Of a stretch of DNA of 53,982 nucleotides, positions 1 to 53,982 are shown piece by piece; position 1 is the first letter of the stretch; each line of letters starts with the position of its first letter. Origin of the DNA: Acidobacteriota bacterium (GTDB lineage: Bacteria > Acidobacteriota > Terriglobia > Terriglobales > Acidobacteriaceae); assembly GCA_003225495.1 (NCBI GenBank), contig QIAJ01000175.1, positions 1-53,982 of the forward strand, written 5' to 3'. The position numbers and the translations under genes were made by a program. Under the pieces are notes generated by a model. The model ran no database searches, was not told where the DNA came from, and worked only from the letters and a program-made list of their open reading frames with translations.

Positions 1-1
1 C

Positions 2-520
2 CGGGTGCTCTATATGTCGGGCTACACCGAGAATGCGATTGGTCACAATGGCATGCTCGATGCCGGCATCAACTTGCTACAGAAACCGTTCAGCCTTCCC
101 GCTCTTAAAGACAAAGTTCGTGAAGTACTGGACTCCGAGCCAACTCCCCTGGAGGCCGTTATGCCATCTCGAAGCACCGCTGCCGTTCTTACCGGAAAGA
201 AGATTCCGCCATTCCGCGCCCGCCGGTTCAACCTGCATCTCCCGCTTCGGTACCGCCTGCTGGGAGAGCAGCGCTGGCTCCAGGGCACCACCGAAAACAT
301 AAGCCGCTCGGGGCTACTTTTCCAAGGTGAAGAAGTTCTCCAGCCCAATGCCCAACTGGAGATCAACTTGGTGTTGCCGGCAGAAATCGCCGGACTAGCA
401 GCGACTGAAGTCGTGTGCCGCGGAGAAGTGGTTCGCACGATAGCAGCGCCCGGATCGGGTGTCAGCCCGGCCCTGGCAGCGAAGATCCTGCAATACCATT
501 TCCAGCACTTGAAAACTTAG
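2..520 (+). CDS. Receiver-domain C-terminus fused to a PilZ domain (5' partial)
   Basis: The reading frame is open to the left edge, so the gene is truncated; a GTG at 5 is probably internal. The first ~45 residues look like the end of a CheY-like receiver domain: 'VLYMSGYTENAI' and then 'LLQKPF', which holds the conserved Lys of the last beta strand. A linker follows, then a PilZ domain from about residue 75 with an Arg-rich entry (FRARRF) and the NxSxxG motif 'NISRSG'. Known of the families: receivers take phosphate from histidine kinases, and PilZ often binds cyclic-di-GMP. The missing part may be only the start of the receiver or a whole hybrid kinase. Inference: it links phosphorelay input to c-di-GMP signalling. 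Confidence 0.8.
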   Translation, partial: RVLYMSGYTENAIGHNGMLDAGINLLQKPFSLPALKDKVREVLDSEPTPLEAVMPSRSTAAVLTGKKIPPFRARRFNLHLPLRYRLLGEQRWLQGTTENISRSGLLFQGEEVLQPNAQLEINLVLPAEIAGLAATEVVCRGEVVRTIAAPGSGVSPALAAKILQYHFQHLKT

Positions 521-636
521 ATTTCAGATTTAGCGTGCCCGCCAGCCGAGCCCGGTCGCGGGCACGCCTTCTGAAATTGACCTCGCCGCTTACATTCCGC
601 TGACGTCCTCGTCATACTGGGGTTGAGGATCAACCC

Positions 637-1626
637 ATGGCGAGACAATGGAACTCCGCGGCTTTGAGTGCGGCGTTGGCGCTAGCCGTCACCGTGTTAA
701 ATCCCTTGTGCTACGCCCAGGGGAATCTTCCAGTTGCTGGAAACCCGGGGCCAAGGCGCCTGACCAAAATTGTGAACTCTTATCCGGCCCCTTCGCCCGA
801 TGGCACTAAACTCCTCTTTCAATCGAACCGTACCGGCGTCTTCCAGGTCTATTCCATGAAGGCCGACGGCGCCGAGGTGCGGCAACTTACCAGTATGCCC
901 GACCCTAGCTACGGTCCCTCCTACTCGCCCGACGGTAAGCTCATCGCCTTCGCCCACGGAAGCAACGGCCAGTCGAACGTCTATGTAATGTCGGCCGACG
1001 GTTCCGCCCAGCGTCGCTTGACCAGTGACGGCGTCGATAACTCGCATCCCCATTGGTCACCGGACGGCCGCCGCATCGTCTTCAACTCGTCGCGCTCCAC
1101 GCCTCCGGCCGATCGCGCCAATCCCGATCGCGAGCAGGACGACATCTTCACTATTGCCCTCGACGGCTCTGATCTCCGCCAGCTCACTCACTGCAACACT
1201 GTTTGCACCTACGCGTTCCTGTCGCCCGATGCGACAAGAATGGTTTACCGTAAAGTGACCAATACTCCCGGAATGAATTGGGACCTCGGTGAGGCCACCC
1301 GGAATTCGGAGATCGCGGTTGCCAATGCCGATGGATCGAACGAGCGAATCCTCACCAACAACGCCGCCTTTGATGGCTGGCCCATCTGGTCTCCGGATGG
1401 CAAACAAATCGCTTTTGCGTCCAATCGCCTGGGCCCCGCCAATCACGGCCAGATTTTCGCGATGTCCCCCGACGGTACGGGCCTCCGCCAAATCAGTGCG
1501 CTTCCCGGATCTTACGTGCAGCCTTTCTGGTCGGCAGACGGCCAACAGATCTACGCCTATGAAGCCACTGAAGTCGGAGATGACGAATGGGGCGATGTTG
1601 TGGCCTTCAGGCTGAACCCCAGATAG
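637..1626 (+). CDS. TolB-like WD40/PD40 beta-propeller protein, exported
   Basis: 329 residues. The N-terminus is a signal peptide (hydrophobic stretch about residues 8-24, likely cut after 'CYAQG'). The rest holds about six PD40-type blades, each marked by SPDG-like turns: 'PSPDGTKLLFQS', 'YSPDGKLIAFA', 'WSPDGRRIVFNS', 'LSPDATRMVYR', 'WSPDGKQIAFAS', 'WSADGQQIYAYE'. This blade type is found in TolB and in many periplasmic acidobacterial proteins. There is no peptidase domain, so it is probably a binding or scaffold protein in the periplasm. It is shorter than TolB (about 430) and lacks the TolB N-terminal domain, so no tol gene name is given. It is monocistronic, with a PilZ gene upstream and a short hypothetical downstream. 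Confidence 0.85.
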   Translation: MARQWNSAALSAALALAVTVLNPLCYAQGNLPVAGNPGPRRLTKIVNSYPAPSPDGTKLLFQSNRTGVFQVYSMKADGAEVRQLTSMPDPSYGPSYSPDGKLIAFAHGSNGQSNVYVMSADGSAQRRLTSDGVDNSHPHWSPDGRRIVFNSSRSTPPADRANPDREQDDIFTIALDGSDLRQLTHCNTVCTYAFLSPDATRMVYRKVTNTPGMNWDLGEATRNSEIAVANADGSNERILTNNAAFDGWPIWSPDGKQIAFASNRLGPANHGQIFAMSPDGTGLRQISALPGSYVQPFWSADGQQIYAYEATEVGDDEWGDVVAFRLNPR

Positions 1627-1788
1627 GAAAGCTTATTTCATCCCCGTAAGCTCGCCACTATCTCCGCGTACAGCGCAAGGGTTTTCACACGGCATGGTAT
1701 TCCCGCCCTATTACTTTTGGTTTGGCACGACCTTGGAAACCGGCGCTGTTACAGTGCGATCAGGCTATCCTTGCCTCGGGGTGTGAAT

Positions 1789-2082
1789 ATGTCCCTGGTC
1801 GTAAAACTTGAAGATGATCTTGGCGAGCGCAGCGAGTGGGTCATGGTGCACGGAATCGTGCCCGCCAACGCGGAAGAGACTCTCCCGTTGCTCAGCGGTA
1901 TCGATCCCTTCGGCAAGACCGTCTTCAATCACCAGCAGATGTCCATTTTTCTTGCCGAGTGGAATCGCGTAAAAGAGCGCGCCCGCGATGAATCCCAAAC
2001 CAAAGCCTGGCAAAAAGTTAAAGAGATGGCCGAAAGCTGCCGCGAAGATCGCGACCTCTACCTTCGCTTCGTCGGAAACTGA
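1789..2082 (+). CDS. Conserved-looking small hypothetical protein
   Basis: 97 residues, mixed alpha/beta composition, acidic and soluble, with no signal peptide or membrane segment. The frame is open back to 1717, but the ATG at 1789 follows a G-rich stretch (cggggtg) and gives a natural N-terminus (MSLVVKLEDDLGE). I do not recognise a domain. The C-terminal half is helical and charged (NRVKERARDESQTKAWQKV). It ends 48 nt before the convergent ruvA stop. Codon use matches the neighbours. No function can be assigned. Confidence 0.6.
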   Translation: MSLVVKLEDDLGERSEWVMVHGIVPANAEETLPLLSGIDPFGKTVFNHQQMSIFLAEWNRVKERARDESQTKAWQKVKEMAESCREDRDLYLRFVGN

Positions 2083-2130
2083 GATTGCGCCCCTAGGTCT
2101 TGACCGGGTAGGGTGGTTCGAAGAATCCCT

Positions 2131-2724
2131 CTACTTTGATAACGCCGCCAGCGTCTCCCGAAACAGCCCGTCGAAATTCGGTTTACTCTTCCCACCACGC
2201 GTTGCCCCCTGCAATGCCTTCTCGGCCGCCGCCCGCTGATATCCGAGATTCACCAGCGCCGAGAGCACATCTTCTTCAATCGGACTCGCCACCGCCAGGC
2301 TCACCTCAGCCGCTCCTGTCGGCGCCGGAAGCTTGTCGCGGAGTTCCAGTACCATCCGCTCGGCCGTTTTTTTTCCAATGCCCGGGATGCGCGTGAGCCG
2401 CGCAATGTCATTTCCGCGAATCGCGCCCACCATCTCGTCTGCGGGCATGCCGCTCAGGATCGTGATCGCCAGCTTCGGCCCGATGCCGCTCACCGTGAGT
2501 AGTTTCTCGAAGAGATGTTTTTCCGCGAGCCGCAAGAACCCGTAAAGACTCAATGCATCTTCTCGCACGTGCGTATGGATGTGCAGCGCAACCTCGACCC
2601 CCGCTGCCGGCAGCTCCGAGAACGTCGGCACGCTGATGACCACGTCGTAGCCAACGCCGTGCGTCTCGACAATCGCCTGATTCGGATGCTTGGCCAGCAA
2701 CGTTCCGCGAAGGTGCGCAATCAT
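2131..2724 (-). CDS. ruvA: Holliday junction branch migration protein RuvA
   Basis: 197 residues, normal for RuvA (about 200). It starts MIAHLRGTLL, the classic OB-fold beginning. Domain II carries the two helix-hairpin-helix motifs 'LLTVSGIGPKLAITIL' and 'LTRIPGIGKKTAERMVLEL', which bind the backbone of the four-way junction. Domain III, which contacts RuvB, is at the C-terminus (VLSALVNLGYQRAAAEKAL). The frame continues upstream to 2895, but that extension has no RuvA similarity, so the start at 2724 is chosen. RuvC and RuvB are not adjacent in this window. The upstream 570 nt hold a plus-strand structured RNA candidate. Confidence 0.97.
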   Translation of the reverse strand: MIAHLRGTLLAKHPNQAIVETHGVGYDVVISVPTFSELPAAGVEVALHIHTHVREDALSLYGFLRLAEKHLFEKLLTVSGIGPKLAITILSGMPADEMVGAIRGNDIARLTRIPGIGKKTAERMVLELRDKLPAPTGAAEVSLAVASPIEEDVLSALVNLGYQRAAAEKALQGATRGGKSKPNFDGLFRETLAALSK

Positions 2725-2964
2725 CGCAGGTAGTGTACCGCGCCCACCCCAGAGGAAATAGCCGCGCCGTACCGTATTTCCGCCGATCATGTTGACATTG
2801 CGAATGACATTCGTTTCCTGACTCACGACCCGAAATTTGCCCCGGCTTTTCCATCCCTTTCCACAAGAAAGTCCCAGCCTCCACAGTTTCTGCACAACCG
2901 CGGCCGGTTTTGCTGTTGCGTCCGCTCGTATCCTGCCGCAAAGTACTGGTCAGACAGAGCGCGG

Positions 2965-3276
2965 ACATTCTTAAGCTCTGCCGGTCCCGATTCAGTGTTG
3001 ACGGTGATCTCGAGGGTGAATCACCGGGGGAAATCCGGTTTGCGTCAGTGAACTGGTGCCCGGGCGTTGCGGCCTCCGAAGAAGTCCTTCCTTAAATGGC
3101 AGGATGGAAGCGCTGAACTGGCAACCTCGAAGTGCGAACTTCGAGTGGACATCGTAGAACTCACGCTCTCGCGAGCGCCTGTACTCGATGCCTTTCGCTA
3201 ATGGCGAAAGCTGGCAAGCAGAATATTCGCGACAACAATGCGGCTCGGGTGGCTGGCCCGGGCCGCATTTGCTTTT
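2965..3276 (+). ncRNA. Structured non-coding RNA candidate with its own terminator
   Basis: The 570-nt gap between ruvA and the TPR regulator has no convincing reading frame but many plus-strand helices. These are TGACG 2999-3003 with CGTCA 3043-3047 enclosing GGTGAT/ATCACC (3003-3008/3020-3025); CTCGAAGT/ACTTCGAG (3126-3133/3138-3145) closed by a GCGA GNRA tetraloop; CTTTCGC/GCGAAAG (3192-3198/3204-3210); and a final terminator hairpin at 3237-3276. The U-tract fixes the strand as plus. The stretch with 'ccgaagaag' and 'ccttaaa' near 3076-3096 followed by the long hairpin loosely recalls the 3' bubble strand of 6S RNA, but I could not pair the two ends into a 6S closing stem. RNase P and tmRNA signatures are absent. 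The 5' end is a guess. Confidence 0.45.
3237..3276 (+). terminator. Intrinsic terminator of the structured RNA candidate
   Basis: The stem ATGCGGC (3238-3244) pairs with GCCGCAT (3262-3268). An inner CGGG/CCCG helix (3246-3249/3257-3260) extends it, and TTTGCTTTT follows. It reads as a Rho-independent terminator on the plus strand only. It lies 19 nt before the stop codon of the convergent TPR regulator gene, so it also separates the two units. Confidence 0.65.
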
Positions 3277-3294
3277 GGCCCCAGCCGATTTGCG

Positions 3295-5133
3295 CTAACG
3301 TGGCTGGTCAAGTCCGACCCGGTGGAGCAGGTCGGCAAAACGAGGATCGCCTCGCAGGGGATCGAAATAGGGATGTACTTTAAGGAATTGGAGAATATTT
3401 GATTTCTCCTGATAAGCCTTTTCCATCCAGATAAATGCCTGCTCCTTATCGTCAAGTCCCAGGTAAGCATTAATGAAGGCCGCTGCGGGGATATAACCCT
3501 TCGTTTGGCGCGTCTTCAATTCTTCGAGGAGACGAAGTGCATCAGCGCGCCGTCCGGCATGGGCATACGCTCGGATCAATACGCCGATAACGCCAGGACT
3601 ACGGTTCGAAAGCGAAACAGCCTTCTCCAGGATAGAGATTGCTTCTTCGGGCTGGCCATTAGCGATAAGGTCGAATCCAAGTCCCCAGAGGACCATGGCA
3701 TCGTCGGGTCGAACGGCCGCCTCGCTGCGCGACTCGCGGACGGCCTCGGCGAAGCGGTGGGCGTGGAACAGAACCTCGGCGATTTCAGTTCCGGAGACCG
3801 CAAGCGGGTCATGCTCGCGGGCTCGCTGAGCCCAACGGAGCGCCTCGTCCAAGCGCCCCTGACACATCAGCCATGCAGAGAATCCGGTTTGCGCAGTAGA
3901 GTCACCTGGATTCAATTCGAGGGCGCGTCTGAATTCAGTCTCGGCTGCGACCCACTTCCACTCTTTCTGCAGCATCAATGCCAGGAAGGCGTGTGCTTTG
4001 CCAAGTTCAGGATCAAGGTCCAAAGCTTTTCGCGCTGCACTAATAACCTTCGGTCGTGTTTCACTCGGCGGAGCGCCGAATAGAATCGTGCCGAGATTGT
4101 CATAGGCGGCTGCAAGGCCAACATAAGATGGTGCAAAAGTTGGGTCGCGCTTTATCGCATCCTCGTAGTAACTAATGCTTTTCTCGACGTCAGCTCTGGT
4201 GTTGCTCTTGTCCAACGTGAACTCGCCTTTGAGATAGCTCTCATAGACTTCAGGGGAGACGGAACGCGCAGCAGTGAGCCTTCCATGTTCTTCGCCGGTG
4301 ACCGTGACCTCGACTCTTCGAGCGATGGATTGCGCGATTTCACTTTCCAGTGTGAGGGCGTCTCGAAGTTCGTGGTCGTAGGTCTCGGACCAGAAATGCT
4401 CGTCGGTGGCGCCGCGAATCAACTGGGCCGTCACGCGAATCCTGCTACCATCCCGGATGACTGATCCTTCGACGAGGGCGTCGACGTGCAGCGCTCGGGC
4501 AATCTCCGGGAGGGATTGCGGCGAGTCCTTGAAGTGCATTGCAGACGTGCGCGATATGACGCGCAATTTGTGAATACTGGATAGGCGTCCGATGAGCGCC
4601 TCGGTCATTCCATCGGCGAGATATTCCTGGGTTGGATCGCCTGACAAGTTCTTCAGAGGCAACACTGCTAACGACGTGATTGTGGGCCGGGTCGCAACTG
4701 ACGCGGGCTGTCGTGTCGTCAGGTAAGCCACCGCTGCCAATGCGAGTACGACCACACCAGCCAGAACCAGCGGCCGAGCGGTTGCGGATATTCTCCCCGG
4801 TGCTCTCTCTGGTTTTAAATCGACGGCCTTCGTGGCTGGCACTTTTTCTTCCTCTTCGAGGTGTCTGCGGCCGCGAACCCAGGCATCGAGCTCTACGCTA
4901 AAGGCATAAACGGATCCGAGACGGTCATGCTGGTGGCGATGGACGGGCATCCCCTCGCGCTTCTCCCAGCGTTGAACCGTGGTCACATCGCGGCTCAAGT
5001 AGGCGGCGATTTCCTTCCACGAATCCAGTCGGCCTTCGGGCGGTCTCACCGGTGGAGGTGAAGCCCGTTCAATCGGGGACGGCAAAGCACGGTATTCGAC
5101 GGTACGTGGAGAAATGGCCGCAATTCCGCACAT
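3295..5133 (-). CDS. Membrane regulator: N-terminal HTH, one TM, FlgO-like domain, TPR repeats
   Basis: 612 residues from the ATG at 5133; the frame is open to 5250, but that extension would cover the neighbour's Shine-Dalgarno and start. Order: a helix-turn-helix at about 36-91 (SWKEIAAYLSRDVTTVQRWE, then a basic wing), a single membrane segment at about 121-138 (LVLAGVVVLALAAVAYL), a FlgO/adenylate-cyclase-associated-like domain at about 152-280 ('LAVLPLKNLSGDPTQEYLAD', 'VDALVEGSVIR'), then a long TPR array to the end. This one-protein layout resembles CadC-type membrane regulators and is expanded in Acidobacteriota. Inference: a DNA-binding cytoplasmic head senses a partner outside through the TPRs. 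The divergent secreted cupin gene is the natural candidate target. Ligand unknown. Confidence 0.85.
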   Translation of the reverse strand: MCGIAAISPRTVEYRALPSPIERASPPPVRPPEGRLDSWKEIAAYLSRDVTTVQRWEKREGMPVHRHQHDRLGSVYAFSVELDAWVRGRRHLEEEEKVPATKAVDLKPERAPGRISATARPLVLAGVVVLALAAVAYLTTRQPASVATRPTITSLAVLPLKNLSGDPTQEYLADGMTEALIGRLSSIHKLRVISRTSAMHFKDSPQSLPEIARALHVDALVEGSVIRDGSRIRVTAQLIRGATDEHFWSETYDHELRDALTLESEIAQSIARRVEVTVTGEEHGRLTAARSVSPEVYESYLKGEFTLDKSNTRADVEKSISYYEDAIKRDPTFAPSYVGLAAAYDNLGTILFGAPPSETRPKVISAARKALDLDPELGKAHAFLALMLQKEWKWVAAETEFRRALELNPGDSTAQTGFSAWLMCQGRLDEALRWAQRAREHDPLAVSGTEIAEVLFHAHRFAEAVRESRSEAAVRPDDAMVLWGLGFDLIANGQPEEAISILEKAVSLSNRSPGVIGVLIRAYAHAGRRADALRLLEELKTRQTKGYIPAAAFINAYLGLDDKEQAFIWMEKAYQEKSNILQFLKVHPYFDPLRGDPRFADLLHRVGLDQPR

Positions 5134-5224
5134 TGCCGTTTGACGGCGCCCACCAAAGTGTCCGATTGTGTCCGCACGTTTCCATTCCCCCGGGATGCGA
5201 ACGAGCAAATTCAGGAGGGTAGAC

Positions 5225-5764
5225 ATGCGACGAAAATTGGTGTGGTTCACGTTGAGCGCCGGGATGATGGTTACGGCTCTCTTTCATGCAACACCTGCTC
5301 TGGCAACCGACCCAGTCGGATTCACAAGTACAACGATCGCCAAGGGCCAGTTCGACGAATTCTCTGTCTTTAGCAAATTCATCCTGCCAGGCAACGCGCC
5401 GGATTGGGAAAAGAAGAATTTCTGGAAGTCACGGCAGAAGACGAAGGGACTGTCGGACGGATACGTCCTGACCAATGTTTGGCAGCCAGGAGGAACCACA
5501 GGTTGGCACACGCATCTCAGCCACACCCTGATCATTGTCACCGCAGGATCAGTGACACAATATCAAGGGCACGACCCTTCCTGCACACCCACCGTATACA
5601 CAGCGGGGATGACGTTTGTTGACTTGGGCGGCAATCACGTGCACATCGTCCGAAACGAAGGCACTGTCGAGGCACAAGTCATTGCTATCCGGCTCATTCC
5701 GGCGGGTCAGCCGGGCCGGATTGACGCTCCAGACCCGGGGAACTGCCATTTCCCACCGAATTGA
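5225..5764 (+). CDS. Secreted cupin-domain protein
   Basis: 179 residues. The ATG at 5225 is fixed by an excellent AGGAGG about 7 nt upstream; the in-frame ATG at 5168 lacks one. The signal peptide (MRRKLVWFTLSAGMMVTALF, cut after 'TPALA') sends it to the periplasm. The cupin barrel shows 'GGTTGWHTHLSHTLIIVTAGS' with two His of motif 1, and 'GMTFVDLGGNHVHIVRNEG' for motif 2, so a metal site is likely. Substrate unknown; single-domain exported cupins of this type are uncharacterised. It is divergent from the HTH/TPR regulator with 91 nt between starts. An 11-bp hairpin follows 6 nt after the stop. Confidence 0.8.
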   Translation: MRRKLVWFTLSAGMMVTALFHATPALATDPVGFTSTTIAKGQFDEFSVFSKFILPGNAPDWEKKNFWKSRQKTKGLSDGYVLTNVWQPGGTTGWHTHLSHTLIIVTAGSVTQYQGHDPSCTPTVYTAGMTFVDLGGNHVHIVRNEGTVEAQVIAIRLIPAGQPGRIDAPDPGNCHFPPN

Positions 5765-5770
5765 GGAACA

Positions 5771-5801
5771 ACTGGACGCGCATCGATCCCGCGCGTCCAG
5801 T
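5771..5801 (+). terminator. Strong hairpin after the cupin gene
   Basis: ACTGGACGCGC (5771-5781) pairs perfectly with GCGCGTCCAGT (5791-5801) over 11 bp with a 9-nt loop, 6 nt after the cupin stop. There is no U-tract, so it is a terminator-like or 3'-stabilising hairpin rather than a textbook intrinsic terminator. The remaining 355 nt up to dnaB are AT-richer and show no gene or clear element; they probably contain the dnaB promoter. Confidence 0.4.
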
Positions 5802-6156
5802 ATTCGCTGCACTGTTGCAGCACCGAGTAATGCGGCACTGAACGATCTTTTGCGGAAACACCACTTGAATATTTGCCGAACCGGCGAATATACAAGGCGA
5901 ATACCGACAAGCTCTAAGCGCCCGCTTAGAATCAAACAGCAATATCCTTCCCGTGTGGCCGCGCGATAAAGAGCCAGCATCTGGAGTAATTCATCAGTTT
6001 CTAGATTTGCTTTTTGTTCGCCTTATTGGCATACTGCGCTCGTGGTGTCCAAAGAATGACACCAGCCTGAGTTAGTTCAGGTCCTGAAAATAATTTCCAT
6101 TTCGGACGACTTTTCCATCTCCGCCAACATACGTTCACAGGCGTGATCGGGATACG

Positions 6157-7545
6157 ATGCAACGCACTCACTTAAACATCGTGGCAACTCTCGAAACCAC
6201 CATCAGCCGGATGCCGGCGAACGTCGAAGCTGAACGCTCGATCCTCGGGGCGATCCTGCTCGACAACCACGCCTACAATGATGCCGCCGAGCATCTGAAA
6301 CCCGAAGACTTTTCGATTGACGCACACCGTCGCCTCTATTCCCGCATGATGGATCTGGCGGAGTCTTCGCGTCCGATCGACATCATCACTCTCGTCGAAG
6401 AACTCGAACGCCGGAAAGAACTCCAAGCCATTGGCGACGTAGGTTACGTCTCCAGCCTGCTCGACGGCGTGCCTGATCGCCCGTCGATCGAACACTACGT
6501 CAAGATTGTCCGCGACAAAGCAATCCTGCGTGGCCTGATCCATGTCGCCACGACCGCCATCGCCAAAGCCTCTGATCAAGCCGACTCCGCCGATGAGATT
6601 CTCAACGACGCCGAAGCTGCCGTCTTCCAGCTTTCGGAAAAGCGCATCGGCAAAGGCTTTCAGGGTATTCAGGACATCGTTCGCAACTCCTTCGGATCGG
6701 TCGACAAGCTGCTCGAGCGCGGCCAACGCATCACCGGACTCGCCACGCACTACACCGAACTTGATGAGATGACCAGCGGGTTCCAGAAATCGGACCTCGT
6801 CATCCTTGCGGCCCGGCCCTCGATGGGCAAAACATCGCTGGCGATGAACATGGCCGAGAATGCCGCCATCGACGATGGCAAAGTCGTTGGTATCTTCTCG
6901 CTCGAAATGTCGAGCGAAGCCCTGCTTCAGCGCCTGCTTTGCTCCCGTGCCATTGTCGACGCTCACAAAATGCGCACTGGATCGCTCTGGCGCGACGACA
7001 TGCAGAAAGTCGTCCGCGCCATGGAAGAACTTGCCCAATCGCACCTCTACATCGACGACACTCCGGGCCTCTCGATCAGCGAGATGCGCGCCAAGGCTCG
7101 CCGATTGAAGCAGTCGCAGGGAAGACTCGACCTGCTGGTCGTCGACTATCTCCAATTAATGTCCGGCGGCAGCAAGCGTTTTGAAAACCGCACTCAGGAA
7201 GTTTCATCTATTTCGCGTGGACTGAAAGCGCTCGCCAAAGAACTCGAAGTCCCTGTGCTCGCTCTTTCGCAGTTAAGCCGCGCCCCCGAAAGTCGCGGCG
7301 GCGATCACCGCCCTCAACTGTCCGACCTCCGTGAGTCCGGATCGATCGAGCAGGACGCCGATCTGGTGATGTTCATCTTCCGTGAAGAGATCTACAAACA
7401 GGACGACCCTGCGCTGAAAGGCCGAGCCGAAATTATCATTGCCAAGCAGCGGAACGGTCCCATCGGCCGCTTCGACTTGGCATTCCTGCACAACTCGACC
7501 CGCTTCGCCAACCTGGCGGATGGCAATAGCGAGCCCGGAGAATAG
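6157..7545 (+). CDS. dnaB: Replicative DNA helicase DnaB
   Basis: 462 residues, usual length. The N-terminal domain (about 20-120, 'MPANVEAERSILGAILLD', 'IDIITLVEELERR') binds DnaG primase; the C-terminal RecA-fold ATPase starts near 190. Walker A is 'ARPSMGKTSLAMNMA' (about 218-232), Walker B 'LLVVDYLQLMS', then 'LSQLSRAPESRG' and the Arg finger region 'QLSDLRESGSIEQDAD'. It unwinds DNA ahead of the fork as a hexamer. Start: ATG at 6157 gives a leader of about 18 residues before the conserved MPANVEAE; a second ATG at 6211 is possible. No intein is inserted at the usual P-loop site. No oriC elements are next to it. Confidence 0.97.
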   Translation: MQRTHLNIVATLETTISRMPANVEAERSILGAILLDNHAYNDAAEHLKPEDFSIDAHRRLYSRMMDLAESSRPIDIITLVEELERRKELQAIGDVGYVSSLLDGVPDRPSIEHYVKIVRDKAILRGLIHVATTAIAKASDQADSADEILNDAEAAVFQLSEKRIGKGFQGIQDIVRNSFGSVDKLLERGQRITGLATHYTELDEMTSGFQKSDLVILAARPSMGKTSLAMNMAENAAIDDGKVVGIFSLEMSSEALLQRLLCSRAIVDAHKMRTGSLWRDDMQKVVRAMEELAQSHLYIDDTPGLSISEMRAKARRLKQSQGRLDLLVVDYLQLMSGGSKRFENRTQEVSSISRGLKALAKELEVPVLALSQLSRAPESRGGDHRPQLSDLRESGSIEQDADLVMFIFREEIYKQDDPALKGRAEIIIAKQRNGPIGRFDLAFLHNSTRFANLADGNSEPGE

Positions 7546-7639
7546 CGACCAAAAGAGGCATCCCGCGGGCCAAATTCAGGGCCCTCAACCTGTGGAAAAT
7601 ATTGTGGATGCGTGGACATTGGCCGGGTGCCCTCTAAAA

Positions 7640-7655
7640 CCGACCACTCGGTCGG
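7640..7655 (-). terminator. Possible intrinsic terminator for lepA
   Basis: Read on the minus strand, CCGACC-GAGT-GGTCGG is followed by TTTTAG, about 190 nt beyond the lepA stop. The 296-nt dnaB-lepA gap otherwise holds only two DnaA-box-like words (TGTGGAAAA at 7591, TGTGGATGC at 7603). The stem is short and the U-tract weak. Confidence 0.35.
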
Positions 7656-7841
7656 CCCTCTCAACATCCTTTCCCAATGATCTAACACCGTGTTTCTAAA
7701 ATGGTTAACGCCAGTCGAGAGGGTTGTTGACTAGATGGGTGCCACACGGGCACTTTAGTCATGAAATGTGAGATTTGCACATACAGGAACTACCGTATAT
7801 GCCGCAAGGCCCCAAAGAACCAGTAGTTTCCGCACGAAACC

Positions 7842-9647
<1,806 letters not shown>

Positions 9648-9788
9648 GAGATAGATCGATTCTAACAGGGGTTGAAGGTTGGAAATGCGGCTGGACACTA
9701 GCGCCCTTCGACGGGCATTACTTCGCGAGTGGTAAATATATTAATGTATGTACGCAGCCTCGAACGCGTGCGACGAGAGTAGGTCGAG

Positions 9789-11039
9789 CTATTGTCCCGC
9801 GGCCCGCGCCAGCGCCACCAAGTTCCAGGCAGCTGACGCAATGAGCAGTCCACAGAGTGCCGACATCACCAGCAAACCTCTCCGTGTTTCCAGAAGATCG
9901 GCGAAAACCCCGGCAATGAAAACGAATAGGAACACAAGCGCTGTCAGTTGGAAGCCCTCTCCTGGAAAACCGGGCGCGGCCACCGCCAGAACAATCAGGA
10001 TGAGCGCGATCCCCAGCGGTGCAATATTGCCGAAATAGCGCGCGCGCTTCCACGAAGCGAACACTACGAGCGCAACGGGCAATGTCAATATCAGCGACGG
10101 GCTTCCCCGGAAAATCGCCTCGAGATTGTGCCGATAAGCGACCGAAGCTGCGAGCGCGCGCGGTTCAAAATCCAGCCAACGCGCGTGTATCATCCCCTGC
10201 CAAAATAAAGACTGATGAAAGAAGTAGGCAGCGAACAGGATCACCAGCGCGACCCCGCAAGCAGCGCCCCAGATCACGACCACCGCCCCTTTTCGCACGG
10301 GCGCCACCCACAGCATCAGCAGCAAGGCCACGGGCGCGAGAACTCCTAGGGAAAACTGGTTCCCTGCTGCGAGCGAGAGCGACAGGCCGAGCAGGAAAAT
10401 GCGCCGCCAGTTCCACAGCACCACTTCTCGGGGAGCGTAAAGCGTGTGGGCGACCGCAATGGCGGTCCATATCGCGCCAAATGCCCCCCACACCGCGCCC
10501 ATCTCTCCCAGACTTTGCATACCTGCGACGCCGGCGATCATTGCGGGAGAGAAGCAATACAGCAGCAGCGCGATATACCCGCCGGCATTTCCGTAGAGAC
10601 GGCGCGCGACATACCAGAGCGATCCGCCCAGCATGACTCCAAAAAACAAATACGGAGCCACTGCGAGCACATGCCAGAACGGCAGCCCAGTTGTCCATGA
10701 GGCTGGGCGAATCAGAAAGGGCGCAGCCGCGATAAGGTAATAAAATGGCGAGCGATCCTGATCGTAGCGATCGCGCACCCGAAGCTGTCCCGAGCGTGCG
10801 GCGGAAGGCTCGCCGGTAGCCGTTTCCGACGGTATTGACTCGGGCGTTCCCGCGACTGTCCCGTGTTTCCACTGCTGCAATCCCATCTGGATGCGGACCG
10901 CCTGGTCGGAATCAGGGCCGGAAATGTGCAGTGTCCGTATTCGAACGAGCCAGAGACACTGCAACAGATAAACTCCCAGCAATGCCGCCGCCGCAAGCTG
11001 CGGGCCGCCAATCGACGCCGGTAGAAAAAATCGCCGCAT
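9789..11039 (-). CDS. Polytopic membrane protein, possibly GT-C glycosyltransferase-like
   Basis: 416 residues with about ten hydrophobic segments, the first at about 15-33. The first long loop is acidic and polar ('SGPDSDQAVRIQMGLQQW', 'RDRYDQDRSPFYYLIAAAP'), the type of layout seen in dolichyl/undecaprenyl-phosphate sugar transferases (PMT/GT39), where acidic residues sit in the first loop. The similarity is in topology only, so the family is not certain. Start: ATG at 11039 with MRRFFLPASIGG, a basic lead before TM1. It is divergent from the CPBP gene, whose start is only 23 nt away, so the two promoters must overlap the coding ends. Confidence 0.6.
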   Translation of the reverse strand: MRRFFLPASIGGPQLAAAALLGVYLLQCLWLVRIRTLHISGPDSDQAVRIQMGLQQWKHGTVAGTPESIPSETATGEPSAARSGQLRVRDRYDQDRSPFYYLIAAAPFLIRPASWTTGLPFWHVLAVAPYLFFGVMLGGSLWYVARRLYGNAGGYIALLLYCFSPAMIAGVAGMQSLGEMGAVWGAFGAIWTAIAVAHTLYAPREVVLWNWRRIFLLGLSLSLAAGNQFSLGVLAPVALLLMLWVAPVRKGAVVVIWGAACGVALVILFAAYFFHQSLFWQGMIHARWLDFEPRALAASVAYRHNLEAIFRGSPSLILTLPVALVVFASWKRARYFGNIAPLGIALILIVLAVAAPGFPGEGFQLTALVFLFVFIAGVFADLLETRRGLLVMSALCGLLIASAAWNLVALARAAGQ

Positions 11040-11062
11040 CAGGGGAGACCGAGTGTTTTACC

Positions 11063-12028
11063 ATGTCGGGGACCATCATGGATACAAACCTCCCGCAGCC
11101 CGGCGAACCTGTAGTTCAGGAACGACTCGAAGCTGCGCCTCCACCTCCGCCGCCCGTCGTGATCACTCCTCCTGCAGCAGAATCGCGACTGCGCCGCATC
11201 GGAATGGCTTTCCTGTTTTGGTTGATCTATCTTCTGATGTTCGGAATTTGTCTCACACTGCTCGCCGTCTTCATGCACTTCGCACATCGCGGCCGCGGCG
11301 GGCCGGTGTGGTGGGGTGTGGTCGCGCAGATCGGAGCCGTACTTTCCGCCATTATCCCTGCCCTGGTGATGGCCCGTATCGAGAAACGTCCGTTCGGTGA
11401 GTTCGGACTCCCCGCGAAGAATGCCTTCCGCCGTAACTTCTGGGTCGGCACGGTGTGGGGAATCGTCTCGCTCAGCATTTTGATGCTGGCGCTGCGAGGA
11501 GCGGGAGCCTTCGAGTTCGGAACAGTCGCACTCCATGGCATACAGATCCTGAAGTTCGCCGCCTACTACGCAGTATTTTTTCTATTGACCGGCTTCTTCG
11601 AGGAATTCCTGGTTCGGGGATACTCGCAGTGGGTATTGTCGCGGGGCCTCACTTTCTGGCCCGCGGCCGCTCTCCTGTCAGCCGCTTTCGGCGCGCTTCA
11701 TGGCGCGAATCCTGGTGAAAGCAAGTACGGACTATTCGCTGCAGCCATGATCGGTTTCTTTTTCTGTCTGACGTTACGCCGCACTGGAGACCTTTGGTGG
11801 GCAGTCGGCTTTCACATGTCTTGGGACTGGGGCGAAAGCTATTTCTACTCGGTTCCCGACAGTGGCGGCATGATTACCGGCCATCTGCTCAACTCATCGT
11901 TCCACGGTCCTGACTGGCTTACGGGTGGCTCGGTAGGCCCGGAGGGAAGCCTACTCGTCTTCGCTGTGATCGTGGGTTTATGGGTGGTGTTCGACCGGCT
12001 GTATCCGGACGTGAAATATGCTGGTTAG
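11063..12028 (+). CDS. CPBP-family intramembrane protease (CAAX/Abi)
   Basis: 321 residues from the ATG at 11063 (a second ATG at 11078 is equally plausible). A Pro-rich cytoplasmic leader (APPPPPPVV) precedes about eight membrane segments. The Abi/CPBP active-site motifs are all present: EExxxR in 'GFFEEFLVRGY', FxxxH in 'FGALHGANP', and the last His motif 'VGFHMSWDWGES'. Known family: Rce1-like glutamate proteases that cleave within the membrane, in bacteria often linked to bacteriocin immunity or unknown maturation roles. No bacteriocin gene is nearby. The 3' end overlaps the antisense end of the Doc toxin gene by 110 nt. Confidence 0.85.
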   Translation: MSGTIMDTNLPQPGEPVVQERLEAAPPPPPPVVITPPAAESRLRRIGMAFLFWLIYLLMFGICLTLLAVFMHFAHRGRGGPVWWGVVAQIGAVLSAIIPALVMARIEKRPFGEFGLPAKNAFRRNFWVGTVWGIVSLSILMLALRGAGAFEFGTVALHGIQILKFAAYYAVFFLLTGFFEEFLVRGYSQWVLSRGLTFWPAAALLSAAFGALHGANPGESKYGLFAAAMIGFFFCLTLRRTGDLWWAVGFHMSWDWGESYFYSVPDSGGMITGHLLNSSFHGPDWLTGGSVGPEGSLLVFAVIVGLWVVFDRLYPDVKYAG

Positions 12029-12425
12029 GTTCGTCTTTTGCCCTTCGCAGATGAGTTCGGATCCAGTTCGTCAACTCCGTCTCACTGAGTTCTCCGCCCG
12101 CCACATTCATGATCGTTTGAATGGCATCGATCTGATCCACGTTGAGTTCAAAACCGTTCAGGTCAAGAAAAAGTAAAATTGCCAGAAACCCTACCCGTTT
12201 ATTGCCGTCGTTGAATGGGTGATCGCGAATCAAACCAAAACCGTAAGCGCCCGCCAACTGTGCCATGCCCGCATCCGGCTTATAGCGGAAGACATGTTGT
12301 GGCCGGGCAAGCGCAGAGTGGAATGCATTTTCATCTCGCAACCCTTTTGATCCCCCGTGCTCTGCCAGGCTTTCTCCATGCAAAAGAAGCAAGGCGCGCG
12401 GGTCGATCCAGTTAGGCTGTTTCAC
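11919..12425 (-). CDS. doc: Doc-type Fic-family toxin (death-on-curing)
   Basis: 168 residues. The Fic/Doc catalytic loop 'HPFNDGNKRVGFLA' (HxFx(D/E)GNKR type) is intact, with 'LLLLHGESLAEHGG' and 'RDENAFHSALARP' upstream as in Doc proteins. Known role: Doc phosphorylates EF-Tu and blocks translation. The family usually ends near residue 125-130; here about 40 extra residues rich in Arg and Pro follow, encoded antisense to the end of the CPBP gene, so the tail is probably run-on sequence rather than a domain. The start ATG overlaps the antitoxin stop (ATGA type, 12422-12425), so the two genes are translationally coupled. Confidence 0.88.
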   Translation of the reverse strand: MKQPNWIDPRALLLLHGESLAEHGGSKGLRDENAFHSALARPQHVFRYKPDAGMAQLAGAYGFGLIRDHPFNDGNKRVGFLAILLFLDLNGFELNVDQIDAIQTIMNVAGGELSETELTNWIRTHLRRAKDEPNQHISRPDTAGRTPPINPRSQRRRVGFPPGLPSHP

Positions 12426-12643
12426 TTCGCAAGAGCCCGAAAGGTTTCACGATACTTCGCCATCATCTTGCGGCCTTTTTCCAATTGCCGATCAACTTCT
12501 GGATCGTAAGGTGTCAGAAGATAGCCATCAGGGGTTTCCACTGCGAACAGTTGGTCGTCTTTACGCACTCTCATGCGAGTGAGCATTTCTTTTGGAAGGA
12601 CCAGCCCGGTTGAAGTTCCGACAGCACGCAATTTTAGCTTCAT
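12422..12643 (-). CDS. AbrB/MazE-type antitoxin of the Doc module
   Basis: 73 residues. The N-terminal half is a swapped-hairpin AbrB fold ('LRAVGTSTGLVLPKEMLTRM', then 'KDDQLFAVETPDGYLL'), the DNA-binding part; the C-terminal tail (about 50-73, charged helix) should wrap the toxin. It comes first in the operon and its stop overlaps the toxin start, the standard toxin-antitoxin order. AbrB-type partners for Doc toxins are common beside the classical Phd type. The AT-rich 79 nt upstream (aatgaatattataatac) probably hold promoter and operator for self-repression. Confidence 0.8.
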   Translation of the reverse strand: MKLKLRAVGTSTGLVLPKEMLTRMRVRKDDQLFAVETPDGYLLTPYDPEVDRQLEKGRKMMAKYRETFRALAK

Positions 12644-12722
12644 AGCAATGAATATTATAATACAAAAGCAATCTTGAAGGTTCGCACAGACATCGTCAAT
12701 CGAAGTTCGCGATTTACCCGTT

Positions 12723-14237
12723 TCACCACGAGTAATGGACCGTGTACGTCACCACCTGCTCGCCGTCCGGCGCGACGTTCACCGGAAATTCAATTGTCTG
12801 CGCATCGCGCTTTTTGAACTGGCTGGACTGCTGGCTAAGCTGCCAGTTCGTCCAGCGATACAGGTGCTCGACCACCCGCACGTTCGCCGCTTCTTTCTTG
12901 TGGTTGCGCACGCGGATTTCGAAAGTCTCATCCATCCAGCGGGCATTCGAGTCCACGCGATAGTTGGTCCGCTTGCGCTCGCCGACAATGTCAAACGCGT
13001 TGCCGGTGTAGACGCGAATCATCTCGTCCTTAGGAGTGTGGTCGATCGTGTTCTCGCCGACAAACTGCAGGCTGCCGTCGCTGTCACGACGGTAAAAGCG
13101 CAGCCGCCCCTTGGGTAGCGCGATGCCGAGATGGTTGGTATCGGAATTCTTGAATTCCTGCAGCACCCACACTTTGCTGTTTGATGCCGTGCCATAGCCG
13201 GGATCGTTACGTACCTGGTCGTAGTTGTAATAGCCATACTGATCGATCTGGGCTCCGTCGTAAACATAGAGTCGCTGCGACTGGATACCGGCAGTTCGCA
13301 CGAATTCGACTTGCTTGGTTTCGTTGTCGCGCAGGGTCGCTGGACGCTCCAGTGTGTAGAGGTGGAATTCGTCGAAAGACTTCTCGCGCACTACGGGAGC
13401 GGCGGCTTCCGCCCGCATCGCCTTGTCCTCCGCCAAATACATGTTTCGGGCAAGTGTCCCAGCCTGGATCTTGCTGACGTCCCCCGCCATTAGCTTGACG
13501 CGCGCATTCTCAAATGTCTTGCCGCTCTGGTTGCGCATGGTGATCCATCCCACCAGATCGAGAGAGTTCATGCCGGTATTCCTGGGGCCATCGGCAACCA
13601 CCAGGTTGTAGTCCGATTGCCAGGTCATCCCGCCGGAGACGTACGAAAGTTCCGCCTGCGTTTTTCCCGCCTGTGTGGTGGAGAGCGCCCAACTGAGCGT
13701 CGGCTTGAGGATCGAATCGCTCGAGAGCGCGGGAAACCTTGGCTCGCCCGGGAGCCCGAAGCGCAGTATCCCATTGATCTCGATGATGGGCTGCGTGGAG
13801 GTCTGCTGCGGATATCCGTTGATGTAGGTCATGGGAATGTATCCGCTGCGGATGACTTTTCCCGGCATTCTAATGTCCGAGCCGTCGGCATTTCTACCGA
13901 CGGCAAAGTCGAGCGTTTTTCCTTCATAGAACGACAACAGTAACTCCTGCGAGACGGGATCGTTGCGATAACTCTGCTCGAGAATTTGCAGCGGACGCCC
14001 CGTAAGATCGCGCAGGATGACCGAGTCGGGTTCAAGGTGCGCCGAAATCCCAGCAAAGTTCACATGATTAACCCCCGCATTCAGATCGAGCGGCAGATGC
14101 TCCCGGGCGACGAAAAAGTTTTGGTTGTAAATCGTGAGTGCAGGCGAATTCGACTGATCGATCGAGGCCGGCTGAACTTCATCCGGCGCAGCGGCAAAAA
14201 GCGAAAGGCTGAACACCGCGAAGAAAAGTTTGAACAT
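12723..14237 (-). CDS. DUF4139 domain-containing exported protein
   Basis: 504 residues with a signal peptide (MFKLFFAVFSLSLFAAAPDE). The body is all-beta, with 'LTIYNQNFFVAREHLPLDLNAG' at the N-terminus and 'LSYVSGGMTWQSDYNLVV' in the middle, which are marks of the DUF4139 family; 'VRNHKKEAANVRVVEHLYRW' near the end is also typical. Function is unknown in the family; such proteins are probably envelope proteins with repeated beta-sandwich domains. Start ATG at 14237 directly precedes the signal peptide. The 290 nt upstream hold a REP-like repeat. Confidence 0.8.
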   Translation of the reverse strand: MFKLFFAVFSLSLFAAAPDEVQPASIDQSNSPALTIYNQNFFVAREHLPLDLNAGVNHVNFAGISAHLEPDSVILRDLTGRPLQILEQSYRNDPVSQELLLSFYEGKTLDFAVGRNADGSDIRMPGKVIRSGYIPMTYINGYPQQTSTQPIIEINGILRFGLPGEPRFPALSSDSILKPTLSWALSTTQAGKTQAELSYVSGGMTWQSDYNLVVADGPRNTGMNSLDLVGWITMRNQSGKTFENARVKLMAGDVSKIQAGTLARNMYLAEDKAMRAEAAAPVVREKSFDEFHLYTLERPATLRDNETKQVEFVRTAGIQSQRLYVYDGAQIDQYGYYNYDQVRNDPGYGTASNSKVWVLQEFKNSDTNHLGIALPKGRLRFYRRDSDGSLQFVGENTIDHTPKDEMIRVYTGNAFDIVGERKRTNYRVDSNARWMDETFEIRVRNHKKEAANVRVVEHLYRWTNWQLSQQSSQFKKRDAQTIEFPVNVAPDGEQVVTYTVHYSW

Positions 14238-14261
14238 GTTTGTGTCCCCCTAAAGGTCGTT

Positions 14262-14306
14262 GTAGGGACGGGTCTCTGACCCGTCCACCGGGCAAAGCCC
14301 GGTAAG
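14262..14306. repeat. REP-like double-hairpin repeat, GTAGG/GACGGGT type
   Basis: GTAGG leads into GACGGGT (14268-14274) paired with ACCCGTC (14280-14286), then a second hairpin ACCGGGC-AAA-GCCCGGT (14288-14304). A longer relative lies inside mutS2 at 48531, and a half copy lies at 14763-14775. The rest of the 14307-14527 gap shows no gene. Confidence 0.7.
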
Positions 14307-14527
14307 GCCACAGCGACGCAACCTGCAGCGCCTAATCAGAGAACGGGGATCGGGGAGAAACTTGCGTCGGAGGACGTTCAACGAGAAAGGACCCAGAGGC
14401 ACAGAGGTAACTCAGAGTAACAACGGATAGGCCGCGAAGCAGGGGAAGAAGAGAGCCCGGAGTGTAGGCCTCCGGGAAAGGGTGTGATGCCCGCTGCTCG
14501 ACGATAACTTTAAGAGCAATCCACGAG

Positions 14528-14758
14528 TCAATGATTGGTGAGCCGACGAAACTCCCAGAAGAAGCCTGCGCAGAAGATGAGCACTGCTACGACCAAAGTT
14601 ATCGGACTCTTCAGGCTGATGGGGTCCCACCCAACCGAACCTTCGGCTTGATGGAACGTGCTGTAGCTAAAAAGGCCAAGCATTACCAGCGTGAGCAGAA
14701 CCACGAAGGCTGCGATCAACGCCAAGAGTCCGGCCAGTGCGCTCTTCACAAGAACCAT
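14528..14758 (-). CDS. Small two-TM membrane protein, unknown
   Basis: 76 residues with two hydrophobic helices (about 8-30, 'LAGLLALIAAFVVLLTLVML', and about 50-68, 'SPITLVVAVLIFCAGFF') joined by a short polar loop; the C-terminus is basic (WEFRRLTNH). It starts 23 nt after the gyrB stop on the same strand, so it may be read through from gyrB. No family is recognised. A half copy of the GTAGGGACGGG repeat lies just before its start. The balanced hydrophobic pattern and clean boundaries favour a real gene. Confidence 0.55.
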   Translation of the reverse strand: MVLVKSALAGLLALIAAFVVLLTLVMLGLFSYSTFHQAEGSVGWDPISLKSPITLVVAVLIFCAGFFWEFRRLTNH

Positions 14759-14762
14759 GCGG

Positions 14763-14775
14763 CCCGTCCCTACAC
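14763..14775 (-). repeat. Half copy of the GTAGGGACGGG repeat
   Basis: On the minus strand this reads GTAGGGACGGG, the left arm of the repeat at 14262. It lies between the gyrB stop and the start of the small membrane protein. Confidence 0.45.
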
Positions 14776-14781
14776 GGGCGG

Positions 14782-17427
<2,646 letters not shown>

Positions 17428-17497
17428 CTACCAGGGTGTTCCGGCAACCTCAAACTATTGAAATTTCTGCTAGTTAGGTCTCACCAGAGATATTTCT

Positions 17498-17506
17498 ATT
17501 TTAGCA
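17498..17506 (-). promoter_or_regulatory. Candidate extended -10 for gyrB
   Basis: On the minus strand TGC-TAAAAT lies about 120 nt before the gyrB ATG in the only AT-rich part of the leader. No good -35 is seen, consistent with an extended -10 promoter. It is a sequence match only. Confidence 0.3.
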
Positions 17507-17628
17507 CAAAAGAGGGTTGAGACGAGTACTGACCCAGTCTCCTAACCCTCGCTTTTTGTTGCCCTTAGGGAGGTGCCTTTTTGGTAAATTCGCTTGACCG
17601 GCGGGATCTGTGAGCGGGCGGTCAAAAC

Positions 17629-18228
17629 CTACTTTGCTTTCGGTCCCGAGGAGGAGAAATCGAGTCTTTCGATCAGATCGTCTACCCCATCAGCGCTGTC
17701 CCCAATGAACGTAAAAGAGATAATTTGGCCCTTCGTGAGCAGCACCAGAGTTGACTGATGCATGGTGAGTTTTTCGCTCAGCAATCTTGAAAAATCCACG
17801 CGCACCAATCGCCGCGAGTCGATCTCCACTTCTGCGGGATCTCCCTCGGTCCTGAAGCCCTTCGATGTCGTCAGCTCCGTCAAAGGTCCCAGATAGTCTT
17901 CCGCCTTCTTTAGTCCCGGATAGTCAGCCGCATTTTCGGAAGCAATGACCACCGCCGAATTGATAGTCTCTCCGGCGGCCTGCGGCGGGCGCTCGAAGGC
18001 AGCCAGCAACACCTCCCCCTTTGAAGCGTCGTCGCCTTCCTGCATCTCTTTGGTACGCTCCACCCAGCCGTAGGGGATGCGATAGCGGAAGCCGAAGGTA
18101 GAGTTGCGATAGATCGTTTCAGCCGTTTCCGCAGACTTCGCTGACGGCTCAGTTCGTTTTTTTGGGACCTGTGCAAAGGGGAGTGCGGACAACGCGAGCA
18201 CAATCAGAGAGGTGAGGCGGAGATTCAT
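17629..18228 (-). CDS. Exported hypothetical protein, possibly PsbP/Mog1-like fold
   Basis: 199 residues with a signal peptide (MNLRLTSLIVLALSALPFAQ). The mature part begins with a Lys/Glu-rich linker, then 'YRNSTFGFRYRIPYGWVER', a start typical of the PsbP-like fold in many bacterial lipoproteins and exported proteins, and ends with 'GQIISFTFIGDSADGVDDLI'. No lipobox Cys is seen. It lies alone, divergent from yceH with 58 nt between starts. The fold is an inference from the pattern; function unknown. Confidence 0.65.
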   Translation of the reverse strand: MNLRLTSLIVLALSALPFAQVPKKRTEPSAKSAETAETIYRNSTFGFRYRIPYGWVERTKEMQEGDDASKGEVLLAAFERPPQAAGETINSAVVIASENAADYPGLKKAEDYLGPLTELTTSKGFRTEGDPAEVEIDSRRLVRVDFSRLLSEKLTMHQSTLVLLTKGQIISFTFIGDSADGVDDLIERLDFSSSGPKAK

Positions 18229-18286
18229 GGCGATATGTACAGTCTAAACGGTCGGACATTTACAATCTGAACGTTCACACCGATCT

Positions 18287-18943
18287 ATGGAACTCTCTCT
18301 CGCCGAAAACGAAGTCCGCGTGCTGGGATCGCTCATCGAAAAGGACATTACCACTCCTGAGTACTATCCCCTTTCGCTGAACGCGCTGGTGAATGCCTGC
18401 AACCAAAAATCGAACCGCGATCCGGTCATGCAGTTGGTCGAAGACGACGTTCGCGATGCTCTAACATCCCTCCAGGAACGCCGGATGGCAGGACCCGCCG
18501 GCGGCGCCGACAGCCGCGTCACGAAGTATGAGCACCGGCTGCAGGAAGTTTTCAACTTCACGCGTCCTGAGATTGCCGTCCTGTGCGTCTTGCTGTTGCG
18601 CGGCCCGCAGACTCCCGGCGAACTTCGCGGGCGCACCGAACGCATGCATCATTTTGAGGCACTCGACGACGTGCAGTCAGCCCTGCAAAAGCTGGCGCAA
18701 CGTGATCCGCCGCTGGTTAAGGTGCTACCCCGCCAGCCCGGCACGAAAGAATCACGCTGGGTGCATTTGATGGCAGGGGACGTGGCGGTGCCGGAATCAA
18801 ACCAACCAGCAGCGACAACCGCAGATCGTACCTTCGGCGATGGACAGCGCCTCACCCAATTGGAGGAAGAAGTCGCAGCCCTCAGACGTGAAGTTGGAGG
18901 TATCAAGGATCAACTAGAGCGGTTTAGAAAACAATTTGAGTGA
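18287..18943 (+). CDS. YceH family protein (UPF0502/DUF480)
   Basis: 218 residues, about the E. coli YceH length. The two winged-helix units are clear: 'LSLAENEVRVLGSLIEKDIT', 'YYPLSLNALVNACNQKSNRD', then 'FNFTRPEIAVLCVLLLRGPQ' with 'TPGELRGRTERMHHF'. A Pro-rich link joins a C-terminal coiled coil ('LTQLEEEVAALRREVGGIKD'). Function in the family is unknown; the tandem winged helices suggest nucleic-acid or protein binding. A GTAGG/TGTCCG palindrome starts 4 nt after the stop. Confidence 0.92.
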   Translation: MELSLAENEVRVLGSLIEKDITTPEYYPLSLNALVNACNQKSNRDPVMQLVEDDVRDALTSLQERRMAGPAGGADSRVTKYEHRLQEVFNFTRPEIAVLCVLLLRGPQTPGELRGRTERMHHFEALDDVQSALQKLAQRDPPLVKVLPRQPGTKESRWVHLMAGDVAVPESNQPAATTADRTFGDGQRLTQLEEEVAALRREVGGIKDQLERFRKQFE

Positions 18944-18946
18944 TTC

Positions 18947-18974
18947 GTGTAGGACGGACACTCCTGTCCGTCGC
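18947..18974. repeat. GTAGG/TGTCCG palindromic repeat after yceH
   Basis: GACGGACA (18953-18960), loop CTCC, TGTCCGTC (18965-18972), preceded by GTAG. It is a member of a family seen after other stop codons at 27154, 27245 (inverted), 37210 and 38421. It is followed by a short run of ATTT words with 7-nt spacing (18986, 18993, 19000). Confidence 0.7.
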
Positions 18975-19094
18975 TGTTGAATTTGATTTTGCATTTGCAA
19001 TTTGACGCGTGCCCGTCCCCAGAAACTCATACCACCAGCAAATCAACAGTAAGGCGTCAGTAAGGCGTCGGACAAGAGCATCCGCCACATACGA

Positions 19095-20303
19095 TCACAG
19101 TACCCGCTCTTGCGCATAACCCGCCGCGCCCAGCGCCGAGATAATCTCCGCAATGTGATCCGGGCCGCGCGTCTCCATAGTGATTTCGATCGCCGTTTCG
19201 CCCAGGTTCACTCCGTGATAGGCGCGGTCGTAGTCAGTTTCCACGATGTTGGCGCGATGCTGTGCGAGGATCGAAGTGAGCCGGTTCAGAGCGCCGGGAT
19301 AATCCGGGAGATGCACGCGCAAACGGACGAGCCGTCCGTCTTTAACCAGTCCGCGCTCGATGATGCGCGAGAGCAATGTAACGTCAATGTTCCCCCCGCA
19401 TACCAGCACCGCGACTTTCTTTCCGGTGAATGGCAGCTTGCGGTTGACTAATGCCGCAATCGCCGCCGCGCCCGCGCCCTCGGCCAGGGTCTTCTCGCGC
19501 TCGAGCAACAGCAAAATGGCGTTGGCGATTTCTTCTTCTTCCACCGTGACGATGTCGTCTACATATTTCTGCACCAGGGGAAGCGTGCGATCGCCCGCCC
19601 GGCGTACGGCGATGCCGTCGGCAATAGTGGATGCCGCATTCAGCGTCACCGGCTTGCCCTCGGCGACCGCAACCTTCATCGAAGGCAGCCGCGACGGCTG
19701 CACTCCAAAGACTTGTATCTTGGTATTCGTCTCTTTCACCGCGCACGCGATGCCGCCAATCAAGCCCCCACCGCCGATCGGCACTACTACCGCCTCCAGA
19801 TCCGGGTGCTGCTCCAGCAGTTCGAGGCCGATTGTCCCCTGGCCGGCGATAACAACATCGTCGTCGAAGGCGTGAACCAGTGTCAGGCTCTCTGCCTGGC
19901 TGCGCCGCAGAGCTTCTTCGTAGGCTTCGTCGTAATTGGCGCCGTGCAGGACCACATCTGCACCATATCCGCGCGTCGCTGAAACCTTGATCAATGGAGT
20001 CGTCAGAGGCATGCAAATCTGCGCGCGGACGCCGAGCTTTCCGGCATGGTACGCGACTCCCTGAGCATGATTTCCTGCCGAGGCCGCAATCACTCCGCGG
20101 GCGCGTTCTTCGGCATTCAGCGAGAGCAGCTTATTGAGCGCGCCACGCTCCTTGAAAGCGCCTGTCCGCTGCAGGTTGTCGAGCTTCAGGTAAACCTGGT
20201 TCCCGGTCGATTGGGAAAAAGTTTCCGAGCGAGCGCAGGGCGAGAGGTAAATAGACTTGCGAATCCGGCGCAAGGCCGAATGAATGTCATCCAGTGTGAT
20301 CAT
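19095..20303 (-). CDS. ilvA: Threonine dehydratase (threonine ammonia-lyase) with C-terminal ACT domain
   Basis: 402 residues from the ATG at 20303; upstream in-frame ATGs (20351, 20369) add a non-conserved leader. PLP Lys lies in 'LQRTGAFKERGALNKLL', the phosphate loop in 'GGGGLIGGIA', and 'ASAGNHAQGVAYHA' is the substrate loop. The C-terminal ~75 residues form one ACT-like domain ('LRVHLPDYPGALNRLTSIL'). It converts threonine to 2-oxobutanoate and ammonia. The short form with a single ACT domain differs from the biosynthetic E. coli IlvA (two ACT-like units), so a catabolic TdcB-like role is also possible. It stands alone here. Confidence 0.9.
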   Translation of the reverse strand: MITLDDIHSALRRIRKSIYLSPCARSETFSQSTGNQVYLKLDNLQRTGAFKERGALNKLLSLNAEERARGVIAASAGNHAQGVAYHAGKLGVRAQICMPLTTPLIKVSATRGYGADVVLHGANYDEAYEEALRRSQAESLTLVHAFDDDVVIAGQGTIGLELLEQHPDLEAVVVPIGGGGLIGGIACAVKETNTKIQVFGVQPSRLPSMKVAVAEGKPVTLNAASTIADGIAVRRAGDRTLPLVQKYVDDIVTVEEEEIANAILLLLEREKTLAEGAGAAAIAALVNRKLPFTGKKVAVLVCGGNIDVTLLSRIIERGLVKDGRLVRLRVHLPDYPGALNRLTSILAQHRANIVETDYDRAYHGVNLGETAIEITMETRGPDHIAEIISALGAAGYAQERVL

Positions 20304-20462
20304 TGCTGGTCGTTGATGGTGGATCGTTGCCAACAAGCCGAAGAATCCCATCATCTTACCTGAACGCAAGCGCTCGCTCGAGGGAACCCGTTGGCTTTAG
20401 GGGAGGAAGAGCACGAAAGGGAGCTATCAGCGTGTACAAAAGACCGATGGCCGCACACGCAC

Positions 20463-21287
20463 ATGGCATCGCCCACCCTCGACCTTCGAAACCTAGGCAT
20501 CCGCCAAAATGCCCGTCAGAATGGGCTTTTAGGGAGTTCATTCCCCGGACTCATGACAAACTCATTTGCAACCTCCCCCATCCACGCTGCTTTTGCAGCT
20601 CCCGTTGCGGCGCATGTCCTGAGAAAAGTCAATGCCCGCGCCGCGTTGTTTAACTTGCCCGAACCGTCTTCCAGCCTGCTGGCAGAATGTTTCCGCCAGT
20701 TCGGCATCGAGGCTGTTCCGGTGTCGGACGCCGATTCGCAGCGCCTGCACACGCAAAAGTTCGATGCTTGTGTACTGCCTCTGGGCGGCTCGGTTGGCCA
20801 CATCATCGAACTGGCGCGCAGTTCGCCGTCGAATAGTCGTCTCGTGATCTACGGCCTCGGCGGCAGTGCGCAGGATGCGATGCGCTACTCGAAACATTGC
20901 ATCAATGCCATGTTCCACGAACCGCTGGAGCGGTCCGCCACTCTGAAATTGCTGCGGTCGACTCGCCCGCTTGTGCTGCATGAATTCCGGCGCTACGTTC
21001 GCATTCCGGTTATGACCGACGTTACCGTGGTTGCCGCCGACAGCTCCCGCTTTCTGGTCACCAGCCAGGAGATTAGCGCGGGCGGCATGTCGATGAAAGG
21101 CACCACCAAGCTCGAACCCGGTCAACTGGTGGAAGTGACGTTCTCAGTGCTGACTCTTCCACAAATCCGGCTGCGCGGCCACGTATCCTGGAAGAAGCCC
21201 AACAAGAGTGTGGGGATCCGCTTCGACGTCAAGGACGAGCGTCGCCAGCGGTTGAGAGAGTGGATCGTGTCGTACGTAGAATCGTAG
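20463..21287 (+). CDS. PilZ-domain protein with receiver-like N-terminus
   Basis: 274 residues from ATG 20463; the ATG at 20553 (244 residues) is an alternative, and neither has a strong Shine-Dalgarno. The N-terminal part ('VNARAALFNLPEPSSSLLAE' to 'CINAMFHEPLERSATLKLLR') has the alternating pattern of a degenerate receiver domain without a clear phospho-Asp. The C-terminal ~100 residues are PilZ: 'RRYVRIPVMTDVTV', then 'SQEISAGGMSM', where Glu replaces the usual Asp/Asn of (D/N)xSxxG, and 'HVSWKKPNKSVGIRFD'. The changed motif residue may weaken c-di-GMP binding. It is followed by a heptamer repeat array. Confidence 0.75.
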   Translation: MASPTLDLRNLGIRQNARQNGLLGSSFPGLMTNSFATSPIHAAFAAPVAAHVLRKVNARAALFNLPEPSSSLLAECFRQFGIEAVPVSDADSQRLHTQKFDACVLPLGGSVGHIIELARSSPSNSRLVIYGLGGSAQDAMRYSKHCINAMFHEPLERSATLKLLRSTRPLVLHEFRRYVRIPVMTDVTVVAADSSRFLVTSQEISAGGMSMKGTTKLEPGQLVEVTFSVLTLPQIRLRGHVSWKKPNKSVGIRFDVKDERRQRLREWIVSYVES

Positions 21288-21297
21288 GGAGCAGATC

Positions 21298-21332
21298 TTA
21301 GCTCCTAGCTCCTAGCTCTGAGCTTTGAGCCC
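21298..21332. repeat. Heptanucleotide tandem array, NNAGCNN type (5 units)
   Basis: Five consecutive 7-mers in register: TTAGCTC, CTAGCTC, CTAGCTC, TGAGCTT, TGAGCCC. The array starts 10 nt after a stop codon. The same NNAGCNN five-unit design lies inside dnaG at 50904. Confidence 0.7.
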
Positions 21333-21438
21333 GGACGTAGAGACGCGGCCTTTTTTATTTCAGGGCAATGCTCAGATTTCCCCGCGCCCGCGGCCGCCCA
21401 GCCGCCACCTGAGCCTCTTTCACGACTAAAATACCAGC

Positions 21439-22191
21439 GTGAGTTCTTCACCCGTCGCGGCCGAACCTCCGCCGAAGTCTTCGTCCGACAAGCGCGAGTT
21501 CTCGCTGCGCGAGAAGATGCTGCTTTCGCTCATCAGCTGGGGAGGATACCTTGCCATCGCCCTGATCGGGCCCACCCTGCGTTACTCGATCTCATGGGAA
21601 GAAGAGCCGTCTCCGCCGGACGCCATTTTCGAAAAGCCCGTGATCTATTCTTTCTGGCATCGCGCAGTGTTCCCAGCAGCATGGATGTGGAGGAGACACG
21701 GTATTGCCGTGATGGTGAGCCGCAGCTTCGACGGCGAATACATCGCGCGCATTATCGAGAAACTGGGCTTCCTTGCCGTTCGCGGTTCCAGCAGCCGGGG
21801 TGCGACGGGAGCATTGCTGGGGATGAAGAGCGTGTTGGAACAGGGCGAGTCAGTAGCGTTTACGATCGACGGACCTCGTGGCCCGAAGTATGTCGCCAAG
21901 GCGGGTCCGGTCAGGCTCTCCAAAATTTCCGGCGCTCCGATGGCGGCGTTCTACGTCGCCCTCAGCAACAAATGGGTACTGAAGACTTGGGACGAATTCA
22001 TGATTCCGAAGCCATTTTCAAGAGCCCTGGTTCGCGTCAGCAACAGGACAATCGTCACTTCAGATGCCGACGATAAGCAGATTGCTGACTATCACGGGCA
22101 ACTGCAGGCGGCTCTGGAACGCGTGACCGAGTTTGCGGAAAAAAACGTGGCCCGCGCCGGATCGGATGAGTTTCCCTTCCGGAAAACATAG
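21439..22191 (+). CDS. DUF374 lysophospholipid acyltransferase-like protein
   Basis: 250 residues, GTG start at 21439. The DUF374 pattern is present: 'YSFWHRAVFPAAWMWRRHG' (catalytic-type His), 'VMVSRSFDGEYIARIIEKLG', 'VRGSSSRGATGAL', 'AFTIDGPRGPKYVAKAG' and 'LSKISGAPMAAFYVAL'. These proteins are related to the LpxL/PlsC acyltransferase superfamily and probably acylate a lipid at the inner membrane face; substrate not known. A hydrophobic segment (about 27-48) should anchor it. It is convergent with the Clc gene, with stops about 10 nt apart. Confidence 0.85.
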   Translation: MSSSPVAAEPPPKSSSDKREFSLREKMLLSLISWGGYLAIALIGPTLRYSISWEEEPSPPDAIFEKPVIYSFWHRAVFPAAWMWRRHGIAVMVSRSFDGEYIARIIEKLGFLAVRGSSSRGATGALLGMKSVLEQGESVAFTIDGPRGPKYVAKAGPVRLSKISGAPMAAFYVALSNKWVLKTWDEFMIPKPFSRALVRVSNRTIVTSDADDKQIADYHGQLQAALERVTEFAEKNVARAGSDEFPFRKT

Positions 22192-22201
22192 CGGCACTTA
22201 C

Positions 22202-24055
22202 TCACGAGGGATGCAATCCTTCCGGACGCGGCTGTCCCAGTCTCAGCCACCCGAATTTCAGGTGGCGTTCGCGGCGGCGTTCTTCCTCCAGATGACGCGA
22301 GCGCGCCTTTAGTAAATCATTGAGCGATACCAGGCCAAGAAATTGCCGCGTGTCGCGGTCCACCACGGGCATGCGCGTACAAGCCTTTTCCGCCATCCGA
22401 TAGACCACTAGCCGCAATGGTTCGTCCGGATAGGCTTCCACTGCGGCATTTTGTACCAGTTCGCCAATCGGCCTTACCAGAGCCGCATCGCCATGTTGCT
22501 CCAACTGCTGGCTAAGATCGCCGCGCGTAACGACGCCTGTGAGCTGTCCCTCCACATTTACGACCGGCAGCAGGCGCTGCTCCTGATGGTCGGTCCGCAG
22601 TGAGCGCAGAATTGCTCCGAGTGTGGTGGCGGCAGGCAGCACCGCGACCTTCGTTCGCATAACTTCGCGCACAAAGAGAATTTCCAGCGGATCAACCGCG
22701 TATTCGCGGCTCAGGTGAAAGCCCCTCCGGGCAACCTTCTCGGTTAAGATCGACCGCCGCAGCGTAAGGACCGTGAAAGCATGAGCGATAACGCTTCCGA
22801 CCAACAGCGGCAAAAAGACATTGGCATCGTGCGTCAGTTCAAAAGCGAAAATGATGCTCGTAAACGGAGCGCGCATGGTTCCTCCAAGAATCGCACCCAT
22901 ACTGATCAGCGGCCAGAAGCCCGCGCCTTCATTGGGAAGGAACATCGCTTCGAGACCTCCGAGGGCGCCGCCCATCATCAGCAGCGGCGCCAGAACGCCG
23001 CCCGAAGTTCCAGAGCCCAGCGATACCGCCCAGATAAACCACTTGACGATCAGCACGCCGAGAATCACGCGGGTTGTAACGCTGCCTTGCAGCAATCCGC
23101 CGATTGTGTCGTAACCGACGCCCAAGGCCTGGGGAAAAATGAGGCCGCCCAAACCGATCGCCAAGCCGCCGATGGCAGGCCACCACATCCAGTGATGCTT
23201 CAAACGCTGAAACGCGTCTTCAGCGGCGTACACGGATACAGTCAGCAGCGCCGACAAGGCTCCCGCGAGCAGGCCGACTAGAGCGCATCCCAGTAACCCC
23301 TTTGGTCCGATGAATAGCGGGTGCTCCGGAACCGGAAAGAGGGGCCCAAACCCGAGAAGATACCGGCGCGCAACCGCCGCCACCGCGCTGGCAAGTGCCA
23401 CCGGAATCAGGCTGCGCGGCTTCCATTCGAACAGCAACAGCTCCACCGCCAATAGCACGGCCGCCACCGGCGAAGCGAAGGTTGCAGACATTCCTCCCGC
23501 AGCGCCCGCTACCAGCAGCGTCTTGCGCTCGGCACTGGTCAGATGAAACAGCTGCGCAATCATCGAGCCGACTGCGCCGCCGGTCATGATAATCGGGCCT
23601 TCGGCGCCGAACGGACCACCCGATCCAATCGAGATCGCCGAAGAAATCGGCTTCAGCAACGCAACCTTCGGTTCGATGCGGCTTCCGTTCAGCAAGATCG
23701 ATTCGATCGCCTCCGGAATGCCGTGGCCCCGGATCCGCTCCGAGCCGTATCTCGCCATTACTCCGATGATCAACGCGCCTGCGATTGGAACTAAAACGCT
23801 GAACACACCCAGATGATTGCCGACCGGCGATACCATCGCCGTGCTCCAACGGCCAAAATAAAACAGGTTCGTGAACAATCCGATCAGACGAAGCAAGAGG
23901 AGTGCGACCACCGCGCACACAACGCCAATGAAGATCGCCAAGCCGGAGATTGGAAGAACTCTCCAATTCGTGGTGAAGTCTCCCAACTCCTCATTGCGGC
24001 CCTGCGAGTGGATGCTTGGGCTGCGTCGACTTTCCGTTTCGCTAACTGGACTCAC
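22202..24055 (-). CDS. CLC-family chloride channel/antiporter with CBS pair
   Basis: 617 residues. The CLC fold has about 12 hydrophobic segments. The selectivity segments are 'SIGSGGPFGAEGPIIMTGG' (Ser of GSG plus the gating Glu in GAEGP) and 'SLGSGTSGGVLAPLLMMGG'. In 'ASPVAAVLLAVELLLFEW' one Glu lines up near the inner proton glutamate of CLC-ec1, but the pair there is EL, not EE, so proton coupling is uncertain. Two CBS domains follow: 'VREVMRTKVAVLPAATTLGA' and 'RPIGELVQNAAVEAYPDEPL'. It starts 17 nt after the marR stop, so it is probably co-transcribed with marR. Confidence 0.92.
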   Translation of the reverse strand: MSPVSETESRRSPSIHSQGRNEELGDFTTNWRVLPISGLAIFIGVVCAVVALLLLRLIGLFTNLFYFGRWSTAMVSPVGNHLGVFSVLVPIAGALIIGVMARYGSERIRGHGIPEAIESILLNGSRIEPKVALLKPISSAISIGSGGPFGAEGPIIMTGGAVGSMIAQLFHLTSAERKTLLVAGAAGGMSATFASPVAAVLLAVELLLFEWKPRSLIPVALASAVAAVARRYLLGFGPLFPVPEHPLFIGPKGLLGCALVGLLAGALSALLTVSVYAAEDAFQRLKHHWMWWPAIGGLAIGLGGLIFPQALGVGYDTIGGLLQGSVTTRVILGVLIVKWFIWAVSLGSGTSGGVLAPLLMMGGALGGLEAMFLPNEGAGFWPLISMGAILGGTMRAPFTSIIFAFELTHDANVFLPLLVGSVIAHAFTVLTLRRSILTEKVARRGFHLSREYAVDPLEILFVREVMRTKVAVLPAATTLGAILRSLRTDHQEQRLLPVVNVEGQLTGVVTRGDLSQQLEQHGDAALVRPIGELVQNAAVEAYPDEPLRLVVYRMAEKACTRMPVVDRDTRQFLGLVSLNDLLKARSRHLEEERRRERHLKFGWLRLGQPRPEGLHPS

Positions 24056-24072
24056 GATCGCCTTATCCTTTG

Positions 24073-24525
24073 CTAAATAGTTACGCCGCGCGTTTTCTTC
24101 TTTCTTCGCGATTCCGGTGTCCGCTTAAGAAGCATTTCCAGCGCGTCCACCAGCGCGGTTCCGCCCGCGCGCAGTTCGGTGATCCGTTGGCGGGCCACCT
24201 CTTGGACCGCTTCTTCTCCGCGCGGGAGGAGAGAAACAAGAACGCATCGAGCGTCGTCCCGGCTTCGGGTGCGGTGCACAAATTTACGCTTCTCCATCCG
24301 GTCGATCAGTTCCACAGTGCTGTTGTGCTTAAGGGACAACCGGTCCGCAAGCGTGTAGATAGTCGCTTCCGCGTCCTCTGGAAGCCCCCGCAATGCGAGC
24401 AGGAGCTGGTATTGCTGAGGTTCCAGTCCCCCGCGGCGGGCCGCCTCATCGCCTTCAGAAAGAAAGAGACGGATCCTGTAACGCAAAGCGGCCAAGGCTC
24501 GGTAGTCTTCGGTAGCAACCTTCAT
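24073..24525 (-). CDS. MarR-family transcriptional regulator
   Basis: 150 residues from ATG 24525; the longer open frame upstream (to 24846) crosses the riboswitch region and is not coding. The winged helix is clear: 'LEPQQYQLLLALRGLP', 'EATIYTLADRLSLKHNSTVE', 'LIDRMEKRKFVHRTRSRDDA' and the wing 'CVLVSLLPRGEEAV'. Basic tail (ESRRKKKTRGV). Known family: dimeric repressors that bind palindromes and release on a small ligand. A near-perfect palindrome sits 13 nt upstream of the start, and clc follows within 17 nt, so it likely represses itself and the CLC protein. Confidence 0.9.
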   Translation of the reverse strand: MKVATEDYRALAALRYRIRLFLSEGDEAARRGGLEPQQYQLLLALRGLPEDAEATIYTLADRLSLKHNSTVELIDRMEKRKFVHRTRSRDDARCVLVSLLPRGEEAVQEVARQRITELRAGGTALVDALEMLLKRTPESRRKKKTRGVTI

Positions 24526-24537
24526 ACAACTTCCAAT

Positions 24538-24556
24538 TATATCGTAATACGATATA
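24538..24556. promoter_or_regulatory. MarR operator candidate
   Basis: TATATCGT-AAT-ACGATATA: two 8-bp arms with a 3-nt centre, 13 nt upstream of the marR start. The size and position are those of a MarR-dimer site, and binding there would block marR-clc initiation. Confidence 0.65.
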
Positions 24557-24627
24557 TATTGGCGGGATGCAGAGACTCGACTCATGGGCCGCCTGAGGAT
24601 TCCCACCCTGTTAACTATTTCGTACCG

Positions 24628-24657
24628 TTGACGTGCGACCGACCGTCCCGGTAGATT
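24628..24657 (+). promoter_or_regulatory. Sigma-70-type promoter for the riboswitch and receptor
   Basis: TTGACG (24628-24633), 18-nt spacer, TAGATT (24652-24657). The predicted start near 24664 lies about 50 nt before the riboswitch core on the correct strand. Confidence 0.5.
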
Positions 24658-24699
24658 TTCTGAGATTCGTTTTTCGCTCTTTCTAAATTGGGTTCGCGC

Positions 24700-24882
24700 A
24701 TGATCGTGGACCGGCGCCATGCTGGTTCCATGAGGGAAGCGGGTGAAAATCCCGCGCTGCCGCGCAACTGTAAGCGAGGACACAGCGGACGTCCACTGGG
24801 AGTTGTGAAGATTCCCGGGAAGGACGGCCGCAGAAGATGGACTCAATCAAGTCCTTACTCGCAAGCCAGGAGACCGGCGTGA
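24700..24882 (+). promoter_or_regulatory. Cobalamin (B12) riboswitch
   Basis: The leader of the TonB receptor gene shows the conserved parts of the adenosylcobalamin aptamer in order: 'gctggttccatgagggaagc', 'gggtgaaaatcccgcgctgc', 'cgcgcaactgtaagcg', and the B12 box 'agccaggagaccggc' at 24864-24878. A small helix CCTTT (24898-24902) / AAAGG (24910-24914) then covers the Shine-Dalgarno AAGGAGG of the receptor gene. Known for the class: bound cobalamin favours the closed state and lowers expression. The layout predicts control of translation start rather than termination, since no U-tract hairpin is present. Confidence 0.92.
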
Positions 24883-24922
24883 ACCGTACCTGAAACCCCT
24901 TTCGCGTGTAAAGGAGGACGGA

Positions 24923-27142
24923 ATGATCCGCTCCCTGGTTGTTCGATGTGCAATTTCTCTTCTGCTGTTTGTGCCGGCATTCGCGGGCGAGCTTCAGGTC
25001 AAGGTTCTCGATCCACACTCCGCGGCTGTCGCCGGTGCGCAAGTGTCGCTGTTCCGGGTCGGTGAATCGGCTCCGCTGCAAGTCAGGACCACGTCTGGCG
25101 AAGGCCTCGCCATCTTCAGCGTCGATACTTCTGCACCCCTGAGCGTTGAGGTACTGGCTCCGGGATTTGCAGCGGCCCAGACAAATATCGAGGAATCGTC
25201 TTCGACGGCGATCGTCGCGCTACAGGTCGCTGGCGCATCTGAGACGGTTGTCGTCATCGCTACTCGCACGGCCGCTCCTGAACAACAGACCGCCAGCAGC
25301 GTATCGTTGCTGACCGGAGAACAAATTACCACCATGTTGCCGGTGGCATTCTCTGACGCTATCCGCTTTCTTCCGGGAGCGGTCGTGAATGTCAGCGGTC
25401 AGCGCGGCGGACTTGGATCTCTGTTCGTCCGTGGCGGCGACTCGCGCTACAACAAGGTCGTGATCGACGGAGTGCCGGTGAACGAACCGGGCGGCACATT
25501 TGATTTTGGGACCGTTCCACTCGTGGAAGCTGACCGCGTGGAATTTCAACGTGGCGCGCAGAGCACCTTGTATGGGTCCGATGCCATGACTAGCGTGGTC
25601 CAAGTGTTCTCCCGTAGTGGCGCTACCACTGTGCCGGAATTACGCTTCGGCGCCGACGGCGGCAATTTTGGAACTGCTCACGGATTCGCTTCCCTAGCCG
25701 GCGCCCGCTCACGGTTCGATTACAACGCCTTCGCAGATCAATTCCAAACCAATGGGCAAGGACCGAACGCCGAATACTGGAATGCTCTCCAGGGCGGAAA
25801 TGTTGGAGTGCAGATCAATCCGACAATCCTTTTTCGTGCGCATGCCAGGCATTCCAATAGACGCACGGGAGTGCCGGGAGAATGGAGTTTCAATGGCGAC
25901 CGAGTCCTTCCGCCCGACGAAGATCAACGTGCCCGCTCTGACAATTTTCTGGCAAGCGGTGAGTTGTTGGTTTCCGGGCCTTCCCGGTGGCAACACCGCC
26001 TGACAGGCTATGAGTACAACACGCAAAGGTTGAACCAGGACGATCTCCCCGATCCCGGCCGGCGCTGTCTCGACACTTTCATCGATTGCCCGTTCCTAAC
26101 TACTGCCCATATCAACCGCGCCGGTTTCATGTACCAGGGCGACTACACACCACGCAGTTGGGCACAGACCACCGTCGGCTACGAATTTGAAGACGAGAAT
26201 GGCCGATTCTTCACGCATTCACCGCCGCCCTTCGAATTCACCCAGACCATTCCCGGGCTCCGATTGAATCATGCTGCCTACGTACAGCAACGAATCACCT
26301 GGAAGCGCCTGTCGGCCATCGCGGGCGTCCGGTACGCTCACAACGAGACCTTCGGCGACAAAGCCGTGCCCCGCGTGGCACTGAGTCTGCTGGCTCTCAG
26401 GGGCGACAATTTTTTCTCAGGAACTAGGCTGCGGTTTTCCTATGCGACCGGGATTAAAGAGCCTCGTTTCGAAGAATCTTTCCCCAACGATGCGTTTACA
26501 AAACCGAACCCGGATCTCAAAGCGGAGCAGAGCCGCTCCTTCGAAACAGGACTCGAACAAAGTCTGCTGACTGGCAAGATTTCGCTGAGCGCGATCTACT
26601 ACAACAACCTTTTCCGCCGCCAGATCGACTTCAGTTGCTGCGACGAGCAGTTTCGCGGCCAGTACGTGAACGTTAACAGCTCCATGGCTCACGGTGCGGA
26701 AGTACAAGCTACGGGAAGATTCAGTTCGCGAGTCTCACTCACTGCCGCGTACACCTACACATCGACGCAAATTTTGGAGGCGCCGCTTTGTACGCTAGAG
26801 AATTTCTGCGATCCCTTCCTGGCCGCCGGTAATTCGCTGCGGCGGCGTCCGAGGCATTCGGGAAACCTGCTGCTGACGTACCTTGGATCGCGCTGGGGCG
26901 CCAATCTCGGCGCCAGCTTCGTCGGCCGCCGGCTCGATTCCGACTTCTTCGGCCTCGGATTCAATCACGCCGCCGGCTACGCTCGCGTCGATCTCGGCGG
27001 ATGGTATGCGATTAATTCGCGAATCACTGCCTACCTGGCCGTCGACAACGCGCTCAATGATCATTACAACGAAGTGGTGGGATACCCGGCACTCACAGCA
27101 AATTTCCGCGCTGGAATGAGATTCCGGATCGGTGGAGAGTAA
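24923..27142 (+). CDS. TonB-dependent outer membrane receptor, B12-regulated (BtuB-like)
   Basis: 739 residues. Signal peptide (MIRSLVVRCAISLLLFVPAF), then a carboxypeptidase-regulatory-like beta-sandwich (about 20-105, 'LQVKVLDPHSAAVAGAQVSL'), then a TonB-box-like 'ETVVVIATRT' at about 110, a plug domain ('FSDAIRFLPGAVVNVSGQRG', 'NKVVIDGVPVNEPGG', 'VEFQRGAQSTLYGSDAM') and a 22-strand barrel to the end. The start is fixed by AAGGAGG 5 nt before ATG. The upstream cobalamin riboswitch makes corrinoid uptake the likely role, as for BtuB. The partner genes btuCDF are not in this window. The extra N-terminal domain is typical of Acidobacteriota and Bacteroidota receptors. Confidence 0.92.
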   Translation: MIRSLVVRCAISLLLFVPAFAGELQVKVLDPHSAAVAGAQVSLFRVGESAPLQVRTTSGEGLAIFSVDTSAPLSVEVLAPGFAAAQTNIEESSSTAIVALQVAGASETVVVIATRTAAPEQQTASSVSLLTGEQITTMLPVAFSDAIRFLPGAVVNVSGQRGGLGSLFVRGGDSRYNKVVIDGVPVNEPGGTFDFGTVPLVEADRVEFQRGAQSTLYGSDAMTSVVQVFSRSGATTVPELRFGADGGNFGTAHGFASLAGARSRFDYNAFADQFQTNGQGPNAEYWNALQGGNVGVQINPTILFRAHARHSNRRTGVPGEWSFNGDRVLPPDEDQRARSDNFLASGELLVSGPSRWQHRLTGYEYNTQRLNQDDLPDPGRRCLDTFIDCPFLTTAHINRAGFMYQGDYTPRSWAQTTVGYEFEDENGRFFTHSPPPFEFTQTIPGLRLNHAAYVQQRITWKRLSAIAGVRYAHNETFGDKAVPRVALSLLALRGDNFFSGTRLRFSYATGIKEPRFEESFPNDAFTKPNPDLKAEQSRSFETGLEQSLLTGKISLSAIYYNNLFRRQIDFSCCDEQFRGQYVNVNSSMAHGAEVQATGRFSSRVSLTAAYTYTSTQILEAPLCTLENFCDPFLAAGNSLRRRPRHSGNLLLTYLGSRWGANLGASFVGRRLDSDFFGLGFNHAAGYARVDLGGWYAINSRITAYLAVDNALNDHYNEVVGYPALTANFRAGMRFRIGGE

Positions 27143-27153
27143 ATCAAGCTATG

Positions 27154-27271
27154 AAGTCAGACACTCTTGTCCGATGCAGTTGCCGCGGGTGCTGATCTTG
27201 ATTCTGAATCGCGGTGGACAATACCGACGAAATTCAACCGCAAACGGCGCCGGACAAAAGTGTCGAGCTAC
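27154..27271. repeat. Inverted pair of GTAGG/TGTCCG repeats
   Basis: The left copy (27154-27177) reads GTCAGACA-CTCT-TGTCCGAT. The right copy (27245-27271), read on the minus strand, is GTAGCTCGACACTTTTGTCC followed by GGCGC. Together they form a 118-bp inverted-repeat unit that fills the gap between the receptor and aldolase genes. The right copy begins at the aldolase stop codon. Confidence 0.6.
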
Positions 27272-27272
27272 A

Positions 27273-28004
27273 TCAGCGGCGGATGTCCGCAGTTTCTTTC
27301 GAGTCGGCTTCGCGCTGAAGACCGTCGCTCGCTGAGGGAATCCTGACAGAACCACACTTACCTGCGCTGTTATAGCGGTGTCGAACCGCCCAAAGTTTTT
27401 CAACATCTTTCTCGCCGAGCGGCTGCGCGCGGCCCAGGATGTGAGTCACCAGCGCAATCTGGGCGAAGTGTTCGACAGTTTCCATCTTCATGTAAGCGTT
27501 TTCGAGGTCTGAGCCGTAGGTCACGACTCCATGATTGGCCATTAAGATCGCATCGTGCGAGGGAACCAGCGGCTCCAGCGCCTCGGCCAGTTCCGGAGTG
27601 CCGGGCGTGCCATATCGTGCCAGCGGAATTTCCCCCAACCCAACGACAACCTCGCAGACCAGCGGCTGGTTCAGGTCCATTCCGGATGCAGCAAATCCGG
27701 TCGCCGTCGGCGGATGGGCGTGAACGATGCCCTGCACATCGGGACGCAAGCGGTAGATCAGCAGATGCATGCCGATCTCGCTGGAAACATTCCTCTTACC
27801 TGCAAGGCGGTTGCCGTCCATGTCCACGATCACTATGTCGGACGGGCGCATCCGGCCCTTGCTCATATAGGTGGGAGTAACCAACAGGCGGCGTTCGTCC
27901 AGCCGTACGGAGAGATTCCCGTCCGTGGCCGCCACGAATCCATTACCGTGCAGTAGACGCCCAAATTCGACGATCGCCAGACGATGCTGTCGCTCGCTCG
28001 CCAT
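27273..28004 (-). CDS. Class II aldolase/adducin family protein (FucA-like)
   Basis: 243 residues. Class II aldolase marks: '[20 protein letters not shown]', '[20 protein letters not shown]' (phosphate site), '[20 protein letters not shown]' and '[15 protein letters not shown]' with the HAH zinc ligands, then the third His in '[12 protein letters not shown]'. The likely catalytic acid is Glu in 'SSEIGMHL'. Known family: L-fuculose- or ribulose-phosphate aldolases and epimerases, or 5-methylthioribulose phosphate enzymes; the substrate cannot be read from sequence. The last ~20 residues are polar and unconserved. Divergent from queA. Confidence 0.85.
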
Positions 28005-28141
28005 CTTGTGCCCAAGCCCCGCCGGTCATGGTACCGCAGGCGCTGCGAACGTTCCAACCAAATCGGGCCGAATACTGTAAAAATTCGTCATTGTTCAACA
28101 TTTACATTGGCAATCTGGACCGAGTGCCCCTTCTTCAACTC

Positions 28142-28147
28142 TATAAT
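28142..28147 (+). promoter_or_regulatory. Consensus -10 hexamer just before queA
   Basis: TATAAT ends 6 nt before the chosen GTG start of queA. If used, transcription would begin at or very near the start codon (leaderless mRNA). No good -35 is at 17 nt. Confidence 0.3.
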
Positions 28148-28153
28148 TCCGCG

Positions 28154-29245
28154 GTGTTCGTCTCCGACTTTGACTATGACCTGCCGCCAGAGCTGATTGC
28201 GCAAGAGCCCCTGCCGGAACGGTCCGGATCGCGGATGCTTCACCTGAATCGCGAGACGAGGTCCTGGCAAGATCGCAGGTTCAGAGAGTTCCCCAATCTT
28301 CTGAAACCGGGGGACGTCCTGGTTGTCAACAACACTCGTGTATTCCCTGCGCGCCTGTACGGCCATCGCAGCGGGCAACGGGCGCAGCCCTTGAGCCCGA
28401 ACAACCCGGCCACGCGTGAGTTCCTGCGCGGCCGGGTCGAGGTGCTGCTGACGCGGCAGATTTCGGCCGAACCAAACGAATGGGAATGTCTGGTTCGCCC
28501 GGGACGCAAGATCGGAATCGGAGAGTACCTCTTTTTCGGCCACCCCGTGGAACTGGAAGCTGAGGTCGTCGAACGCGGGAGCTTCGGTGAGCGCCGCATC
28601 CGGTTTGCTCCGAAGGAAGATTTCTTCGCGAAAGTCGAAAGCCTCGGACACGTCCCCCTGCCGCCCTACATCGACCGCGAAGATCGGGTGCCGGATCGCG
28701 AACGCTACCAGACCGTCTATGCCCAGGCGCGCGGGTCAGTAGCCGCTCCCACAGCGGGTCTGCATTTCACGCCCGAAGTCTTGCAAACCATCCGTGACCG
28801 GGGAATTGAAGTCGCGGAGATTACTCTGCACGTGGGCCTTGGCACATTTCAGCCGGTGCGAGTGGATCGAGTTGAAGATCACAAAATACATCGGGAGTCC
28901 TACGAAATTTCGACCGCCGCGGCCCAGGTCATCAATGTGGCGATACAAGACAGGCGACGAATAGTCGCAGTCGGAACTACCACAGTGCGGACTCTGGAGT
29001 ATGCCGCGCAATCTTCTGGCGGACACGTCCATGCCGGAAAGGGAGAAGCCGATCTATTCATCTATCCCGGATACCAGTTTCGAGTCGTCAATGCGCTGCT
29101 CACCAATTTTCACCTTCCGCAATCGACCCTTCTGATGCTGGTATGCGCCCTCGGCGGCAAGGACTTCGTGATGAACGCCTACCGGCATGCCGTCGAGGCG
29201 GGCTATCGCTTCTATTCCTACGGCGATTGCATGTTCATGGAATGA
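28154..29245 (+). CDS. queA: tRNA preQ1(34) S-adenosylmethionine ribosyltransferase-isomerase QueA
   Basis: 363 residues from the GTG at 28154, which gives the standard N-terminus '[20 protein letters not shown]'; the frame runs further upstream to 28028 without conservation. Motifs: '[13 protein letters not shown]', '[20 protein letters not shown]', '[14 protein letters not shown]', '[11 protein letters not shown]' and '[20 protein letters not shown]'. It makes epoxyqueuosine in tRNA from preQ1 and SAM. Between '[10 protein letters not shown]' and '[10 protein letters not shown]' there is a Pro/Asn-rich insert of about 18 residues compared with typical QueA. No other queuosine genes are adjacent. 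Confidence 0.95.
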
Positions 29246-29300
29246 CCGTGTCTCGCGGGCGTCCCCGCCCACGAACCGATATACTGACTGGTCTGCAACG

Positions 29301-29410
29301 GTCGGTCGATGGTGGTTCGCCATTTGTCGTTCGCACCGCTGGATTGGCTGCGAGCTCGACCGACAGCCCTGCGAGGCTCTGCGGGAGACTAACGACAATC
29401 GACTATCGAC
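29301..29410. repeat. Heptamer-array element between queA and the dioxygenase gene
   Basis: The right end has TAACGAC, AATCGAC, TATCGAC (29390-29410, NNNCGAC type). The left end (29301-29335) is a degenerate GTCG/GTTCG array on the opposite strand sense. Total about 110 bp, close to the 109-bp element inside mnmG. Confidence 0.45.
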
Positions 29411-29419
29411 GAATTTTCT

Positions 29420-30028
29420 ATGCGTATTCCGATCACCGACTTTGTGACTCGCCTCCAATCGTTTCCCTCATCAGCTTTCGACGGGATCGACGAGATTCGG
29501 GCATTCCTGCAGGAGAAACCCGTCGATCAGGAAAGCCTGTCGCCCTATCTGACCTGGAACCGGCAGCACTACACCCGCAATCTGATCGACAAGACTGAGC
29601 TTTATGAACTAATTGCCATTTGCTGGGAGGTCGGGCAAGCGAGTTCAGTACACAATCATCGCGACCAGAATTGCTGGATGGCAGCCCCCATCGGGAAGCT
29701 GGTAGTCGAAAATTTTCGCGTTGGATTTGAAAATGTTGAGGCAGGTAAATGTCATCTCGAGGCATCCAATCAAGTTGAGCTGACGGCGGAGAATCCATGC
29801 GCCGTCGACCCGCGGGAACCGGTTCACCGGGTTGTGAACCCCCGGGAAACCAACCAGCGTGCCGTGTCCCTGCACGTTTACTCGCGGCCATTTGATACGT
29901 GTGTTGTCTATTCACCCGAGCAGGGCACCTGCGGCGAGATTCAGCTTCACTACAATACGGCGTTTGGAAAAGCAGTCCCGGCACCTAGTGCCCCAGCACC
30001 CAGAACAATGCGGATTCAATGGCAATAG
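29420..30028 (+). CDS. Cysteine dioxygenase type I
   Basis: 202 residues. Iron ligands: His78 and His80 in 'SSVHNHRDQNCWMAA' and His136 in 'EPVHRVVNP'. Also His152 and Tyr154 in 'VSLHVYSRPFDTC'. Cys85 lies five residues after His80, the place of Cys93 in the mammalian enzyme, and Tyr154 matches Tyr157, so the thioether-linked Cys-Tyr cofactor could form; bacterial enzymes commonly have Gly there. It oxidises cysteine to cysteine sulfinate with O2. The C-terminus (PAPSAPAPR) is encoded by a short GCACC-rich repeat-like run. The stop overlaps an alternative upstream start of the next gene. Confidence 0.9.
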   Translation: MRIPITDFVTRLQSFPSSAFDGIDEIRAFLQEKPVDQESLSPYLTWNRQHYTRNLIDKTELYELIAICWEVGQASSVHNHRDQNCWMAAPIGKLVVENFRVGFENVEAGKCHLEASNQVELTAENPCAVDPREPVHRVVNPRETNQRAVSLHVYSRPFDTCVVYSPEQGTCGEIQLHYNTAFGKAVPAPSAPAPRTMRIQWQ

Positions 30029-30066
30029 GGTACTGGCATCGGGTCAATGAATTTCAAGGAGGAATC

Positions 30067-30765
30067 GTGAGGAGATCGCTGGGAGTGTTGGCGGCAGTGG
30101 CTGCGCTGTGCGGGGCATCATGGGCGCAGATTCCTGGAGTAACTCCGCCGCCCGCACCGACCTATCCTCGCGCCGAACTCTTTGGCGGCTATTCGTATGG
30201 CATGACCGAGTCGTTCAACTCGGGACACATTGCGCGCCCGAATGGCTGGAATGTCTCGCTCGGTATAAATGTTGCTACTTGGTTGGGCTTCGTCTTCGAA
30301 GGGAATGGACTCTACGGAACCTCAAAGATCCCGCGCGCAGTGCCGGCACCCTTTCCCACCTGCCCGGACGGCAACTTCTGCCCGCCTGGAGACGAGCCCA
30401 CTTTCAACGTAAACACCAAACTCTATAACTATCTTGGCGGCGTGCAATTCCCCTACCGCAAATCCGAGCGCTTTACTCCATTTGGCGAATTGATGTTTGG
30501 TCACGCAGGAGTTCGTGGGGAGGCGCATGACCAAGACGGGAGGCTGGTCGCCGAAACCAGCGGGGGGTTGGGTCTGCTGGCCGGCGGTGGCGTGGACTAC
30601 AACATTAACCCGCGGTTTGCCCTACGCTTCAAGGCCGACTATCTCCAAACGCGTCTTTTCGGAAAGCAGAAGCAGGACAACGGCGTTTTCTCGGTGGGAA
30701 TTGTCATCCGCACCGTGCGCAAGAAGAAAAAGACGCTCGAAGATGTTGACCAGCCCCAGCCGTAA
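30067..30765 (+). CDS. Outer membrane beta-barrel protein, OmpA/porin-like fold
   Basis: 232 residues from the GTG at 30067, chosen because AAGGAGGA (30056-30063) precedes it; an ATG at 30019 overlaps the dioxygenase stop. Signal peptide VRRSLGVLAAVAALCGASWA, cut before QIPG. The rest shows alternating aromatic beta strands ('AELFGGYSYGMTESF', 'GWNVSLGINVATWLGFVFEG', 'RFALRFKADYLQTRLFG'), which fits an 8-strand barrel. The loop 'CPDGNFCPPGDEP' may carry a disulfide. The end is a Lys-rich tail rather than the usual terminal aromatic. Ligand unknown. Confidence 0.75.
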   Translation: MRRSLGVLAAVAALCGASWAQIPGVTPPPAPTYPRAELFGGYSYGMTESFNSGHIARPNGWNVSLGINVATWLGFVFEGNGLYGTSKIPRAVPAPFPTCPDGNFCPPGDEPTFNVNTKLYNYLGGVQFPYRKSERFTPFGELMFGHAGVRGEAHDQDGRLVAETSGGLGLLAGGGVDYNINPRFALRFKADYLQTRLFGKQKQDNGVFSVGIVIRTVRKKKKTLEDVDQPQP

Positions 30766-30861
30766 CTTGAGCGATCCATAGAGACGCACCTTGCCGCATC
30801 TTCCGCCGGCAGCGAACCAAACGTCGCAAGGCGGGCCTCGCAAAGCGCATCTTTACTGCAG

Positions 30862-31161
30862 CTAGTCGCGACGCAGCCGTCGAGTCAGCGGTTCGGCTTT
30901 CTCACGGAGCTGTTCCGTAAGCCCCGCGCCCTTTTCAACGACTTCCTCGAAGCGTTCTTTCGCGTCGTCGGTCCAGTCGGAGATCGTATCCATCGTGTCG
31001 TCGTAAGAGCGCCGCAGGTCTTTCCGAATCTGCTTGCCCGATTTCGGCGCCAGTAACATACCCATTGCCGCGCCTATTCCCAGACCAATCAGCAAAAAAG
31101 AAACGGCGGTTCCGACTGCGCTGTTGCCGCTCTCTGACGTCTCATATTTCCCAGTGCGCAT
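30862..31161 (-). CDS. YtxH domain-containing protein
   Basis: 99 residues. One membrane segment (about 15-38, 'AVGTAVSFLLIGLGIGAAMG') followed by the YtxH mark 'MLLAPKSGKQIRKDLRR' and a charged helical tail. A good Shine-Dalgarno (CTGGAGG) lies before ATG 31161. YtxH proteins are small membrane proteins often linked to general stress; role unknown. It is convergent with the barrel protein gene, and the 96 nt between them hold GC-rich inverted pieces but no clear terminator. Confidence 0.85.
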   Translation of the reverse strand: MRTGKYETSESGNSAVGTAVSFLLIGLGIGAAMGMLLAPKSGKQIRKDLRRSYDDTMDTISDWTDDAKERFEEVVEKGAGLTEQLREKAEPLTRRLRRD

Positions 31162-31323
31162 AAAGACCTCCAGGAGCCTATTTTAGACCCCTCCGCGGGA
31201 AATGGTTAGGCACCCTGGGTATCCGTCCAGTGGCCGATTACTCGAAAATTGCCGCTCGCGCCCGAACACGAAGTGTCGTTGCGGGCAGACAGTGAAATGA
31301 TTCAGCGGAAACAGTGCTCGCGC

Positions 31324-31932
31324 CTATAAGGTGCAGTGGAAAATACGCGCCGGAAGGATGTTCAAAACCGCAAAATCTTCCTGTACACGTCCGAAATGCC
31401 GCTTCAGATGAGGCAACACGGTACGACGGAACTGATAGACGAGCATGGCGCCATCCGAACGCAGCATCTCACGGCTCTCCCGCAGGATATCGGATCGTGA
31501 CTGATCGGGGAGTGTGGAGAACGGAATGCCGGAGATCACGTAATCCGCCATGGGCAACTGCAGGCGAGTCAGGGTCTCGCGAATGTCGAGCGCGGAACCT
31601 TCCACAACTCTCAACCGCGGGTCATCGATCTCCTCGCGCAAAAAACGAACGAAATCCGGATTCAACTCAATGGCGACTAGCACCGCATCCGGCCGCATAC
31701 GTTTGAGAATCTCGCATGTGATGTTGCCAATGCCCGGACCGTATTCAACCACCACCGAGGCGCGCGCCCAGTCAAAGCGCGAGAGCAGTTGGTTCACGAG
31801 AAAAGGCGAACTCGGGATCACCGACCCCAGCATCGTCGGATACTTCAGGAAGTTTCTCGCAAAAAGAATGATCTGACGGGCGGACCGGAATGCAGGCGAA
31901 CGCGAAACGACGGCTTTCTGAATAGTTTCCAT
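31324..31932 (-). CDS. Class I SAM methyltransferase, phospholipid N-methyltransferase-like
   Basis: 202 residues from ATG 31932; the open frame upstream overlaps the divergent gene. The SAM-binding motif I is 'VVVEYGPGIGNITCEIL', motif II 'VLVAIELNPDFVRFL', then 'RLRVVEGSALDI' and the motif-IV-like 'YVISGIPFSTL'. The lead 'LGSVIPSSPFLVNQLLSRFD' matches the start of PmtA-type phosphatidylethanolamine N-methyltransferases and the related KsgA-like set. Inference: it modifies a lipid head group. It is divergent from the membrane sulfatase-fold transferase, 143 nt apart. Confidence 0.75.
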   Translation of the reverse strand: METIQKAVVSRSPAFRSARQIILFARNFLKYPTMLGSVIPSSPFLVNQLLSRFDWARASVVVEYGPGIGNITCEILKRMRPDAVLVAIELNPDFVRFLREEIDDPRLRVVEGSALDIRETLTRLQLPMADYVISGIPFSTLPDQSRSDILRESREMLRSDGAMLVYQFRRTVLPHLKRHFGRVQEDFAVLNILPARIFHCTL

Positions 31933-32075
31933 GTCGAGTCGGACTGCTTTCCCAATGTAGCACGCCCTAGCCCGGCCGGTTCGGCACCGAATCGCAGCGG
32001 CAAAGTTACGTTCGTCATTTTTCCTACACACTTCCGGTCCAATATTCTCGTACCTGGATCTTCCTGCTGAGCCAG

Positions 32076-34589
32076 ATGACCAATCGAAACATCCCGGGCT
32101 GGTTTCCCATCGCTGCCCGTGCAATCTTCGGAACTTTTGCGCTTCTCACATCCATCTATTGTCTTCTGGCCTACATACCGGATCTCTATTTCGCATTTAT
32201 CCAGGCTCCATTTCAGCCATGGCTGGTGATGTTTATCGCCTGGCATCCCTACATTTATTGGGCAGCGCTTGCCGCCCTTGCTGTAGGACTCTGGCAAGCC
32301 TACAGCGGTGTGACTCGACGTCTGGCCATTGAGTTTCTTGGCGCTCACGCATTGCTGGGCATTTATTTCTTAGTCGATCGGCCGTTTTCTCATGTTCGCA
32401 GCGATTCTTTGAGTTTTCTATGGAGTCTGGCTTTGCTGTTCCCATTGTTGTGGATCGGCATTCTGGACTACTGCGAGCATTCCGAGGGGGAGAATAAGTT
32501 TTCTACAAAGCTAATCCAGGTACCCATCCGCGCCGCGCTTATTTCCGGGCTGGCTGTGGCATTATTGAACCCCGCCAGCGCCTGGCTGCGATCGGAAATC
32601 GCAGGACGAGCATTCACTCTCAAGCCCGTCGACTTCACTACATGGGGTTGGGCGTTGCTAGTCCATGTCCTGTTCGCCCTCTTCGCCGTTTCTGCCTTCA
32701 ACGCCGCCGGCCGTCTGGCCGAGAAGCTATCCCCCCGCTTTGGATTGAGGCTGGCGTATTCGCTCTCCGCCATCGTAGGCCTGGGACTATTGTTCCAGCG
32801 CGTGCTGCTAGCGAGCATCCCCTTCACCGGTGCCGAAGCCGCCATTTATTCCGCGGCCGTCGCCGTCTCGCTCGTGACATTCACAGGCGGACTGATTGCC
32901 GGCGCAAATTTTGGGCGAGACAAAAAGGAAGCGCAGCTTCAAAGCTGGCGGGATAGGCCCGCTGTGCAAAACGCCGCGCTCGCGCTGGTTCTCTTAGCGG
33001 CAATCTATGTCGTTCCGGCGCTGATCGGAGTGATGGATTGGAATTCCGTCTTGGCCAAGCTGTGGTCCGTTGTGCTGTGGATCATGGCGCTATCGTTATC
33101 GGTCCGCATTTGGCAGCCAAAAGTTACTCGGCGCAACCCGGCATGGCTCTTGTTGGCGCTAAGTGCCGGAGCCTTTTTCACGTATCAGGTTTCGCAAAGA
33201 AGTATGCGCTGGCAGAAGAGCATGGGCGGCGCCGAATTCGTGGAAGCTACCTCGCGGCACAATTCGCTCGATGCTTCTTACGCCGCAATCCGCGATTTGT
33301 GGACGGTCGCTGAGGAGAAACCCTGCGACGCGTTGTGCGTGTTTCTGAAAGAACAAACCGGCATTCCGGGCGTCGTCCAACCCGTTGACGTGAAGGTGGT
33401 GCCGGACCTGAAGCCAACCACCGCGTCCAAGCCGAATGTTTTTATCATCGTGGTTGACAGTCTCCGGCGAGATTATGTGTCGCCCTACAATCCTGCAGTG
33501 ACGTTCACCCCCAATATTGCGCAGTTCGCGTCCGAGAGTACCGTCATGCGCAATTCGTTCACGCGCTATGCCGGGACGACCCTCTCCGAACCTGCCATCT
33601 GGGCTGGCACGATGATGTTGCATAAGCACTACGTCCAGCCATTTTCGCCGATGAACAATCTCGAGAAGCTCGTCGAGACTGACGGTTACGACCAGTACGT
33701 GACCGTAGATACGGTTCTTCGCCTGCTCTTGAAGACGCCGCCTCAACTGCATCGGCTGGACGCGTCAATGACCAACTGGGCCGATCAGGACCTTTGCCGA
33801 ACCGCTCCGGAGGCTCAGGAGATGATCGACCAGCGGACCGACAAAACCCGTCCGATCTTCCTCTACACCCAACCTCAGAACATTCACGTAGTTTCCCTGG
33901 AACGCGCGCGCGCAGTGCGTCCACCGAGCGCAGAGCAGTATCCCGGTTTCTACGCTTCGGCGGCAACAGAGATCAACCGCCTCGACGGCTGCTTCGGAAA
34001 ATTCATCAAATATCTCAAAACTCGCGGGCTTTATGACAACAGTATTGTCGTGCTGACCGCGGATCACGGCGAGTCCTACGGCGATTTTGGCCATACCAAT
34101 CATGCGTTCGGCTTGCATCCCGAGGTACTGAAAGTCCCGCTCATTTTTCACCTTCCCACAGCGATGAGGAAGAGCATGTATTACGATCCGGAGTCGATTG
34201 CTTTTAACATCGACGTAACTCCGACGCTCTACTACTTGCTGGGACACGGGCCGATTGCCGATGATCCGAGATTTGGCCGCCCGCTGTTTACCCAATCGCG
34301 CGAAGAGCACGACCGTTTTCAACGTGATTCCTATCTGGTTGCCGTTTGCTATGGTCCGATCTATGGACTGCTTGGCCGCCAGGGACAAGACCTGTTCGTG
34401 GCCAACGAGATGGAAGGGACCTACGAATACTACGATCTGGCGCACGATCCTTTTGGAACCCGAAACCTGATCAACAACCACTTGCAGAAAGAAGACCAGC
34501 GCCAGTTGCGCGGATACGTCCAGCAGGTTGCCGATCTCTACCATTACCGCCCGCAGCGTTTTTCGCTCCTCTCGTGGTTGACGCGATAA
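32076..34589 (+). CDS. Membrane-anchored sulfatase-fold protein (LtaS/EptA-type phosphotransferase-like)
   Basis: 837 residues. The first ~400 residues hold about nine to ten membrane segments. The catalytic domain begins near 450: 'NVFIIVVDSLRRDYVSPY' (metal Asp), then 'RYAGTTLSEPAIWAGT' with Thr501/Thr502 in the nucleophile place instead of the Cys/Ser that becomes formylglycine, as in LtaS and EptA enzymes. 'VVLTADHGESYGDFGHTNHA' supplies the other metal ligands. Known for Thr-type members: transfer of phosphoglycerol or phosphoethanolamine to envelope polymers or lipids. Inference: envelope modification outside the inner membrane; a true sulfatase is unlikely. Confidence 0.85.
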   Translation: MTNRNIPGWFPIAARAIFGTFALLTSIYCLLAYIPDLYFAFIQAPFQPWLVMFIAWHPYIYWAALAALAVGLWQAYSGVTRRLAIEFLGAHALLGIYFLVDRPFSHVRSDSLSFLWSLALLFPLLWIGILDYCEHSEGENKFSTKLIQVPIRAALISGLAVALLNPASAWLRSEIAGRAFTLKPVDFTTWGWALLVHVLFALFAVSAFNAAGRLAEKLSPRFGLRLAYSLSAIVGLGLLFQRVLLASIPFTGAEAAIYSAAVAVSLVTFTGGLIAGANFGRDKKEAQLQSWRDRPAVQNAALALVLLAAIYVVPALIGVMDWNSVLAKLWSVVLWIMALSLSVRIWQPKVTRRNPAWLLLALSAGAFFTYQVSQRSMRWQKSMGGAEFVEATSRHNSLDASYAAIRDLWTVAEEKPCDALCVFLKEQTGIPGVVQPVDVKVVPDLKPTTASKPNVFIIVVDSLRRDYVSPYNPAVTFTPNIAQFASESTVMRNSFTRYAGTTLSEPAIWAGTMMLHKHYVQPFSPMNNLEKLVETDGYDQYVTVDTVLRLLLKTPPQLHRLDASMTNWADQDLCRTAPEAQEMIDQRTDKTRPIFLYTQPQNIHVVSLERARAVRPPSAEQYPGFYASAATEINRLDGCFGKFIKYLKTRGLYDNSIVVLTADHGESYGDFGHTNHAFGLHPEVLKVPLIFHLPTAMRKSMYYDPESIAFNIDVTPTLYYLLGHGPIADDPRFGRPLFTQSREEHDRFQRDSYLVAVCYGPIYGLLGRQGQDLFVANEMEGTYEYYDLAHDPFGTRNLINNHLQKEDQRQLRGYVQQVADLYHYRPQRFSLLSWLTR

Positions 34590-34720
34590 CCCGCGCGTTT
34601 CCCGAACCCGCGAACCCTGTGTAAAATAAGTTGTTAACCCCCGAGAGCGGCGGACGCTCTGCATTCCCGCCCCGCTGCCGAGAAATTCCTTACGAAGAGA
34701 GAAGGAGATGTAAACCAGCA

Positions 34721-35281
34721 ATGTCGATTCCCGCGACCCAGATGCGCCCCGGCATGATCATCAAGCACAACAATGATCTGCACTCAGTATTCAGCGTGGA
34801 GCACCGTACTCCCGGCAACCTGCGCGCCTTCATCCAGGCCAAACTGCGCAACCTGCGCACCGGCGCCATGTTCGAGCATCGCTTCCGCTCGCCCGATCCG
34901 ATCGAAAAAGTCAACGTTGACGAAGTTGAAATGGAGTTCCTGTACGCCGATGGCGACAGCTATTACTTCATGGACACTTCCAATTACGAGCAGACTCACC
35001 TGACACGCGAAATCCTGGGCGATGCCGTGGAGTATCTCACTCCGAACCTGCCGATCAAGGTGGAATTCTTCGACGGCAAGGCCGTCGGTATCGAGTTGCC
35101 GCAGACGGTGATTCTGACCGTCACCGAAGTCGAGCCCGGCCTGAAGAGCGCAACCGCATCGAGCGTCACCAAGCCCGCCACTACCGAAACCGGCTTAGTG
35201 GTGCAGGTTCCGCCCTTCATTAACGAAGGCGAGAAAATCAAAGTGGACACCGCTGAAGGAACATACCTGTCGCGAGCGTAG
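34721..35281 (+). CDS. efp: Translation elongation factor P
   Basis: 186 residues from ATG 34721, after GAAGGAG. Three beta-barrel domains: KOW-like N-terminus ('ATQMRPGMIIKHNNDLHSVF'), OB domain, and C-terminal OB ('VPPFINEGEKIKVDTAEGTY'). It rescues ribosomes stalled on polyproline. The domain I loop reads 'EHRTPGNLRAF': the tip after PG is Asn33, where beta-lysylated EF-P has Lys and EarP-type EF-P has Arg. No epmA, epmB or earP is in the window. Several proteins here (CPBP leader, mutS2 insert) have Pro runs that would need it. Confidence 0.97.
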   Translation: MSIPATQMRPGMIIKHNNDLHSVFSVEHRTPGNLRAFIQAKLRNLRTGAMFEHRFRSPDPIEKVNVDEVEMEFLYADGDSYYFMDTSNYEQTHLTREILGDAVEYLTPNLPIKVEFFDGKAVGIELPQTVILTVTEVEPGLKSATASSVTKPATTETGLVVQVPPFINEGEKIKVDTAEGTYLSRA

Positions 35282-35319
35282 TATCTTCGGTGGTGTTTTT
35301 ATTTCTGTCCCTCAGCGGA

Positions 35320-35378
35320 ACACGAACTTCGGGAAGCGAAGTTTGTGTGTAGTCGAAGGACCCCTACGACTTTTTTTG
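35320..35378 (+). terminator. Hairpin and intrinsic terminator after efp
   Basis: A 12-bp stem ACACGAACTTCG/CGAAGTTTGTGT (35320-35331/35337-35348, one G-U) is followed by AGTCG...CGACT (35351-35355/35367-35371), which runs into seven T. The second hairpin with its T-run is the likely terminator; the first may be a repeat-type palindrome. The remaining 80 nt to acyP show no gene. Confidence 0.5.
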
Positions 35379-35460
35379 GTTTCCGTAGCTTGTCAGGGAA
35401 TTCTCCCTGTGATGTCGACCGCTGGGGGAAAGGTCCCGGAAGAGTGTTTTAAAGACTATT

Positions 35461-35757
35461 GTGGCGGATCAACCCACAACTCAAGCCCGCCGCTTTCTCG
35501 TCCGCGGACGCGTGCAAGGCGTAGGCTTCCGCTGGTTCGTCGAGCGGGAAGCTCATATTCTCGGCATAGCCGGATCGGTCCGCAACCGGTCCGACGGAAC
35601 CGTGGAAGTGCTCGCGATGGGTACGCGAGATCAGCTGTCTGGATTACGCTCTCGCCTTCGCGAAGGACCGCGAGCGGCGCGTGTGGATGATGTCGAAGAA
35701 TCCGAAGCCGAACCGATCAAAGGATTAACCGCATTTCGAATCGAAGGAGCCTGGTAG
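35461..35757 (+). CDS. acyP: Acylphosphatase
   Basis: 98 residues, GTG start at 35461. The acylphosphatase signature 'RRFLVRGRVQGVGFRWFVER' with the phosphate-loop Arg (VQGVGFR) and the catalytic Asn in 'GIAGSVRNRSDGTVEVLAMG' are both present. It hydrolyses carboxyl-phosphate bonds in the cytosol. Its stop TAG directly abuts the apt ATG with no spacing, so the two are one operon with coupled translation. Confidence 0.93.
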   Translation: MADQPTTQARRFLVRGRVQGVGFRWFVEREAHILGIAGSVRNRSDGTVEVLAMGTRDQLSGLRSRLREGPRAARVDDVEESEAEPIKGLTAFRIEGAW

Positions 35758-36300
35758 ATGGCGAGCAAGACCGCGAACTGTGATGGCCTGAAAAACCTGA
35801 TCCGTGAGGTTCCCGACTTCCCCAAGAAGGGCATCCTTTTTTATGACATCACCACTCTACTCAAAGACAAACTCGGATTCGCTACCCTGATCGACGCGCT
35901 CTCCGAGAATTACATCGGGAAAGAAATCGACCTCGTTCTCGGCATGGAAGCTCGCGGCTTCATCTTCGGTCCCGCGCTGTCCTATCGCCTGAATGCAGGA
36001 TTCGTGCCGGTGCGTAAACCTGGCAAGTTGCCCGCTGAGACGGTCAAGATCAGCTACGAACTGGAATACGGCAGCAACGCGCTCGAGATACACAAAGACG
36101 CAATCGTGAAAGGCCAGCGCGTACTCATCGTGGATGATCTGCTGGCGACCGGTGGAACCGCCGCAGCAACTGCGGAACTGGTGCGCAACCTCGGAGGCGA
36201 AATTGCCGGCCTCGCATTCGTTGTGGAACTGGATTTTCTAAAAGGAAGGGAAAAGCTGGCGAACTACGACGTCTTCTCGTTGCTGCATTACGATCGGTGA
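35758..36300 (+). CDS. apt: Adenine phosphoribosyltransferase
   Basis: 180 residues, normal length. The APRT start '[20 protein letters not shown]' and the PRPP loop '[20 protein letters not shown]' are clear; '[20 protein letters not shown]' and '[20 protein letters not shown]' (flexible loop) also match. It salvages adenine to AMP with PRPP. It is translated right after acyP. A 7-bp inverted repeat, AGCGGGC/GCCCGCT (36306-36312/36322-36328), follows the stop and may end transcription from both sides, since the next small gene is convergent. Confidence 0.96.
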
Positions 36301-36305
36301 TCGAG

Positions 36306-36328
36306 AGCGGGCAAACCAACGGCCCGCT
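36306..36328. terminator. Hairpin between convergent apt and a small membrane gene
   Basis: AGCGGGC/GCCCGCT with a 9-nt loop, 5 nt after the apt stop; it also includes the stop region of the minus-strand small gene. No U-tract on either strand, so it is a possible bidirectional terminator only. Confidence 0.35.
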
Positions 36329-36458
36329 ACTTCACCAGATGTTCATAGGCCCGGAATAAACCTACCCAGATCGCCATACTCAACACAACCGATCCGGTGA
36401 ACGAACATATCGCAACCCAATTCAGGTGCATGGGCTCTTCAGTTTCAGGGCGCCACAT
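36327..36458 (-). CDS. 43-residue single-TM protein
   Basis: The start at 36458 is chosen because CAGGAGG lies 9 nt upstream; the ATG at 36512 has none. One hydrophobic helix (about 11-33, 'NWVAICSFTGSVVLSMAIWV') follows a short acidic lead (MWRPETEEP), with a charged C-terminus. The Shine-Dalgarno is itself in a self-complementary block (AGGAGGCCTCC), which could form a closing hairpin. No family recognised; such mini-proteins often attach to membrane complexes. Confidence 0.5.
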   Translation of the reverse strand: MWRPETEEPMHLNWVAICSFTGSVVLSMAIWVGLFRAYEHLVK

Positions 36459-36701
36459 GGGGGGAGGCCTCCTGCTGAGGTGTCTAAATTGTGACTGCAA
36501 ATGCATTTCCATCGTAACACCGTCATAGAGCAGTGCAAAAATATTTAGGGCACAACCAGTTTCGAGCCAATACAGTAATCACCCGGGAACGCCCCAAACT
36601 TAACGGGGTCTTTAACTTCCGGCGGCTGGTTAACTTGGTTAGAAGTCTGTAGAAGTGGTTTGCTTTGTTTGGATTTCCGCGCAGGGAGTACAATTTTGGC
36701 G

Positions 36702-37205
36702 ATGGACGGTCTGCTTCAGACGACTCCAACCCGGCAACCGGAAGAATCCAGCCTCCGGCCGGTTCTGATCGGCCTGTTCATTGTCGCCGTCGTCGTCACC
36801 ATCCTCGTGCTGGTTCTCCGCTCTCAGCAGAAACCACCCGCCCCGCCTCCGCCCTATGCGGCCAGCCTGAAATTTTCCGATCTGAAAGCCAGCGCGGCAC
36901 AGAATTTTGTCGGCGCCACCGTCAGCTATCTTGATGGTACGGTGACCAATGCCGGAGACAAGACGGTGATCCACGCCGTAGTGCAGGTGACGTTCAAAGA
37001 CGACATGGGACAAACCGCCCAGCGCGAAGAGTTGCCGTTGCGCGTCCTACACACCGGCGGACCATACGACGAAGCGGTCGACCTCAATCTCTCTCCGCTG
37101 GCCCCCAGCCAAAGCAAACCTTTCCGGCTCACTTTCGAAAGCATCTCGTCACAATGGAACCGCGCCTACCCCGAGATGCAGATCACCGACGTGAGAACCA
37201 GGTGA
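36702..37205 (+). CDS. DUF2393-type membrane-anchored protein
   Basis: 167 residues from ATG 36702; an in-frame TTG at 36696 has better spacing (7 nt) to AGGGAG and may be the real start. One membrane anchor (about 22-45, 'PVLIGLFIVAVVVTILVLVL'), a Pro-rich stalk (KPPAPPPPYA), then a beta domain with 'VGATVSYLDGTVTNAGDKTV' and 'FRLTFESISSQWNRAYPEMQ', marks of DUF2393/FxLYD-like folds. The outer domain resembles the FxLYD beta sandwich; function unknown. A degenerate GTAGG repeat begins 5 nt after the stop. Confidence 0.75.
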   Translation: MDGLLQTTPTRQPEESSLRPVLIGLFIVAVVVTILVLVLRSQQKPPAPPPPYAASLKFSDLKASAAQNFVGATVSYLDGTVTNAGDKTVIHAVVQVTFKDDMGQTAQREELPLRVLHTGGPYDEAVDLNLSPLAPSQSKPFRLTFESISSQWNRAYPEMQITDVRTR

Positions 37206-37209
37206 ACGG

Positions 37210-37232
37210 GTAGGCACATTCTTGTCCGGCGC
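37210..37232. repeat. Degenerate GTAGG/TTGTCCG repeat
   Basis: GTAGGCACATTCTTGTCCGG matches the family seen at 38421 but lacks part of the left arm. It lies 5 nt after the DUF2393 stop. The rest of the gap up to selD shows nothing else. Confidence 0.45.
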
Positions 37233-37347
37233 ACTTGCAGTTTGTGTTCGCTTCCACGGTACTTTCAGTTTCACTTCAAATCAATTCAAACTAGAGCTAA
37301 CAGCATCGGAAAAGAGGGGGTGACCTACAGTCCAGTACAATCCTCTC

Positions 37348-38424
37348 GTGCCAGAAACCAAACCATTCCGTCTGACGGAGTCCGTTAAAGCTGCGGGTTG
37401 AGCGTCCAAGCTGAGTCCGGCGGCGCTGGACACAGTGCTTGGGAAATTAGCCCGGCAACAGGACCCCAACGTGCTAGTCGGCTTCGATCATGCCGACGAC
37501 GCCGGCGTGTATCAACTCACGCCCGAGCAGGCGCTCGTCCAGACGGTGGACTTCTTCACGCCCATCGTCGACGATCCCTACACTTTCGGTCAGATCGCCG
37601 CGACTAACGCGCTGAGCGATGTTTACGCCATGGGCGGCCGCCCGCTTACATCGCTCGCACTCGTCTGCTTTCCCGAAAAAGGCGATCTTGAAATTCTGGA
37701 GAGAATTCTCGCGGGCGGGCTTTCGAAAATGATGGAGGCCGGATGCACAGTAATCGGCGGGCACAGTATTCGCGATGACGAAACCAAGTTCGGATACTCA
37801 GTCACGGGTGTGGTCCATCCCAAAAAAGTCCTGGCCAATCACGGCGCTAGGCCTGGGGACGCACTTATCTTCACGAAAGCACTCGGCACCGGCGTGATCT
37901 CAACTGCCATCAAGAAAGGAGTAGCCGAGCAGGAGTGGATCGACGCGGCGGTACGCTCCATGACGACGCTCAACAAAACCGCGGCCGAGCTCATAGCACG
38001 CGCGAACGACCAACGACGAACGACCAACGACAAGTCTCCGATTCATGCTCTCACCGACATCACCGGCTTCGGCCTGATCGGCCATGCCCGGGAAATGGCC
38101 TTGGCCAGCAATGTCTCGTTGCGATTGTTCTCAAGCAATCTCGCCATTCTGCCCGGTGCCCTGGAATGTGTTCGCGCCGGCCACATTCCCGGCGGCCTGA
38201 ATGCCAATCGCGAATTTGCCGAGTGCCTGGTGAGCTATGAAGCGGAAATTGCCGAGGATCTCAAGACTCTTCTGTTCGATCCGCAGACCGCTGGCGGGCT
38301 ATTCATTTCGATCGCCCCAAACGATTGCGAAAAACTTGTCCTCGATCTGAATGAACAGGGAATCCCCGCACTCAAAATCGGCGACGTAGCGGAAGCCATC
38401 AAGCCCCTAATACGGGTGATGTAG
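37348..38424 (+). CDS. selD: Selenide, water dikinase SelD, itself a selenoprotein (UGA = Sec18)
   Basis: 358 residues if UGA at 37399-37401 is read as selenocysteine. From GTG 37348 the frame gives 'VPETKPFRLTESVKAAGUAS' then 'KLSPAAL': the SelD motif AAG(C/U)xxK with Sec18 and Lys21. Downstream motifs agree: 'VGFDHADDAGVYQLTPEQAL', 'TNALSDVYAMGGRPLTSLAL', 'GGHSIRDDETKFGYSVTG' and 'LTDITGFGLIGHAREMALAS'. A stem-loop starts 5 nt after UGA. It makes selenophosphate for Sec and selenouridine synthesis. Any call that treats UGA as stop would begin at 37435 and lose the catalytic loop. A 10-residue insert (NDQRRTTNDK) is coded by a heptamer array. selA, selB and selC are not here. Confidence 0.93.
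37406..37442 (+). promoter_or_regulatory. Bacterial SECIS-like element in selD
   Basis: CCAAGC (37406-37411) pairs with GCTTGG (37437-37442), and GTCC (37415-37418) with GGAC (37428-37431). The apical loop GGCGGCGCT begins with GG, 18 nt after the UGA. The distance and GG in the loop fit SelB-binding hairpins of bacterial selenoprotein mRNAs. Confidence 0.75.
38004..38031. repeat. Heptamer array NNNCGAC inside selD (4 units)
   Basis: GAACGAC, CAACGAC, GAACGAC, CAACGAC in tandem. It encodes part of an insert, NDQRRTTNDK, between 'TAAELIARA' and 'SPIHALTDITGFG', where most SelD proteins have a short loop. Confidence 0.75.
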
Positions 38425-38447
38425 GTCGGACACTCTTGTCCGACGCC
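38421..38447. repeat. GTAGG/TGTCCG palindromic repeat that supplies the selD stop
   Basis: GTCGGACA (38425-38432), CTCT, TGTCCGAC (38437-38444). The TAG of the leading GTAGG is the selD stop codon. The next ~175 nt before the following gene have no other visible feature. Confidence 0.7.
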
Positions 38448-38622
38448 GTTGTTCTTCGTGTTGTTCATCATGTTGGTGTACCGATGGTCGCGCTTCGGTG
38501 CAACCCACTGATTCTGCAGCCCTTCAACCGCGCCGACCGTTCACTCACTTTCGATTCCTTGGCCTCCGAGAAAACCATGCTATCGTCGCGCCCAGTCCAC
38601 GATCGTGGGCCGAGGAGACCGT

Positions 38623-39117
38623 ATGGCGAGTCCTGCAGTTGGAATGAGCAAGCCCAGCACTGACCCCGCGCAGAAACTTCAGGCGGAGCAGGCGCTCAAA
38701 GGCAGCAGCAGTTGGTTTATCGTCATCGCCGGACTCTCCCTGGTGAACTCGGTGCTCTCCATGGCCGGTGCCAGCATTCACTTCATCTTCGGACTTGGCC
38801 TGACGCAGATTGTGGACGCACTCGCCCACGGTTCCGGCGGTGCGGGCATCCTGGTCGATCTCATCATCAACGGCATGATCGCTGGTGTGTTCGTTCTGTT
38901 CTGGAACTTCGCTCGGAAGGGAGCGAAGTGGGCCTTTTTCGCTGGCATGGCTCTTTACGTTGTAGACGCGCTCATCCTGCTCGCCTTCAAAGACATTCTT
39001 TCAGTGGCTTTCCACGGCTGGGCGCTCTATCGGATGTACAGCGGCGTCAAGGTGCTTGCGACCCTCGAGCGCGTGAACCGCGCTGCTGCGAACGGAACGA
39101 TCTCTTCGTCGATCTGA
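38623..39117 (+). CDS. Small polytopic membrane protein, unknown
   Basis: 164 residues. ATG 38623 follows GAGGAG at good spacing; the upstream in-frame start at 38605 would lie before this site. About four hydrophobic segments: 'WFIVIAGLSLVNSVLSMAGA', 'IHFIFGLGLTQIVDAL', 'ILVDLIINGMIAGVFVLFW' and 'WAFFAGMALYVVDALILLAF'. The N-terminal 30 residues are polar. No family recognised; the gene looks well bounded and has normal codon use. Neighbours (selD, aldo/keto reductase) give no clear hint. Confidence 0.7.
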   Translation: MASPAVGMSKPSTDPAQKLQAEQALKGSSSWFIVIAGLSLVNSVLSMAGASIHFIFGLGLTQIVDALAHGSGGAGILVDLIINGMIAGVFVLFWNFARKGAKWAFFAGMALYVVDALILLAFKDILSVAFHGWALYRMYSGVKVLATLERVNRAAANGTISSSI

Positions 39118-39257
39118 TCGGCTCCGCAACGCTCGAGAAATAGACCACAAGAAATTTCCGCGCCTCCGACTCCTTTCTCTGCCCTTCGGCATCTATAAAG
39201 TGTTATTAGTCCTGCTTCGTCTCCCATTATCTTTCTGAGTCTTACCAAGGAGCACTC

Positions 39258-40247
<990 letters not shown>

Positions 40248-40259
40248 ACGCTGGGTGAC

Positions 40260-41102
40260 CTAGAATTTGGCCTTGCGATCCAGCAAGTCGTTCACTTCGG
40301 CGTAAGGAATCGCGGCATCCAACCCTGCGAACGTTCCGCTAGTCTTCAACTCTTCCGCCATTCGCCGGAGCAGCCCCAGCGTTGCGCGCATCGGACCCGA
40401 TCCCAGGCTCACGCGCGCAACTCCTATCTTTTCGAGTTCTGGAATCGGCGGCGATCCAGTCGTAGCCAGGATATTGAGCGGGCATTGTAAGTCCCTAACA
40501 AGCCGAGCGATGATCTCCGGATCCTTTAGACCCGGAGCGAAGACGCAATCGGCGCCTGCATCTCGGTATGCGGTCAGCCGGCGGAGGGCTTCGGAATACT
40601 GAGCTTCGGCGTCTCCTGTCGTTGGAAGCAAGTACACGTCGGTGCGAGCATTGATGACGACCGGCACTCGCGAATGCGTTGCGGCTTCGCGTGCGGCTTT
40701 AATCTTTTCGACTGCGCGCTGGATGTCCAGCAATGGGCGATCGGCGTCACCGCTAAGATCTTCCAGATTCATCCCAACCGCTCCGGCTTGAATCAACTCC
40801 AGCGTCGTTCTGGCAGCGTCTTCCGGACGGGAGCCGTAGCCCGCCTCGATATCGGCCGTCACGGGGGCCTGTACCGCGCGGGCTATTCGTCCGATACGGG
40901 CCAGCATCTCCTCTGGCGGAATCCGCTGTCCATCTGGATATCCCAGCGAATAGGCGATACCTGCGGAGGTGGTCGCAATCGCCGGATAGCCGGCTTCCTC
41001 GATGATGCGCGCGCTTGCAACGTCCCAGACGTTTGCCAGGACAAGAGGACGCGAGCCGCGATGTAGCTCCCGGAACTTCTGTGCTTTGTCAGCCTGAGAA
41101 AT
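40260..41102 (-). CDS. Isocitrate lyase/PEP mutase family protein, probable AUU start
   Basis: 280 residues if it starts at the ATT at 41100-41102. The frame is open back to the TAA at 41142-41144 and has no ATG, GTG or TTG until the Met at 40907. Starting there would remove 'LVLANVWDVASARIIEEAGY' and 'IATTSAGIAYSLGYPDGQRI', the N-terminal strands with the conserved WD. AGGAG lies 6 nt before the ATT. The rest has 'VTADIEAGYGSRPEDAA', 'GMNLEDLSGD' and 'DCVFAPGLKDPE', all family-typical. Known relatives cleave or isomerise C-C or C-P bonds of 2-oxo acids using Mg; substrate here unknown. The upstream thioesterase gene ends 39 nt away. Confidence 0.85.
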   Translation of the reverse strand: MSQADKAQKFRELHRGSRPLVLANVWDVASARIIEEAGYPAIATTSAGIAYSLGYPDGQRIPPEEMLARIGRIARAVQAPVTADIEAGYGSRPEDAARTTLELIQAGAVGMNLEDLSGDADRPLLDIQRAVEKIKAAREAATHSRVPVVINARTDVYLLPTTGDAEAQYSEALRRLTAYRDAGADCVFAPGLKDPEIIARLVRDLQCPLNILATTGSPPIPELEKIGVARVSLGSGPMRATLGLLRRMAEELKTSGTFAGLDAAIPYAEVNDLLDRKAKF

Positions 41103-41141
41103 AATGATCTCCTGCCCAGCTAAAATATCGCCGGAAAATAT

Positions 41142-41543
41142 TTAGCCGCCGCGCGCCTTTTCCCGCATGCGCTCAAGAAAACTCGGAACGTGCACCACCG
41201 CGCGGCCCACCGTTCCGCGCCCGATCTCCTGTATCCCGTCATGTGCTTCCACTCGCATGATGTAGAAGCGCCCGTCGAAAGACTCCAGTTCGGCCGTGGC
41301 TCGAATATGCATACCGACTCCGCTAGCGGCGCGATGCTCGACGTGGATCGAAATGCCAACCGTGATTTCGCCTTCTTCACAATAAGGCTGCAGCGCCTTG
41401 AAGCAGGCCGTCTCCATCAGGCGAATCATGTCAGGCGTGGAATAAACGGGCGGCAATTCCGGATGGTGCGCCGCCAGCGTGTGTTTCAGCTCAACAGTTT
41501 CTTGAGCGTCACCGCGCACCCGGATCGGAATCGGAAGAGCCAT
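41142..41543 (-). CDS. FlK-like hotdog thioesterase
   Basis: 133 residues from ATG 41543; the longer frame upstream runs antisense-like over the next gene's end and is not conserved. Hotdog fold. The FlK catalytic set is present with identical spacing: Thr36 and Glu44 in 'YSTPDMIRLMETACFKALQP', and His70 in 'GISIHVEHRAASGVG' (FlK has Thr42, Glu50, His76). FlK hydrolyses fluoroacetyl-CoA; most relatives are general short acyl-CoA thioesterases. It lies between the CADD-like and PEP-mutase-like genes on one strand, suggesting an operon. Confidence 0.85.
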   Translation of the reverse strand: MALPIPIRVRGDAQETVELKHTLAAHHPELPPVYSTPDMIRLMETACFKALQPYCEEGEITVGISIHVEHRAASGVGMHIRATAELESFDGRFYIMRVEAHDGIQEIGRGTVGRAVVHVPSFLERMREKARGG

Positions 41544-41649
41544 GGTTGGAAATGTCTTGAAGTACGCAGGTAAAACTCTTTGGCACAACGCCGCGGCGGG
41601 ACCGCAGGGCTTCACTTCTGCAATCTGACCTCTTCCTTCAGACCTCGAT

Positions 41650-42357
41650 CTAGGCCGCGACCCGTGTCTGGCGCCGCGCCTCGATTCCATCCAGCGCGGT
41701 CCAGAGTGCTTTAGCTGCGTTCTCACCCGCCGCAAGGGCTTTCTCCGCGTTTTCAGGATTGGCAGCGATGTGCTTCTCCAGTTGCTTGCGCCAGACCTGC
41801 GAGTGGTAAATGTCGGCGGTAGCGTGCAGAGTGAAATATGCGCGCGCCTTTTCATCCGCTGCGTACAGTTCGCGCAGGCCGCGATCTTTCTCCACCGCGA
41901 CACGAGGAACTTGCGATTCGTATGCGTAAAACGCCGCCAGCGCTTCTTCCGGTGTGCCCTCGCTGGCCACGCGATGGAAGTGCGAAATCAGTCCGCGAAT
42001 TTCCTCAACCGGCTGCTGCCTTGGAGTGCGTTTTCCACCCGAGCCTTCGACAAAATCGAGCCACAACTCGGAATGCGATGTCTGCTCTGAGGCAGTTACT
42101 CCGTCCCCGCCTTTCTCCTCAGTCATGTTCGCCAGCACCACTCTGCGGAGATCGCCTTCATCGAGACGCATTGCCAGCTCCGCCAGATAAGTCGGGAACG
42201 CTTCAACGTGATGGTAATAGTCCTGCGCATACTCGCATAGATCCTCGCGAGTTAATTCGCCGGCCGACCACGCTTTGTAAAAAGGATGGCAGAGCAAGTC
42301 GTATTTGTGAATGCACTCATCGAGACGGGAGAGGAAAAGTTCTGTGGTCATGGTCAC
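41650..42357 (-). CDS. CADD-like diiron protein, possible self-sacrificing p-aminobenzoate synthase
   Basis: 235 residues, same fold family as PqqC/TenA/heme oxygenase. The Chlamydia CADD pattern is followed closely: 'CHPFYKAWSAGELTREDL' with Tyr27, 'EYAQDYYHHVEAFPTYLAEL', metal ligands in 'MTEEKGGD', His95, 'AFYAYESQVPRVAVEKDRGL' with Glu147 and Lys157, and 'FTLHATADIYHSQVW' with His178, Asp182 and His185. In CADD, Tyr27 is cut out to make p-aminobenzoate and a Lys gives the amino group. Start: ATG 42357; the second ATG (42351) has better spacing to GAGGTG and would make the Tyr residue 25. First gene of a three-gene cluster. Confidence 0.85.
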   Translation of the reverse strand: MTMTTELFLSRLDECIHKYDLLCHPFYKAWSAGELTREDLCEYAQDYYHHVEAFPTYLAELAMRLDEGDLRRVVLANMTEEKGGDGVTASEQTSHSELWLDFVEGSGGKRTPRQQPVEEIRGLISHFHRVASEGTPEEALAAFYAYESQVPRVAVEKDRGLRELYAADEKARAYFTLHATADIYHSQVWRKQLEKHIAANPENAEKALAAGENAAKALWTALDGIEARRQTRVAA

Positions 42358-42531
42358 CTCAGGGAACTTTCAATATTACGGACTGCCCCGCGGTATGACA
42401 AGGTGTTCACCCGCCAAAATCACGTACAATCAAAATAGGATTGAAAGACGCGGCATTGTTATGTCCATGAAAGCATCGGCATACCGTTGCGCAGGAAAAC
42501 AGACGGTATCCCGCCTGTAACACCAATTGAA

Positions 42532-44571
42532 ATGCAGCCATTTAACGAACATTTCGACGTAGCGGTAGTCGGTGCCGGGCATGCCGGATGCGAGGCTGCG
42601 ATGGCTTCTGCCCGCATGGGGCTGAAGACCGCGCTCTTCACGTTAAACGTCGATCTGATCGCGCAGATGTCCTGCAACCCCGCAATCGGCGGCATCGCCA
42701 AGGGACATCTCGTCCGCGAGGTTGATGCGCTCGGCGGCATCATGGGCGAGATCACCGACGCCGTTGGAATTCAGTTTCGCCTTCTCAACACATCACGAGG
42801 CCCGGCTGTTTGGTCTCCTCGGGCCCAATGCGACAAGCAGGCCTATCGCCTCAAGATGCGCGAGCTTCTCGAATCGCAGCCGAATCTGACGATCAAACAG
42901 GCGGAAGTAGCGGATGTGATTCTGGAAGATTCGTCGTCAGTCGCTAGTCGTCTGTCGTCCGCGAAGCCTGAGCGGGACTCTCATCCAGGCCAAACCGGGG
43001 AAGAAGATTTTGCCGACGACCAGCGACCAGGGATCAACGACGCCGTCGCCAACGATCGTACCATCCGGGGAATCCTTCTCCGCGACGGTCGCCGCGTCTC
43101 CGCAAGCGCGGTCATCATTACCACCGGTACGTTTCTCAACGGCCTGATTCACTGTGGCGAGCAGCAATATCCGGCTGGACGCTCGGGAGAACCAAATGCC
43201 GTGCTCCTGGGCGAAGCACTGAAGAAACTCGGGCTGCGCGGATGCCGTCTCAAGACCGGCACCCCGCCTCGCCTTGACGGCCGCACCATCGACTGGTCGA
43301 AGTTCACCGAGCAGCCCGGCGACGCCGATCCTACGCCATTCAGTTTTCGCACCAGGCGCGTCGTTCATCACGACACGCAGGTCCCCTGCTACATCGCGTT
43401 CACGACCGACGAGACGCATCGCATCATTCGCGAAAACGTTCACCGCTCGCCGATGTACAGCGGACAGATCCAGTCAATCGGCCCGCGCTACTGCCCATCG
43501 ATTGAAGACAAGATCGTTAAATTCCCCGACAAGATCACGCACCAACTTTTTCTTGAGCCCGAGGGTCTGAACACGCACGAAATCTATGTCAACGGCATGA
43601 GTACGTCGCTGCCGATCGACGTGCAGCTCGCCATTCTGAAGTCTATTCCGGGCCTTGACAATGCCGAGATGATGCGTCCCGGATATGCCATCGAGTACGA
43701 CTCGATCGATCCCACCGAATTACATCGAACGCTCGAAACGAAAAAGATCTCAGGTCTCTTCCTCGCCGGACAGATCAATGGAACGTCCGGTTACGAAGAG
43801 GCCGCCTGCCAGGGGATCATGGCGGGCATTAATGGCGCGTTGAAAGTGAAGGGCGAGCCGCCGCTCATCCTTGACCGGACGGAAGCATACACGGCCATTC
43901 TGATCGACGATCTGATTTCGAAGGGCACAAATGAGCCCTACCGAATGTTCACGTCGCGCGCTGAGTTTCGCCTGCATCTGCGGATCGATAACGCCGACCT
44001 GCGTCTTACTCCGCACGGTCGCCGCGTGGGCCTGATCTCCGAAGTAGCCTGGGCCGAGTTCCAGTCCAAGCAGCAGCGGTTAGAACGGATGAAGCAGCTT
44101 CTCGAGCAGACGAAGCTCACCGGGCAGATGCTGGAGCGCTTCGTCTCCGCCGACCAAACCCCGCGCCAATCGCTGAGTAGCGTGTCATTGGACGACGACC
44201 TGCGGCCAACACTCGGTCAGCCTTTAGCGCAAATCCTGAAGCGCCCCCGAATTTCGATCGAACAACTTGCCCTGGTGCTGCGTGATCTTGCGCCCGATTT
44301 CTTGGCGGGCCCCACGAAGCAGCAACCCTTAACTGCTAACCACCTGCCCTCCGACATCCGCAACGAACTCAAATCTATCGAAACCGAAATCAAATATGCC
44401 GGCTATCTCGACCAGCAGCAGCGCGCCATTGACCGTCTGAAGAAGGCCGAGCAGCGCCGTATCCCGGAGTGGTTCGACTACCGCGCTGTCAGCGGCCTCT
44501 CACGCGAGATGCAGGAAAAGCTGGGCCACGTCACACCGCAAACCATCGGCCTCCTGCCGCGGTGTCGCTGA
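42532..44571 (+). CDS. mnmG: tRNA uridine 5-carboxymethylaminomethyl modification enzyme MnmG (GidA)
   Basis: 679 residues from ATG 42532 (E. coli about 629). FAD-binding '[20 protein letters not shown]', then '[20 protein letters not shown]', '[20 protein letters not shown]', '[20 protein letters not shown]', '[20 protein letters not shown]' and '[12 protein letters not shown]' are all present. With MnmE it modifies U34 of tRNAs. Residues about 132-171 form an insert not found in typical MnmG; its DNA has inverted heptamer arrays (42933-42960 and 43014-43041). The C-terminal helical domain (MnmE binding) is intact. The start lacks a clear Shine-Dalgarno. Confidence 0.96.
42933..43041. repeat. 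109-bp element with inverted heptamer arrays inside mnmG
   Basis: Left end: GTCGTCA, GTCGCTA, GTCGTCT, GTCGTCC (42933-42960). Right end: CGACGAC, CAGCGAC, CAGGGAT, CAACGAC (43014-43041). The right array is close to the reverse complement of the left, so the two ends can pair. It is in frame and encodes an unconserved, charged segment. Confidence 0.7.
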
Positions 44572-44671
44572 TCAACGTGTATATCGAGATTCAGGCAAAA
44601 CGGCGCGGGCAAGCGGCTGCCATCTAGGTCGCCTTTATTTTCCTGTTTGGTTCTGTGATTAAATCGCTGGA

Positions 44672-45865
44672 ATGATCCACGCCCGCCAGCACTTTCCCGG
44701 ACTGCTCGACAAGACTTTCCTCGATGCCGCTTGCGTTTCGCTGGCGCCGCGTCCGGCGGTCGAGGCGATCGACAAGTTTCTCGATCTCGCCATGATCTGT
44801 CCGCTGGCGTCCTCGACACACCATCACATTTTTATGGACGAGATGAGGGCGGCGGCCCGCCCGGCCTGTGCGGCTCTAATCGGAGCGCATCCTGATGAGA
44901 TCGCGCTGGTCGAAAGCACAACGCACGGACTATCGCTCGCCGCCGATGCAATCCCGCTTCAGGCTGCCGATCGCGTGCTCCTATCCGACCTCGAATTCCT
45001 CCAGGTCGCCGTCCCGTGGACACAGAAGAAGATAGACGGGATCGAGATTGACGTGGTCCCCAACCACAAGGGCGAAGTCCGCGCGGAAGATTTCGAGGCC
45101 TGCATCACCCCGCGAACGCGTGTGATCGCCATTAGCACAGTGCAATGGACAAATGGGTACCGTCTGGATCTCGCTGCCTTCAGCCGGCTTTGCGGCGAGC
45201 GCGGCATCTGGCTGATCGTGGATGCCATCCAGCAACTTGGCGCCATCCCGCTCAGCGTGCGGGAAACTCCGGTCGACATTTTGGCCTGTGGCGGCCACAA
45301 GTGGCTCAACTCACCCTTCGGTTGCGGATTTCTCTATATCAATCGCGAGTCGCAAGCGCGACTGCACCCGCCCACTGCTGGATATCTTGATATCGAAGAT
45401 CCCGATGGCGGCTGGGGCGAATATTTTCAGGCCCCGTCCATCATGCCTGTCCAGAACTACGAGTACGTTCAGACCGCCCGCCGCTTCGAAACTGGAGGTA
45501 CTGCAAATTATCCGGGTGCGATCGGACTGGCGGCGTCGCTGAAACTGATTCAGGACCTGGGCGCGGAAAAAATCGAAATGCATATCCGCGGCCTGACCGA
45601 CTCCTTGCTGAAAGGACTCGACGCGCTCGGGATCGAAGTCATAACGCCACGCGCTCCGCAAAACCGATCCGGCATCGTCACGCTTTCGGTTGGCACCGCC
45701 GTCCAAAACGTCGGGCTCATGACTCGTCTGCAAGAGCGCAAGATTCTGGTTTCGGTGAGATATACCTCCCACGTAGGAGGAATTCGAGTCTCCTGCCACT
45801 TCTACAATTCGCAGGAAGATATTGAACGCCTCTTAGAAGCAGTCCGGGAAACTCCGGTCATCTGA
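44672..45865 (+). CDS. Class V aminotransferase-fold PLP enzyme
   Basis: 397 residues. The PLP Lys lies in 'DILACGGHKWLNSPFGCGFL'; 'LVESTTHGLSLAADAI', 'ISTVQWTNGYRLDLAAF' and 'IWLIVDAIQQLGAIPLSV' (Asp and Gln contacting the pyridine) follow the isopenicillin N epimerase / cysteine desulfurase-like subgroup. There is no Cys in the desulfurase loop position that I can identify, so sulfur transfer is doubtful. Reaction unknown; relatives include epimerases and kynureninase-like enzymes. 100 nt after mnmG, same strand. Confidence 0.88.
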   Translation: MIHARQHFPGLLDKTFLDAACVSLAPRPAVEAIDKFLDLAMICPLASSTHHHIFMDEMRAAARPACAALIGAHPDEIALVESTTHGLSLAADAIPLQAADRVLLSDLEFLQVAVPWTQKKIDGIEIDVVPNHKGEVRAEDFEACITPRTRVIAISTVQWTNGYRLDLAAFSRLCGERGIWLIVDAIQQLGAIPLSVRETPVDILACGGHKWLNSPFGCGFLYINRESQARLHPPTAGYLDIEDPDGGWGEYFQAPSIMPVQNYEYVQTARRFETGGTANYPGAIGLAASLKLIQDLGAEKIEMHIRGLTDSLLKGLDALGIEVITPRAPQNRSGIVTLSVGTAVQNVGLMTRLQERKILVSVRYTSHVGGIRVSCHFYNSQEDIERLLEAVRETPVI

Positions 45866-45873
45866 ATTATGAA

Positions 45874-47334
45874 TCACTTGGGTGGCTGACTGGCTTGCGG
45901 AATCTCGTTGTCAACGAATGGCCTGAGCACATGATCTGACTTGGCATTCGGCTCGGGGCGGCCTTCGGAAGAACTGAGTTGCTCCAGTTCCGGCCCTTCA
46001 GCTCCTAATCCGGTTGCGGTTGTATAGATTGCCTCATGAAACAGTGAGCCAGTTGGCGCGTGAGCAAGCGCAAAAATCGGAAACGCCTTCCCGCCGCCGA
46101 ATCCCACTGCCGCGTAGTCCGCCACCATGCGTCCGGAAAATGTGTCCGGCAACCAGCTCAGACTCATCGGCCCACCCAGTAGCTGCGCCGGGCTCCACTT
46201 CCCACCGCCATTAGACGATTGAATAAATCCTGCGAACAGCGAACAGTTATTTCCACAATTTGAAACAGGATAGTAGTAATAAACCAGCCCCACGTGCGCA
46301 GTCGTGCCAGACGTGCCGGGCTCGATTCCCATACCCGTGATGAAGCGGTCGACGGTGCTCGTCACCGGATCGATCGGAACACGCTTCACCACGCTCCATA
46401 CCGTCCCACTCCCTGACTTACTGAAGACGATGTCATTCGCCGAGCAGCTGGAGCGAAAGCGGCAGTCGGGCCACGCTACATAGACTTTTCCCCTGGCATC
46501 AATCGCGGCCGATGGCAAACCAGCGCTCCGGATCCCGCCCGCCTCCGCATGATTAATAAATTGACCGACGTTCACCGCCTTGGTCCAGCTCTGTCCGCCA
46601 TTCGTGGAACTGAAGGCCATCACAAATCCGCTGAAGCTGAGGATCGGTACGATTACTTTCCCATTGGGCTTCACCAGCGGCAGACCGCCGATTCCGAAAT
46701 CCTGTCCCTGCGTCGCGACTGCGGGACTCCAGGTGATTCCCCCGTCGGTAGACGTGCTCATCTGAATAAAGTCGCCGGCACTGGTACTGTCCCACTCGGA
46801 GTAGCAATGCCCATAAAACTTGCTGGACGGACTGTTGTCGCACACGATCCAGTTCTTGTCGGGCCCGCCTGTTTTCGTCACAAAATTAGGATTGCTCCAG
46901 TGGATACCATCGGTCGAGCGGCTCACGGCGACGGCCGTCGCGTTGCCGATTGGCAAAGTCGAAATCAGCCACACCCCGTGCAGGGCGTCATAAGCGACCG
47001 AAGCGTCGCTCGCGGCCTGGTAGAGCCCGTTGCCCTGATACACCGTGATGCCCGGCAGAAATCCGCTGGTCCAGTGCACGCCGCCGTCGGTGGAAGTGGC
47101 GAAGCCGATATCCGCGCCTCCTCCTCCGAAGATGCGCGCGACCTGGAAACCGGCGACGATCGTGGATCCCCAGGTGAAGGCGCTCGGCTCGACCTCCGTC
47201 GCGTGCTGGCTGGACGTGTTGCTGAAAGTGTCTTCGCTGAGCTGAATCAGGCCAACCTGTGCCGCGGCGAACGATGCAAGCGCGAAACAAATTGCGATCG
47301 TGACGGCGAACCGGCGGACAACATGAGTGCGCAT
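45874..47334 (-). CDS. Exported BNR/sialidase-like beta-propeller protein
   Basis: 486 residues from ATG 47334, which directly starts the signal peptide (MRTHVVRRFAVTIAICFALA, cut after 'SFAAAQ'). The Asp-box/BNR pattern S-x-D-G-G-x-x-W repeats: 'TSTDGGVHWTSGF', 'RSTDGIHWSNP', 'TSTDGGITWSPAV', 'SSTNGGQSWTKAV', 'QSSNGGGKWSPAQ'. This is a six-bladed sialidase fold, but the catalytic Arg triad and Tyr/Glu pair of true sialidases could not be seen. Extracellular or periplasmic; probably binds glycans or is structural. Convergent with the aminotransferase, stops about 8 nt apart. Confidence 0.85.
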   Translation of the reverse strand: MRTHVVRRFAVTIAICFALASFAAAQVGLIQLSEDTFSNTSSQHATEVEPSAFTWGSTIVAGFQVARIFGGGGADIGFATSTDGGVHWTSGFLPGITVYQGNGLYQAASDASVAYDALHGVWLISTLPIGNATAVAVSRSTDGIHWSNPNFVTKTGGPDKNWIVCDNSPSSKFYGHCYSEWDSTSAGDFIQMSTSTDGGITWSPAVATQGQDFGIGGLPLVKPNGKVIVPILSFSGFVMAFSSTNGGQSWTKAVNVGQFINHAEAGGIRSAGLPSAAIDARGKVYVAWPDCRFRSSCSANDIVFSKSGSGTVWSVVKRVPIDPVTSTVDRFITGMGIEPGTSGTTAHVGLVYYYYPVSNCGNNCSLFAGFIQSSNGGGKWSPAQLLGGPMSLSWLPDTFSGRMVADYAAVGFGGGKAFPIFALAHAPTGSLFHEAIYTTATGLGAEGPELEQLSSSEGRPEPNAKSDHVLRPFVDNEIPQASQPPK

Positions 47335-47614
47335 TCCAAAGAACCTCGGGGAATAGGAGTATCTTGACTGATCTGGGCACGCAAAGCCGGGGGGATATCG
47401 CTTTGCCAACTAACTTTGCGCTTGAGAGTATCTGGCCTGTAACGCCCTGTCAACGTGGGCTCTTGGCGTTATATAGCGGATCGTATATCAGGCGCAATAG
47501 ATGGGCCAGCCCATGGCCAAGTTGCGCTATTTCTTTACGGTTGGACCCTCCGTCAAACTGTCCGCCAGTTTTGTCGCAGGAAGCAATCCAGCCGTCGTTG
47601 TACCATCAAAACCC

Positions 47615-50140
47615 ATGTCCTTCGCGCCCAATCCGATGACGCATACCAGCGGACGTCTCCTCGAATTTGAGACACTGCGCCAGTTGTTGGCTGGATATTC
47701 GTCTTCGGCACCCGGACGGCGGCGTATTGCGGAGCTGTCGCCCTCGCTTGATAGCGAGTGGATTGCGAGACAGCATCAGCTGACCGCTGAGATTCGGGAA
47801 TTCCGCCGTGTCGGGGGACGGTTTGAATTCACGGGGTTGCCGGAAGTGGCGAGGCTTCTGGAAAAATCGCGGATCGTTGGTGCCGCATTTGAAACCACGG
47901 AGATTCGCGACATCGTTCTGCTGGTCGACCGCGCTTCGGAGTGGCGGGAGATTGTCAAACAACCGCCCGCGGCCATGCGATCGGAGTGGACGGCGGTCGC
48001 GACGCTTTCGGAGGGCATTGAGGACTTCACTGAATTTCTGCGCTCGTTTCGCAACAAGATTCTGCCCGACGGCTCTCTTGACGACCGCGCCTCGCCGGAG
48101 CTCAGTCGCATCCGGCGCGAAATCGAAAAACAGAAGCGTCTGATTCAGGAGTCGCTGCGGGGTTACCTGCGCCGTCTCGCCGAAGGCGGCGCCGTACAGG
48201 ACGAACTCATCACCATCCGCGGCGAGCGCTTTGTTATCCCTGTGAAAGTCGAGCAGAAACGCCGTGTACAGGGCGTAGTCCACGGCGCCAGTTCGAGTGG
48301 GCAGACTGTGTTCGTGGAGCCGCTCGAAACGATCGAACAGAATAACGAACTGGTTCGGCTGCTGGATGAAGAACAGGCGGAAGTGCATCGCATCCTCCTG
48401 GAGATGACGCGGCGTATCGGAGAAAACGCCGATGCCATTTTGGCTGCCGCAGAAATTCTCGCCGAGCTCGAACTGCAGTTCGCCAAAGCCCGCTTCGCGG
48501 AAGACTACAACTGCGTAGCGGTCGCATTGTGTGGGGACGGGTCTACGACCCGTGCGGGGCGAGCGCCCGCGCCCCCGCCAGCCACTGGTCCGGACGCTCG
48601 AGACGGGGCTTGCCCCGTCTCCCGCCTGTTTCTCCACCGCGCCCGCCATCCCCTCCTCGAACACAACTTGAAACTCAAGAATGCCCAAATCGTTCCCGTC
48701 ACCGTCGAACTCGAAGGCGAACGTCGCCAACTGGTCATAACGGGTCCGAATACCGGCGGAAAAACCGTCACACTGAAGACCGTCGGCCTGCTCGCGCTGA
48801 TGGCGCAATCGGGCATCCCGGTTCCTGCCGATCGCGCGGACATGCCCGTGTTTGACGCGATCCTGGCGGATATCGGCGACTATCAATCCATTGAGCAGAA
48901 CCTTTCCACGTTCTCTGCGCACGTCACGAACATTGACTTCATCTCGCGCACGGCGACGCCGGAGTCGCTGGTACTGCTCGATGAACTTGGCTCGGCGACC
49001 GATCCGGAGGAAGGCGCGGCGCTGGCCGTTGCGATCTCCGACTACTTCCGCAAAATCGGATGCATGAGCGTGATCTCGACGCACCACACTTCACTCAAGG
49101 TGTACGGAGCGAACACAACGGGCGTAATCAACGCTGCTGTCGGCTTCAACGAGACGACGCTCCAGCCGACGTACGAGCTGAAGATCGGCGTGCCTGGTGC
49201 TTCGTCGGGTATAAATATCGCCCAGCGTCTGGGACTCAATCCTGCGATCGTCGCGTCGGCGCGCGGACGCTTGAGCTCTCAGATACAGGACGTCGCCAAA
49301 TTTCTGGACCGCCTGCATGCCGAATTGCGCGAGGCGGATATCGCGCGGGCACATCTTCAGGCTCGCGAGAAAGAGCTGGAGCGTGAAAAATTGCAACTGG
49401 CCGCCGAAGGCCGTAAAGAACAACAAACGAAAATCCGCGAGATGGAAAAGAAACTCGAAACACTGTTTCGCGACTTCGAGTATCACGCGCGTGAAGCAGT
49501 CAATGCTGTGCAGGACCGGGCTGCGGCGCAGAAGCTCTCGAAAGACGCCGAGCGGCGAATTTCGAAGATGCGCCGCGAATTCAGCGGGCAATTTCATTCG
49601 ACCGTGGTCGCCCATGCTACCGGCGCCGACCGTGACGATCCTCATGCGCATCCCGCTCTGGTCAAACACGTTGCCGAAGGCGACACCGTGAAGCTCAAGT
49701 CAATGGGACGCGCCGGAGTGGTCAAGAAGAAGATCGACGACACTCACTTCGAAGTCGAAATCGGCTCGATGAAGATGCGAATCGCTCGCGAGGACATCGC
49801 CGAGGTGATCGCGCGCGTCTCCGATTCGCCACTCCAGGCAGCCCGCGCTCGCGGCATCAAAGTTTCATTGAAGGATGAAATCAGCGACCTGAGCACGCCC
49901 ACCGAACTCAACGTCATCGGCCAGAACGTCGATGATGCCACCCGCGAAGTCGAGAAGTTCGTCGACCGCGCTTTTTTGGCCGGCATGCCCAAAGTGCGAA
50001 TCGTCCACGGCAGCGGCATGGGAATCTTGCGCAAAGCCCTCCGCCAATATTTGCAGAAGCACCCTCATGTGGCGACCGTGACAGAACCCCCTCAGAACGA
50101 AGGTGGAGGCGGGGCAACGGTGGTGGAGTTAAGGGTATAG
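47615..50140 (+). CDS. mutS2: MutS2 (endonuclease/ribosome rescue ATPase)
   Basis: 841 residues from ATG 47615 (ATG 47636 is equally possible; the frame is open to 47501). Core and clamp: 'RRIAELSPSLDSEWIARQHQ', 'ITIRGERFVIPVKVEQKRRV', 'GVVHGASSSGQTVFVEPLET'. ATPase: Walker A 'ITGPNTGGKTVTLKTVG', Walker B 'SLVLLDELGSATDPEEGAAL', 'ISTHHTSLKVYG'. Coiled coil at about 570-670, then KOW-like and Smr domains ('LNVIGQNVDDATREVEKFVD', 'VRIVHGSGMGILRKALRQYL'). The Smr 'LDLHG'-type motif reads LNVIG, with Asn for Asp. A 30-residue Pro/Ala insert at about 306-335 comes from a REP-like repeat. Known roles: anti-recombination or ribosome splitting. Confidence 0.95.
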   Translation: MSFAPNPMTHTSGRLLEFETLRQLLAGYSSSAPGRRRIAELSPSLDSEWIARQHQLTAEIREFRRVGGRFEFTGLPEVARLLEKSRIVGAAFETTEIRDIVLLVDRASEWREIVKQPPAAMRSEWTAVATLSEGIEDFTEFLRSFRNKILPDGSLDDRASPELSRIRREIEKQKRLIQESLRGYLRRLAEGGAVQDELITIRGERFVIPVKVEQKRRVQGVVHGASSSGQTVFVEPLETIEQNNELVRLLDEEQAEVHRILLEMTRRIGENADAILAAAEILAELELQFAKARFAEDYNCVAVALCGDGSTTRAGRAPAPPPATGPDARDGACPVSRLFLHRARHPLLEHNLKLKNAQIVPVTVELEGERRQLVITGPNTGGKTVTLKTVGLLALMAQSGIPVPADRADMPVFDAILADIGDYQSIEQNLSTFSAHVTNIDFISRTATPESLVLLDELGSATDPEEGAALAVAISDYFRKIGCMSVISTHHTSLKVYGANTTGVINAAVGFNETTLQPTYELKIGVPGASSGINIAQRLGLNPAIVASARGRLSSQIQDVAKFLDRLHAELREADIARAHLQAREKELEREKLQLAAEGRKEQQTKIREMEKKLETLFRDFEYHAREAVNAVQDRAAAQKLSKDAERRISKMRREFSGQFHSTVVAHATGADRDDPHAHPALVKHVAEGDTVKLKSMGRAGVVKKKIDDTHFEVEIGSMKMRIAREDIAEVIARVSDSPLQAARARGIKVSLKDEISDLSTPTELNVIGQNVDDATREVEKFVDRAFLAGMPKVRIVHGSGMGILRKALRQYLQKHPHVATVTEPPQNEGGGGATVVELRV
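48531..48620. repeat. REP-like palindromic element inside mutS2
   Basis: GACGGGT (48536-48542) pairs with ACCCGT (48548-48553); a second perfect hairpin AGACGGGGC-TT-GCCCCGTCT covers 48601-48620. The sequence GTGGGGACGGGTCTACGACC is close to the intergenic repeat at 14262. It is in frame and adds about 30 residues. Confidence 0.75.
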
Positions 50141-50213
50141 AATGACCGCCTTTTCCTCGATTCTCAACGCAATATCGTTTTGTTGCACAGCTTCTCCACA
50201 GCAACTTCGCGCC

Positions 50214-50222
50214 TGCTATATT
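50214..50222 (+). promoter_or_regulatory. Candidate extended -10 for dnaG
   Basis: TGC-TATATT about 53 nt before the dnaG ATG. No matching -35. The same TGC-TATA form precedes rpoD. Confidence 0.35.
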
Positions 50223-50274
50223 CCACTCAGTATCTTCTGCCCTCACAATTGACCAGGAGCATTGTGCGACGCCC

Positions 50275-52194
50275 ATGACCTCCGACAACTTCAAAGAGTC
50301 CCTTAAGCAGCAGGCGGACATCGTCCGCATCGTCGGCGACTACGTGAAGCTGCGGAAGGCGGGCGCGCAGAACTTCTCCGGACTGTGCCCCTTCCATAGC
50401 GAGAAGACTCCTTCCTTTTCGGTGCATGCAACGCGGCAGTTCTATCACTGCTTCGGGTGCGGGGCTTCGGGGGACGTTTTCAGCTTCGTACAGAAGCTCG
50501 AGAACATTACTTTTCCAGAGGCCGTCCGCCTGATTGCGCAGAAACTGGGCGTGCCCATGCCGAAGGTGGCATTCTCCAGCCCGCAGGAGGCGCAGGACGC
50601 CAAAGTACGAATGGCCCTGCTCGATGTTCACGAGCGCGCGGTCGCATTTTTTCAGGAGTGTCTGCGGCGTCCGGAGGGCGCGAACGCCCGCGAATATCTT
50701 AAGAGCCGCGGTCTGGATCCCGAGATTGTTGCCCGATTCAAGATCGGCTATGCCCCCGACTCCGGATTCCTGCTGCGCGACTCCCTGCGTCGCGAGTTTG
50801 ATGAACAGTTGTTGCGGGAAAGCGGCCTGTTTTCGTGGAAGGAAACTGCGGGCTCCGAGCCGCGCCCTGCCAGCGATCAGCCGCACTTCGATGGTGATCT
50901 CTCGAAGCCAGAAGCTCGGAGCTCGCAGCCTTCAGCCATCTACTCCAAATTCCGCAACCGCGTGATGTTCCCGATCGCCAACGATCAGGGCAAAATCATC
51001 GCGTTCACTGGTCGCACTCTCTCTTCTGATGAAAAATCCGGCCCAAAGTATCTGAACTCGCCCGAAACGCCCATCTACTCCAATAGCAAAGTCCTCTTCA
51101 ACCTCAATCACGCTAAGGAGGCGATCCGCAAGCTCGATTACGCCATCCTGGTCGAGGGCCAGATGGACTGCATCTCCGTATTCGCCGCCGGATTTCAAAA
51201 CGTGATCGCCAGCTCCGGCACCGCATTCACAGAACTTCAGTCAAAGCTGCTGGGACGCTTTTCGAAAAACGTCGTCGTCAACTTCGATCCCGACACCGCC
51301 GGAGCCCGCGCCACCGAGCGCACTCTCGCCCTTCTCGTCGAAGAAGAATTCAACATCAAAGTTCTCACGCTCGAGACTGGTTTCGATCCCGACCTCTTCA
51401 TCCGTCGCAAGGGCAAAGATGCCTATGCCGACGCACTCAAGCATTCGCAGCGCTATTTCGACTACCTCATCGAACGAGCCCGTGCTCAATTCCCCGCGCG
51501 TACTGGAGAAGGCAAAGTCAAGGCCGTTAACTATCTTCTGCCGCACATCCAGCGCGTGCCAAATCGAATCATTCGCGACGAACTCGCCGCCGAAATCTCC
51601 CAAAAGCTAGGGATCGACTCCGCCGTCCTGCGCCAGGAACTGAAGCACGCCGCCGGTGTCCGGTCGGCGACGCAAGTGAAGTCGCCCGTCGATTCCCAGA
51701 TCACCGGGGCCGAACGCGTTCTGATCCGTGCACTCGCCTCCGCCTCGCAAATTTCTTCCGGCTCCGACCGCACCTCTGCCCGCGAAGGCACCGACGAGGC
51801 GTTCGATCCTGCCCGGCAGGCGCAATATGTTCTACAGGCCGAGCGGCTCCATGAAGGGATGTCCTCGCAACCCTTGCTGGAAGCACTTTTGCAGGCAAAT
51901 CCGGAAGCCCAGGATGTCATGGAACTCGCCAAAACAGACGAAGACCGCCGTCTGTTGGCCTCAATCCTGATGCATGAAGATGAGGAACTCACGCCCGAAA
52001 CCCTCGAGGGTGCGGTACGGGCCCTTCGCCGTATTCATCTGCGGCGCCGTCTTGAGCAGGTACAGCAGGAACTCCAGCGTTCCGGCCGCCAGATGGATGA
52101 ATTACAGGCCCTTTTGCAGGAAAAGGTGCGTCTGAAGCGGGCTTTGATGGACCCGGGAATGGCTGAAGAAATACCGCGCCAGGCTCCCTTCTAA
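50275..52194 (+). CDS. dnaG: DNA primase DnaG
   Basis: 639 residues. Zinc-binding domain 'CPFHSEKTPSFSVHATRQFY' with 'HCFGCGASGDVFSFVQKLEN' (CHC2 type); RNA polymerase domain with 'FRNRVMFPIANDQGKIIAFT', 'GPKYLNSPETPIYSNSKVLF', the TOPRIM 'AILVEGQMDCISVFAAGFQN' and 'VVNFDPDTAGARATERTLAL'; then a C-terminal DnaB-binding helical domain. A ~30-residue polar insert follows 'GLFSWKE' and contains a heptamer array (50904-50938). It makes RNA primers at the fork, with DnaB coded elsewhere in this window. ATG 50275; rpoD follows by 217 nt. Confidence 0.97.
   Translation: MTSDNFKESLKQQADIVRIVGDYVKLRKAGAQNFSGLCPFHSEKTPSFSVHATRQFYHCFGCGASGDVFSFVQKLENITFPEAVRLIAQKLGVPMPKVAFSSPQEAQDAKVRMALLDVHERAVAFFQECLRRPEGANAREYLKSRGLDPEIVARFKIGYAPDSGFLLRDSLRREFDEQLLRESGLFSWKETAGSEPRPASDQPHFDGDLSKPEARSSQPSAIYSKFRNRVMFPIANDQGKIIAFTGRTLSSDEKSGPKYLNSPETPIYSNSKVLFNLNHAKEAIRKLDYAILVEGQMDCISVFAAGFQNVIASSGTAFTELQSKLLGRFSKNVVVNFDPDTAGARATERTLALLVEEEFNIKVLTLETGFDPDLFIRRKGKDAYADALKHSQRYFDYLIERARAQFPARTGEGKVKAVNYLLPHIQRVPNRIIRDELAAEISQKLGIDSAVLRQELKHAAGVRSATQVKSPVDSQITGAERVLIRALASASQISSGSDRTSAREGTDEAFDPARQAQYVLQAERLHEGMSSQPLLEALLQANPEAQDVMELAKTDEDRRLLASILMHEDEELTPETLEGAVRALRRIHLRRRLEQVQQELQRSGRQMDELQALLQEKVRLKRALMDPGMAEEIPRQAPF
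50904..50938. repeat. Heptamer array NNAGCNN inside dnaG (5 units)
   Basis: GAAGCCA, GAAGCTC, GGAGCTC, GCAGCCT, TCAGCCA. Same unit form and number as the intergenic array at 21298. It encodes 'KPEARSSQPSA' in a loop before 'IYSKFRNRVMFPI'. Confidence 0.7.
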
Positions 52195-52308
52195 ACGATT
52201 GGACCGAATCGCCCTCCGGCGTCATCTAAGTCATTAGCGGAAAGCCACATCCGGGTGTTGGTGATGGAAAATTGATTTAGGTCGCGTAGCCAAAGGCAGC
52301 CCTCTGCG

Positions 52309-52317
52309 TGCTATACT
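52309..52317 (+). promoter_or_regulatory. Candidate extended -10 for rpoD
   Basis: TGC-TATACT; a start near 52324 would give a leader of about 88 nt. No -35 at 17 nt. The rest of the 217-nt dnaG-rpoD gap has no other visible feature. Confidence 0.4.
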
Positions 52318-52411
52318 TCCAAAGCTTGTGCCTTTGCACAACTCCGTACCAACTTCCTACCGCTGAATAGTTTGGCGTCCGCCCACTGCGAACGTCCGAG
52401 GAAAATCTGTT

Positions 52412-53982
<1,571 letters not shown>

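Follow-up and report, generated by a model that had tools for sequence, protein, structure and literature searches.

Selenophosphate synthetase (SelD) with selenocysteine (Sec) at its catalytic position is a common, published bacterial selenoprotein, and the gene described here adds a member to this class. Criteria for the bacterial signal (bSECIS) are given in the accessible text of PMC13188914 as a loop of 3–9 nt with G in its first two positions, an upper stem of 4–16 bp, a spacing of 16–37 nt and an energy of −7.5 or lower. In the E. coli fdhF model, as set out in the available part of PMC4513850, SelB with Sec-tRNA binds the SECIS early and keeps RF2 off the UGA. PMC4561486, accessible in part, refers to a supplement with the bacterial SECIS found in Sec-containing SelD; that supplement may depict some of the extended structure reported below. 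For Acidobacteria, the accessible portion of Zhang 2006 (PMC1794560) records three selenoprotein families with four proteins and notes that the selenouridine trait is absent, and excerpts of the deep-Sep report of 2025 credit the genome of Occallatibacter riparius (Acidobacteriota) with three selenoprotein genes. These sources already cover Sec-SelD, bSECIS and the use of Sec in Acidobacteria; the part for which we found no description in the accessible literature on Sec-SelD and bacterial SECIS is an extended, family-specific block of constrained RNA.

The selD gene and its in-frame UGA

The window, the whole 53,982-nt stretch of DNA analysed, carries selD on its forward strand at 37348–38424. 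A single frame runs from a GTG (37348–37350) across an in-frame UGA (37399–37401, +) to a stop at 38422–38424, encoding 358 residues with Sec predicted at residue 18. The product is a selenide, water dikinase (selenophosphate synthetase), and from its family membership it is predicted to make selenophosphate. With the UGA read as Sec, the translation scores 365.6 bits against the selD profile TIGR00476 (curated cut-off 125 bits) and covers profile positions 1–309 of 311, compared with 340.1 bits for the ORF from 37435; the start of the match moves from profile position 31 to position 1. In phmmer alignments, in which U is treated as C, U18 and K21, the latter being the lysine three residues after the catalytic Cys/Sec, align to the active-site cysteine and lysine (C-x-x-K) of the solved chains 3u0o and 2yye, which we take to be the SelD of E. 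coli and Aquifex.

A caller blind to Sec reports an ORF of 329 residues at 37435–38424 (+) without residue 18 or the catalytic motif, and such callers lose the selD active site in this acidobacterial family. The sequence-only reading of this DNA, made before the present analysis, had described one frame from GTG 37348 across the UGA into SelD, a UGA within the catalytic motif, and ordinary gene calling that starts at 37435 and drops the active site; all of this agrees with what we find, including the coordinates and the frame to 38424. At the GTG start, relatives alternate between Met and Val, with ATG at this codon (−17, numbered from the UGA) in 40 of 68, which supports a start at this position. 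Codons −10 to −1 are translated, since they are conserved as protein while the third positions of codons −10 to −5 vary.

A short direct repeat of the CGAACGACCAACGA type was seen by eye inside selD at about 38002–38032, where it encodes ANDQRRTTND; the length of the selD matches differs among relatives. Elsewhere in the window, a cobalamin riboswitch (24679–24896, +; 85 bits) lies upstream of a 739-aa ORF at 24923, and no tRNA was found within the 53,982 nt.

Selenocysteine machinery and other UGA genes in the genome

The assembly (4,544,596 bases in 261 contigs, 91.6% complete, 2.57% contaminated) carries selA, selB, selC and selD on four different contigs, and thus the Sec-decoding trait. 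The tRNA-Sec (selC, anticodon tca) on contig C60 scores 65.9 bits, above the cut-off, and is called tRNA-SeC by ARAGORN; SelB on C252 scores 365.9 bits (cut-off 242.25), SelA on C27 scores 541.9 bits (cut-off 267.9), and selD itself lies on C160. The sequence-only reading had named a lack of selB or selC as what would overturn its proposal, and both are present, together with selA, which supports its view that the organism makes selenocysteine. Among the matches listed, the genome has one SelD at E ≤ 1e-40, and no Cys-SelD backup was seen in the 91.6% complete assembly. One SelD among those matches, with its active site predicted to contain Sec, would make Sec synthesis dependent on earlier Sec synthesis, consistent with the earlier suggestion that SelD depends on its own product.

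Six further genes in the same genome carry a single in-frame UGA: one of four matches to PF00384 and five of 14 matches to PF00578. Five of them (L206, L208, L212, L213 and L205) are of peroxiredoxin type in four cases and of formate dehydrogenase-N type in one; the sixth is a deiodinase-like gene on the reverse strand of contig C17 (L218:473-904), which matches PF00837 at 84.7 bits and, as a partial stretch, NF038285 at 165 bits, below the cut-off of 250. The UGA contexts are RV-U-HGP (formate dehydrogenase-N type), TPG-U-T, TGG-U-T, YW-U-PAC, TPT-U-A and YT-U-PPF (deiodinase-like), positions that are presumably the redox positions of their families. A candidate hairpin is predicted after each UGA, with energies of −9.5 to −18.6 kcal/mol in 51 nt (−13.3 kcal/mol in the deiodinase-like gene). 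The sequence-only reading had proposed selD as a selenoprotein gene, which the present analysis supports; the other UGA genes were absent from it. As these six lie at redox-looking sites, SelD is very probably not the sole client of Sec decoding in this genome. Several redox-type genes with a UGA, one of them deiodinase-like, come together in a genome that appears to belong to a soil acidobacterium.

In a codon-score scan of the window and 18 loci of the same genome, selD ranked sixth among 51 sites kept from 463 UGA sites; on visual inspection the remaining read-through ORFs looked like frame shadows or chance occurrences, which is weak evidence that further ones are absent. On contig C193, a formate dehydrogenase-like frame (L157) carries a Cys within TRLCHASSV, upstream of which the frame seems to be broken.

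UGA and Cys codons at the site in relatives

In the named collection, the SelD sequences closest to this one come from Acidobacteriota metagenome-assembled genomes (Terriglobia, Acidobacteriaceae). Among 80 named loci the site codon is UGA in 70, Cys in nine and truncated in one. The alignment itself gave 69 TGA, nine Cys and two loci with no aligned residue, of which L057 was counted as TGA by eye (TGA, then Ns) and L092 is truncated and unreadable. A Cys codon is also found in G028, of the same genus. The earlier reading had stated that some SelD proteins use Sec at this place, a point already published and echoed by the UGA/Cys alternation seen here. It had also proposed that close relatives with Cys, together with a UGA arising by sequencing error, would overturn it: such Cys relatives exist (9 of 80, and G028), and the error is not borne out, since most relatives share the UGA.

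Across 150 genomes of the family, 72 have a SelD match labelled as containing one TGA and 15 have a stop-free Cys-SelD covering the site (counts transcribed by hand). For 38 of the 72, the site codon itself was read (29 in L099–L128, four in L144–L147 and five in L160–L164), and TGC or TGT was read in 15 of the 15 Cys-SelD genomes; only UGA or Cys codons were read in relatives. SelB lies above its cut-off in 85–86 of the 150 genomes, including 65 of the 72 with UGA-SelD and 13 of the 15 with Cys-SelD. The seven UGA-SelD genomes without it (G029, G037, G057, G071, G077, G092 and G125) are 53–99% complete, and seven others have SelB and no readable SelD match (G007, G063, G076, G105, G107, G118 and G145); these mismatches may be assembly gaps or real. 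YbbB, the mark of the selenouridine trait, is above the TIGR03167 cut-off in none of the 150 family genomes, and the best match in the selD genome reaches 20.8 bits across 24 positions. One genome, G048, has both a UGA-SelD (C106, L116) and a Cys-SelD (C113, L129). Its C113 match, labelled as containing one TAA, was considered as a case of TAA-coded Sec and set aside: the TAA lies ahead of the probable start, and TGC stands at the site.

In a search across the phylum, SelD was found at E ≤ 1e-40 in 196 of 297 genomes, and the best matches among those listed (L160–L186) carry TGA in 27 of 27. Four of these loci (L165–L168) keep the upper hairpin alone. In other Acidobacteriota families (L169–L186), single minimum-energy folds of 48 nt from the UGA place the strongest predicted hairpin about 27–30 nt after the UGA in 12 of 18, at the UGA in five and at 15 nt in one; as the 12 lie at about 27–30 nt and not at 13, the signal may have moved within selD.

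A predicted hairpin after the UGA within a nearly frozen block

Both the consensus fold and the fold of the window give a SECIS hairpin at 37407–37441 (+), with a lower stem of 5 bp (37407–37411/37437–37441), an upper stem of 7 bp (37415–37421/37425–37431) and a GGC triloop (37422–37424). The two-part stem with GG in its loop had been described before; its distance of 18 nt from the UGA had not been placed correctly, as the upper stem starts 13 nt and the loop 20 nt downstream. Applied by hand, the bSECIS criteria are satisfied by the GGC triloop, the 7-bp upper stem, the spacing of 20 nt and a predicted energy of −20.6 kcal/mol (37399–37443). Dinucleotide shuffles of four overlapping stretches give modest z-scores of −1.3 to −2.4. 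When the shuffles preserve the encoded protein, the stretch from the UGA to codon +14 reaches z −3.3, with none of 300 shuffles as stable, and codons −2 to +19 reach z −3.0, with 1 of 300.

The earlier reading took the post-UGA hairpin as the signal; that hairpin stands, and the constraint on the RNA extends beyond it, over codons −1 to +19. In this 63-nt block (37396–37458, +), synonymous sites are nearly frozen in the UGA-type selD of the family. We compared 132 loci (131 usable), which after removal of 25 duplicates left 87 distinct UGA and 19 distinct Cys sequences. Mean synonymous entropy within the block is 0.23 bits in the UGA set (19 codons) versus 1.47 bits in the Cys set (16 codons), against 1.28 versus 1.67 bits upstream and 1.00 versus 1.28 bits downstream (codons +20 to +60); these means omit codons whose commonest residue falls below half, and part of the gap between the sets may be divergence, as they are unequal in size and relatedness. 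Folding against synonymous shuffles gives a mean z of −3.1 for the 87 UGA sequences versus −0.5 for the 19 Cys sequences. Codon −1 is a single Gly codon in 87 of 87 UGA sequences (GGT in 68 of 68), codon 18 a single Arg codon in 86 of 86 (CGG in 67 of 67), and the third position of Leu 16 is A in 85 of 87. The 63-nt block is under RNA-level constraint that is tied to the UGA.

In the UGA genes, the block is predicted to fold as one long interrupted hairpin whose outer helix contains the UGA, so that the signal of this family would be an extended one. Folding predictions place the 5′ arm, including the UGA, at 37390–37401 (+) and the 3′ arm, UUAGCCCGGC, at 37447–37456 (+), the latter predicted without covariation; the helix would involve the UGA and UUAGCCCGG. 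In 85 of the 87 distinct sequences, all three UGA bases are predicted to be paired at P > 0.5. Where third positions do vary, most are unpaired (codons 1, 4, 11 and 19) or leave the pair intact (codon 6, G-U to A-U). Some observations speak against the fold: an A at codon 3 (3 of 87) and a G at codon 2 (2 of 87) break lower-stem pairs, and codons 14 and 15 (GGG, AAA) are frozen while unpaired in the prediction. Ala codons end in G at −2 in 74 of 87 and at −3 in 11 of 87 (Fisher p 4e-23, the sequences not being independent); that outer pair is therefore missing in 13 of 87. Two-sided change occurs in one of 22 pairs (covariation term +0.26), and no covariation for the outer helix was found among selD relatives, so that support of this kind is nearly nil, because the pairs and columns hardly vary. 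The more distant Acidobacteriota loci (L169–L186), from which such variation had been hoped for, mostly have their strongest predicted hairpin elsewhere.

A covariance model of the block finds one strong site, always the UGA of selD, in 10 of 11 genomes of the genus, and no site in the eleventh (G433). The runner-up (E 0.02) does not translate into SelD, and nothing else convincing appeared among the best 150 of 3313–5509 candidates scored per genome, a depth at which absence of the block elsewhere is incompletely covered.

Natural replacements of the UGA by Cys were found at several stages of decay. L023 has GGG TGT at the site, retains the consensus codons +2 to +19 and folds with z −2.5; in L049 and L055 the Cys-type block is partly decayed (z −0.4 and −1.5). 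The Cys codons lie at L023:2965, where the block is nearly intact, and at L055:2965, where it is partly decayed. This gradation fits relaxation after loss of the UGA. SelB is kept in the genomes of L023 and L055; that of L049 is uninformative, since not even ordinary elongation factors matched in it. The accessible part of Zhang 2006 (PMC1794560) likewise reports that Sec gave way to Cys three times in SelD, and that remnants of SECIS-like structures persist in FdhA and a HesB-like protein. Together, the UGA-tied constraint and the replacements make the difference between a minimal and a full recoding signal testable.

Alternative explanations

We consider it very likely that this selD encodes a Sec-containing selenophosphate synthetase in which SelB, acting on the hairpin after the UGA, would place Sec at residue 18. 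If the UGA were instead an assembly or sequencing error, or selD a pseudogene with the real protein starting at GTG 37435, the mechanical ORF that begins there would be explained. However, the same codon in 70 of 80 named loci makes a sequencing error very unlikely, the protein-like conservation of codons −10 to −1 with varying third positions at −10 to −5 argues against a non-coding upstream part, and the site holds only UGA or Cys wherever it was read, the TAA of G048 being upstream of the likely start; we give this explanation practically no weight. The UGA could also be read mainly by a tRNA other than tRNA-Sec, the RNA serving as a general readthrough element as in the hymenopteran SPS1-UGA genes of PMC4561486, whose elements, according to the accessible text, overlap the UGA just as the predicted structure does in 85 of 87 sequences here. 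Such decoding seems highly improbable in a genome with complete Sec machinery and other UGA genes, in a family where SelB accompanies UGA-SelD in 65 of 72 genomes, and for a hairpin that satisfies the bSECIS criteria.

The frozen block might owe its conservation to a cause unrelated to recoding, either a feature that overlaps it or runs antisense to it, or gene exchange in the recent past, and the freezing of the unpaired codons +14 and +15 would suit such a cause. It is harder to reconcile with a block that spans codon −1 to about +19 between varying flanks, was lost in the Cys versions and decays by degrees in L023, L049 and L055 as expected after loss of the UGA, so we regard it as improbable, if somewhat less so than non-Sec readthrough. 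That the Sec trait might exist here only to make SelD was suspected from the Cys in the formate dehydrogenase-like frame on C193. The lack of YbbB in all 150 family genomes points the same way, and Zhang 2006 (PMC1794560, accessible part) discusses SelD as the single selenoprotein of some YbbB-containing species. The idea was dropped given the six UGA genes among the PF00384 (one of four) and PF00578 (five of 14) matches of this genome, and has very little left to recommend it. A further possibility is that the block with its UGA-pairing helix is more than a longer SECIS, namely a separate element of this family, specific to SelD, that serves recoding or regulation: among the candidates scored, the covariance model marks only selD convincingly, although the same genome carries other UGA genes. 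We think this unlikely, though not as remote as the alternatives above; if true, the block could, for example, adjust how much SelD is made to the Sec supply, within a loop that depends on itself.

Proposed mechanism and comparison with known systems

Returning to Sec insertion by SelB, and starting from the computed frame, UGA position, machinery and conservation, we propose that SelA would make Sec-tRNA-Sec from selenophosphate and that SelB, carrying it, would bind the hairpin at 37407–37441 after the UGA and place Sec at catalytic residue 18. SelD would in turn make selenophosphate for further Sec, putting selD in a self-sustaining loop. The 63-nt stretch is under selection at the level of its RNA sequence, and the predicted outer helix would most likely keep the signal folded and aid early recruitment of SelB before the ribosome reaches the UGA. 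Here we infer by analogy that the early-binding model of E. coli fdhF may carry over to this selD. The lower SECIS is unwound on arrival of the ribosome in that model (PMC4513850, accessible part), so the outer helix would have room to act only ahead of a ribosome or in the gap between two, presumably in refolding or in early recruitment.

The protein of this locus resembles the Sec-containing SelD/SPS2 of bacteria (TIGR00476) in family, catalytic position and UGA/Cys alternation and, as far as the accessible descriptions go, shows no noted difference from them, whereas the RNA signal of the acidobacterial family is longer and frozen. Compared with the bSECIS consensus in the available text of PMC13188914, the constraint here covers codon −1 to about +19, and the outer helix predicted for it takes in the UGA. 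The SRE/HRE elements of eukaryotic SPS genes, in the accessible part of PMC4561486, are likewise stem-loops at the UGA of an SPS/SelD-family gene. Unlike these, the element here is predicted to be one long interrupted hairpin with the UGA in its basal helix.
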